Below are positions 1-44,304 of a stretch of DNA of 44,304 nt, in pieces. This DNA comes from an uncultured Bacteroidota bacterium (GTDB taxonomy: Bacteria; Bacteroidota; Bacteroidia; B-17B0; Aurantibacillaceae). Within the stretch, counting starts at the first letter, position 1. The number at the start of each line of letters is the position of its first letter. The notes under the pieces are model-generated. The model searched no databases. It was not told the DNA's origin and saw nothing but the letters and a program-made list of their open reading frames with translations. A program made the translations under genes and the position numbers. The DNA is taken from assembly GCA_903928655.1 (NCBI GenBank), contig CAIYSA010000111.1, positions 1 through 44,304 of the forward strand. Reading direction: 5' to 3'.

Positions 1-464
1 AAATATTTAAGAGCAGAGGCTATTTTTTGATATGGCAAATAAATAATTAATCCTAAAAGTAAAACGGTAAAAAAAACACTAAAAAAGGTTGCGTCAATAC
101 TTGGAAATAAAAGATTTCCTACAGCTCCCATTCCTGCAATATCAGCACCAATATTCATAACAATTGCTGGAAAACTGAATGCCAACATTATATATAAAAC
201 TGGTTTTGGATAATGTTTTTTAAGCGTTCCGGTTAAGCCTTGTGTCGTCACTAATCCAATTCGCGCACACATTTTTTGAATAGCTGCCATTAATGGAAAT
301 GCTAAAATAGAAGTCCATAATGTAGATAAGCCGAATGCCGCGCCCGCCTGAGAATAGGTTGCAATTCCTGACGGATCATCATCACTGGCTCCAGTTACTA
401 AACCTGGGCCTAATAATTTCCAAAATTTTGAAAATTTTGATTGCTTATCTTTTTCTTTTGTCAT
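1..464 (-). CDS. NRAMP-family divalent metal transporter, 3' end missing
   Basis: The minus-strand frame opens at ATG 464-462 and runs off the left window edge after 154 codons. It begins MTKEKDKQSKFSKFWKLLGP, followed by GLVTGASDDDPSGIATYSQA and then several hydrophobic membrane segments. This matches the N-terminal part of NRAMP transporters, which move divalent metals into the cytoplasm using the proton gradient. The first-helix metal-binding motif is normally DPGN; here the aligned residues read DPSG, so the usual Asn ligand is replaced by Gly. This suggests a divergent subfamily whose metal preference cannot be assumed. The second motif, in helix 6, lies outside the window. The gene starts 45 bases after the dxs stop on the same strand and may be co-transcribed with it. 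The family call is firm, the substrate is not. Confidence 0.85.
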   Translation of the reverse strand, partial: MTKEKDKQSKFSKFWKLLGPGLVTGASDDDPSGIATYSQAGAAFGLSTLWTSILAFPLMAAIQKMCARIGLVTTQGLTGTLKKHYPKPVLYIMLAFSFPAIVMNIGADIAGMGAVGNLLFPSIDATFFSVFFTVLLLGLIIYLPYQKIASALKY

Positions 465-509
465 TTTAAATAAGCTATGTTATCTTTTAAATAATTACTA
501 AAAGTTAGT

Positions 510-2459
510 TTAACCTACCAGGGCTTTCTTTTTTTCAGCAAGCATTTCTTTTACTTCAATATAAATTTGAACCGGCGAAAAGCCACATTCTTCATACAAT
601 TCAATTGGCTCACCATGTTCAATAAATCTATCAGGAATTCCCATTCGTTTAACTTGTGAAACATAACCGTTATCAGCCATAAATTCTAAAATAGCTGAAC
701 CAACTCCACCCATTATACAACCGTCTTCTAAAGTAATTACTTTTTTGTATTTTGAAAAAACTTCGTGTAACATTGCTTCATCTAATGGTTTCGCAAAACG
801 TAAGTCATAGTGCCCAACAGTTATACCTTCTTCTTCAAGTTTTGTAATTGCATTTGCAGCAAAGTTTCCAGGATGGCCAAGCGATAAAATAGCAATTTCT
901 TTTCCGTCTTTTAATTTTCTCCCTTTACCAACTTCTATTTTTTGAAATGGTGTTTTCCAATCCACCATCACTCCATTTCCTCTCGGATAACGAATACTGA
1001 AGCAACCAGGAGTTTCATCTAATTGAGCAGTAAACATTAAATTACGCAATTCTTCTTCATTCATTGGAGCACTCACAATCATATTGGGAATGCATCGGAA
1101 GTAAGTAATATCAAAAGCTCCGTGGTGTGTAGGGCCATCAGCGCCAGCTAAACCACCTCTATCTAAACAAAAAATTACTTTTAAGTTTTGTAAAGCTACA
1201 TCATGCACCACTTGATCATAAGCGCGTTGCATAAATGATGAATAAATATTACAAAACGGAACTAAACCTTGCGTTGCTAATCCAGCACTAAAAGTTACGG
1301 CGTGTTGTTCTGCAATTCCAACATCAAATGCTCTATCAGGCATTGCCTTCATCATGATATTTAATGAGCAGCCACTTGGCATTGCAGGTGTAACACCCAT
1401 TATTTTTTTATTCAATTCAGCAAGCTCAACTATCGTATGTCCAAATACATCTTGGTATTTTGGTGGTTGCGGACTTGTTGGAATTACTTTTATTATTTCA
1501 CCAGTATCTTTATTAAATAAACCCGGAGCGTGCCATATTGTTGGGTTTCCTTCTTCACTAAATTGATATCCTTTTCCTTTTTGAGTAAGAACGTGTAATA
1601 TTTTAGGGCCAGGAATATCTTTTAAATCTCGCATGATTTTAGTTAAGCGCTCAACATCATGGCCATCAATTGGCCCGAAATATCTAAACTTAAGCGATTC
1701 AAATAAATTACTTTGATTTAAAAGACTTGTTTTTACTGCGTTTTCAATCTTACTTGCTATTTCTTGAGCATTAGGTCCAAACTTGCTAATTTTACCAAGC
1801 AATTCCCAAACTTTATCTTTTGTTTTATTATAAGTGTGTGAAGTTGTAATATCAGTTAAATAATCGCGCAGCGCTCCAACGTTAGGATCAATGCTCATGC
1901 AATTATCATTTAATACTACTAATATATTTGCATTTGCACTTCCTGCATGATTCAGCGCTTCAAATGCCATTCCTGCTGTCATTGAGCCATCACCTATTAC
2001 CGCAATATGCTGTTTGTCTTTAATGTTATTGTATTTAGAAGCCACTGCCATTCCTAGCGCTGCACCTATAGAAGTAGAAGAGTGGCCAACACCAAATGTA
2101 TCGTATTCACTTTCTGAGCGTTTAGGGAAGCCGCTAATGCCTTTGTAAATTCTATTTGTGTGAAATAGGTTTTTTCTGCCAGTAATAATTTTATGGCCAT
2201 AAGCTTGGTGGCCCACGTCCCAAACTAATTGATCATAAGGGGTATTATAAACGTAATGAATTGCAGTTGTTAATTCAACCACTCCAAGCGAAGCTCCAAA
2301 ATGGCCACCTTTGGTTGAAACTATATCAATAATGTATTGGCGCAACTCTTTGCAGAATTGTTCCAATTGATTTTCATTTAATTTTTTTAAATCAGCTGGG
2401 GAATTTACCTTAGCCAATAATTCTCCAGGAACAACTCCCGAACCTTTAACAATTTCCAT
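510..2459 (-). CDS. dxs: 1-deoxy-D-xylulose-5-phosphate synthase
   Basis: This 649-residue protein has the full length and motif order of DXS. The enzyme condenses pyruvate with glyceraldehyde 3-phosphate using thiamine diphosphate, the first step of the MEP isoprenoid pathway, in the cytoplasm. Visible motifs are GHQAYGHK at about residues 83-90, the thiamine diphosphate motif from GDGSM at 156 to NDN at 184-186, and the central DRGGLAGADGPTHHGAFD segment, followed by the transketolase C-terminal domain. The ATG at 2459-2457 is preceded by a promoter-like element only five bases upstream, so the message may be leaderless. The NRAMP-like gene follows downstream on the same strand. Confidence 0.97.
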   Translation of the reverse strand: MEIVKGSGVVPGELLAKVNSPADLKKLNENQLEQFCKELRQYIIDIVSTKGGHFGASLGVVELTTAIHYVYNTPYDQLVWDVGHQAYGHKIITGRKNLFHTNRIYKGISGFPKRSESEYDTFGVGHSSTSIGAALGMAVASKYNNIKDKQHIAVIGDGSMTAGMAFEALNHAGSANANILVVLNDNCMSIDPNVGALRDYLTDITTSHTYNKTKDKVWELLGKISKFGPNAQEIASKIENAVKTSLLNQSNLFESLKFRYFGPIDGHDVERLTKIMRDLKDIPGPKILHVLTQKGKGYQFSEEGNPTIWHAPGLFNKDTGEIIKVIPTSPQPPKYQDVFGHTIVELAELNKKIMGVTPAMPSGCSLNIMMKAMPDRAFDVGIAEQHAVTFSAGLATQGLVPFCNIYSSFMQRAYDQVVHDVALQNLKVIFCLDRGGLAGADGPTHHGAFDITYFRCIPNMIVSAPMNEEELRNLMFTAQLDETPGCFSIRYPRGNGVMVDWKTPFQKIEVGKGRKLKDGKEIAILSLGHPGNFAANAITKLEEEGITVGHYDLRFAKPLDEAMLHEVFSKYKKVITLEDGCIMGGVGSAILEFMADNGYVSQVKRMGIPDRFIEHGEPIELYEECGFSPVQIYIEVKEMLAEKKKALVG

Positions 2460-2464
2460 TATAA

Positions 2465-2472
2465 CAAAGATA
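2465..2472 (-). promoter_or_regulatory. -7 promoter element of dxs, possibly giving a leaderless mRNA
   Basis: Read on the minus strand this is TATCTTTG, a full match to the Bacteroidota -7 consensus TAnnTTTG. It ends five bases before the dxs ATG. The -33 element is weak: a T-rich TTTTTAG stretch lies about 17-18 bases upstream. If the usual distance to the start site applies, transcription would begin at or next to the start codon. Confidence 0.5.
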
Positions 2473-2612
2473 AGTTATTTTATTTTATTCTAAAAACGTG
2501 GTATTTAATAAGTTATTATCCTGAGGAAGGTTAATAAAAGTTAAACAAAAAAAGAACTAAAGAGTTTAGAAATTAAATTTAAAATTACGTTTAATAATCA
2601 AGAATAAAATGC

Positions 2613-2630
2613 TTTCTGAAAATTCAGAAA
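2613..2630. repeat. Palindrome in the dxs / beta-propeller divergent intergenic region
   Basis: TTTCTGAA and TTCAGAAA flank a 2-base centre, a perfect 8-bp inverted repeat. It lies in the 282-base region between divergent genes and could be a regulator site or a small hairpin. A second inverted pair, AATGCT/AGCATT, surrounds it. No function can be assigned. Confidence 0.3.
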
Positions 2631-2741
2631 ATTGATTGTTAGCATTCTGATAATATTATAAATTTCATTTTAAACTCAAACAATTTACAACTTATTTTGT
2701 TTATATTCGTAAATCATAAACTAAATTAAGAGTAATTCCAA

Positions 2742-5700
2742 ATGAAAAAAACAATCCTACTAAGCACAATTTTTCTAATCTCAATGGCCATCAATGCTCA
2801 AAATTGGGTTTATAAATTTCAAGATATAAATGAAAATTTTTATTCAATTCAAAGTGAATTTAATGCATATTGGAGCTCAAAGTCTTACGAGAGAGGGAAA
2901 GGCTATAAACAATTTAAGCGTTGGGAATGGATGGCAGAGCCAAGAGTTTATCCTAGTGGAGATTTAAAATATGCTTCTCGCGCAAAAGCTTACGAAGAAT
3001 TTCAAAATTATTTATTAGCCAATCCAACAGCGTTAGCAAAAATAAGTTCGGTAAGTTCAACTTCAGGAAACTGGACTGCTATCGGGCCATTTGGTTCGCC
3101 AGTTGGTGGTGATGCTGGCCGTATAACATTCATTCGTTTTATGCCGGGGTTACCAAGTACTGTTTTTGCTGGAACTGGTGCGGGTGGTTTATGGGTTTCA
3201 ACAAATAGTGGTACAAGTTGGACTACAAATACAAACTCATTATCTGTTTTAGGTTGTTCTGATTTAGCCATTAATCCTTTAAATACAAGTATTATGTATT
3301 TAGCAATGGGAGATATTGATGCTTCGGATACCAAATCAACTGGTGTTTTAAAGTCAATTGATGGTGGATTAACATGGTCAACAACTGGATTAACATTTTC
3401 TGTAAGTCTTGGTAGAACAATAGGTCGATTATTAATTAACCCATTAAATCCAAATGTTGTCTTAGCTGCTACAAGTGTTGGGATTTATCGTACAAATAAT
3501 GCTGGTGTTACTTGGAATGTTGTAAAAACAGGAAGTTATAATGATATTGAATATAAAACCACTGCTCCATTTGACACAACAAATGTTTTTGCCGTTACAG
3601 GAAGTACGTTTGTGCGTTCAGTAAATGGGGGAAATACCTTTACAACGACTGCCACAGGTTTACCAACAACTGGCGTAAATAGAATGGCCTTATCAGTAAC
3701 TGCTGCTGATCCAAATTATATTTACATTCTGTGTAGTAAATCTTCTGACAATAGTTTTGGTGGCGTCTATCGTTCGGTTGATGGAGGCGTAACATTTACA
3801 TTAATGTCTTCAACTCCAAACATTTTTGGATGGAGCACAGGAGGCACAGATACTGGTGGGCAAGGCTGGTATGATATAGCCTGTGGAGTTTCTCCTACTA
3901 ATAAAAATGAAATAATTTGTGGTGGAGTAAATTCTTGGAAGTCAATTAACGGAGGAAGCACTTGGACTTTAAATTCTCATTGGACTGGTGGAGGCGGAAA
4001 GCCTTATGTACATGCAGATTTACATGTTGTAGAATACGTTAATGGCACAACTTGCTATATGGGTACTGACGGAGGTGTGGCAAAAACAACAAATAGTGGA
4101 GTTGCTTGGACTACAATAAATGGAACAATGAATATCGCTCAATCCTATAAAATTGGCCAATCGGCACAAGCTGGAACTCCAAATTATGTTATATCTGGGC
4201 ATCAAGATAATGGAACAAATTTATGGAACGCTGGCGTTTGGACTGAAGTTTATGGTGGTGATGGCGCAGATTGTTTTGTTGATTGGAGTAGTAATGCTAC
4301 GTTAGTAGAATCATATGTTCAGGGAGATTTTAATAGATCAACAAATAGTGGAGGAACTTGGACAAGCATAATTTCAGGGATTACTGGAACAGCTGCTTGG
4401 GTTGCCCCTATTATTCAAGATCCAAATAATGCAAATATTTTTTATAGCGGATACCAACAAGTATTTAAGACATTAAATAAAGGAACTGCTTGGACTCAAA
4501 TGGGAACAATTGCTGGTTCAGGAGATGTATTAAGCATAGCTGCAGCGCCCTCAAATACTGCCACTTTATATGCATCACGATCTACAAATTTATATAAAAC
4601 TACAAATAGCGGCACAACTTGGGCGAGCATCACAACTGGCTTACCTACATCATTAGCGCAAATAACTAATATTGCAGTTGATAATTTAGATGCCACAAAT
4701 GTTTTTGTTACTTTTTCTGGATATTCTGCTGGCAATAAAGTATTTGTTACAACAAATGGTGGTTCAACTTGGACAAACATTTCAGCTGGTTTACCAAACC
4801 TCCCTGTTAATTGTATTATTTATACTAAAAATTTAAATGATGCAATTTATGTTGGAACAGATGTAGGTGTTTATTTTAAAGATGGAAGTATGACTAGCTT
4901 TATTCCTTTTATGACTAACTTACCAAATGTAATTGTAAACGATTTAGAAATTCATTATGCAACAAATAAATTAAGAGCAGGAACTTATGGAAGAGGTGTT
5001 TGGGAATCTGATTTATATTCAAATCCTTTAGCTCCTCCTAATGCTTCTTTTTCAACTGCATTTACATCAGCCTGCGTTGGCATTCCATTTGTAATTAGTG
5101 ATCAATCATCTGGTTCACCAACTGCTTGGACTTGGACACTTACTGGCGGGTCACCTGCAATATCATCTGTTAAGAATCCAACTGTTACTTATTCTTCTGT
5201 TGGAGTTTATACGGTATCATTTGTTAGTACAAATATTAATGGTAATAGTACTGTTTATACAAATACAATTTTAGTAAGCTCTCCGCCAGTTTTAGTTCTT
5301 ACAACGGCAACAGTTTGTAGTGGAATGCCAGCAACTATTTCTGCATCAGGTGCATCTACTTATTCATGGTCTGGCGGCGGCGGAACATCTGCCTCTATTT
5401 TAGTAACTCCATCGGTTACCTCTGTGTTTACCTGTACTGGTTATGTTGGAGCATGTTCATCTGTTGGTTCAACTACGGTTATCGTTGGCTCATACCCAAC
5501 CGCACCAACAATAACACAAATGGGACAAGTATTAACATCAAGTGCTGCAACAGGAAATCAATGGTATTTAAATGGTTCTCCAATTGTTGGTGCAACCGGA
5601 CAAACATATACTGTAACAGCAGATGGATATTATTCTGTTTGGGTTACTACTCTTTTAGGTTGTCAAGCATCATCTTCCTCTTATCAAGTATTATTATCTA

Positions 5701-5969
5701 ATTTAAATGAATTGTTAATTTATAATGCGATTGTTTTAGGCCCTAATCCTGCAAAAAATTATATTCTATTAACTGTGCCTGCTGAATTATTAGCTGCGCC
5801 AGTTTCTATTAAATGTATTGATGTAACTGGTAAAATTGTTATTGAAAAGCAATTAGTATTTAACTCAACCTCTGAAAAAATAAATATCGAAAATTTAGCA
5901 AATGGAATTTATGTTGTGGAATTTAAAACAAACAACATCGACAAAAAATTTAAATTTGTTAAAGAATAA
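2742..5969 (+). CDS. Secreted T9SS protein with sortilin/BNR-type beta-propeller repeats and a PKD domain
   Basis: The protein has 1075 residues and starts with a signal peptide (MKKTILLSTIFLISMAINAQ). Residues ~110-760 hold about eleven Asp-box-like repeats (x-x-N/D-x-G-x-T/S-W), for example TNSGTSW, SIDGGLTW, SVDGGVTF, SINGGSTW and TTNGGSTW. These are the hallmark of BNR/VPS10-type beta-propellers. A PKD-like Ig fold follows at ~765-850, then a second Ig-like stretch. The end (LGPNPAKNYILLTVP to NGIYVVEFKTNN) is a type A T9SS sorting domain, so the product should be secreted across the outer membrane and attached to the surface. No sialidase active-site residues can be identified, so binding or adhesion is as likely as catalysis. 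A strong terminator follows 20 bases after the stop. Confidence 0.88.
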   Translation: MKKTILLSTIFLISMAINAQNWVYKFQDINENFYSIQSEFNAYWSSKSYERGKGYKQFKRWEWMAEPRVYPSGDLKYASRAKAYEEFQNYLLANPTALAKISSVSSTSGNWTAIGPFGSPVGGDAGRITFIRFMPGLPSTVFAGTGAGGLWVSTNSGTSWTTNTNSLSVLGCSDLAINPLNTSIMYLAMGDIDASDTKSTGVLKSIDGGLTWSTTGLTFSVSLGRTIGRLLINPLNPNVVLAATSVGIYRTNNAGVTWNVVKTGSYNDIEYKTTAPFDTTNVFAVTGSTFVRSVNGGNTFTTTATGLPTTGVNRMALSVTAADPNYIYILCSKSSDNSFGGVYRSVDGGVTFTLMSSTPNIFGWSTGGTDTGGQGWYDIACGVSPTNKNEIICGGVNSWKSINGGSTWTLNSHWTGGGGKPYVHADLHVVEYVNGTTCYMGTDGGVAKTTNSGVAWTTINGTMNIAQSYKIGQSAQAGTPNYVISGHQDNGTNLWNAGVWTEVYGGDGADCFVDWSSNATLVESYVQGDFNRSTNSGGTWTSIISGITGTAAWVAPIIQDPNNANIFYSGYQQVFKTLNKGTAWTQMGTIAGSGDVLSIAAAPSNTATLYASRSTNLYKTTNSGTTWASITTGLPTSLAQITNIAVDNLDATNVFVTFSGYSAGNKVFVTTNGGSTWTNISAGLPNLPVNCIIYTKNLNDAIYVGTDVGVYFKDGSMTSFIPFMTNLPNVIVNDLEIHYATNKLRAGTYGRGVWESDLYSNPLAPPNASFSTAFTSACVGIPFVISDQSSGSPTAWTWTLTGGSPAISSVKNPTVTYSSVGVYTVSFVSTNINGNSTVYTNTILVSSPPVLVLTTATVCSGMPATISASGASTYSWSGGGGTSASILVTPSVTSVFTCTGYVGACSSVGSTTVIVGSYPTAPTITQMGQVLTSSAATGNQWYLNGSPIVGATGQTYTVTADGYYSVWVTTLLGCQASSSSYQVLLSNLNELLIYNAIVLGPNPAKNYILLTVPAELLAAPVSIKCIDVTGKIVIEKQLVFNSTSEKINIENLANGIYVVEFKTNNIDKKFKFVKE

Positions 5970-5988
5970 TTAGAATTTATAATTCATT

Positions 5989-6025
5989 AAAAAGAGCCTT
6001 TGATTTTAAATCAAAGGCTCTTTTT
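5989..6025 (+). terminator. Rho-independent terminator
   Basis: An 18-base arm AAAAAGAGCCTTTGATTT is followed by a single T and its exact reverse complement, ending in a T run. It lies 20 bases after the stop of the beta-propeller gene. Because it is symmetrical with A and T runs on both sides, it could also terminate the convergent minus-strand gene. Confidence 0.9.
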
Positions 6026-6068
6026 ATTTTCTGTTTATGGTCTCAATAATAGTAATCATTAAGTTTAG

Positions 6069-6093
6069 AGATGCTGAATCAAGTTCAGCATGA
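6069..6093. repeat. Short inverted repeat ATGCTGAA/TTCAGCAT
   Basis: ATGCTGAA (6071-6078) and TTCAGCAT (6084-6091) are perfect inverted copies separated by TCAAG. The site lies between convergent genes, after the strong terminator and 46 bases before the end of the methyltransferase gene. Its position fits a REP-like intergenic palindrome or an accessory terminator. Only one copy was noticed in this window. Confidence 0.4.
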
Positions 6094-6136
6094 ATTTCCC
6101 TTTATAGGTTTTGCCTAGCACACGGGATGTTGAAAG

Positions 6137-6808
6137 TTAGCGATTCGCTATAAGAGTTAAAGTATTATAATAAAGCAAACTATTTTCTGATTCGTTTGCT
6201 ATGAGTTTATGTGTTTTAGCGCCAGGAAAAATAGTGTCGAATAGTTTTTGAAATTCAGCAACTTCTTTTTTATGAATTGGTAACTCTGTCATTTTATTAT
6301 AAATAATGCAGCTTTTATCGTTCGAAATTCTTTTGAGATTGTTTAAATATTCAGGTGTTGCAAATAATGCGGGCACATTTCCATCAATGAAAATATCTGA
6401 AATAATTAAATCAAATTTTTTATTGGTAGTTTTCACAAACTCAAACGCATCATCATTTACAATACTTAATGGCTTGTATTTTTCAATTTCAAAATATTTT
6501 TTTGCTAACTCAATTACAACTTCATCTTTTTCAATGGCAGTAATAGCACAATCAATTTTATATTTTTGCCTAAGTAGTGATACTACACTACCAGCTCCCA
6601 TGCCAAGCACTAAAACACTTTTGATGTCGTATTTTTTAATGCCTATTTGCTTAAAAAACTTATTAAATAGAACATGTAATCCTCCATACGAATAATTTGC
6701 GTTTTCACTATTAAGTAAATACTTTCTATTCGATTTTATAACTTCTAAATATGGGGTAACTGTTCCTTTTCTTTTTTCAACAACAACTGGATATAAATAA
6801 CTTACCAT
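6137..6808 (-). CDS. Spermidine-synthase-like SAM-dependent methyltransferase fold protein
   Basis: This 223-residue protein has the nucleotide-binding core of spermidine synthase-like proteins. Motif I is VLVLGMGAGSVVSLLR (~65-80), an acidic residue ends the next strand (AIEKDE), and motif IV-like FDLIISDIFIDG (~131-142) follows. It lacks the complete N-terminal domain of true spermidine synthases and no polyamine genes lie nearby. It could be an aminopropyltransferase relative or an unrelated small-molecule methyltransferase. It is transcribed divergently from ruvB and converges on the beta-propeller gene. The fold is clear, the substrate unknown. Confidence 0.75.
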   Translation of the reverse strand: MVSYLYPVVVEKRKGTVTPYLEVIKSNRKYLLNSENANYSYGGLHVLFNKFFKQIGIKKYDIKSVLVLGMGAGSVVSLLRQKYKIDCAITAIEKDEVVIELAKKYFEIEKYKPLSIVNDDAFEFVKTTNKKFDLIISDIFIDGNVPALFATPEYLNNLKRISNDKSCIIYNKMTELPIHKKEVAEFQKLFDTIFPGAKTHKLIANESENSLLYYNTLTLIANR

Positions 6809-6916
6809 ATTTTTTCATTTAATTTAGAGGCTCTCGAAAACAGTTTCAAGGTGGTGCGAAATTAATGCTATAATTTGTAGCATCCTACTTTATTTTTATT
6901 TTGTACTTTTACATTA

Positions 6917-7945
6917 ATGAATGAGAATTTAGACGCTAATAACGAAAAGCATACTAATACCGATAAGGATTACGAAAAAGCACTTCGTCCGATAGAATTT
7001 AACGATTTTAGTGGGCAAGAGGCTGTTGTAGATAATTTACGCATTTTTGTTTTAGCAGCTAAACAACGCGAGGAAGCTTTAGACCATGTATTATTACATG
7101 GTCCTCCGGGTTTAGGTAAAACAACTTTAGCTCATATTATTTCTAATGATTTAGGTGTCAATTTAAGAGTAACTAGTGGGCCAGTGCTTGATAAACCAGG
7201 TGATTTAGCAGGGCTTTTAACAAATTTAGAACCCTTTGATGTTTTATTTGTTGATGAAATTCATCGCTTAAGCCCTATTGTAGAAGAGTATTTATATTCT
7301 GCAATGGAAGATTATAAAATTGATATTATGATTGATAGTGGCCCAAATGCGCGCACGGTTCAAATAAAATTAAATCCATTTACATTGGTTGGTGCAACTA
7401 CTCGCAGTGGTTTATTAACAGCTCCTTTGCGTGCACGTTTCGGAATTACATCACGCTTAAATTATTATGACAGTAAAGTTTTAACTGGAATTGTTCAACG
7501 TAGTTCCGCCATTTTAGGTGTTGAAATTGCAGATGAAGCAGCGTATGAAATTGCTAGAAGAAGCCGAGGAACGCCACGTATAGCAAATGCACTTTTGCGT
7601 CGTGTAAGAGATTTTGCTCAAATAAAAGGTGATGGAACGATTGATATTGAAATTGCAACTTATGGCTTAAAAGCTTTAAACGTTGACAAAAACGGATTAG
7701 ATGAAATGGATGTTCGTATTTTATCCGCCATCATTGATAAGTTTAAAGGTGGGCCAGTTGGCATCACAACTATAAGCACAGCGGTTGGCGAAGAGGCCGG
7801 AACGATTGAAGAAGTGTATGAACCTTTTTTAATACAAGAAGGTTATTTATCGCGAACGCCACGCGGAAGAGAGGCAACAGAAAAAGCTTACAAACATTTA
7901 GGGAAATCGTTTAGAACAAGAAACGGTGGTTTGTTTGATGAATAA
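6917..7945 (+). CDS. ruvB: Holliday junction branch migration ATPase RuvB
   Basis: A 342-residue RuvB of normal length. It is the hexameric AAA+ motor that, with RuvA, drives branch migration of Holliday junctions during recombination and repair. Walker A is GPPGLGKT at 62-69 and Walker B is FVDEIHR at ~111-117. Sensor 1 (VGATTRSG), the arginine-finger region (LRARFG) and the C-terminal winged-helix DNA-binding domain ending in [13 protein letters not shown] are all present. The last codons overlap the start of queG by eight bases (ATGAATAA), which suggests translational coupling. Confidence 0.98.
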
Positions 7946-8444
7946 CAAAACAACATATTCTTCCATTATTAAACAAGAAGCCAAACGTTTAGGGTTCGAT
8001 TTTTGTGGAATTTCGAAAGCTGAATTTTTAGAAAAAGAAGCGCCAAGGCTCGAAAAATGGTTGAATGAAAAGAAGCATGGGAAAATGGAGTACATGGAAA
8101 ACCATTTTGACAAACGCTTAAATCCAACCTTATTGGTTGATGGTGCAAAATCAGTTGTTTCATTATTGTATAATTATTATCCCGAACAAAAACAACATCC
8201 AGATTCTCCAAAAATTTCTAAATATGCTTATGGTATTGATTACCATGATGTGATAAAAGATAAACTCAAAGAATTTTTGTTTACGCTTAAAGAAAAAATT
8301 GGAGATATAAACGGAAGAGCTTTTGTGGACAGTGCGCCAGTGCTTGATAAAGCGTGGGCAAAAAAAAGCGGTTTAGGTTGGATTGGAAAAAATGCAAACC
8401 TTATTAATAAAAAACAAGGGTCATTTTTTTTATTGCCGAATTAA
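7938..8444 (+). pseudogene. queG: Epoxyqueuosine reductase QueG, N-terminal part (frameshifted)
   Basis: QueG is the cobalamin- and iron-sulfur-dependent enzyme that reduces epoxyqueuosine to queuosine in tRNA anticodons. This reading frame covers the N-terminal catalytic half, including [20 protein letters not shown] and [10 protein letters not shown]. It stops at TAA 8442-8444, 13 bases after a run of eight Ts (8424-8431). One extra T would join it without loss to the downstream frame, giving about 312 residues, the usual length for the family. The ATG at 7938 overlaps the ruvB stop. A GTG at 7926 in the same frame is possible but adds only four residues. The split may be a real null mutation, a phase-variable tract, a site corrected by slippage, or a sequencing error. 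Confidence 0.85.
8424..8431 (+). other. T8 homopolymer at the queG frameshift
   Basis: Eight consecutive Ts follow the TCA codon. Nine would restore the frame TCA-TTT-TTT-TTT-ATT-GCC-GAA and hence the expected protein (GSFFFIAEL). Both flanking halves are well conserved, so the indel is recent or functionally tolerated. Confidence 0.8.
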
Positions 8445-8863
8445 TTATTGATGTTGATTTAGAATACGATGGCGCCATAAAAGATTATTGTGGCACTTGC
8501 ACAAAATGTATTGATGCTTGCCCAACATCTGCTATTGTTGAACCTTATGTGGTTGATGGTAGTAAATGCATCAGTTATTTTACTATCGAATTAAAAGAAT
8601 CCATCCCATCTGAATTTAAAAATAAAATGGATAATTGGATTTTTGGTTGTGATGTTTGCCAGGATGTTTGCCCTTGGAATAGTTTTAGCGAATTTAATAC
8701 TGAACCAAAATTTAAAAACACAACTGGCTTTTTAAATTTTAACACTGCCGATTGGCATAATTTAAGTGAAGAGGTATTTGCTTCTGTTTTTAAAGGAAGC
8801 GCTGTGAAACGCACTAAATACAATGGCTTAAAGCGTAATATTGAATTTATTACTTTGAAATAG
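8432..8863 (+). pseudogene. queG: Epoxyqueuosine reductase QueG, C-terminal part (frameshifted)
   Basis: This is the second half of QueG in the next frame, readable from ATT 8432 ([20 protein letters not shown]) to TAG 8861-8863. It contains both [4Fe-4S] cluster motifs, [12 protein letters not shown] and [11 protein letters not shown], so the cluster domain is intact and only the reading frame is broken. The first conventional start codon in this frame is GTG 8549, which would omit the first cluster. A weak hairpin, AGCC-TTA-GGCT at 8862-8872 followed by TTGATTTTT, may terminate transcription. The trailing edge of the cassette array begins about 80 bases further on. Confidence 0.85.
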
Positions 8864-8939
8864 CCTTAGGCTTGATTTTTAAAATTTTAGGTTTCATTTC
8901 TCCTGTCGTTATATATTCATGAGAGTTTTTTATTTTTCG

Positions 8940-9071
8940 GTATAACGGTTTTGGGCTTGGCGAAGGTGGCAATTTACACCACAAATGTTTATGCGGAGAA
9001 CCAAACTTTGATTAACTACAGATGTTTCTGCGAAGCACTGAACCGCCAATTTCTTGTAGGTGCTGTTAGCT
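8940..9071 (-). repeat. attC-like site A (mazEF cassette)
   Basis: 132 bases just after the mazF stop codon. On the minus strand the site opens with R'' AGCTAAC and ends with R' GTTATAC. The inner arms GGGCTTGGCGAAGGTGGC and a degenerate copy near GAACCGCCAATTT form an imperfect stem. It belongs to the short family with sites C and E, sharing ATGCGGAGAACC and a second CTGCG(G/A)AGCACTGAACCGCC block with E. R'' pairs with the cassette's own start GTTAGCTG near 9740. R' joins the queG flank rather than another cassette, so this is the last site of the array. Confidence 0.78.
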
Positions 9072-9082
9072 GACGTTTGTTT

Positions 9083-9406
9083 TTATGCTACATATGTCTC
9101 GTGAATAATTGTCTTGACTTCATCAATATCTTTTTCAGAAAGTTTATCAAGAATTTTCACAATACGTTGTCGGTCTATAGTTCTTATTTGATCAAGTACA
9201 ATCCAACCTTTTGTCTTGTTATGTTTAACAGGAACTCTTGTCGGATAACTTTTTGAATTACTTGTCATTGGAGCAATAACAATTGTCTGTAAATATTTAT
9301 TCATTTCGTTTGGAGAAAGAATAACGCAAGGGCGAGTCTTTTTCATTTCACTGCCAATTGTAGGGTCGAGATTGACCAAAACAATTTGATATTGCTTTAA
9401 GTCCAT
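9083..9406 (-). CDS. mazF: MazF/PemK-family toxin, mRNA endoribonuclease
   Basis: A 107-residue toxin of the MazF/PemK family, which cleaves single-stranded mRNA and stops growth unless held by its antitoxin. Characteristic segments are QIVLVNLDPTIGSEMKKTRP (residues ~7-26), then CVILS with the RPC arginine, IVIAPMTS (~42-49), and GWIVLDQIRTIDRQRI, the typical strand-helix. The start overlaps the antitoxin stop by ten bases, so the two are co-translated. It is the last gene of the array and its stop lies 12 bases from the attC. Toxin-antitoxin cassettes are well known in large sedentary integrons, where they are thought to stabilise the array. Confidence 0.93.
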   Translation of the reverse strand: MDLKQYQIVLVNLDPTIGSEMKKTRPCVILSPNEMNKYLQTIVIAPMTSNSKSYPTRVPVKHNKTKGWIVLDQIRTIDRQRIVKILDKLSEKDIDEVKTIIHETYVA

Positions 9407-9642
9407 TCTTCAAAATTTTCATCATTAAAAACGTCTGCCATTAGAGATTTGTCATCGCCATTTTCATGCATTTTCTTAAACGATTTTTCCCATCCCTTAC
9501 GGGCAGAAGTCTTCGGCTTTAAAATGATAAAGCCCTTTTCAAGAATCAACTCTATTGTGTCTTGAATATTATACTTTTCGATTAAGGTCTTTGAGAGTCT
9601 GATTCCCTTTGAATTACCTATTGATATTAATGAAACGTCCAT
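9397..9642 (-). CDS. mazE: MazE-like AbrB-fold antitoxin
   Basis: An 81-residue protein with an N-terminal SpoVT/AbrB swapped-hairpin DNA-binding domain (VSLISIGNSKGIRLSKTLIE at 3-22, then ILEKGFIILKP). The acidic, flexible C-terminal tail ending NDENFEEWT is the part that normally wraps and blocks the MazF dimer. It lies immediately upstream of mazF with a ten-base overlap. A promoter and a likely autoregulatory operator lie directly upstream. Family and role are clear from motif, size and partner. Confidence 0.9.
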   Translation of the reverse strand: MDVSLISIGNSKGIRLSKTLIEKYNIQDTIELILEKGFIILKPKTSARKGWEKSFKKMHENGDDKSLMADVFNDENFEEWT

Positions 9643-9658
9643 TTTATTATAATTTATA

Positions 9659-9681
9659 ATGTAATTACAAAGTTATTACAT
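9659..9681. promoter_or_regulatory. Candidate MazE operator over the -7 element
   Basis: ATGTAAT (9659-9665) and ATTACAT (9675-9681) are perfect inverted copies with a 9-base spacer that contains most of the -7 element. Antitoxins of this family usually repress their own promoter through such palindromes. The operator role is inferred from position. Confidence 0.5.
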
Positions 9682-9699
9682 AATTTTAGAAAATCCAAA
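9668..9699 (-). promoter_or_regulatory. Promoter of the mazEF cassette
   Basis: On the minus strand TTTG (9699-9696), a 20-base spacer and TAACTTTG (9675-9668) match the Bacteroidota promoter consensus TTTG-N-TAnnTTTG exactly. The mazE ATG follows 25 bases later. It lies inside the cassette, so this cassette brings its own promoter, unlike its neighbours. Confidence 0.7.
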
Positions 9700-9733
9700 T
9701 TTATTTTCGATGTATTTCGTCACAACAAATGAC

Positions 9734-9908
9734 AGCTAACGGAACGCGTGCTTGCATCAGTGCGGAAATTGAAACCGTTCAATGTCGAAATGCTAATAAC
9801 AAAGCTAACTGTTTATTAGCCATTTGCAAAGCGAAAATTAATTAATTGTCTACCGCTTTTGCAAATGCCGAAGCCGAATGCCCAAATTGAATTTAGGTGC
9901 GGTTAGGG
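9734..9908 (-). repeat. attC-like site B1 (lipoprotein cassette), degenerate arms
   Basis: 175 bases starting 11 bases after the lipoprotein stop. On the minus strand R'' is CCCTAAC and R' is GTTAGCT. The central hairpin CATTTGCAAAGCG / CGCTTTTGCAAATG is shared with B2 and D. The arms next to the R boxes hardly pair, unlike in the other sites, so its single-strand fold may be weakened. R'' matches the cassette's own start GTTAGGGGTA. Confidence 0.72.
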
Positions 9909-9918
9909 GTAGTTTGAT

Positions 9919-10296
9919 CTATTGTCTTTTATAGCCTGAAGAAGGAAAGTCTCTAATACTTATATTGCCAATTCCAATCTGGTCTTGCTTTTCGTAATAA
10001 GTCAATTGCGATTCGCCACCAGCAAAATAACCCTTATTGAAAGGTTTGTCACTAATAAAAGTTAAATAACCATTTTTGTCGAGTATGCGTCCGTAGTCAA
10101 TTTTGTCACTACCATTGTAAAGTTTATACTTTCCTTTGTAAACAATTACAAGTTTAAAATTTTCATTAGCTCCGTCAGACCAGCCACCAATCCATGTCCA
10201 CGTCCCGATAAACTTTGCATTGTCGCCAGTCAATTTTGTCTTTTTGCAGTTTGTAAAAAAACATCCTATTAGCAATAAAAAAATTATTTTTTTCAT
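9919..10296 (-). CDS. Small putative lipoprotein, cassette-borne
   Basis: A 125-residue protein starting MKKIIFLLLIGCFFTNCKK: a short hydrophobic signal with possible lipobox cysteines at 12 and 17. The CKK at 17 looks most like Bacteroidota lipoproteins. The mature part (FIGTWTWIGGWSDGANENFK, later GNISIRDFPSSGYKRQ) resembles small lipocalin-like or META-like proteins with a strand-rich core, but I do not recognise a family. The frame stays open upstream to 10371, through the neighbouring attC. I chose the ATG at 10296 because it begins the signal peptide and lies just inside the cassette boundary at 10335. Confidence 0.7.
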   Translation of the reverse strand: MKKIIFLLLIGCFFTNCKKTKLTGDNAKFIGTWTWIGGWSDGANENFKLVIVYKGKYKLYNGSDKIDYGRILDKNGYLTFISDKPFNKGYFAGGESQLTYYEKQDQIGIGNISIRDFPSSGYKRQ

Positions 10297-10329
10297 GTTG
10301 TTAATTTTATAATAGTCAATACAAATTAC

Positions 10330-10507
10330 CCCTAACGTTTTCGCGCTAAATTTCGGCTGGTTTTGAAACAATGTCTACCGAAATATTACTGACAAAGCTA
10401 ACTGCTTTTTAGACATTTGCAAAGCGAAAATAATTGTCTTTCCCGAAGGGACCGCTTTTGCAAATGCCTTATACTTCCGCCCCGCTGGAATTTAGCGTGT
10501 GTTAGGG
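10330..10507 (-). repeat. attC-like site B2 (LRR cassette)
   Basis: 178 bases starting 12 bases after the LRR gene stop. On the minus strand R'' is CCCTAAC and R' is GTTAGGG. The outer arms CGCTAAATT and AATTTAGCG pair, and the central CATTTGCAAAGCG / CGCTTTTGCAAATG hairpin matches sites B1 and D. R'' with its extension is the reverse complement of the cassette start GTTAGGGGC at 11328. Confidence 0.8.
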
Positions 10508-10518
10508 GCTGCTTTACC

Positions 10519-11313
10519 TTAAAATGTAAATCTTATGGTTTTGAATTCCGCTTTTAATTTTTCTTTTGTTGGCTTGTCAATAATGACTTTATATAGAGAA
10601 ACTTTTTTTAAATTTTTGCAGTTAGAAAGAATTGCAGGATAAACTGTTAGTGTGTTTTTGCAAAGAGCTTTACCATTAATTAAATATCCGTCACCTTCTG
10701 CATTATTAATATCAAGGTAAAGTAAATTCTTAACAAATTCAATTTGTTTTGGTATTTCAATAAATCGGTTATTAGTAAGGTCAATTTCTTTTAGGCTTAT
10801 TATTTCACTGATATTGTCTGGCAACGCAGATAGATAGTTTACAGACAAATCTAAAAACTCAAGCTGTTTCATCTTAATTATTGAGGAAGGGAGAGTTTTT
10901 AATTCGCAAGCATTAAGGGATAAATATTTTAAATTTGATAAATCGCTTAATATGTCAAAATTTAAATTTGGGAGATTGAAGATTTGCAGAAATTCTAGGT
11001 CTTTGAACACGGAGATGTCAGGAACTGGTTTCAAGTCAATCTGATACCAACGATTGTCGATTATTAATTTTCTTAGATTTTTAAACTTACCATGGTTGTC
11101 AACGAACTTTTGATAATTAAGTCCGTCTTTATCAACTGTTAAGTCAATGTAAAGCACTTGGTCTGGAGTAAGAAGAGCATTGTCAATATTTTGAAATCTT
11201 TTTGCTTTTCTATATATGTCCGAGTAGTTAATACTTTTTCCTAATGAAGAATAGTCCTGAGCAAAAATGTCTTTTGTCAGCAAGATAATTAATATGAATA
11301 TATATGTCCTCAT
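10519..11313 (-). CDS. Secreted leucine-rich-repeat protein, cassette-borne
   Basis: A 264-residue protein with an N-terminal signal peptide (MRTYIFILIILLTKDIFAQ). About six leucine-rich repeats follow, for example FKDLEFLQIFNLPNL, LSNLKYLSLNACELKTLPSS, MKQLEFLDLSVNYLSALPDN and LKEIDLTNNRFIEIPKQI. LRRs of this kind form a curved surface for protein binding. The frame remains open upstream to 11442, but that stretch is attC site C being translated. ATG 11313 is the right start: it begins the signal peptide 14 bases inside the cassette boundary. No partner is evident. Confidence 0.8.
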   Translation of the reverse strand: MRTYIFILIILLTKDIFAQDYSSLGKSINYSDIYRKAKRFQNIDNALLTPDQVLYIDLTVDKDGLNYQKFVDNHGKFKNLRKLIIDNRWYQIDLKPVPDISVFKDLEFLQIFNLPNLNFDILSDLSNLKYLSLNACELKTLPSSIIKMKQLEFLDLSVNYLSALPDNISEIISLKEIDLTNNRFIEIPKQIEFVKNLLYLDINNAEGDGYLINGKALCKNTLTVYPAILSNCKNLKKVSLYKVIIDKPTKEKLKAEFKTIRFTF

Positions 11314-11321
11314 AAAGTTGC

Positions 11322-11416
11322 CCCTAACGGTTTCGGGCTTGGCGAAGGTGGCGATTTTCACCACTAATGTTGATGCGGAGAACTGAACCGCCACTTTTGC
11401 CAAACCCGTGTTACCG
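11322..11416 (-). repeat. attC-like site C (mcrBC cassette), shortest copy
   Basis: 95 bases. On the minus strand R'' is CGGTAAC and R' is GTTAGGG. The stem pairs CGGGCTTGGCGAAGGTGGCG with the reverse complement of CCGCCACTTTTGCCAAACCC almost completely, making this the cleanest hairpin of the set. Compared with site E it lacks one internal block of about 37 bases. The mcrC stop codon TAA is part of R''. R'' matches the cassette start GTTACCGGG at 14207. Confidence 0.82.
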
Positions 11417-12784
11417 GGTCGTTGTTCTTCTTTCAAGCTCATTTAGTTCGTTTGTTAATAATCGCTTTGCTTCATTGATACTGTCCTTTTTTAATGGAAT
11501 ACCCATAACTAAAACCGTGTTTGTTACTTCGTTAATTCCATTCTTATATTTTATAGCTTTCAATTCTAATTGGTCAGATGGATAACAAAGAAACCCATAT
11601 TTAAAGTCTGTCTTACTGAAAGAAGTATAAGCCATAATTTGGTGTAAATCGTGTCTGTGGTCGTCTTTCAGAGTTTCGCTATTGTCAAACTTGTTATAAA
11701 GGTTTGATTTGTATTTAGCGTCTATGAATACTAAGAGGTTTTCCTTTTGATATATAGCGTCTGGTTCAATGTGTTTTAGTTCCCACGAATAGTGCTTAGA
11801 AGTTCGTGAGTGAAACTTGAAATTTGAAAATAATTTCCCTCCGGTCTCTTTAGCAACAGCTTTGAAAATGTGTTGAACGAATTTTTCAAAAACATCTGAG
11901 AAGTCTACTCTCCATGCCGTGCTGTCAACCAAATTAAAGTTAAGAATTTTATTAGCTTGTTCTTTACACGTTTTTACTGTTGGGCTGTCAGATGATTTGG
12001 CAATAATATTATTTGTCGCTTTAGGTTTATGGTGATACAACTTTTCTTCAATGAAACTAAGCTTTACACGGATTGTGTTTTTTATTCTTTGTGGCGTATT
12101 AGAAGAAAGTAATTCATTCTTACAAATGTCAAATACATATCGTATTTCGGCATATTCGCTATGAAACTCACTTAAAATATTTTTTCGGGTTGGAAACTTT
12201 AAACGATTTTCAATTCTGTATTCGTTGTTGATGTATTTGCTCCAATTGATTTGTCCAGAAGGTTGGCTAGATATTTTTTCGATATTATCAAACTTACGCC
12301 AAGGTCTTGATAGTAATGCTTCAAGAGAAGCAATGAATTTCACTGCCTCTAAATATAACGGTGGTCGGAAGTTTTTACCAGAAGCAAGAGGCAAGCTGTC
12401 AATAACTTCCGGGCTTATTTCTGTTCCAAGTAAATTCAGAATTTCAATATAATCTTCAAAACGGTCACGACCAGTAAACCTCGGCATTACAACAAAATCA
12501 CCTATTTGCTTTCCTGTGTCAGATGCTCTTAGAGGAATGGTACCAATAAAACTGGAAGAACGAAAAGTCAAGGAGGTATTTTGGTCAGAGCCAATAATAA
12601 ATGGTTGAACCCCGATGAATTTGAATTGCGATGAATTATAGTCTATAAACTTTTGGAGGTACTGGCCAATAATTCTTTTGTCAGCCGATTTAAACCACTT
12701 TTTTTGCAAAGCAATTCCACTTAACTGTCTTGATTGTTCAGTTAAGCAAGGCACTTCACAAAAAACATCTAATGCCTTGCTCAT
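11411..12784 (-). CDS. mcrC: McrC-like restriction endonuclease subunit
   Basis: A 457-residue McrC/LlaJI-type protein, the nuclease partner of the McrB motor in modification-dependent restriction. The C-terminal PD-(D/E)xK site is visible as EPDAIYQKENLLVFIDAKYK (~340-359): D342 with the D355-A-K357 triad. An N-terminal domain of about 300 residues precedes it, as in other McrC proteins that bind McrB. The start overlaps mcrB as ATGA (12784-12781). The stop TAA at 11413-11411 lies inside the attC R'' box, so the recombination site contributes the stop codon. The two genes form one 2.9-kb cassette. Confidence 0.9.
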   Translation of the reverse strand: MSKALDVFCEVPCLTEQSRQLSGIALQKKWFKSADKRIIGQYLQKFIDYNSSQFKFIGVQPFIIGSDQNTSLTFRSSSFIGTIPLRASDTGKQIGDFVVMPRFTGRDRFEDYIEILNLLGTEISPEVIDSLPLASGKNFRPPLYLEAVKFIASLEALLSRPWRKFDNIEKISSQPSGQINWSKYINNEYRIENRLKFPTRKNILSEFHSEYAEIRYVFDICKNELLSSNTPQRIKNTIRVKLSFIEEKLYHHKPKATNNIIAKSSDSPTVKTCKEQANKILNFNLVDSTAWRVDFSDVFEKFVQHIFKAVAKETGGKLFSNFKFHSRTSKHYSWELKHIEPDAIYQKENLLVFIDAKYKSNLYNKFDNSETLKDDHRHDLHQIMAYTSFSKTDFKYGFLCYPSDQLELKAIKYKNGINEVTNTVLVMGIPLKKDSINEAKRLLTNELNELERRTTTR

Positions 12785-14169
12785 TCAAAAAGTGATTTAT
12801 TTATTCGAATAGCGAAATAATTATTGAATTCTTCTTTAGCATTTCTAATCAACCCTTCTTGTAAATATTCTTTTATCAATGGGAATATTTCGTACTTGAT
12901 ACGGTTTGTCATTTCCTCTTCGCTGTCTGCAATAAAGTAGCCTTGGCCGGGTTGCAATGATAATTCATTACTTGAGGCGTACCAGTCGAATATTTCTTGA
13001 ATTCTTGCAAAATCATCTTTGAAGAATTGTTTTGAAATAATAGCCTTAGGTTTTAATGTGTACCAAGCAAATCGTCTACGTAACGCAAAGTCAACAACCG
13101 CCAAGCTTCTATCAGCAGTGTTCATCGTAGCGATTACAGTAAAGTTATCCGGGAGTTTGTTAATCTTGAAACTCGGAGAAATTTCAATTTCAACATTTGA
13201 TTTGTCCATTTTGTGTTCAAACAAATAGAAAATGGGTCCTAAAACATTCGAAAGATTTGCTCTGTTTATTTCGTCAATTATCAAAAGGACTTTTTCATTA
13301 TCGTGTTCTTTCGCATACTTCAAAGCCTCGGTAAAACTTCCCAAATTTTCTTTGTAGCTAAGTTCTTTGTTGTTTAAATCTGGGCGAATACCATAAATAA
13401 AATCTGAAAAACTTGTCTCTGCGTGGAACTGGGTGAAAAATGTTTTTGCTTTAATTTTTTCTGCAACTTCTTTTGCTGTTCTTGTTTTTCCAGTCCCAGG
13501 AGGTCCTTGAAGTACAATATATTTTCTTTCGTTCAAAAGATTTTTTATTTCTTCTGCTTCATCAATTGTCTCTGCCTTAAGGAAAGGTTCCAAAGCTTCT
13601 GAAATGGCTTTTCTGTGGTCTTTGTTTGAAGGCCATTCTCTAAGTTTTGCATAACCAGCTAAAAATGCAGCAATTATTTTCATGCCTTCTTCGCTTTCGG
13701 GGTCATCAACAATTTGGCAAGCTGGTAAAACTTTTGTGTAAGTCTTTATTGTGTTTTTTATGTGTTGTAAATCAAGGCTGCCAGTGATGGACTTTGGCAA
13801 ACTTGTTTCTATGTCAGAAAAATCCGATTTGCAAAACCCCTTTTCGTTAATAAGTTTAGAAAATAGTCGCCTTAGTCCGGGATAGGTCGCAAGTTCATAG
13901 TCATTTTTAAAACCACTAGAACCAATACCCAAACAAACTAACCAAGGTTGGTCTTGGTCGTTTGGAAATATAGCTAATGAAAAGTCGTGGAATGGTCCCG
14001 AAGCTTCTTCTTCTGGATGAATAAAACCAAAATATGCTCCGTTGTCTTTTAAAGCTTCTTGTCCAGTGTTGTTACGTTCAACATAAGGTTTATTAAATTC
14101 GTTGTCAGTTTTAGCACCGAACTGTTCCGCTTTCTCTTTGATGAATTGTCTAATATTTTCTATGTTCAT
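12781..14169 (-). CDS. mcrB: McrB-like AAA+ restriction motor
   Basis: A 462-residue protein. Residues ~20-130 (FGFIHPEEEASGPFHDFSLA, CLGIGSSGFKNDYELATYPG) resemble the MrcB N-terminal/DUF3578 domain that reads modified DNA. A McrB-type AAA+ GTPase domain follows with Walker A GPPGTGKT (222-229), the Walker B signature IIDEINRAN (297-305) and the sensor NTADRSL. McrB translocates on DNA and activates McrC for cutting, giving defence against phages with modified genomes. The DUF3578-like reader differs from the E. coli McrB domain, so the base recognised is unknown. The gene starts 38 bases inside the cassette and shows no own promoter. Confidence 0.9.
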   Translation of the reverse strand: MNIENIRQFIKEKAEQFGAKTDNEFNKPYVERNNTGQEALKDNGAYFGFIHPEEEASGPFHDFSLAIFPNDQDQPWLVCLGIGSSGFKNDYELATYPGLRRLFSKLINEKGFCKSDFSDIETSLPKSITGSLDLQHIKNTIKTYTKVLPACQIVDDPESEEGMKIIAAFLAGYAKLREWPSNKDHRKAISEALEPFLKAETIDEAEEIKNLLNERKYIVLQGPPGTGKTRTAKEVAEKIKAKTFFTQFHAETSFSDFIYGIRPDLNNKELSYKENLGSFTEALKYAKEHDNEKVLLIIDEINRANLSNVLGPIFYLFEHKMDKSNVEIEISPSFKINKLPDNFTVIATMNTADRSLAVVDFALRRRFAWYTLKPKAIISKQFFKDDFARIQEIFDWYASSNELSLQPGQGYFIADSEEEMTNRIKYEIFPLIKEYLQEGLIRNAKEEFNNYFAIRINKSLFE

Positions 14170-14200
14170 ATTATTTGTTTGAGTGTCGTTTTACAATGCC

Positions 14201-14378
14201 CGGTAACGTTTTCGCGCTAAGCAACGGTTTGATTTGAAACCGTGTCCTGCCGAAATGGTATTAACAAAGATAACTGCTTATTGGACTTTTGCAAAGCGAA
14301 AATAATTGTCCCCGCGAAGCGACTGCTTTTGCAAAAGCTTTGATGTCTGCCAAACTGTTTGCTTAGTGTGTGTTAGGC
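14201..14378 (-). repeat. attC-like site D (serine hydrolase cassette)
   Basis: 178 bases starting nine bases after the hydrolase stop. On the minus strand R'' is GCCTAAC and R' is GTTACCG. The outer arms GCTAAGCAACGGTTTG and CAAACTGTTTGCTTAG pair with few mismatches, and the inner hairpin is CTTTTGCAAAGCG / TGCTTTTGCAAAAG. It shares its core with B1 and B2. R'' plus extension (CCGCCTAAC) matches the cassette start GTTAGGCGG at 15764. Confidence 0.82.
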
Positions 14379-14387
14379 GGTCGTGCT

Positions 14388-15728
14388 TTACTCTCTCTTT
14401 TTGAGTTGCACTTTGAGTCCATATATTAGTCGCCATAAATTTATAACTTTACCTTTATTGTCCAGTTCAAATTCAATTTGTTTATCAGTGCCATTTGCAT
14501 AATAAAATCTCGTAGGAGATTCAGCTTTAATTTCAATATCTTCTACGCCATCAACGTAAACGTATAGTTTGTCGTTTTTTTCTATGATTTTCAGTTTACT
14601 TGGGAAGCCAATAAACATTCCTTCATATTGACCTGTGTAATTATGAAAATTTTTGGAATTTAGTTTAATCTCAGTGTGAATTTTAGGCGTATTAACTTGG
14701 CCACCTAAAATGATAGTAGCCAGAGCAAATGAGATAGATGGGCTTTGGGATGCATTGTTGGATAAAACAATTACGCAAGAACTGTCGGATGGAATTCTCA
14801 AGAACGAATTTGAAAAACCTGCACCGCTTCCTGAATGTTGAATGCAGGTCTTATTTTCTATCGGTATACAAATTACTCCATATCCATAGTTTTCTTTTAC
14901 CGGTGTATACATTCTAATTTTTGAGCCATTTGAAAGAATGTCGTTACCAAGTAATGCATTATCCCATTTGTTCAAATCTTCAACTGTAGAAAAAATGTCA
15001 CCAGTTCCGAATGTATTTGATACCCTTTCCGTTTCAGCTGAAATATATTTTCCTTCAGAAAACAAATAGCTTTTTGCTCTTTTCAACAATATAGTGTCAG
15101 GTGTATCAACACCTGTGTTAATCATACCAGACTTATTAAAAATATGGTCTTTTAAGAAGAAGCTTCTATTTTGCTTGGTAACCATTTCAACGATGTATGC
15201 TAAAAGGTAATAATTTGAACTACTGTATTTATAGCCTGTTCCTGGTTCAAAGTCAAATGGTTTTGTTTTGAGAATAGATATGATTGAATCTTTGGAAATA
15301 TTTAGTGCGTAAAGCCAATCATAATATTGGGGAAGTTCAGTATAATCAGTTATTCCAGAAGTGTGAGTGAGCATCATATGAATTGTGACTTTTTCACTGT
15401 TTGGAAAATCAGGAAGATACTTGTACAGTTTATCGTTTACATTTAGTTTCCCTAATTCATCAAGCTGCAAGATTGATGTCGCCGTAAATTGCTTTGTTAT
15501 TGAGCATAAACTATATTTAGTGTCTGTTGTGTTAGGAATGTTCCATTCTCTGTCTGCCAGACTATAAGCTTTTTTGAGAACTATTTTATTGTGAGCTTTA
15601 ACTAGAACAACTCCAGAAAAATTATAAATGTCTGCTTGTGCGTTCATATACTCGTCAAGCTGCATAGAGATATTTTTCTGTCCGAGTATTATTGTTGGAG
15701 CAAGAAAGAGTAATATAATATATTTCAT
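14388..15728 (-). CDS. Exported serine hydrolase of the class C beta-lactamase / DD-peptidase superfamily, cassette-borne
   Basis: A 446-residue protein beginning with a signal peptide (MKYIILLFLAPTIILGQ). The beta-lactamase-fold domain shows the nucleophile motif SITK (S-x-x-K), a tyrosine motif in YKYSSSNYYLL, and HSGSG in place of KTG. A C-terminal strand-rich DUF3471-like domain (YTGQYEGMFIGFPSKLKIIE onward) follows. Such proteins are usually peptidases or esterases, so drug resistance should not be assumed. The frame is open upstream to 15926 through attC site E. ATG 15728 is preferred because it begins the signal peptide and lies inside the cassette. Confidence 0.85.
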   Translation of the reverse strand: MKYIILLFLAPTIILGQKNISMQLDEYMNAQADIYNFSGVVLVKAHNKIVLKKAYSLADREWNIPNTTDTKYSLCSITKQFTATSILQLDELGKLNVNDKLYKYLPDFPNSEKVTIHMMLTHTSGITDYTELPQYYDWLYALNISKDSIISILKTKPFDFEPGTGYKYSSSNYYLLAYIVEMVTKQNRSFFLKDHIFNKSGMINTGVDTPDTILLKRAKSYLFSEGKYISAETERVSNTFGTGDIFSTVEDLNKWDNALLGNDILSNGSKIRMYTPVKENYGYGVICIPIENKTCIQHSGSGAGFSNSFLRIPSDSSCVIVLSNNASQSPSISFALATIILGGQVNTPKIHTEIKLNSKNFHNYTGQYEGMFIGFPSKLKIIEKNDKLYVYVDGVEDIEIKAESPTRFYYANGTDKQIEFELDNKGKVINLWRLIYGLKVQLKKRE

Positions 15729-15757
15729 AATGTCTATTAGTATTTGTCTAGCATGCC

Positions 15758-15889
15758 GCCTAACGTTTTCGGGCTTGGCGAAGGTGGCGATTTTCACCAC
15801 AAATGTTGATGCGGAGAACCAAAGTTTGATAAACCAAAAATGTGTCTGCGGAGCACTGAACCGCCACTTTTGCCAAACCCGTGTTATAG
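15758..15889 (-). repeat. attC-like site E (HNH-HIT cassette)
   Basis: 132 bases, beginning seven bases after the HIT gene stop. On the minus strand R'' is CTATAAC and R' is GTTAGGC, a full match to the integron consensus GTTRRRY. The arms CGGGCTTGGCGAAGGTGGCG and CCGCCACTTTTGCCAAACCC pair along about 20 bases with few mismatches. R'' and its flank match the cassette start at 17309 over 14 of 15 bases (GTTATAGCAC then TTTT), the longest match of the set. Confidence 0.85.
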
Positions 15890-15895
15890 CACGTT

Positions 15896-16264
15896 TTATT
15901 GGTAGTATCCTTTTCCATCTATACAATGTCTTATACCACCTCGTGGGTTTTCCATGTCGCCTTTATACCTTGGTATTAAATGACAATGAAAGTGAAATAC
16001 TGTCTGACCAGCAGATTCTCCGCAATTCATGCCAATATTATAACCATCAGGTTTGTGTTCTTTTTCGATGATACTTTTTGCTAATTCAATAGTAACATTC
16101 AAGTCGTTTTTTTCTTTTTCAGAAAGTTCAAAATAATCTTTTCTTAAAATGTTGCTTATTATTAAAAGATGTCCTGGCGAAACAGGAAAAGCATCTTTAA
16201 TAATAAAAAATGATTCGTTTTTATAAATTATTCTATCTGACGGTATTTCTGTAAAGTCTTTCAT
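15896..16264 (-). CDS. HIT-family nucleotide hydrolase/transferase
   Basis: A 122-residue HIT-family protein with the histidine triad HFHCHLIP at residues 91-98 and the preceding helix region GYNIGMNCGESAGQTVFHFH. HIT proteins hydrolyse or transfer nucleoside monophosphates through the central histidine. The start codon overlaps the stop of the HNH gene by one base (TAATG), so the two are translationally coupled and share one cassette. Housekeeping HIT proteins are normally encoded alone; the fixed link to a nuclease points to a joint function, possibly in defence. That role is inference. Confidence 0.9.
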   Translation of the reverse strand: MKDFTEIPSDRIIYKNESFFIIKDAFPVSPGHLLIISNILRKDYFELSEKEKNDLNVTIELAKSIIEKEHKPDGYNIGMNCGESAGQTVFHFHCHLIPRYKGDMENPRGGIRHCIDGKGYYQ

Positions 16265-17292
16265 TAAAATGTTCCTATTAATTCTATTTCAGGTTTCCAT
16301 TGTTGAATTGAATGTGTCAAAGCTAAATTATATTGGGCTTCCAAAAATCTTCTTCTAATTTCTTTTGTCAAACCTGTCTGATTTATAATAGTTTCTGATA
16401 ACGGATGTTTGCTTTCAATGTAAAATTCGTTTCGGTTAAACAGTCTATGAAGAAAACGTTTTTCTGGAATTCTTGCTTTCTTATGTAAATTGATACTGCT
16501 GTCCGCCAGAACTAAATTCCATACTCCATTGATGTTAGCGCCAGTTTGTGAATGAGCTAACTTATTTACATGCGGCAAAAAATGATCAACTTCACAAATA
16601 TTGATATCATTTTTATTAATTGAAATGTCTTGATATGAATAAAAGCATTTGCCTTTTTGATAACCATTTAATGAATCTCGGACAGAAGTAATGTCAATGC
16701 GTCTCATTAAATTACTCTCAATAAAAAAAAGTGATTTACTCTCATCATACTTTACTTCAAGTAGATTTGGATTTATTTGCAAGTTCCAAGCTGTTTCAAC
16801 TAAGTTCCATCTAGCTTCTACTTCTTGTTCCAAATTTCTATACTGGAATAATTCTTTAATCTTTAATAAATTGTCTGTAACTACTATTTCTTTTTTGCCT
16901 TGACTATAATTTTTTTCATAAAATGCATTAGGTATTGTTCCACCATTAACGTTTTGGAAAGCGTCTACCACATTAACAAAACCATATTTTTCGGTTAAAC
17001 CGTAAAGGTCTTCTTTTGTAATTTTTTCATTGATGTAGCTTCTGCAACCTTCTAAAAACTTACTCGAACCGGCATTGCCTTGTTTGTCACTTTTTTTTAA
17101 ATGCTCCACTATTGAGTTTGCGAATGGTATTGCTAATTCATCAAGCGATATTTTTGTTTTTTCTTGTTCGATTAATCCGAGTAATGATTTAGCAAATGCA
17201 AATTTGTATGTCGCTGAGTTCTTTCCAAATAGAATAATAGCTCTCCATTGAGATTCTAATGAGGGGTCGTTTATTTGGAATTGTGTTGTCAT
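16264..17292 (-). CDS. HNH endonuclease with an uncharacterised N-terminal domain
   Basis: A 342-residue protein. The HNH metal finger lies at about 216-275: KGKCFYSYQDI, then CEVDHFLPH with the catalytic D236-H237 pair, then NGVWNLVLADSSINLHKK supplying the conserved Asn and final His. The first ~200 residues, with RAIILFGKNSATYKFAFAKS, are helical and I cannot assign them. It is the first gene of the array and starts 17 bases inside the first cassette, so its promoter must lie upstream of the array. It is coupled to the HIT gene. DNA or RNA cleavage is likely, target unknown. Confidence 0.83.
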   Translation of the reverse strand: MTTQFQINDPSLESQWRAIILFGKNSATYKFAFAKSLLGLIEQEKTKISLDELAIPFANSIVEHLKKSDKQGNAGSSKFLEGCRSYINEKITKEDLYGLTEKYGFVNVVDAFQNVNGGTIPNAFYEKNYSQGKKEIVVTDNLLKIKELFQYRNLEQEVEARWNLVETAWNLQINPNLLEVKYDESKSLFFIESNLMRRIDITSVRDSLNGYQKGKCFYSYQDISINKNDINICEVDHFLPHVNKLAHSQTGANINGVWNLVLADSSINLHKKARIPEKRFLHRLFNRNEFYIESKHPLSETIINQTGLTKEIRRRFLEAQYNLALTHSIQQWKPEIELIGTF

Positions 17293-17302
17293 TTAAAATG
17301 TG

Positions 17303-17374
17303 CTATAACTTATCGCTAAGCGCTATAAATATACAAAACATAGTCCAATCATACACCCGTATGTTCGCTAAGCG
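17303..17374 (-). other. Leading end of the cassette array, candidate attI-like region
   Basis: CTATAAC at 17303-17309 is the junction of the first cassette (minus strand G^TTATAG). Beyond it, two exact copies of CGCTAAGCG (17314-17322 and 17366-17374) flank the hairpin CATAC-ACCC-GTATG (17350-17363). Integron attI sites have a crossover box plus nearby direct repeats, so this could be the insertion site. It could also be a decayed attC. No integrase gene adjoins it; the neighbouring gene encodes a peptidase. Confidence 0.4.
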
Positions 17375-17389
17375 TAACTAAATTATCCA

Positions 17390-17417
17390 TTTTTAAGCAT
17401 TTATAAATACTTAAAAA
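17390..17417 (-). terminator. AT-rich hairpin, probable terminator of the M1 peptidase gene
   Basis: TTTTTAAGCATTTA and TAAATACTTAAAAA form a near-perfect palindrome with one mismatched pair. It begins ten bases after the stop of the minus-strand peptidase gene. It has little GC, so strength is uncertain, but it may shield the cassette array from read-through. Confidence 0.55.
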
Positions 17418-17426
17418 CGGATATTA

Positions 17427-19427
17427 CTAATTCTTTACAACCTTGCATGTTTTAATAACATCACCTTGGTTATTTTTAATAGTTACATTATAAATGCCGT
17501 TGCTGTATTTGCTAACATCAAATTGGGCTTCTGTTTTTATAGTTTGTGATGCAATTAATTTACCTGTTAGGTCTGTTATTTCAACTATTGCTTTTTCTGT
17601 TTGGTATAAGTAAATATTAATAAAATCTGATGTTGGGTTTGGCCCAACAAAAATATCAGCTACAGCAAGTTGTTCATATGCGCCAAGTGTAGAAATTAAA
17701 GAAATATCTTTAGCAGGCCCAATAACTTTATTTAGTATCCAGTTTGATGGATCAAGAAATACGCTAGTTACACTTCCTGTTAATGGAATGGTATAATTTT
17801 CGGTTAAATTAGCATGCCCTAATCGTATAACGGTATCAGGCTTTGCAGTTCTTGATATTCGGTAATCAATATCTGTAATAAATAACGGTATGGAGCTTGG
17901 AAAAGATTGTGTTTGTATAGATTGTAAAATAAAATTACCACCCAATTGATTCCATTTTACATCAAAGGTTGGGTAACCTTGCCCGTAAAACCATTGGTTA
18001 AAAAACTGTGTTAAGTTTATGCCACTATACGTTTGCATGTAATTTTTAAAATCAATAACACTTGCCACATTAAATTTATAAGTGTTTTGAAAGCCTCTAA
18101 TGGCATTAAAAAATGTTGAGTCGTTATTTATGGTGTAACGCAACATGTGTATTAAGGCACTGCCTTTATCATAAGTTAAACGAGAGTCAAAAATTACATT
18201 GGCATCCATTGTATCGGCATTTGTAAAATAGCAACTTCCACCGGGCTGCGACATGACGCTTGTGTGAACGCTAGTCATTTTTGTTGCAGCAGATGTACCT
18301 GAAATAGTTGGTAAATATTGGTCGCATAAATATTCGGTATAACTTGCCCAACCTTCGTTTATAAAAATATCTTTCCAAGCTTTGCAAGTTACGTTATCGC
18401 CCCACCATTGATGACCAAGTTCATGCGCATCAATTTCAAAATCAAAAAACCCTAAAGTTGTCATGGTTTGGTGTTCCATTCCACCACCTAATGGTGCCAT
18501 ACAATGCCCGTACTTTTCTTTGTAAAAAGGATACATTCCATAAAGTTTGGATTCGAGTTCGATAGTTTGTTTAATTTTATTTAGGGCTAATTTTTGAGTA
18601 TTCCATGCTGGATTATTAATGGCATTATCATAAATAAAATTTTGAATAAAAATAGAATCAGGGGCTAAATATTGCGGTTTTGCATACAGATTATATTGAC
18701 GATATTTTGCAGTTGAAACAGAAATTAAATAATAATCAATAGGATATTTTGATTTCCATTCGTAACGTTTTTTTGTACCCAAGCTCACAACATTTTTTAA
18801 TAAACCATTTGAGCCAACCATGTTTGCACTATCCGTTGTGGCAAATACCCATGATGAATCAATTTTATCAGTTAAATCTTGCTTACATGGAAACCATTGG
18901 TAAGCCACTAAACTTTCGCTTAAACTAAAAGTTGCTTGGTTGCCCCATGAGCCAGAAGTTGCTGCTGTGTAGCCATCGCCAATTGCAGCGCCACCTCCAG
19001 TTGGGCAAGTTCCTTTGTAATATACAATTGCATCAAAAAGTGTATTCAATAAAATTGGAGTGCCGGCAGTTGCTTTTACTAAACTATCTTGACGAACAAA
19101 AACACGTTTTGCTCCGTTTACATAAACCGAATCAATGGTATGGTTTTTATGTAAAACAAATGCAAATGAATCCAAACTTGCAACTACAACTTTTGCTTTA
19201 CTTTTTACGTTTCCACTTATGTAACGTGTGTTTCTTTCAACATTTAAGTTGAGGTGATAAAATTTTAAATCATATTTATTTTCGGGGGGAACATAACCAA
19301 TTGGTAAAACTGCGGTTTTAGCATAAGTACTTGTAAAAGATTTTGCTTTTACTTTGGCACAAGAATGTTGCGAGTGCATAGTTGTAAAAGCGAACGTTGA
19401 GATTAAAAAATAAAATATTTTTTTCAT
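17427..19427 (-). CDS. Secreted M1-family zinc metallopeptidase with T9SS sorting domain
   Basis: A 666-residue aminopeptidase-like protein. A signal peptide (MKKIFYFLISTFAFTTMHSQ) is followed by an M1 N-terminal beta domain, a gluzincin site HELGHQWWGD with HExxH at 335-339 and the third zinc ligand E358 in INEGWASY. The substrate motif usually written GAMEN appears as GGGMEHQ (314-320), with His in place of Asn, which may change N-terminal recognition. The C-terminus (VGPNPTSDFINIYLYQ to NGIYNVTIKNNQGD) is a T9SS sorting domain, so the enzyme acts at the cell surface or outside, probably trimming peptides for nutrition. It lies upstream of the cassette array but is not part of it. Confidence 0.92.
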   Translation of the reverse strand: MKKIFYFLISTFAFTTMHSQHSCAKVKAKSFTSTYAKTAVLPIGYVPPENKYDLKFYHLNLNVERNTRYISGNVKSKAKVVVASLDSFAFVLHKNHTIDSVYVNGAKRVFVRQDSLVKATAGTPILLNTLFDAIVYYKGTCPTGGGAAIGDGYTAATSGSWGNQATFSLSESLVAYQWFPCKQDLTDKIDSSWVFATTDSANMVGSNGLLKNVVSLGTKKRYEWKSKYPIDYYLISVSTAKYRQYNLYAKPQYLAPDSIFIQNFIYDNAINNPAWNTQKLALNKIKQTIELESKLYGMYPFYKEKYGHCMAPLGGGMEHQTMTTLGFFDFEIDAHELGHQWWGDNVTCKAWKDIFINEGWASYTEYLCDQYLPTISGTSAATKMTSVHTSVMSQPGGSCYFTNADTMDANVIFDSRLTYDKGSALIHMLRYTINNDSTFFNAIRGFQNTYKFNVASVIDFKNYMQTYSGINLTQFFNQWFYGQGYPTFDVKWNQLGGNFILQSIQTQSFPSSIPLFITDIDYRISRTAKPDTVIRLGHANLTENYTIPLTGSVTSVFLDPSNWILNKVIGPAKDISLISTLGAYEQLAVADIFVGPNPTSDFINIYLYQTEKAIVEITDLTGKLIASQTIKTEAQFDVSKYSNGIYNVTIKNNQGDVIKTCKVVKN

Positions 19428-19478
19428 GTTTTGTTTATAAGGGCTTAAATAGGTTTAAAATTATTTATTACACTAAAA

Positions 19479-19496
19479 TAAACTATTAATAGTTTA
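19479..19496. repeat. Perfect 18-bp palindrome upstream of the M1 peptidase gene
   Basis: TAAACTATTAATAGTTTA is fully self-complementary and lies 52 bases upstream of the peptidase ATG, within the presumed promoter. It may be a regulator binding site, but AT-rich palindromes also arise by chance. Confidence 0.3.
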
Positions 19497-19603
19497 AATG
19501 CAATACTTAAAAATGCAAACTATATAAACGGTAAAAAAAGAACATGAAAATGTTAAATCGCCTATGATTTAGAAAAGAATTTTTATGGTCAAAAAACGAA
19601 CAT

Positions 19604-20488
19604 TTATTTTTTCTCTAATCTTCCCCAAACGCCTAGTGGCAATTGCACGCCACTTTTTGCTTGCAGGTATAATTCGCCAATGCTTAATTCTGATTTATTT
19701 TTTAAAGCATAAGGGTTTAATAAATTATGAGGTACTAATGCAGAAAATCCTAATGAGTAGGCGTTTAAAATTAATAAATGTTGTTTTGGATCTAATATTT
19801 TTAAAACACTATCCATCATTTCTAAAATATTATCTTCTAATTTCCATTTTTCACCATTTGGGCCATGTCCAAAAGCTGGTGGATCTAAAATAATACCTTG
19901 AAAAAAATTTCCTCGACGTTGTTCTTTTTTCACAAACTTAAGCGCATCGTCAATTAACCAACGGATATTATCTAAGTTTGATTTTTGCATATTTTCATTC
20001 GCCCAATTTACTACTTGCTTAATGCTATCAACATGTGTTACATCAGCTCCGGCAGCTCTTGCGGCTAGAGATGCTCCACCAGTGTAAGCAAATAAGTTTA
20101 AGAATTTAGGTTTTTCAATATCTTTTAAAAAGTCGAAAATTACATCCCAATTACAAGCCTGTTCCGGAAAAATACCAACGTGTTTAAAGCCAGTTAATCC
20201 TAAACGAAATGTAATTTCTTTGGCGTTTTTTTTATCACCTAAGCCATAATTAATTGTCCATTGCTCTGGCATTTTTTTAAGCATTTTCCAATCTCCGCTA
20301 CTGCTACTTTTTGGCACAAACTTTACATGGGCTTGTTTTTCCCATTCAGCTTCTGTGTATACTTTTTTCCAAACTGCTTGTGGTTCTGGGCGAATAGTAA
20401 TGTATTTGCCAAAACGTTCAAGTTTTTCAAAATCGCCACAATCTATTAGTTCGTAGTCGGAAAAGTTTTTAGGAGTAAGTAATTGCAT
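19604..20488 (-). CDS. Class I SAM-dependent methyltransferase, RlmI/RlmK-like (probable rRNA methyltransferase)
   Basis: A 294-residue protein with a methyltransferase core of the 23S rRNA cytosine/guanine methyltransferase group. Motif I is FLNLFAYTGGASLAARAAGA (~134-153), the acidic strand end is VTHVDSIKQ, motif IV is ILDPPAFGHGPNG (~200-212), and the N-terminal part is strand-rich. It is shorter than RlmI and lacks an obvious PUA domain. It methylates RNA in the cytoplasm by family analogy; the exact base is unknown. It is divergent from the glycan operon. Confidence 0.78.
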   Translation of the reverse strand: MQLLTPKNFSDYELIDCGDFEKLERFGKYITIRPEPQAVWKKVYTEAEWEKQAHVKFVPKSSSSGDWKMLKKMPEQWTINYGLGDKKNAKEITFRLGLTGFKHVGIFPEQACNWDVIFDFLKDIEKPKFLNLFAYTGGASLAARAAGADVTHVDSIKQVVNWANENMQKSNLDNIRWLIDDALKFVKKEQRRGNFFQGIILDPPAFGHGPNGEKWKLEDNILEMMDSVLKILDPKQHLLILNAYSLGFSALVPHNLLNPYALKNKSELSIGELYLQAKSGVQLPLGVWGRLEKK

Positions 20489-20631
20489 CCAATAAAGATA
20501 ATAGTTATGATTAATAGCCTATAATTTATTATAATAAGTAGTAAAAAGTGATTTGTTAATAAATGGGATTTGTTTATTTAACTAAAACGGTACAAAAGCT
20601 TTACTTTAGACATTAATCAAACTATTTTTTT

Positions 20632-22041
20632 ATGCAAAAAACCAATTCTTCTTTTGTAACATTAATAACTGTTTTCTTTTTCTGGGGCTTTGTTGGCGCT
20701 AGTAATGGCATTTTAATTCCATTATTTAAAGAAAAATTCCTTCTTACCCAGTTTCAATCTCAGCTGGTAGATTTAGCATTTTATTTTGCGTATTTCGTTG
20801 GGTCTCTCATTTATTTTTTTACATCAAGAGCAACTGGCGATCCAATTGATAAAATTGGGTATAAAAAAGCACTTATTTTAGGCTTACTTATTTCTTCAGT
20901 TGGAGCTTTGTTATTTATTCCTGCTGCAAATTTATTGTCGTATCCATTACTATTAACCGCATTGTTTGTTATAGGTTTGGGGTTTGCATTACAACAAATT
21001 GTGGCTAATCCTTTTGTTATAAATTTTGGCGCAAAAGAAACAGGTTCGCACCGTTTAAATTTAGCTGGCGGTTTAAACTCTTTTGGAACTACAATTGGAC
21101 CAGTTGTTTTAAGCTATGCATTATTTGGAAATATTAGTGCACCCGCAATTGCAAGTAACGATTTGAGTGCTGTTAAAATTCCAGCATTAATTTTATTTGG
21201 TTTGTTTATTTTATGTGCAACCATTTTATGGTTTTCAAAATTGCCAACCGTAACCACTTCCGAAAAATTAGATAAAGATTTAGGTGCTCTTAAATATCCA
21301 CAATTAACCTTAGGTATGATTGCCATTTTTATATACGTTGGAGTTGAGGTAACGATACAAAGTAATTTAGGCGCCTTATTAAAAATGCCGGAAATTAAAG
21401 GAATTGATCACACAAAAATTTCTCATTTTATTTCATTGTATTGGGGAAGTCTTATGATTGGTCGTTGGACAGGTGCATTGGCTGTTTTTAATTTTAAGAA
21501 AACAACAAAATTAATGATGCAAATTATTACTCCATTTTTAGCCTTTGGGGTTATTTGTGCTATCAATTATTTGAGAGGAAGTAACATTGAAGATTATATT
21601 TATTATTTACCATACATCTGTTTAGCATCAGCTATTTTTATTTTTTCGGGCGACAATCCTGCCCGCACATTACTTATTCTTTCTTTAACAGCTTGTGTTA
21701 TGATGGTTGTTGGACTTGTAAGTTCAGGTAATTTAGCGCTCTATTCTTTTATTAGTGGAGGTTTATTTTGTTCAGTAATGTGGCCTTGTATTTTTGCTTT
21801 AGCTATAAATGGCTTAGGTAAATATACCAACCAAGGCTCTTCACTTTTAGTAATGATGATTTTAGGAGGCGCAATAATTCCGCCAATACAAGGCATCCTA
21901 GTTGATATTTTAAATCCACAAATTTCGTATATTGTAACCGTATTTTGTTTCGCTTATTTAGCCTGGTATGCCTTTAAAGTAAAATCTATTTTTAAGAAAC
22001 AAGGTATAGATTTTGACTCAAATACATCAATAACACATTAA
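20632..22041 (+). CDS. Sugar MFS transporter, FucP/NagP-like
   Basis: A 469-residue, 12-helix transporter of the FucP/GluP sugar:proton symporter family. It begins with the family's first-helix segment FFFWGFVGASNGILIPLFKE and contains FAYFVGSLIYFF, the loop TGDPIDKIGYKKA, and DNPARTLLIL in the second half. FucP-family members in Bacteroidota import fucose, glucose/galactose or N-acetylglucosamine. As first gene of an operon that releases GlcNAc and mannose, GlcNAc is the best guess. The next gene starts nine bases after its stop. Confidence 0.88.
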   Translation: MQKTNSSFVTLITVFFFWGFVGASNGILIPLFKEKFLLTQFQSQLVDLAFYFAYFVGSLIYFFTSRATGDPIDKIGYKKALILGLLISSVGALLFIPAANLLSYPLLLTALFVIGLGFALQQIVANPFVINFGAKETGSHRLNLAGGLNSFGTTIGPVVLSYALFGNISAPAIASNDLSAVKIPALILFGLFILCATILWFSKLPTVTTSEKLDKDLGALKYPQLTLGMIAIFIYVGVEVTIQSNLGALLKMPEIKGIDHTKISHFISLYWGSLMIGRWTGALAVFNFKKTTKLMMQIITPFLAFGVICAINYLRGSNIEDYIYYLPYICLASAIFIFSGDNPARTLLILSLTACVMMVVGLVSSGNLALYSFISGGLFCSVMWPCIFALAINGLGKYTNQGSSLLVMMILGGAIIPPIQGILVDILNPQISYIVTVFCFAYLAWYAFKVKSIFKKQGIDFDSNTSITH

Positions 22042-22050
22042 TAAATAATC

Positions 22051-22500
22051 ATGAAAGTAACACTGAATATAAAACTAGTAAATTCAAAATTTAACCAAGC
22101 TTACGCTGATAAAGATAACGAAGGAGAGGAAACAGAAGATAATATCAAATACCTTTGGGAAGATGAATTTGATATAAAAGGAAACGTAAAGAATTTTAAA
22201 GTTATTAATAACACTACTTATCTATTAAAAGGTTTATATCCTAATGATGATGAATTTTGTTTCGAAATTCCAAACATGACGGTTTTAGAATGTACTATGG
22301 ATGATGATTCGGTAACTTTATTGCCGTTTTCAAAAAAAGCTATCAGTAAAACTGATAAAGTTGATTCGAAAGATGGTTTATACTTTAATATAAATTTGAA
22401 GAGTATTTATGAAATTGTAAATCCAATGCTTGGGGTTTATATTATTAAGGAAGATTATCCTAAAGAATTATTAGATGATGTTAGTGATGAGGAAGAATAG
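22051..22500 (+). CDS. Acidic hypothetical protein in the N-glycan operon
   Basis: A 149-residue protein with no signal peptide, membrane segment or recognised motif. It is strongly acidic, with an E/D-rich stretch after residue 20 (DKDNEGEETEDN) and a tail ending DDVSDEEE. Alternating hydrophobic strands suggest a beta-rich cytoplasmic fold. It sits between the transporter and the GH20 gene, overlapping the latter by 14 bases, so it is part of the operon, but no function can be given. Confidence 0.75.
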   Translation: MKVTLNIKLVNSKFNQAYADKDNEGEETEDNIKYLWEDEFDIKGNVKNFKVINNTTYLLKGLYPNDDEFCFEIPNMTVLECTMDDDSVTLLPFSKKAISKTDKVDSKDGLYFNINLKSIYEIVNPMLGVYIIKEDYPKELLDDVSDEEE

Positions 22501-24778
22501 ATTTTTTCTTTTAGCATATTTATTTATTTCCTTGAGAATTATTTCTCAAGAAAAAGAAAATGTTTTGGCTATTATTCCAAAACCTTCAGAATTAAAAATG
22601 TTAAAAGGAAATTTTAAACTTTCTGATTCTACAAATATTGTGATCCAAAATTTATCTTCTTGCAAAAACGAAGCGGATTTTTTTAATGAATATTTAGAAA
22701 AACAATATGGATTTAAACTTAAAATCGTTTCTAATCCCCTAAATAAAAACAACTATATTGAATTTAAAAATGCAGATTGGGAAACAAAATTTACTGAAAA
22801 CTATGAACTATTAATTACTGAAAATAAAATTTCAATTGTAGCTCTCGAAAAAAGTGCAGGTAATTTTTATGCAATCCAAACATTAATTCAAACATTACCA
22901 ATTGAAAAAAATATAAAACTTTTAGTTTCCTGTTTAAAAATAAAAGATGCGCCAAGGTTTAAATGGAGAGGAATGCATTTAGATGTTTGCCGTCATTTTT
23001 TTCCAAAGCCTTTCATAAAAAAATACATTGATTTAATGGCCATGTATAAAATGAATACGTTTCATTGGCATTTAACAGAAGATCAAGCATGGCGAATTGA
23101 AATTAAAAAGTATCCAAAATTAACTCAAGTTGGTGCTTGGCGAAAAGGCACTATGGTTGGTGCTTATAAAGATCAAAAATATGATACAATTCCTTATGGT
23201 GGATTTTATACTCAAGACGATATTAAAGAGATTGTAGCTTATGCAGAAAAAAGACACATTACTATTGTTCCTGAAATAGAAATGCCTGGACATTCGGTGG
23301 CGGCTATCACTTCATATCCTTGGCTTTCATGCAGAGGTAAACAAATTGAAGTAGAAAAAAGTTGGGGAGTTTTTGAAGATGTATTCTGTACAAAAGATTC
23401 TACATTTAAATTTTTAGAAGACGTGCTTGATGAAGTCATGGAATTATTTCCGAGTCCATACATTCATATTGGTGGCGACGAATGTCCTAAAACAAGATGG
23501 AAAACGTGTGCACAATGTCAATCCATTATTAAAAAAGAAAATTTAAAAGATGAGCATGAACTTCAAAGTTATTTTATAAAACGCATTGAAAAATATGTCA
23601 ATTTAAAAGGCAGACAAATTATTGGTTGGGACGAAATATTAGAAGGAGGATTAGCGCCTAATGCAGCTGTGATGAGTTGGAGAGGAATAGACGGCGGAAT
23701 TGCGGCAGCAAAACAAAAACATCATGTTGTGATGTCGCCTGGCACGCATTGTTATTTTGATCATTATCAATCGTCGCCAACAGACGAACCTTTAGCTATT
23801 GGAGGTTTTACACCTTTAGAAAAAGTGTATGCTTTTGAACCAGTTCCTACTGAGTTAAATAATGAAGAACAAAAATATATTTTAGGCGCTCAAGCAAATG
23901 TTTGGACAGAATATATTTTAAACGAAAAACAAGTTGAATATATGGCGATGCCTCGAATGGCAGCATTATCGGAAGTTTTATGGACGCCGAAAGAATTAAA
24001 AAATGAAACTAATTTTTTAGAACGATTACAAAAACATTTTTTACTCTTAGATCAATTAGATGTGAATTATGCCAAAGCATTGTACAATGTTAAGTATACA
24101 ATCTTACCAAACAAAAACACACAACAGTTGGAATTAGAATTAAATGCCAATCCCTTTTTAGGAACTGTATATTTTACATTAGATGGAAGCATGCCAACCA
24201 TAAATTCTAGCAAGTACATAAAGCCCATTGAATTAAAAACGAATACAACTGTTAAAGCAGGGCTTTATAAAAATAATGAATTAAAAGGGAAAATAAGCTT
24301 TCGGGAATACCACATCAATAAAGCCACTAATAAATTTATTACGTTTAAAACACCACCAAGTAAATATTATAATATTGGCGGAGGCTTTACTTTAGTAAAT
24401 AGTGTGGTGGCAACTTTACCAAGAGTAAACGATCAATGGCTTGGCTGGAGCGGAAATGATTTAGAAACGGTTATTGATTTAGGAAAAGAAGAGGATATTC
24501 AATCTATACAAATTGGTTTTTTAAATGAAGAGCTCAATTGGATTTATTTACCAAAGTTGGTTGAGTTTTTCATTTCCAAAGACGGTATTAATTACAAAGC
24601 TATTCAAAAGGTTACAACAAATGAATTGAAGCAAGAGCGTTTTGCAATAAGCTCTTTCCCATCCGATAAAGCAAAGTATGTAAAAATTATTGCTAAAACG
24701 TTTGGGAAAATAGAAAGTGGTAAACCAGGTGCTGGTGAAGATGCTTGGCTATTTTGTGATGAAATAATAATAAAATAA
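22487..24778 (+). CDS. GH20 beta-N-acetylhexosaminidase with chitobiase C-terminal and discoidin domains
   Basis: A 763-residue exported GH20 enzyme that removes terminal beta-linked GlcNAc/GalNAc by substrate-assisted catalysis. It has a signal peptide (MRKNRFFLLAYLFISLRIIS), a GH20b domain at ~25-155 and the catalytic barrel from RFKWRGMHLDVCRHFF, with the Asp-Glu pair of GGDECP at ~331-332. A CHB_HEX_C-like module (GTVYFTLDGSMPTINS) and a C-terminal F5/8-type discoidin domain complete it. The frame allows ATG 22475, but ATG 22487 begins the signal peptide directly and is preferred. It should cleave the chitobiose core of N-glycans after mannose removal. Confidence 0.93.
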   Translation: MRKNRFFLLAYLFISLRIISQEKENVLAIIPKPSELKMLKGNFKLSDSTNIVIQNLSSCKNEADFFNEYLEKQYGFKLKIVSNPLNKNNYIEFKNADWETKFTENYELLITENKISIVALEKSAGNFYAIQTLIQTLPIEKNIKLLVSCLKIKDAPRFKWRGMHLDVCRHFFPKPFIKKYIDLMAMYKMNTFHWHLTEDQAWRIEIKKYPKLTQVGAWRKGTMVGAYKDQKYDTIPYGGFYTQDDIKEIVAYAEKRHITIVPEIEMPGHSVAAITSYPWLSCRGKQIEVEKSWGVFEDVFCTKDSTFKFLEDVLDEVMELFPSPYIHIGGDECPKTRWKTCAQCQSIIKKENLKDEHELQSYFIKRIEKYVNLKGRQIIGWDEILEGGLAPNAAVMSWRGIDGGIAAAKQKHHVVMSPGTHCYFDHYQSSPTDEPLAIGGFTPLEKVYAFEPVPTELNNEEQKYILGAQANVWTEYILNEKQVEYMAMPRMAALSEVLWTPKELKNETNFLERLQKHFLLLDQLDVNYAKALYNVKYTILPNKNTQQLELELNANPFLGTVYFTLDGSMPTINSSKYIKPIELKTNTTVKAGLYKNNELKGKISFREYHINKATNKFITFKTPPSKYYNIGGGFTLVNSVVATLPRVNDQWLGWSGNDLETVIDLGKEEDIQSIQIGFLNEELNWIYLPKLVEFFISKDGINYKAIQKVTTNELKQERFAISSFPSDKAKYVKIIAKTFGKIESGKPGAGEDAWLFCDEIIIK

Positions 24779-24779
24779 A

Positions 24780-25772
24780 ATGACAACAAATAGAAGACAG
24801 TTTCTGAAAATTACAGCTTTAGCTTCATCGCTATTTGCTTTTAATAAAACTAAGGCAACTCAAATTATTGAAGCTAATACAAAGAAACAAATTAAGCCAA
24901 TTGTTATTTCTACATGGCGATTTGGTATTGAAGCAAATGCTGAAGCGTGGACTATTTTATCGAAAAGCGGGCGAGCGTTAGATGCCGTTGAAGCCGGAGT
25001 AAAATTACCAGAAGCTGATCCGAAAGAAAGAAGTGTTGGATATGGCGGAAGACCTGACCGTGATGGGCGAGTTACTTTAGACGCTTGTATTATGGATGAA
25101 TTTTCAAATATTGGTTCTGTTGGTTGCTTGGAACATATTATGCATCCAATTTCAGTAGCAAGAGCAGTGATGGAAAAAACGCCACATACAATGCTTGTTG
25201 GTGATGGCGCTTTAGATTTTGCGTTATCGCAAGGATTTAAAAAAGAAAATCTTTTAGTTAAAGAGTCGGAAGATGAATGGAAAGAGTGGTTGAAAAAAGG
25301 AGAATATAAACCAAAAGTAAATATTGAAAATCATGACACCATTGGAATGGTAGCTTTAGATATGAATGGAAATTTATCTGGTGCATGTACAACAAGTGGA
25401 ATGGCTTTTAAAATGCATGGTCGTATAGGCGATTCTCCAATTATTGGCGCAGGTTTATTTGTTGATAATGAAGTTGGAGCAGCTACTGCAACGGGCCATG
25501 GTGAAGAAGTTATGAGAATTGTAGGAAGTCATACTGTTGTAGAATTAATGCGACAAGGATTTTCGCCCGAGGAAGCTTGTAAAAAAGCAGTAGAAAGAAT
25601 TATTACTATTGCAAAAAATAAAAATAAATCCTTGGATGAATTACAAATTGGTTTTATTGCAATAAATAAAAAAGGTGAGCATGGTGCTTATTGTTTACAA
25701 AAAGGGTTTAATTATGCTGTTTATTCATCTGAGATAAATAATAAATTAATAGATGCCAAAAGTTTACTTTAA
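24780..25772 (+). CDS. N4-(beta-N-acetylglucosaminyl)-L-asparaginase (glycosylasparaginase)
   Basis: A 330-residue Ntn-hydrolase that cuts the GlcNAc-Asn bond linking N-glycans to protein. A twin-arginine signal (NRRQFLKITALASSLFAF) directs export after folding. The autocleavage site is HDTIGMVALD, giving Thr187 as the new N-terminal nucleophile, and the beta-chain motif GRIGDSPIIGAGLFVDNEVG follows. The length matches glycosylasparaginases. It starts two bases after the GH20 stop and overlaps cutC by 20 bases. Confidence 0.93.
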   Translation: MTTNRRQFLKITALASSLFAFNKTKATQIIEANTKKQIKPIVISTWRFGIEANAEAWTILSKSGRALDAVEAGVKLPEADPKERSVGYGGRPDRDGRVTLDACIMDEFSNIGSVGCLEHIMHPISVARAVMEKTPHTMLVGDGALDFALSQGFKKENLLVKESEDEWKEWLKKGEYKPKVNIENHDTIGMVALDMNGNLSGACTTSGMAFKMHGRIGDSPIIGAGLFVDNEVGAATATGHGEEVMRIVGSHTVVELMRQGFSPEEACKKAVERIITIAKNKNKSLDELQIGFIAINKKGEHGAYCLQKGFNYAVYSSEINNKLIDAKSLL

Positions 25773-26445
25773 AAAGCTTTTAGAAGTTGCTTGTTTCTCA
25801 GTTGAATCTTGTATTAAAGCTCAGGAATCTGGTGCTGATAGAATTGAATTTTGCGCTAATTATTCTTTAGGAGGAATAACTCCAAATCATGAAGAAATAC
25901 TGCGCGCTAATGAGTTATTGAATATTCCTTTACATATAATTATAAGGCCTCGTGGAGGAAATTTTATATACACTACTAAGGAAATAAGTGTAATGAAAAA
26001 TGATATTTTATTTTGTAAAGCTAATGGAATAAATGGTGTTGTTTTTGGAGTTCTAAATTCTGAAAATGAAATTGATGAAACTATTTGTAAGGAATTAATA
26101 GAATTATCAATACCAATGTCAATTACATTTCATAGGGCAATTGATGAATGTAAAAATATTGAAGATGCATTTATAAATTTAATAAAACTTGGCTTTACAA
26201 GAGTATTGACTTCAGGTGGAAGAAAATCTGCATTAGATGGCATTAATGAAATAAAAAATTGTCAAATGAAATTTGGTGATGATATTATAATAATACCTGG
26301 TGGAGGAATTCGAAGTTCAAATGTTGAAAGTATAATAAGTGAAACAAACTGTTGGGAGTATCATTCGGCTGCAATTGTGGATGATACTGATTTGGTTAAT
26401 GAATTTGAGATTATACGTTTAAAAGAAAAAATTCATATATGCTAA
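25753..26445 (+). CDS. cutC: CutC-family TIM-barrel protein
   Basis: A 230-residue CutC-family protein. Conserved segments are LLEVACFSVESCIKAQESGA, DRIEFCANYSLGGITPN, IIIRPRGGNF, GVVFGVLN, MSITFHRAIDEC and LTSGGRKSALDG. The family was named for copper homeostasis, but its biochemical role is poorly defined. Here it lies between glycosylasparaginase and beta-mannosidase with overlaps of 20 and 7 bases, so it is tightly co-expressed with glycan-cleaving enzymes. This context suggests a sugar-related role. It has no signal peptide and should act in the cytoplasm. Confidence 0.9.
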   Translation: MPKVYFKKLLEVACFSVESCIKAQESGADRIEFCANYSLGGITPNHEEILRANELLNIPLHIIIRPRGGNFIYTTKEISVMKNDILFCKANGINGVVFGVLNSENEIDETICKELIELSIPMSITFHRAIDECKNIEDAFINLIKLGFTRVLTSGGRKSALDGINEIKNCQMKFGDDIIIIPGGGIRSSNVESIISETNCWEYHSAAIVDDTDLVNEFEIIRLKEKIHIC

Positions 26446-28976
26446 ACAAATACCTTACCTATATATTACTTTTTTGTTATTCGATAACGTTAGGTCAAAG
26501 CACTAAACTTGATTTAAAGGCTGATTGGAAGTTCCGAAAAAAAGGCACGTTTAACCTTTATTCAGCTTCTGTTCCTGGCACAGTTCATACTGATCTTTTG
26601 AATAATCAATTAATTAAAGATCCTTTTTGTGCGGATAATGAGAAAGATTTAAAATGGATTGAAAATGAAGATTGGGAATACATTGGAATCTTTAATTGTG
26701 ATGAAAGTTTATTAAAAAATAAACATATAGAATTAAATTTTGAAGGCTTAGATACTTATGCAAAAGTTTTTTTGAATGGCAAGCAAATTTTAGATTGTAA
26801 TAATATGTTCCGCTTTTGGAATATAGATGTAAAAAATCACTTGCATTTAGGGGAAAATACGTTGCAAATTATTTTCGAATCATCAGTAAAAAAAGGGAAA
26901 GAAGAAGCTGCCAAGTTATCATATATACTTCCTGGAGATGAAAAAGTTTTTACACGAAAAGCACAGTATCAATTTGGTTGGGATTTCGGTCCAAGATTTG
27001 TAACTTGTGGAATTTATAAACCAGTTAGTTTAATTATTTGGAATGATTTTAAAATTGAATCAACACATCATATTATAAAAAAGTTAAATAATTTAATTGC
27101 TAAAATTCAGTTTATAACAGAAATAAATAGTGAAAAAGATACAGTATACACAATTGGCATTAATTCCTTCTGCTCAATAAACACAGATACTAATTTATCG
27201 ATGCAAAAAATAAGTATGCGTTTGCATAAAGGAATTAATAAGGACACGTTTAACTATTTTATAAATAAACCTAAACTATGGTACTGCAACGGATTAGGTA
27301 ATCCAACTATTTATGATGTTAATTTTAGTGTCATAAATAAAAACAAAGTATTAAAAATTAATCAGTTTAAAATTGGATTGAGAACGTTCGAGTTGGTTCG
27401 TGACAAAGATTCAATAGGTGAGAGTTTTTATTTTAAATTAAATGGAACACCTGTTTTCATGAAAGGTGCGAATTATATTCCGCAAGATAATTTTACAACA
27501 AGAGTTGATTTTTTGAAAGTTAAAAAGCTTATTGAAATGGCGAAGGAATCAAATATGAATATGATTCGTGTTTGGGGCGGTGGAATTTATCCTGATGAAA
27601 CTTTCTTTGATTTATGTGATAAAAATGGAATTTTAGTTTGGCAAGATTTTATGTTTGCGTGTGCTATGTATCCAGGTGATTCAGCTTTTTTAGAAAATGT
27701 AAAACAAGAGGTCACGCAGCAAATTAAGCGATTAAGAAATCATCCTTCATTAGCCTTATGGTGTGGTAATAATGAAGTGGATGAAGGTTGGAAAAATTGG
27801 GGTTGGCAAAAACAATTTAAGTATTCAATAAACGATAGCACTAAAATTTGGAACGATTATCAAAAAATATTTCACACTATTATTCCTAATTTAATTAAAG
27901 AACTTCATCCAACTTCAATAGTTGGAAGTGCACCTTATCATTCTTCTTCGCCTTTAATTGGATGGGGACATAAAGAAAGTTTGACGCAAGGAGATTCTCA
28001 TTATTGGGGAGTTTGGTGGGGCATGGAACCATTTGAAATATATCAAAAAAAAGTTGGACGTTTTATGAGTGAGTATGGTTTTCAAGGAATGCCAGAAATA
28101 AATACTTTACAAGCAGTTTCGGATTCAAGCGCATTAACTTTAAATTCAGTTTCAGTTAATTCTCACCAAAAACACCCTAAGGGTTTCGAAACTATTCAAA
28201 CTTATATGAATCGCACATACAGTATTCAAACTGATTTTAAGAAGTACAATTATGCTTCTCAGTTACTTCAACGAGATGGATTGAAAATTGCTATTGAGGC
28301 ACATCGGCGATCAATGCCCTATTGTATGGGCACGCTCTACTGGCAACTGAATGATTGTTGGCCAGTTACCTCATGGAGTTCTATTGATTATAATTATAAA
28401 CCAAAAGCAGCCTATTATGAAGTTAAAAATCTATTTAGTGATATAATAATTTCAGTGAATAAAGTAGATAGTAGTTTTAGCATCAATGTTATTTCGAATA
28501 AAATAATTGATATTAATGCTGAATTGATAATGAATGTGAAAAATTTTTCCGGAAAAGTGTTACTTCAAAAAACAGTTACGGTTAAGATTAAAAAAACGAG
28601 CAGTTCACCTTATTATGTAATTAAGGAAGATGATTTGAAAAATTTTGACAAAAAGGAAATATACCTTTCGTGCGAATTAAAAAACAAACAAGGTGAAATA
28701 ATAACCAAAAACATATTTTGTTTTGTAAAACCAAAAGAGCTAAAATTAACTGAACCAGAGCTGAAAATTGAGATTTCAGAAAGTAAGTCTTCGCTATTTA
28801 TAACAAGTAAAAACTATGTAAAAGACTTGTATTTATACTTTGATGATTCTCGTATTGAATTAAAAACTAATTTCATTGATATTGAACCAAATAAAACTAT
28901 TGAGGTAAAAGCAAACTTAGGATTAAAGTTTTCGTCAAAATTTCATCACTTTTCGGTATACGATTTGAATAATTAA
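26439..28976 (+). CDS. GH2 beta-mannosidase
   Basis: An 845-residue exported GH2 enzyme of the beta-mannosidase branch. A signal peptide (MLNKYLTYILLFCYSITLGQ) is followed by the jelly-roll domain starting ADWKFRKKG and SVPGTVHTDL, an Ig-like domain, and the catalytic barrel. The acid/base is E446 in CGNNEVDEGW and the nucleophile E545 in MSEYGFQG. It would remove the single beta-1,4-mannose attached to chitobiose in the N-glycan core. It overlaps cutC by seven bases. Confidence 0.92.
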   Translation: MLNKYLTYILLFCYSITLGQSTKLDLKADWKFRKKGTFNLYSASVPGTVHTDLLNNQLIKDPFCADNEKDLKWIENEDWEYIGIFNCDESLLKNKHIELNFEGLDTYAKVFLNGKQILDCNNMFRFWNIDVKNHLHLGENTLQIIFESSVKKGKEEAAKLSYILPGDEKVFTRKAQYQFGWDFGPRFVTCGIYKPVSLIIWNDFKIESTHHIIKKLNNLIAKIQFITEINSEKDTVYTIGINSFCSINTDTNLSMQKISMRLHKGINKDTFNYFINKPKLWYCNGLGNPTIYDVNFSVINKNKVLKINQFKIGLRTFELVRDKDSIGESFYFKLNGTPVFMKGANYIPQDNFTTRVDFLKVKKLIEMAKESNMNMIRVWGGGIYPDETFFDLCDKNGILVWQDFMFACAMYPGDSAFLENVKQEVTQQIKRLRNHPSLALWCGNNEVDEGWKNWGWQKQFKYSINDSTKIWNDYQKIFHTIIPNLIKELHPTSIVGSAPYHSSSPLIGWGHKESLTQGDSHYWGVWWGMEPFEIYQKKVGRFMSEYGFQGMPEINTLQAVSDSSALTLNSVSVNSHQKHPKGFETIQTYMNRTYSIQTDFKKYNYASQLLQRDGLKIAIEAHRRSMPYCMGTLYWQLNDCWPVTSWSSIDYNYKPKAAYYEVKNLFSDIIISVNKVDSSFSINVISNKIIDINAELIMNVKNFSGKVLLQKTVTVKIKKTSSSPYYVIKEDDLKNFDKKEIYLSCELKNKQGEIITKNIFCFVKPKELKLTEPELKIEISESKSSLFITSKNYVKDLYLYFDDSRIELKTNFIDIEPNKTIEVKANLGLKFSSKFHHFSVYDLNN

Positions 28977-29033
28977 AAGAAATTATTTAACTAATTTTTA
29001 TTACTTTTAAATACAAATTAAGAAAAATCAATA

Positions 29034-31967
29034 ATGACCAAATCATTATCTATATTATATATCTTTTGTTTTTTTTACGTTTTGAATATTAATTCACAAA
29101 CTAAATTTTCAGAACACGTTAATCCATTTATTGGTACTGGCGGAAACGGCCATACTTTTCCTGGCGCTGTAGTTCCTTTTGGAATGGTTCAATTAAGTCC
29201 AGATACGCGCATTGATGGTAGTTGGGAAGGTTGTGGAGGCTACCACTATTCCGATTCAATTATTTATGGTTTTTCGCACACACACTTAAGTGGAACGGGT
29301 GTAAGTGATTATGGCGATGTATTAATTATGCCAGTAATAAGTACTAAATTTAATCAGAAAAATAATTTTGCTACGCAGTTTTCTCATAAAAATGAAATTG
29401 CTTCAGCAGGATTTTATAAGGTTAAATTGGTTAATGATATTGATGTTCAATTAACAGCATCTCAAAGAGTTGGAATTCACCAATATACTTTTCCGAAGTC
29501 AGATACTGGAAGTGTTTTTATTGATTTATTTCATAGAGATAAAACTTTAAAGTGTACCTTAAAAGTAATTGATAGCGTAACTGTTATTGGTTCTAGAATT
29601 AGCGAAGGTTGGGCTGTTGAACAACATATTTATTTTAGGATGAAATTTAGTAAACCTATTATATTTAAGAAGTTAAATCTATTAGTATTTGAAAATAAAA
29701 TTCCTAGTGAGGAAGAAAACATTAAAAATGGGGTATTTATGTTTGACGTGAGTGATGGAAAGCCATTGATGATTAAAGTAGGTATTTCTCAAACTAGCAC
29801 CGATGGCGCAAAATTAAATTTAGAGGCTGAGGCAAAACATTGGAATTTTGAAAAATATAAACAAGATGCCGCAAAAAGTTGGGAGAAAGAATTATCTAAA
29901 ATTGAAGTTGAAACGTTAGACACCGAAAAAATTACAACCTTTTATAGCGCTTTATATCATTGTATGATTCACCCATCTTTAGCAGGAGATGTTGATGGGA
30001 AATACAGAGGTCGTGATTTTAAAATCCATCAGGCAAATGATTTTACTCCGTATACAATTTTTTCTTTATGGGACACTTTTAGAGGGTTGCATCCTTTATT
30101 TACAATTATTGATAAAAAACGCACTGCCGATTTTATTAATACATTTTTACAACAACACATCGAAAGTGGTAGATTACCAATGTGGGAATTGTCGGCAAAT
30201 GAAACAAATTGTATGATTGCATTTCATAGTGTTTCCGTAATTTCTGATGCTATTTCAAAGAACATTACAGGTTTTGATAAAAAGGCATGTTATAATGCAA
30301 TGTTGGCGGCATCAAATTATTCTAATTTTAGCATCCCTTTGTTTAATGAAAATAATTTTTTGCAAATCGATGATGAGTCTGAAAGTGTTTCTAAAACGCT
30401 TGAATATGCTTATGATAATTGGTGTATCTCTCAGGTATCAAAAAAACTAAATTATAAATTAGATTTTGAAGATTATAATAAACGTGCTCAAGCATATAAA
30501 AATGTATTTGATAATAAATCGGGCTTTATGCGCCCACGTAAAAACGGTAATTGGTTATCTCCATTCGAGCCACGTGAAGTTAACAATCATTATACGGAGG
30601 CAAATAGCTGGCAATATACTTTTTTTGTTCCTCAAGATATAACAGGATTAATCAGTTTAATGGGCGGAGAAAAAAAATTTGAAAGTAAATTAGATGAACT
30701 ATTTAATGAATCAAACGTAACATTAGGTCGTCAGCAAGTTGATATTACAGGTTTAATTGGACAGTACGCTCATGGAAACGAACCAAGTCATCACATGTGT
30801 TATTTGTATAATTACATTGGGAAACCATATAAAACGCAAGAAAAAATTTATCAGGTATTAAATACTTTTTATAAAAATACCCCAGATGGTTTAATAGGAA
30901 ATGAAGATTGCGGACAAATGAGTGCGTGGTTCGTTTTAAGTTCAATGGGTTTGTATCAAGTTTGTCCAGGTTTACCTGAGTATACTATTGGCTTTCCTTT
31001 ATTTAATTCTGTTAGAATAAATTTAGAAAATGGAAAAAAGTTTGAAATAAAAAAAGATAAGCATACTTCTAAATTTGAATATATCTCATCAAGCATGATT
31101 AATAATAAGATAAGTAATAGTTCTGTTATTTCTCATAGTACGATAATTAATGGAGGTAAGATTGAATTTGCAATGCAAGAAAAGCTAGAGGATAAATCTG
31201 AATTCGGAAAAGCGATTTTTCTTCGCCCTAAAACGGAAATTAATTCAAATCAAATAATTCAAGTTCCAGTAATTGTAACTCCATCCAAATTAACCGAAGG
31301 CTCAAAAACAGTTTCAATTGAACATCCTGATAACAACACAAAATTATATTACACGCTTGATGGAACAAATCCAACAATAAATTCTAACCCATATTCAAAT
31401 TCATTTATTTGCGATTCAACTTTAGTAATAAAAGCAATAGCAATTGCGAAAAACAATGTGAGTTCAATTGCAACAGCTACTATTTTTAGGAGATCAAATA
31501 ATTGGAAAATTAGTATTCAGAGTCAGTATAATAAACAGTATGATGCTGGTGGTGATGAGGGAATTATTGATGGGCAATATGGCTCTAGAAACTGGCGAAG
31601 CGGTGGCTGGCAAGGTTATCAAGGGCAAGATTTTAACTGTATTGTTGATTTAGGGAAAGTAACACTTATACAAAGTGTAACGTCTAGTTTTCTTCAAGAT
31701 ACTCGTTCATGGATTATACTACCTAAAGATGTTGAGTTTTATATATCGGAGGATGGAATAAATTATCAAGCATTTGGAATTATTGAAAACGGGGTTGCTG
31801 CTGACGATTATTCTATTCAAACAAGACGTTTTTTTAATACTAGCCCAATAAAAGTTGCTGCTCGTTATATTAAAATAAAAGCAACTAATTACGGTAAATT
31901 GCCAGATTGGCATTTGGGAAGAGATGGCGATGCCTTTTTATTTATTGACGAAATTGACGTAAGATAG
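29034..31967 (+). CDS. GH92 alpha-mannosidase with chitobiase C-terminal and discoidin domains
   Basis: A 977-residue exported GH92 enzyme, a calcium-dependent exo-acting alpha-mannosidase. A signal peptide (MTKSLSILYIFCFFYVLNIN) precedes the N-terminal beta domain with VNPFIGTGGNGHTFPGAVVP. The barrel carries LWDTFRG, HHMCYLYNYIGKP and GNEDCGQMSAWFVLSSMG, the last with the catalytic acid region. After residue ~745 it has a CHB_HEX_C-like module (LYYTLDGTNPTINS) and a discoidin domain, the same pair as in the GH20 enzyme. A 57-base gap from the GH2 gene contains TACTTTTA, a possible weak internal promoter. Confidence 0.93.
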   Translation: MTKSLSILYIFCFFYVLNINSQTKFSEHVNPFIGTGGNGHTFPGAVVPFGMVQLSPDTRIDGSWEGCGGYHYSDSIIYGFSHTHLSGTGVSDYGDVLIMPVISTKFNQKNNFATQFSHKNEIASAGFYKVKLVNDIDVQLTASQRVGIHQYTFPKSDTGSVFIDLFHRDKTLKCTLKVIDSVTVIGSRISEGWAVEQHIYFRMKFSKPIIFKKLNLLVFENKIPSEEENIKNGVFMFDVSDGKPLMIKVGISQTSTDGAKLNLEAEAKHWNFEKYKQDAAKSWEKELSKIEVETLDTEKITTFYSALYHCMIHPSLAGDVDGKYRGRDFKIHQANDFTPYTIFSLWDTFRGLHPLFTIIDKKRTADFINTFLQQHIESGRLPMWELSANETNCMIAFHSVSVISDAISKNITGFDKKACYNAMLAASNYSNFSIPLFNENNFLQIDDESESVSKTLEYAYDNWCISQVSKKLNYKLDFEDYNKRAQAYKNVFDNKSGFMRPRKNGNWLSPFEPREVNNHYTEANSWQYTFFVPQDITGLISLMGGEKKFESKLDELFNESNVTLGRQQVDITGLIGQYAHGNEPSHHMCYLYNYIGKPYKTQEKIYQVLNTFYKNTPDGLIGNEDCGQMSAWFVLSSMGLYQVCPGLPEYTIGFPLFNSVRINLENGKKFEIKKDKHTSKFEYISSSMINNKISNSSVISHSTIINGGKIEFAMQEKLEDKSEFGKAIFLRPKTEINSNQIIQVPVIVTPSKLTEGSKTVSIEHPDNNTKLYYTLDGTNPTINSNPYSNSFICDSTLVIKAIAIAKNNVSSIATATIFRRSNNWKISIQSQYNKQYDAGGDEGIIDGQYGSRNWRSGGWQGYQGQDFNCIVDLGKVTLIQSVTSSFLQDTRSWIILPKDVEFYISEDGINYQAFGIIENGVAADDYSIQTRRFFNTSPIKVAARYIKIKATNYGKLPDWHLGRDGDAFLFIDEIDVR

Positions 31968-31968
31968 A

Positions 31969-33219
31969 ATGAGTATTACAAAACAATATATTATATTAAT
32001 GAAAGCTGTGATTTGTTTTTTTGTTTTAATTACATCCGTTTGTAATGCTCAAATAAAACTAGGAACTTGGCGCGGAGTATTAGTTCTAAATGTAAAAGAT
32101 AAAATTGAACTGCCTTTTAATTTTGAGATTAAAAATTTGAATGGAAGTAAAATAATCATCATTCAAAATGCGGAGGAAAAAATTTTAGTGGATGAGATTA
32201 CCATAAACAAAGATTCATTTAATTTTAAAATGCCAGTATTTGATTCTGAGTTTAAAACAAAATTAATTGGAGATACCGCTTTGATTGGAGTTTGGATAAA
32301 TCATGCACGCACTGAAAATAATGAAATTAATTTTAGTGCTCAATATGGCAAATCAAATAGATTTGATTTGCCACAAAACCTATCAAACCCCTTTTATAAT
32401 GGCAAATGGGAAGTAACTTTTAGCCCTAATCAAAAGGATAGTTCAAAGGCAATTGGCGTTTTCAATTGCGGAATTACAAGCAATGGATTGACTGGAACTT
32501 TTTTAACGGAAACTGGCGATTTTCGCTATTTAGATGGGAAGGTAAGTGATGGGAAGTTATATCTAAGTTGTTTTGATGGTTCTCATGCTTTTCTTTTTAT
32601 TGCTGATAACAATAAATCAGAAATAGTAAATGGCCATTTTTATTCGGGAATTCATTGGCATGAAAAATGGGTAGCTAAAAGGAATAGTGGATTTTCACTA
32701 ACAGATCCCGAACAATTAACTGGGTTAGTTAAGCCTAATGAAATAATTGATTTTTCTTTTTTAAATCTTGAAAAAAAGAAAATTTCAATTTCGGATAAAC
32801 GTTATAATAACAAGCCCGTTATTATACAAATTATGGGCAGCTGGTGTCCAAATTGTATTGATGAAACAGCCTATTTATCTGATATTTATAGTCGTTATAA
32901 TCCAAAAGGATTAGAAATTATATCTATTTGTTACGAACGAACAGCAGATTTTGAAAAAGCTAAAATGAATTTATTACGTTTAAAAAACAGATACAATTTA
33001 AAGCATGAATTATTAATAACTGGATTAACAGGGAAAGAAAGTGCTGAAAAGAGTTTACCCTTTTTGAATCATGTAAAGGCGTTTCCTACAACACTAGTTT
33101 TAGATAAGAATCATGAAGTGAAAATTATACATACTGGTTTTTCTGGCCCAGCCACTGGTGTTGAATTTGAAAACTTTAAACAAAGATTTGAAAAAGTAAT
33201 AGTTCAAATTACTAAATAA
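31969..33219 (+). CDS. TlpA-like thioredoxin-fold protein with a strand-rich N-terminal domain
   Basis: A 416-residue exported protein. The likely signal is MKAVICFFVLITSVCNAQ, so ATG 31999 may be the true start; ATG 31969 adds ten residues. Residues ~30-250 form a strand-rich domain I cannot name (GTWRGVLVLNV, FNCGITSNGLTGTFL). The C-terminal thioredoxin fold has the redox motif WCPNC in IMGSWCPNCIDETAYL and the cis-proline region AFPTTLVLD. TlpA-like proteins reduce disulfides or metallocentres outside the cytoplasm. It follows GH92 at once and may help fold the exported enzymes. No terminator is obvious before the convergent gene. Confidence 0.82.
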   Translation: MSITKQYIILMKAVICFFVLITSVCNAQIKLGTWRGVLVLNVKDKIELPFNFEIKNLNGSKIIIIQNAEEKILVDEITINKDSFNFKMPVFDSEFKTKLIGDTALIGVWINHARTENNEINFSAQYGKSNRFDLPQNLSNPFYNGKWEVTFSPNQKDSSKAIGVFNCGITSNGLTGTFLTETGDFRYLDGKVSDGKLYLSCFDGSHAFLFIADNNKSEIVNGHFYSGIHWHEKWVAKRNSGFSLTDPEQLTGLVKPNEIIDFSFLNLEKKKISISDKRYNNKPVIIQIMGSWCPNCIDETAYLSDIYSRYNPKGLEIISICYERTADFEKAKMNLLRLKNRYNLKHELLITGLTGKESAEKSLPFLNHVKAFPTTLVLDKNHEVKIIHTGFSGPATGVEFENFKQRFEKVIVQITK

Positions 33220-33271
33220 ATTACTTTTCTTAAAATACTCAAATCAACTTATTTAGTGATAGCTTATTAAT

Positions 33272-35260
33272 TTATCTAGGATATTCAATTCTAACATGGT
33301 AGATATTCATTAATCTTTTTTTGAAGATTTTTTTAATTTGATTTATATCTCTAAAAGTTATATCAGCATTTATAAATTGATTTTCGGAAATTTGATGATC
33401 AATAATTCGGTCTACTAAATCATCAATAGTTATAGCGTCATATTTTTTCAAACTGCGGGATGAGGCTTCAACGCTATCTGCCATCATTAATACAGCTGTT
33501 TCTTTACTAAATGGAATTGGGCCAGGGTATCGAAATAAATCTTCATTTATTAATTTACCTTCATGCTCTTTTTTATAATTATGCAGAAAAAAACGAGTAG
33601 TAGTTGTGCCATGATGTGTTCTAATAAAATCAATTATAGCTTCAGGTAATTTATATTCTTTTGCTTTTTCAATACCAGCAACCACATGATTGATAATTAT
33701 TTTAGCACTTTCTTCAGAACTAATATCTTGATGTGGACTAACTTCACCTACTTGATTTTCGGTAAAAAATCTTGGATTTAATATTTTTCCAATGTCGTGA
33801 TACATGGCGCCTGTTCTTACCAATAGTGCATTTCCACCAATTTTATAACAAGCCTCTTCTGCTAAATTTGCAACTTGCAAAGAGTGTTGAAATGTGCCTG
33901 GAATTTTTTGCGAAAGTTGTCTTAATAGTGGATTGTTTAAATCGCATAATTCTAATAATGTAAAATCTGAAACAAAGCCAAATATTTTCTCAAATAAGTA
34001 AATTAAAGGAAAGGCGAAAAGCACACACATACTACTTATGATAAATGGATAATAGTTTTCAATAAGTTCAAGATTATGTTCGGATTGGTTTAGTAAATGA
34101 TAAGCTACAAATGCTAGTATATAAAATACAAGAGTGAGTAACGATGAGATAAGTAGTTTAGAACGTTTTCCCATATCAGCAACGCTGAATATAGTTCCAA
34201 TTCCTACAATTAATTGTATAAATACAAATTCAAATTTGTCAGAAGTAAAAAACGCACAAAGTAAAACTATATTTAAAAAATTAAATAAAGCAGTTCTGCT
34301 GTCAAAAAATACACGAATTAAAATGGGGACTAAACAAAATGGAATGGCAGAAATATAGTTTTGGTTGTATTTTGAAACAATACTTGAAGCAACAACTAAG
34401 AGTATTATAATTAAAAAAATAAATGTGACGTGGGTATTTAAACTAAATATAGTTTTTCTGAAAAAAGCTAAGAATAACATCATTATCCCTAATATAAGGG
34501 AGCAAGCCATAAGTTTTCCGATAATGGTTGAAAATGAAAAACCGCCTAATGATACCATTTCCATTTCTCTAATATAATTTTGAAGAATTTGATATTGTTC
34601 CTCAGTAACAATATCGTTTTTATATAATAATACTTCTCCTTTATTTATTTTGTTTTTATAAATCTGAGTTTGATCAATAGTATTTAATTTTATTTCATTA
34701 CTTATATCAGAGTTGTAGATAATATTAAATGGAATTTTTTTGGAAAAATTAACGATGCCAATTGTGTCAAGCAAATCATTTTTTAGTAAATTCTTTATTA
34801 AACTTTGATCTATTAAACTTGATGTTGAAATAAGTATTGCCTCATTATCTTTTATCAAGTAAATCGAATCGTTTATACCATTTGTTTTGATTGATTGATT
34901 ACAATATCCAATAGAATATATACTATCTAACTTAGCTTTGAGATTTGTTTGAGTTGTTATATTAAATTTAAAATCAGAAAGTAAACTTTCGGTATCGATA
35001 TCTTCTTGGTTATAATAAGATTTGCTAGTAGCTTTAGATGTTTTATCTATTTCAATTTCTGAATTTGTCTTTTGTATTAGAAAGTCAATCTCAGAAATTA
35101 GCGTTTCGTTTTTCCAAACTTCACCCGTTTTAATAAATTTAAATGATAAATTTTGACTTGATGGCAATAGGTAAGAGCATATAATTACTGAAAATATAAA
35201 CACAATGCCCTTATACCATAAAGCATGCTTATCTCTGATTTTTGCGAAAATTGAATTCAT
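33272..35260 (-). CDS. PgpH-like 7TM-HD phosphodiesterase
   Basis: A 662-residue membrane protein. An N-terminal helix is followed by an extracytoplasmic 7TMR-HDED-type domain up to about residue 245. About seven transmembrane helices come next (from FSTIIGKLMACSLILGIMML), then a cytoplasmic HD domain with TFQHSLQVANLAEE and TGAMYHDIGKI, followed by SSEESAKIIINHV. PgpH proteins hydrolyse the second messenger c-di-AMP. The call rests on domain order; the nucleotide specificity is inferred. It is 76 bases downstream of the adhesin-like gene on the same strand. Confidence 0.87.
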   Translation of the reverse strand: MNSIFAKIRDKHALWYKGIVFIFSVIICSYLLPSSQNLSFKFIKTGEVWKNETLISEIDFLIQKTNSEIEIDKTSKATSKSYYNQEDIDTESLLSDFKFNITTQTNLKAKLDSIYSIGYCNQSIKTNGINDSIYLIKDNEAILISTSSLIDQSLIKNLLKNDLLDTIGIVNFSKKIPFNIIYNSDISNEIKLNTIDQTQIYKNKINKGEVLLYKNDIVTEEQYQILQNYIREMEMVSLGGFSFSTIIGKLMACSLILGIMMLFLAFFRKTIFSLNTHVTFIFLIIILLVVASSIVSKYNQNYISAIPFCLVPILIRVFFDSRTALFNFLNIVLLCAFFTSDKFEFVFIQLIVGIGTIFSVADMGKRSKLLISSLLTLVFYILAFVAYHLLNQSEHNLELIENYYPFIISSMCVLFAFPLIYLFEKIFGFVSDFTLLELCDLNNPLLRQLSQKIPGTFQHSLQVANLAEEACYKIGGNALLVRTGAMYHDIGKILNPRFFTENQVGEVSPHQDISSEESAKIIINHVVAGIEKAKEYKLPEAIIDFIRTHHGTTTTRFFLHNYKKEHEGKLINEDLFRYPGPIPFSKETAVLMMADSVEASSRSLKKYDAITIDDLVDRIIDHQISENQFINADITFRDINQIKKIFKKRLMNIYHVRIEYPR

Positions 35261-35336
35261 TAATACAAAAGAAAGTATTTTTTTGAATGGTTACATGAAA
35301 GTTAAATGCGATTATGAACAACCTTTTATTAATTCT

Positions 35337-37547
35337 TTATCTAACAATGGTTACATGCCCAACATGAGACTCGTATTCTTTTGTGACAACATTTTTAAAT
35401 TCACATTTCCAAATATAAACATCAATTGGGCTAGCTTTTCCTTTAAAAGTACCATTCCAGCCAGCGTCTGTGTCATTTGTTTTATATATTTGCTCACCCC
35501 AACGATTAAAAATCAGGAATGAATAATCGGTTACACCAATAACTTTTGGTTTGAAAATATCGTTCATTCCATCTCCATTTCCAGGTGAGAATGCATTTGG
35601 AATCCAAAAGCGAAATTCAGGAAGAATTCGCACTAATAAATTCATGGTATTTGGACATCCAAAATTATTGGTTACGGTTTGTGAAACATAAAAATCTCCC
35701 CATGTTGCATATGAATGCATTGGGTTTACTAAGTTTGAATTTGAACCATCTGCAAAATCATAATACCATGAAACTATACCTGGGGAAGTTGTTGTGTTAA
35801 AAAAACTAATGTCTGGATCAAAAATGGTTGTTAGAGTGGGGGTGGCTGTAAAACCAGCCAACGGGGAAGGATTTACGGTAATACTGTTTACTGCAGATAC
35901 AAGACTTGTATCAATACATTTTTCTGTTGTAATTAAAGTTAATGATGCGCTATAAATTCCAGGTGGAGAAAAAGTATGTGTTGGGTTTTGTTCATTTGAA
36001 GTTGTGCCATCACTAAATAACCATGTATAATACATAGTTGATGATGCTGTACTTGTATTTGAAAATGTAATTGTTAATGGGTCGCAACCAACGCCAATAA
36101 AAGGACCAATGCCAGCTAATGGATCTTGATAAACTGTTATAGTCTTTGTTACTGTAGCAATACATCCATTTTCTGCAACAGTAAAACTAACAGTGTAAGT
36201 GCCGGGAGCGTTATATACAACATTAGTAACTGTAACCGTTGATGCTGATGAAGGAATGGCATTAGGCCCAAAATTCCAAGCAAATGTTCCCGTTCCCTGA
36301 AATAGACCAGCACCAACAAAATCAAAACTGTTTCCTAAAAAACATTGTCCTGTTGGTTCAAGAAAATCAGGCTTTAATAACGGTTTGATAATAAAAACTT
36401 CATAAGTCGTATCAGAACATGCAGTTCCAGGATTTGCAATTAAGGTTACCGTATATGTTCCAGGAGTCGTAAATGTATAGGTTGGATTATAAGCAGTTGA
36501 AGTGTCTGTTGTAACCAAAGGGTCTCCAAAATCCCACAAATAAGTTACACCGTTAAAACTATTGTTTGAATATGTAATTGTAAAACCATTACAAAACCCA
36601 CCGGCAGCTGGACCAGCAGCAGTTTGTGAAATAATATCAGCAACAACAACTGCCGGGCAGCTAATTACATTAAATTGAAAATCGCGATGATGCGTTCCTA
36701 TTAATACACCAGCTCTATATTCGCTTACACAAACACCTACAACCCATTGGCCAAGTATATTTGGAACGCCGTTTAAAAACCCAGTAACTGGATCAATATT
36801 TATGGCAGGACTTGAAGACAAAGGATAACTAGAAGAATAAGGGGCAACAAATGGAACCGAAGTATATGGCGGTGGCGTATTTACAGATGGGCAACCGGCA
36901 CCAGCTGGCACAATTGGGCAAGCTGCGGATAAACCATTAAATGGTGTACATAATGAATATACTAGTGAATCTCCATCAGCATCAGTAGCTGAATGATCAA
37001 ATGCAATAGGAATATTAGCGCAAATATAAATTGGTGGACGCTTTGTAAACCTTGGACTACTATTTATTAATACAACTTCAGGCCCAGGAATATGTTCCCA
37101 ATAAGTTGACCCTACAGCGCCTGGTGATATTAAATTTAGAATAGTTCCATTTCTGCAACACCTTTGATAAACAATATAGTAGCCCCCCGTTTTTGGAGGT
37201 AAATTTAAAATTGTTTCATAATATCCTTCTTCTACGCAAGCTAAACCGGCTACAGTTGGAGCACAAGGGCTATTATTACTTGGCGGAACTGTTAAACTAC
37301 TTGTTAACGAAATATTTAAAGTTGTAATAACAGCGCCTGAAGCATCAAAAACGGTAAAAAATGCAGGATTATCGAAAGGTGGAATTCCGCCAATACAATC
37401 ACGATACACTTTCATATGAATTTTGTAATTATTGCCACCTAAATTATCATAGTAAATTTCACCTCCAACAATATGAGTTGCATTTCCTATTTTGAAAAAT
37501 AAAATAAAAATTAATAATAAATATGTTTTCGTTATTTTGATATTCAT
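35337..37547 (-). CDS. Secreted PKD-domain protein with T9SS type B (gliding-associated) C-terminal domain
   Basis: A 736-residue protein. A signal peptide (MNIKITKTYLLLIFILFFKI) is followed by an N-terminal domain with YRDCIGGIPPFDNP and conserved cysteines common in Bacteroidota surface proteins. Several PKD-type repeats follow (VTYLWDFGDP, FAWNFGPNA, MYYTWLFSDGTTSNEQNP, VSWYYDFADGSNSN). The end, WIPNAFSPGNGDGMNDIFKP then FLIFNRWGEQIY, is the type B sorting domain of gliding-associated T9SS substrates. Likely a surface adhesin or fibre component. Its start shares one base with the stop of the upstream gene (TAATG). Confidence 0.9.
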   Translation of the reverse strand: MNIKITKTYLLLIFILFFKIGNATHIVGGEIYYDNLGGNNYKIHMKVYRDCIGGIPPFDNPAFFTVFDASGAVITTLNISLTSSLTVPPSNNSPCAPTVAGLACVEEGYYETILNLPPKTGGYYIVYQRCCRNGTILNLISPGAVGSTYWEHIPGPEVVLINSSPRFTKRPPIYICANIPIAFDHSATDADGDSLVYSLCTPFNGLSAACPIVPAGAGCPSVNTPPPYTSVPFVAPYSSSYPLSSSPAINIDPVTGFLNGVPNILGQWVVGVCVSEYRAGVLIGTHHRDFQFNVISCPAVVVADIISQTAAGPAAGGFCNGFTITYSNNSFNGVTYLWDFGDPLVTTDTSTAYNPTYTFTTPGTYTVTLIANPGTACSDTTYEVFIIKPLLKPDFLEPTGQCFLGNSFDFVGAGLFQGTGTFAWNFGPNAIPSSASTVTVTNVVYNAPGTYTVSFTVAENGCIATVTKTITVYQDPLAGIGPFIGVGCDPLTITFSNTSTASSTMYYTWLFSDGTTSNEQNPTHTFSPPGIYSASLTLITTEKCIDTSLVSAVNSITVNPSPLAGFTATPTLTTIFDPDISFFNTTTSPGIVSWYYDFADGSNSNLVNPMHSYATWGDFYVSQTVTNNFGCPNTMNLLVRILPEFRFWIPNAFSPGNGDGMNDIFKPKVIGVTDYSFLIFNRWGEQIYKTNDTDAGWNGTFKGKASPIDVYIWKCEFKNVVTKEYESHVGHVTIVR

Positions 37548-39472
37548 TAATCTTTAAATACTTCTATAAATCCATTTAATTTTCTTCCATCAGTAACATT
37601 TAATATATAAAAATATGTACCAGATGATACGTTTGGTTTCCAATCATTTTTATAATCATCACTAGTATAAATTTTATTTCCCCAACGGTTAAAAACTAAT
37701 AATGTTGATCCAGGAAAATTAAGGAGTCCACTTATTTTAAAATAATCGTTTATATTATCGCCATTAGCACTAATAACGTTTGGAATAATTAGATTACAAT
37801 CAATTGAAGATATTTCAATACTAAGAGTGTCTTTATTATTGCACTGATCAGTTACAAATATTGAATATGTTCCACTGCTTTGCAAAGTGCTTTGTGTAAA
37901 ATAGTATGTTGTGTTAATAGTATCAAAAGGAAAAATGCCGGAAGATGGAATTCCCCAACTAATATTAAAGGAAGGTTTTCCTCCCGTTATAGTTAGAGGA
38001 ATTTTTAGAATTGAATCTAAACAAAATTTGTTATTTATATTAGCAGTCAGTACTGGAAGAGTAGAAGGAGTGACTGTAATTACTTTGCTTACAAGTTTAT
38101 TGCAAATATCATTTACAGTTATAGTATAGTTTTTGGGAGTTGTGATAATTCCAGTGTTTATACTCGATGCATTTGTGGTAGGGCTTGTCCAAGTATATGT
38201 GTAAGCAGGAACTCCAAAATTGGCATTTGCATTGAGAATAGCAGAAAGTCCGTTACAGATAATAGTGTCTTTTACCCCAATCGATATTGCTGTATAGTCT
38301 TTAATGTAAAGCTTAAATTTAATAGTATTAGTTAGCGCACAAGTTGAAACTGATGTTGTGTAAGTTGTTAAGGTGAAAACAAGTGTATCCGTTCCTTCTG
38401 GAATATAATCTTGCATTGCTTTTAAATTGCAAATTTTAATAGTGTCTTGTCCAACTGAATAATTAAGTTGACTTGGCCAAGTAAAACCTGGATTTCCTAC
38501 TTGCTGATAATCTGAATTTAAAATAGCATTACCAGTTACTTGAAGTTTAAAAGAATCTTTTTGAAAGATATTTGAATTTCTAATAAAATAGACACAATTT
38601 GTATTACAATCTTCAACCATTACACTATCTGTAAAGCTAGCATTTGAATTTGAGGATGAAACAGAAATAGGTGGAATACTGCTAAATGAACCAGCCTCTA
38701 AAAAAACGCCTGAATCAAAAACATGATCTGAAGCATCAGCTATCGCAATTTTTATGTGATATGTTTCGCCACATATTACTTTATGTTTTGCAGTTAAGAC
38801 TGTTGTTAAGCCGTCGTATACGCAACTAATAGAGCCGCCAATATTGTCCCTATAAAAAGCGCAATTCATGCAAGGTCCTGTAGATGCGCCAAATGAATTG
38901 CCATTATTGACGGTGTTAATAGTTATTGGAGTAGTTGTGCCTGGTATTAAAGCAATATTTGTTGCAGCTAATGGAGTTGTAACGCCTGATAAAATAAAAG
39001 CAAACGCATCATTAATGGAATTTACATAGTCGTTATATTCTTCTGACCCAAAAACATATCTAAATTTAACAGTATCTGATTGCGGAATAAAATTAAACTC
39101 CAAAACTGCAGCATCATTAGTAGTTATTCCAGATAGTGCTGTTAATGCCGCATCACCTGGTTGTGCTTGGTCTATACTTTGAAATCCTGAACTTGGACCT
39201 GCAGGACCAAGTTCACCACCAACGGTTCCGTTTGAACCACATGTTAAATAAACCCCTTTTGGAATCCCTAAATTTGTAACTGCAGGTGCAGTAAAGCTTG
39301 CAATCATTTTTGGTAATCCAGTATAAGTAATTCCGCTTGCTGTGACCCCAGGGCCAAGTAGCACGTTAGTTACATATTGAGCTATTGTTAATGTTGAAGT
39401 TGTAATTTGGGCTTGAGTTTGAAGTCCAATGACAATACTAAAAATAATTAATACGTGTTTTATGTGTTTCAT
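37547..39472 (-). CDS. Choice-of-anchor L protein with T9SS type B C-terminal domain
   Basis: A 641-residue exported protein with a signal peptide (MKHIKHVLIIFSIVIGLQTQ). The choice-of-anchor L domain covers ~20-270: YVTNVLLGPGVTASGITYTG, FNFIPQSDTVKFRYVFGSEE, NDAFAFILSG. Ig-like stretches follow, and the C-terminus has IIPNVISANGDNINDYFKIS and LLVFNRWGNKIY, the type B T9SS sorting signature. It is probably displayed on the surface and may act in attachment. It is co-transcribed with the PKD protein, overlapping by one base. Confidence 0.9.
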   Translation of the reverse strand: MKHIKHVLIIFSIVIGLQTQAQITTSTLTIAQYVTNVLLGPGVTASGITYTGLPKMIASFTAPAVTNLGIPKGVYLTCGSNGTVGGELGPAGPSSGFQSIDQAQPGDAALTALSGITTNDAAVLEFNFIPQSDTVKFRYVFGSEEYNDYVNSINDAFAFILSGVTTPLAATNIALIPGTTTPITINTVNNGNSFGASTGPCMNCAFYRDNIGGSISCVYDGLTTVLTAKHKVICGETYHIKIAIADASDHVFDSGVFLEAGSFSSIPPISVSSSNSNASFTDSVMVEDCNTNCVYFIRNSNIFQKDSFKLQVTGNAILNSDYQQVGNPGFTWPSQLNYSVGQDTIKICNLKAMQDYIPEGTDTLVFTLTTYTTSVSTCALTNTIKFKLYIKDYTAISIGVKDTIICNGLSAILNANANFGVPAYTYTWTSPTTNASSINTGIITTPKNYTITVNDICNKLVSKVITVTPSTLPVLTANINNKFCLDSILKIPLTITGGKPSFNISWGIPSSGIFPFDTINTTYYFTQSTLQSSGTYSIFVTDQCNNKDTLSIEISSIDCNLIIPNVISANGDNINDYFKISGLLNFPGSTLLVFNRWGNKIYTSDDYKNDWKPNVSSGTYFYILNVTDGRKLNGFIEVFKD

Positions 39473-39608
39473 TGTTATAATTTATAAGCATTAAAAAACG
39501 CTTCCTAAACAAATTTAGCCTATTAAATCTAATTTGTCAATAATTTTACTCATTCAAAAGTAAGCTAAAATAAATATCCTAAATTAGCACTCTAAAATAA
39601 GAACTAAA

Positions 39609-40997
39609 ATGAACCATTCTCAACTTAAAACATACATAGATGCTAATAAAGATCGTTTTTTAAATGAATTATTAGATTTATTGAAAATACCTTCTATAAG
39701 TGCTAAGCCAGAGCATAAATCAGACATGGATAAAACAGCTGAGGCTGTAAAACAAAGATTAATTGAAGCTGGGGCCGATAACGTTGAAATTTGTCAAACA
39801 AAGGGATATCCTGTTGTTTATGGTGAAAAAATAATTGACACTTCAAAACCTACGGTTGTGGTTTACGGACATTATGATGTTCAGCCTGCAGACCCACTAA
39901 ATTTATGGGATTCGCCACCATTTGAACCAGTTATTAAAAAAACAGAAGTTCACCCTGAAGGTGCCATTTTTGCTCGTGGAAGTTGTGATGATAAAGGGCA
40001 AATGTATATGCATGTAAAAGCATTTGAAACGATGATGCAAACAAATTCATTGCCTTGTAATGTAAAATTTATGATTGAAGGCGAAGAAGAAGTTGGTTCT
40101 ACAAATTTAGGCCCTTGGATAATAGAAAATAAAGAAAAACTAAAAGGCGATATTATTTTAATTTCTGATACATCAATTATTGCTAATAATATACCAAGTA
40201 TTGATTCTGGATTAAGAGGTTTAGCGTATATGGAAGTTGAAGTTACTGGACCTAACAGAGATTTACATAGTGGTGTTTATGGCGGTGCAGTTGCTAACCC
40301 AATTAATATTTTATGTAAAATGATAGCGGCTTGTCATGATGAAAATAATCATATTACAATTCCAGCTTTTTACAATGATGTTTTAGATTATAATGATGAA
40401 GATAGAGCGGAAATGGCAAAAGCCCCTTTTAATTTAGAAGACTTTAAGAAAGATTTAGCTATTGCTGAAGAGAGAGGAGAAATAGGGTATTCAACCAACG
40501 AGCGAACAGGTATTCGTCCAACATTAGATGTTAATGGTATTTGGGGTGGTTATACTGGCGAAGGAGCAAAAACAGTTTTGCCATCAAAGGCATTTGCAAA
40601 AATATCGATGCGCTTAGTCCCAAATCAAAATTCGCATAACATTAGTGAAATTTTCACTAAGTTTTTCGAAAGCATCGCGCCAAAATCGGTTACAGTAAAA
40701 GTTACAGCTCATCATGGCGGAGAGCCTGTTTTAGTGCCTACAAATTCAAAAGGATATTTAGCTGCTAGTAAAGCAATGGAAGAAACCTATGGCAAAAAAC
40801 CAGTCCCTACTCGCAGTGGTGGAAGTATTCCTATTGTAGCTTTGTTTAAAAAAGAATTAGGTTTAGATAGTATTTTGTTTGGTTTTGGCTTGGATAGTGA
40901 TGGTTTACATTCTCCAAATGAACATTATGGTTTATTTAATTATTACAAAGGCATTGAAACAATTCCATTATTTTACAAATATTTTACTGAGAAATAA
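39609..40997 (+). CDS. M20-family dipeptidase
   Basis: A 462-residue M20/M28-type metallopeptidase of the dipeptidase group. Zinc-site segments are VVYGHYDVQPADPLNLWDSP, ARGSCDDKGQMYMH and IEGEEEVGSTN, followed by the dimerisation (lid) domain with VTGPNRDLHSGVYGG and the final ligand region near SPNEHYG. There is no signal peptide, so it is a cytoplasmic enzyme cleaving small peptides. The length is normal for the group. A flavoprotein gene follows after eight bases and is probably co-transcribed. Confidence 0.93.
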   Translation: MNHSQLKTYIDANKDRFLNELLDLLKIPSISAKPEHKSDMDKTAEAVKQRLIEAGADNVEICQTKGYPVVYGEKIIDTSKPTVVVYGHYDVQPADPLNLWDSPPFEPVIKKTEVHPEGAIFARGSCDDKGQMYMHVKAFETMMQTNSLPCNVKFMIEGEEEVGSTNLGPWIIENKEKLKGDIILISDTSIIANNIPSIDSGLRGLAYMEVEVTGPNRDLHSGVYGGAVANPINILCKMIAACHDENNHITIPAFYNDVLDYNDEDRAEMAKAPFNLEDFKKDLAIAEERGEIGYSTNERTGIRPTLDVNGIWGGYTGEGAKTVLPSKAFAKISMRLVPNQNSHNISEIFTKFFESIAPKSVTVKVTAHHGGEPVLVPTNSKGYLAASKAMEETYGKKPVPTRSGGSIPIVALFKKELGLDSILFGFGLDSDGLHSPNEHYGLFNYYKGIETIPLFYKYFTEK

Positions 40998-41005
40998 ATT
41001 GGTGA

Positions 41006-42214
41006 TTGAATACTCCTAAAAAAACAATTTCTATTATTGGCGGAGGCGCTTCTGCACTCATGTTTGCTTGTAGTATTGATACAGGTAAGTATGATGTTAC
41101 ACTTTATGAAAAAAATAAAACACTTGGAAGAAAGTTTTTGGTTGCAGGTGATGGTGGTTTAAATTTAACCCATTCTGAAAATAGTGATCAGTTCTCAAAA
41201 CGTTATACGCCTTTTGATTTTCTTTTACCTTCGTTAAATCATTTTTCAAATATTGATTTTATAAATTGGCTTGAAAGTATAGGTATTCAAACATTTGTAG
41301 GAACGAGTAAACGTGTTTTTCCAAAAAAAGGAATTAAACCTATTGATGTTTTAAATGCTATTATTGCTAAAATAACAGATAATAATGTTACGATAAAAAC
41401 TGAATTTACGTGGCTAGGATTTAAAAATAAAGATTTAGTTTTTGATAATTTAGGAACAAAGCATTTAATAAATTCAGGTTTAACGGTGTTTGCCTTAGGT
41501 GGTGCTAGCTGGAAAATTACAGGAAGTGTAGGGGATTGGAGTAATTGTTTTTCGGAAAAAGACATTATTATTAATCCATTTTATCCTTCTAATTGTGCTT
41601 ACAAAATAAATTGGGACGAATCAATTTTAAAATTAATTTCAGGAAAACCTTTAAAAAATTCTTCATTTACCTGTAATAATAAAACCATTAAAGGCGAAGC
41701 TGTACTTACAAATTTTGGAATTGAAGGTAGTGGTATTTATCCGTTGAGTCCTGAAATACGGGCACAACTTATAACAAACAAACTTGCAAAATTATATATC
41801 GACTTTAAGCCCGATTTAAGTCAGGTAGAAATATTAAAACGTTTTGAATCTAATTTTAATTTATCAATGAAGGATATTTTATCAAAAAGATTAAATCTAA
41901 CAGACGTTCAGATTTCACTTATTAAAAATATCACTACTAAAGACGACTATTTAAATGCGGAATTTCTGTGTCTTTTAATAAAATCATTTCCATTAGAATT
42001 GATTGATTTTGCTGACATTGACGAGGCAATTTCAACAGTTGGTGGAATTTCTTTAAACGAAATTAATGAAACTTTTGAATTAAATAAATTGCCGAATCAT
42101 TATTGTCTTGGCGAAATGCTTGATTTTGATGCGCCAACTGGAGGGTATTTATTACAAGCTTGTTTTAGTATGGGAAAGTTTTTAGCAAATAATTTGAATG
42201 AATTTAAACAGTAA
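41006..42214 (+). CDS. HI0933/BaiN-like NAD(P)/FAD-dependent flavoprotein
   Basis: A 402-residue flavoprotein. The FAD-binding motif IIGGGASALMFACS comes within the first 25 residues and is followed by LYEKNKTLGRKFLVAGDGGL and NLTHSE, typical of the HI0933/YhiN group. The C-terminus has the second flavin contact (DAPTGGYLLQACFSMGKFLA). The start must be TTG 41006: TGA lies directly upstream in frame, and the next ATG would remove the FAD motif. The function of this family is uncertain. Its end overlaps convergent lipB by 11 bases. Confidence 0.85.
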   Translation: MNTPKKTISIIGGGASALMFACSIDTGKYDVTLYEKNKTLGRKFLVAGDGGLNLTHSENSDQFSKRYTPFDFLLPSLNHFSNIDFINWLESIGIQTFVGTSKRVFPKKGIKPIDVLNAIIAKITDNNVTIKTEFTWLGFKNKDLVFDNLGTKHLINSGLTVFALGGASWKITGSVGDWSNCFSEKDIIINPFYPSNCAYKINWDESILKLISGKPLKNSSFTCNNKTIKGEAVLTNFGIEGSGIYPLSPEIRAQLITNKLAKLYIDFKPDLSQVEILKRFESNFNLSMKDILSKRLNLTDVQISLIKNITTKDDYLNAEFLCLLIKSFPLELIDFADIDEAISTVGGISLNEINETFELNKLPNHYCLGEMLDFDAPTGGYLLQACFSMGKFLANNLNEFKQ

Positions 42215-42914
42215 TTAATTCACATTCGAATAACTGAGAAAAATGTTTTTTTAATTTCTCTTTCACCTCATTTAAATCAACATCGTGTCCTAATTCTTTA
42301 TTTAGGCTTGTAACAGTTTTATCTTGAATGCCACAAGGAATAATATTTTTAAAATAATCTAAATTAGAGTTTACATTAAATCCCCAGCCGTGCATTGTAA
42401 CCCAGCGACTGCAACGAACGCCCATTGCACATATTTTACGAGCCTTAAAAACATCATCTGCATCTAACCAAACACCAGTTTCGCCGTTGCTTCTACCAGC
42501 TTTTATACCGTATTCATCTAATGTTAAAATAATTGTTTCTTCTAATAATCGAAGGTATTTATGAATGTCCGTAAAAAAATGATCTAAATCTAAAATGGGA
42601 TATCCAACTAATTGCCCAGGTCCATGGTATGTAATATCTCCGCCTCGATTTATCTTGTAATAAGTTGCATTTTTTTCTTCGAGCTCAATTTCATTTATTA
42701 ATAAATGAGAAGAGTCTCCACTTTTGCCTAGTGTGTATACGTTAGGATGTTCAACAAATAATAAATGATTTTTTGTTGGAATCTGTAAATGTGGTTCTAA
42801 ATTACGGTTGGCTATTTTTTGCGCTACAGTTTCATTAAAAAGTGTTTCTTGATAATCCCAACATTCCTTATAATCCATAAGGTTGAGGTCTTTAAATAAA
42901 ACAGTTTTTGTCAC
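42204..42914 (-). CDS. lipB: Lipoyl(octanoyl) transferase LipB
   Basis: A 236-residue octanoyltransferase of normal length. It moves octanoyl from acyl carrier protein to lipoyl domains of 2-oxoacid dehydrogenases, the first step of lipoate assembly. Motifs are HPNVYTLGKSGD, GGDITYHGPGQLVGYPILDL, the catalytic lysine in KICAMGVR, VTMHGWGFNVN, and the catalytic cysteine in IIPCGI. It lies eight bases downstream of the isomerase gene on the same strand. Its last 11 bases overlap the convergent flavoprotein gene. Confidence 0.96.
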   Translation of the reverse strand: MTKTVLFKDLNLMDYKECWDYQETLFNETVAQKIANRNLEPHLQIPTKNHLLFVEHPNVYTLGKSGDSSHLLINEIELEEKNATYYKINRGGDITYHGPGQLVGYPILDLDHFFTDIHKYLRLLEETIILTLDEYGIKAGRSNGETGVWLDADDVFKARKICAMGVRCSRWVTMHGWGFNVNSNLDYFKNIIPCGIQDKTVTSLNKELGHDVDLNEVKEKLKKHFSQLFECELITV

Positions 42915-42921
42915 TTTTATT

Positions 42922-43902
42922 TTAAATTTTAGCTAACTCGTTTTTTAAGTTTGTAATCACATTAACTTCAATGGGGTCAATGTTTCTTATATCAGCAATG
43001 AAACATGAAATCCAATCGCCAATATTTATTAAATATAAATATTGTTGAAGTTTAGAATTTCCTTTTGCAGTAATATCTGTAACTGAAGAACTATATTTAG
43101 AAAATAATTCTTTGCAAATTTCGTAACGTTTACTCGTTCTTTCGTAATCAAAACTTGTTTTAAAAGTAACTACGGCTAAGTTTTCATTTTTAGTTGTCCA
43201 ACCTACCAATTCATTATGGTTCATTTCTGGCAATGTGTGGTGCCAGCAAAGCATCTTACTATTTTCGTTTATTTGTTGCCTGAACCTTACGGCAACGCCT
43301 TCACAAGTCCCTAATGAATAAATTACTGTAAGTTTATCTACTAATAATTTAGCAATAGTCATTGCTTCGTTTTTTATTGACGTATTTTCTTTATTTAATA
43401 ATGTTATTGAAGTTTCAACTTGAGCTAATAAATTGGTTTTTACAAATTCATTAAACTCAATTACTTTTAAAAGTTGAACTAATGAGTATCCAATACATGA
43501 TCTAGGTGGTTTTCCTCCAGGTATAATAATGGTATCAAAATTATTTTGATCTGCTAATTCTTTTATTTTTCCGCCACTTGTAATACACACAACTTGTGCT
43601 TTTTTAGTGATGGCTTGTTTCATTGCGGAAACAGTTTCTTCTGTATTTCCGCTGTAGGATGAAATAATAACTAGTGTATTTGAGTTAACGTAAGCGGGTA
43701 AAAAATAATCTTTATTTACTAAAACAGGAATACTGCATTCGTCTTGTATTAATTCAGACAAAATAGTTCCACCAATTCCTGAGCCACCTAGCCCGGTAAC
43801 TATAATATTTTGGATGTTATTTTTTTTGGTTAATATTGCTTTGTTGGCAATATCTAATGCTTCTTGTAATTGGGCCGAAAATCCTTCTACTAATGTCTTC
43901 AT
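42922..43902 (-). CDS. Bifunctional phosphoglucose/phosphomannose isomerase
   Basis: A 326-residue SIS-domain isomerase. The first SIS domain has GLGGSGIGG (37-45) and IISSYSGNTEETVSA, and the family-typical GGKPPRSCIGYS appears at ~128-139. The second half has SLGTCEGVAVRFRQQINENS and LPEMNHNELVGW with the catalytic Glu-His region. These enzymes interconvert fructose 6-phosphate with glucose or mannose 6-phosphate. That activity would suit mannose released by the N-glycan operon after phosphorylation, though the genes are not linked. Confidence 0.92.
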   Translation of the reverse strand: MKTLVEGFSAQLQEALDIANKAILTKKNNIQNIIVTGLGGSGIGGTILSELIQDECSIPVLVNKDYFLPAYVNSNTLVIISSYSGNTEETVSAMKQAITKKAQVVCITSGGKIKELADQNNFDTIIIPGGKPPRSCIGYSLVQLLKVIEFNEFVKTNLLAQVETSITLLNKENTSIKNEAMTIAKLLVDKLTVIYSLGTCEGVAVRFRQQINENSKMLCWHHTLPEMNHNELVGWTTKNENLAVVTFKTSFDYERTSKRYEICKELFSKYSSSVTDITAKGNSKLQQYLYLINIGDWISCFIADIRNIDPIEVNVITNLKNELAKI

Positions 43903-43964
43903 ATTATAATTGAAATAGAGTAAAATTAAGTAAAAATAACGAAATTTTAAAGTTTTTAAATTTG

Positions 43965-44304
43965 TTAAATTTCCTCAAATAATTGTATACTTTTTACCCA
44001 ATCTACTGGCATTGAGATAGTTTCTTTTGTTAGATAATTTAAACAAACTAAAACACTTTTTCCGTAAGCACACACTGTAAGAACTTGTTTTTCTTTCTTA
44101 ACGATTATATTTTCAATATCAAAGCTTTTGTTGCCAATTTTTGAAATTTTTGTATAACAGCTAATTTCATCTTCCAAAAAAATAGGTTTTTTATATGAAA
44201 TTTCAGTATGGGCTAAAATTAAACCTGTTTCTTTCCAATTTGTTTCTGCTGCAAAAATATCATTGAAGTATTTAACTCTTGATGTTTCAAAATAAGTTAA
44301 ATGG
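43965..44304 (-). CDS. Acyl-CoA thioesterase, 4HBT hotdog family, 5' end missing
   Basis: The frame is open to the right window edge, giving 113 codons beginning HLTYFETSRVKYFNDIF, well before the ATG at 44177. That pattern (Y-F-E-x-x-R-x-x-Y/F) and the following LAHTEISYKKPIFLEDEISC are typical of YbgC/FadM-like 4-hydroxybenzoyl-CoA thioesterases, which release free acids from acyl-CoA. The catalytic Asp region lies just outside the window. It precedes the isomerase gene by 62 bases on the same strand. Confidence 0.83.
   Translation of the reverse strand, partial: HLTYFETSRVKYFNDIFAAETNWKETGLILAHTEISYKKPIFLEDEISCYTKISKIGNKSFDIENIIVKKEKQVLTVCAYGKSVLVCLNYLTKETISMPVDWVKSIQLFEEI

Follow-up and report, generated by a model that had tools for sequence, protein, structure and literature searches.

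What does a small HNH nuclease do for a bacterium when its gene is coupled to that of a HIT-family enzyme, and how did the two genes come to lie where they do? The question arises from a stretch of 44,304 nucleotides (the window, by which we mean the whole stretch of DNA analyzed), which is one entire contig (C111) of a fragmented Bacteroidota genome, a 96% complete MAG of 3.25 Mb in 529 contigs. The two genes are:

16264..17292, minus strand: HNH nuclease, 342 aa, with an N-terminal domain (about residues 1-195) and a Cas9-type HNH domain (about residues 200-285)
15896..16264, minus strand: HIT-family nucleotidyl hydrolase/transferase, 122 aa, with a conserved C-terminal tail, GDMxxPRGGVRxxIxxKxxY

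Both frames are intact and complete. The stop codon of the HNH gene (TAA, 16266-16264) and the start codon of the HIT gene (ATG, 16264-16262) have one base in common (TAATG), as a preliminary description of this DNA had noted, and because about 70 homologous loci include 40 with exactly this TAATG junction, the overlap is not due to chance. The reading that we tentatively favor, with slightly less than even confidence, is that the pair is a mobile two-gene module of an undescribed, probably anti-invader system in which the partner controls an HNH effector.

As far as can be read from their sequences, the active sites of both proteins are intact. In the HNH protein, D236, H237, N259 and K271 are invariant in 89/89 homologues and N268 is kept in 88/89; these residues (D-H, N, N, K) align with the catalytic set of the Cas9 HNH domain, and the HNH_4-type set (D-H, N, N/H) is present, with a score against Pfam HNH_4 that is barely above the cut-off (23.6 bits; cut-off 22). 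The HIT protein scores far above the Pfam HIT cut-off (76.2 bits; cut-off 21.5) and below every NCBIfam cut-off. Its residues H32, N76, Q87, H91, H93 and H95 are invariant in 29 homologues, and it has the H-x-H-x-H-xx triad together with the upstream His and the Asn that characterize the HIT superfamily. The C-terminal tail is unusual and mostly invariant.

The HNH protein was modeled confidently by AF2 (pLDDT 86.7), and a fold search with the model against PDB and viral libraries returned no match at E <= 0.001. Only the Cas9 HNH domain stood out, the isolated Cas9 HNH domain 6o56 being among the structural matches; matches to ROQ and winged-helix-like folds, at E about 1 or worse, were not trusted. 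Since solved and viral structures match nothing beyond the HNH core, the N-terminal domain of ~200 residues is still without an assignment, as it was in the preliminary description.

A profile-guided scan of 84,980 genomes yielded 351 HNH relatives, and the best 80 of these were taken on. Seventy-two of the 80 loci are from Bacteroidota, two of them ending inside or just after the HNH gene, and in 68 of the 70 with enough flank a HIT gene adjoins the HNH gene downstream (a count that includes three fusions, and four loci of Sphingobacterium in which one gene intervenes); since the sample consists of the nearest 80 among the 351, its partner frequencies are biased towards Bacteroidota. This recurrence rules out a chance adjacency. 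The pairing extends to distant relatives: an HNH protein at about 28-30% identity (L008) still has a HIT neighbor, as do the distant loci L149 and L151, and on betaproteobacterial plasmids of Aromatoleum and Polaromonas the order is reversed, with HIT followed by a distant HNH protein (40-41 bits to the profile). Across 71 loci the identity matrices of the HNH and HIT proteins are correlated (r 0.52, against a maximum of 0.39 in 2000 permutations). By their arrangement in these genomes, the HNH gene and a downstream HIT gene are kept together, with frames that usually overlap or abut, across Bacteroidota and beyond. The HNH gene is patchily distributed (5/395 phylum genomes and 7/395 class genomes sampled) and is therefore not housekeeping; no HNH homologue was found in a phage collection. 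The preliminary description had named a lack of recurrence, or recurrence in housekeeping contexts only, as what would speak against its idea of a defence cassette; the pair is instead widespread and found in accessory contexts.

In the four Sphingobacterium loci (L053, L061, L064 and L070), the extra gene between HNH and HIT encodes ~200 aa with a signal-peptide-like start, and in L053 and L070 a Nudix-like gene lies directly upstream.

The surroundings of the pair in the window resolve into an integron-type array:

8,940-17,309: six-cassette integron-type array, without an integrase
15764..17308, minus strand: HNH-HIT gene cassette of integron type, with crossover between G and TT at 17309/17308 and 15764/15763
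15758..15892, minus strand: attC of the HNH-HIT cassette, R''/L''/L'/R' layout, hairpin z -2.75 on the plus strand, repeat family D1
14388..15728, minus strand: PF00144 serine hydrolase cassette, Pfam Beta-lactamase 159 bits, likely ATG at 15728, longest ORF to 15926
14201..14381, minus strand: attC of the serine hydrolase (beta-lactamase family) cassette, 9-nt own-end match, repeat family D5/D2
12781..14169, minus strand: McrB-like AAA+ GTPase/ATPase, first gene of the McrBC cassette, AAA_5 79.8 bits, McrB-like 118 bits (below cut-off)
11411..12784, minus strand: McrC-like protein, second gene of the McrBC cassette, PRK09736 McrC 19.7 bits only (below cut-off)
11322..11419, minus strand: attC of the McrBC cassette, 9-nt own-end match, hairpin z -3.94
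10330..10510, minus strand: attC of the LRR-protein cassette, 9-nt own-end match
9734..9911, minus strand: attC of the 150-aa-protein cassette, 10-nt own-end match
9083..9642, minus strand: MazE-like/PemK-MazF toxin-antitoxin cassette, PemK 109 bits, MazE 16.6 bits
8940..9074, minus strand: last attC (MazEF cassette) and end of the array, 8-nt own-end match, repeat family D1

Read on the minus strand, the intergenic repeats (families D1, D2 and D5) have the form of attC sites, with an R'' box (..TAAC), an imperfect hairpin and an R' box (GTTA...). In a circularized cassette, the R'' box must pair with the first bases of the same cassette. This is what we see: in 6/6 cassettes the 5' end and the R'' box of the same cassette are complementary over 8-10 nt, although the two lie up to 3 kb apart. 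The 5' end of the HNH-HIT cassette, GTTATAGCAC, is the exact reverse complement of its own R'' box, GTGCTATAAC, over 10 nt and at a distance of 1.4 kb. The physically adjoining R' box, which belongs to the next cassette, matches over 4-5 nt, and over 8 nt once, where both neighbors start with GTTAGGGG. The hairpins of the HNH-HIT attC (on the plus strand) and the McrBC attC beat shuffles, whereas that of the MazEF attC is no better than shuffles (z -0.2). When a loosely set cassette finder was applied to shuffled sequence, it reported 0.45 false cassettes per 44 kb; it also recovered only some of the true ones.

The attC architecture, the complementarity of each R'' to its own 5' end and the common direction of all cassettes are those of integron cassettes and CALIN elements; the attC bodies of 98-181 nt, and the absence of any integrase above the IntI cut-off (TIGR02249) from the genome (529 contigs, 96% complete), set this array apart, and because of that absence it is classed as CALIN-like. 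HNH-HIT is the first cassette. McrBC and MazEF are its neighbors, as the preliminary description had it, in the form of a McrB-like AAA+ protein with a weak McrC-like partner and a PemK/MazF toxin paired with a MazE-like protein. The further claim that all of these travel as one large cassette does not hold: attC boundaries divide them into separate cassettes, with the serine hydrolase and others in between.

At the left flank of the array (window 7926-8863), the reading frame for a QueG epoxyqueuosine reductase is broken into two ORFs that lie in different frames, a pseudogene or an assembly error. The window's attC bodies recur on contigs C74, C484, C523, C262 and C150 of the same genome (L135, L141-L144), one of them near a contig end.

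The ends of the cassette allow its movement to be followed. The HNH-HIT cassette recurs in several other Bacteroidota. A Chitinophagaceae locus (L024) and a Runella locus (L025), at 97% protein identity, have the same cassette ends and other attC bodies. Two further loci (L029 and L031) also combine the same HNH-HIT cassette ends with other attC bodies, and L026 has a degenerate version of these ends; they are absent from the remaining homologues viewed with flanks (such as L027, L028, L030 and L032). An attC-like sequence precedes the cassette in L024, so there the cassette is internal, while in the window it is first. Certain HNH relatives are plasmid-borne. Judged by these comparisons, HNH-HIT is a mobile pair that passes from one bacterium to another, in the window in the form of an integron cassette. 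A search for the empty site in six same-genus relatives found the M1 peptidase flank, and the DNA downstream of it was unlike the window's left flank, which leaves the empty site undemonstrated in these six.

Elsewhere in the window's genus, tyrosine recombinases of 378-538 aa adjoin attC sites (L176 9792-11408, L174 894-2510, L178 8414-9550). They score 110-142 bits against the IntI profile, below its cut-off of 265; control genomes gave no match at 1e-30. In L176, with attC sites at 2177-2349, 4603-4777 and 7471-7655, three cassettes with self-complementary ends begin about 190 bp past the recombinase gene. The recombinase is a candidate divergent Bacteroidota integron integrase, with no match in the window's own genome. 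Integron-type arrays have been little reported in Bacteroidota (PMC9024848, PMC9668308).

The company that the pair keeps points to defence. At 1e-10, the 140 nearest neighbor proteins of the homologues matched 263 PADLOC models, and 137 control proteins, taken from 20 arbitrary regions in only four Bacteroidota genomes, matched 14, a contrast that gives direction and not size because models were counted with redundancy and not as genes. The neighbor models include restriction enzymes and methylases, Druantia, Wadjet (JetA), Zorya and PtuB, and restriction genes, including HsdRMS, lie beside plasmid copies in Hymenobacter, Exiguobacterium and Acinetobacter. The preliminary description had proposed to look for such enrichment near known defence genes and had called the pair a candidate defence system; its recurrence, its accessory contexts and the PADLOC enrichment all favor that view, from which the single cassette with McrBC and MazEF has to be removed. 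From its neighborhood, we infer that the probable role of HNH-HIT is to guard its host against phages or other mobile DNA.

A different view of the same neighborhood is that the pair is an integron passenger active in nucleotide metabolism or DNA processing, lying beside defence genes only since arrays and islands gather mobile genes. The array does include cargo with no known defence role (the serine hydrolase and the LRR protein), and MazG-like, Nudix and NTP pyrophosphohydrolase neighbors recur among the homologues. Given the enrichment of PADLOC models, the intact nuclease site and the presence of a methyltransferase version (below) on phage-like contigs, we consider this rather improbable.

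If HNH-HIT is a defence module, to which system does it belong? PADLOC (2023) has no model that fits HNH plus HIT as a system, only weak PtuB and ThsC matches; PADLOC, Pfam and NCBIfam hold no full-length model for the HNH protein; and no description of an HNH plus HIT defence system was found in the open full-text literature, most subscription journals lying outside the search. The preliminary description knew of no system of this composition either, and provisionally we regard the pair as undescribed so far.

The best PADLOC name for the HNH protein is PtuB, the HNH partner of the PtuA ATPase in Septu, or retron-associated HNH; the HNH core is similar. Singly scanned HNH proteins score 17-26 bits against PtuB, over the HNH region only (the window's protein 17 bits over 48 residues; across the alignment, the best member E 2e-9), and their N-terminal domain differs. 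In the window the neighbor is HIT and not PtuA, and PtuA is not among the 25 listed of the 263 PADLOC models matched by the 140 neighbor proteins. With a PtuB match that is not full-length and no adjoining PtuA, membership in Septu (PtuAB) was rejected. The HNH subtype (HNH_4) and the aligned catalytic D-H, N, N and K are shared with Cas9, but a protein of 342 aa without RuvC, REC or guide RNA machinery, with no significant PDB match elsewhere and nothing in Rfam (E<=1) to match 8.8-17.5 kb, is not a Cas9 or part of a type II CRISPR system. In type II Thoeris, the HIT-domain protein ThsC is an extra gene of the defence system (PMC8565338), and the HIT proteins score 30-49 bits to the ThsC model. 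HNH-HIT has neither ThsA nor ThsB nearby and its partner is an HNH nuclease; no TIR, SIR2 or ThsA-like protein lies beside the pair in the window, and Thoeris type II was also rejected.

Outside Bacteroidota, the usual partner of the HNH protein is a small SAM-methyltransferase in place of HIT: in Bacillota, Treponema, Acinetobacter, Roseomonas and phage-like contigs, a ~200-aa protein of Methyltransf_11/25 type adjoins it. In three Bacteroidota loci (L076, L085 and L093), HNH is followed by a fused gene that encodes an N-terminal methyltransferase and a C-terminal HIT domain (a structure model of the fusion, at pLDDT 58, was not used). On the HNH tree the partner labels are clustered, with the fusion at two places. 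Four candidate zinc cysteines are kept in 10/10 methyltransferase-neighbored HNH proteins on the tree, and the second is lost (Ser/Thr) in 67/68 typical HIT-partnered ones, a pattern that follows clades and is inseparable from descent.

The methyltransferase partner raises the question of a restriction-modification-like system, in which the partner modifies or deprotects DNA and HNH then cuts only foreign DNA. Besides the partner itself, this gains something from the fusions in L076 and L085, whose N-terminus matches the first about 90 positions of TIGR04096, a DNA phosphorothioation-associated methyltransferase, at 64-70 bits, far below the cut-off of 150. However, the methyltransferases match Methyltransf_11/25-type small-molecule families, and, as read, they have no NPPY/DPPY or PCQ motif of DNA methyltransferases past motif I; as DNA-methylase motifs are not recognizable, classical restriction-modification is disfavored. 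The window's pair, like most in Bacteroidota, has HIT and no methyltransferase, and solo HNH genes occur. Restriction-modification membership was rejected, and the looser version is in our view very unlikely.

Solo HNH genes, with neither HIT nor methyltransferase adjacent, are found in the cyanobacteria Nostoc and Calothrix, in Exiguobacterium, in Bacillus (L100) and in Hymenobacter (L086), so a partner is not strictly required; conversely, the same HIT subfamily occurs without HNH beside it in L128, L129 and L131. The solo genes argue against HIT as an obligatory antidote and bear on a toxin-antitoxin reading, in which HNH would be a DNA-damaging toxin, the HIT enzyme would neutralize HNH or its product, and the pair would stabilize the array as MazEF does. 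Stabilizing toxin-antitoxin cassettes are typical of integrons, the two genes are small and coupled, and this array also has a MazEF cassette. Such cassettes normally bring their own promoter, for which there is no room here, the 5' leader of the HNH-HIT cassette being only about 16 nt (17308 to 17293); moreover, the usual order is effector first and partner second, and the partner is an active-site-complete enzyme, exchangeable with a methyltransferase. We regard addiction as unlikely.

HIT enzymes hydrolyze AMP-lysine and AMP-DNA conjugates, which suggests a further role for the partner: HNH would nick, and an aprataxin- or HINT-like HIT would remove AMP from 5'-adenylylated ends or ligase-AMP, either mending abortive ligations of the host or stopping an invader from re-sealing nicks. 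The intact HIT active site, and closest solved relatives that include Ap4A phosphorylase, FHIT and HinT, would fit. Replacement by a methyltransferase is left unexplained, however, the 122-aa protein has no aprataxin-like zinc finger or DNA-binding extension, and the patchy distribution speaks against core repair; such end chemistry seems quite improbable.

We thus return to a module in which the partner controls the nuclease. Its N-terminal domain may recognize a target or trigger, the HNH domain would be the effector that nicks or cuts DNA, and HIT, conjecturally, would hydrolyze a nucleotide ligand or adduct (an NMP conjugate) and so set nuclease activity. In other branches a SAM-methyltransferase, alone or fused to HIT, fills the same place; what occupies the partner slot therefore appears to be an enzyme for the chemical editing of a regulator or substrate of nucleotide type, and not a DNA-modification methylase. 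No signal-making enzyme is present in the operon. Control of the nuclease by HIT through nucleotide chemistry is conjecture, and the suggestion of the preliminary description, that HIT may make, remove or sense a nucleotide tied to control of the nuclease, is compatible with a methyltransferase that replaces, or is fused to, HIT. A bolder proposal, possible but doubtful, is a new defence family built on one HNH core and an exchangeable slot (HIT, SAM-methyltransferase or their fusion). Whether the nuclease fires would then depend on a nucleotide mark that the partner sets or takes away, be it on a regulator, the nuclease or nucleic acid ends, and the family would have spread in Bacteroidota partly as an integron cassette.

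Should the pair indeed act in defence, the known systems would be joined by a small nuclease-based one whose regulator is unusual. To our knowledge, HIT enzymes are ubiquitous and their physiological substrate is rarely known; the exchange with a methyltransferase and the natural fusion of the two make a shared substrate a testable question. Integron-type cassettes would also be carrying a candidate defence module in Bacteroidota, a phylum in which integrons have hardly been reported.

Some further neighbors of the HNH and HIT genes deserve mention. A ~150-aa Pfam Phage_L5_gp82 protein lies beside the solo HNH gene in cyanobacterial loci (L017 4395-4853, L018 and L019), and a protein that by eye is related to it has a member of the same HIT subfamily as its neighbor in Paraburkholderia (L131 4390-4848). 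A MazG-like NTP pyrophosphohydrolase, possibly a third type of partner, is encoded upstream of HNH in Rhodococcus, Bacillus and Lysinibacillus (L023, L100 and L021). In Streptomyces phage phiSASD1, gp4 (L132 2971-3303) is a HIT protein near the subfamily (129 bits to the profile), beside an AANH-like (PP-loop) protein and without HNH. Finally, on a phage-like contig (L012 4215-6628), an HNH-methyltransferase pair follows an HTH-type gene on the strand opposite the surrounding phage-type genes, in the manner of a moron.
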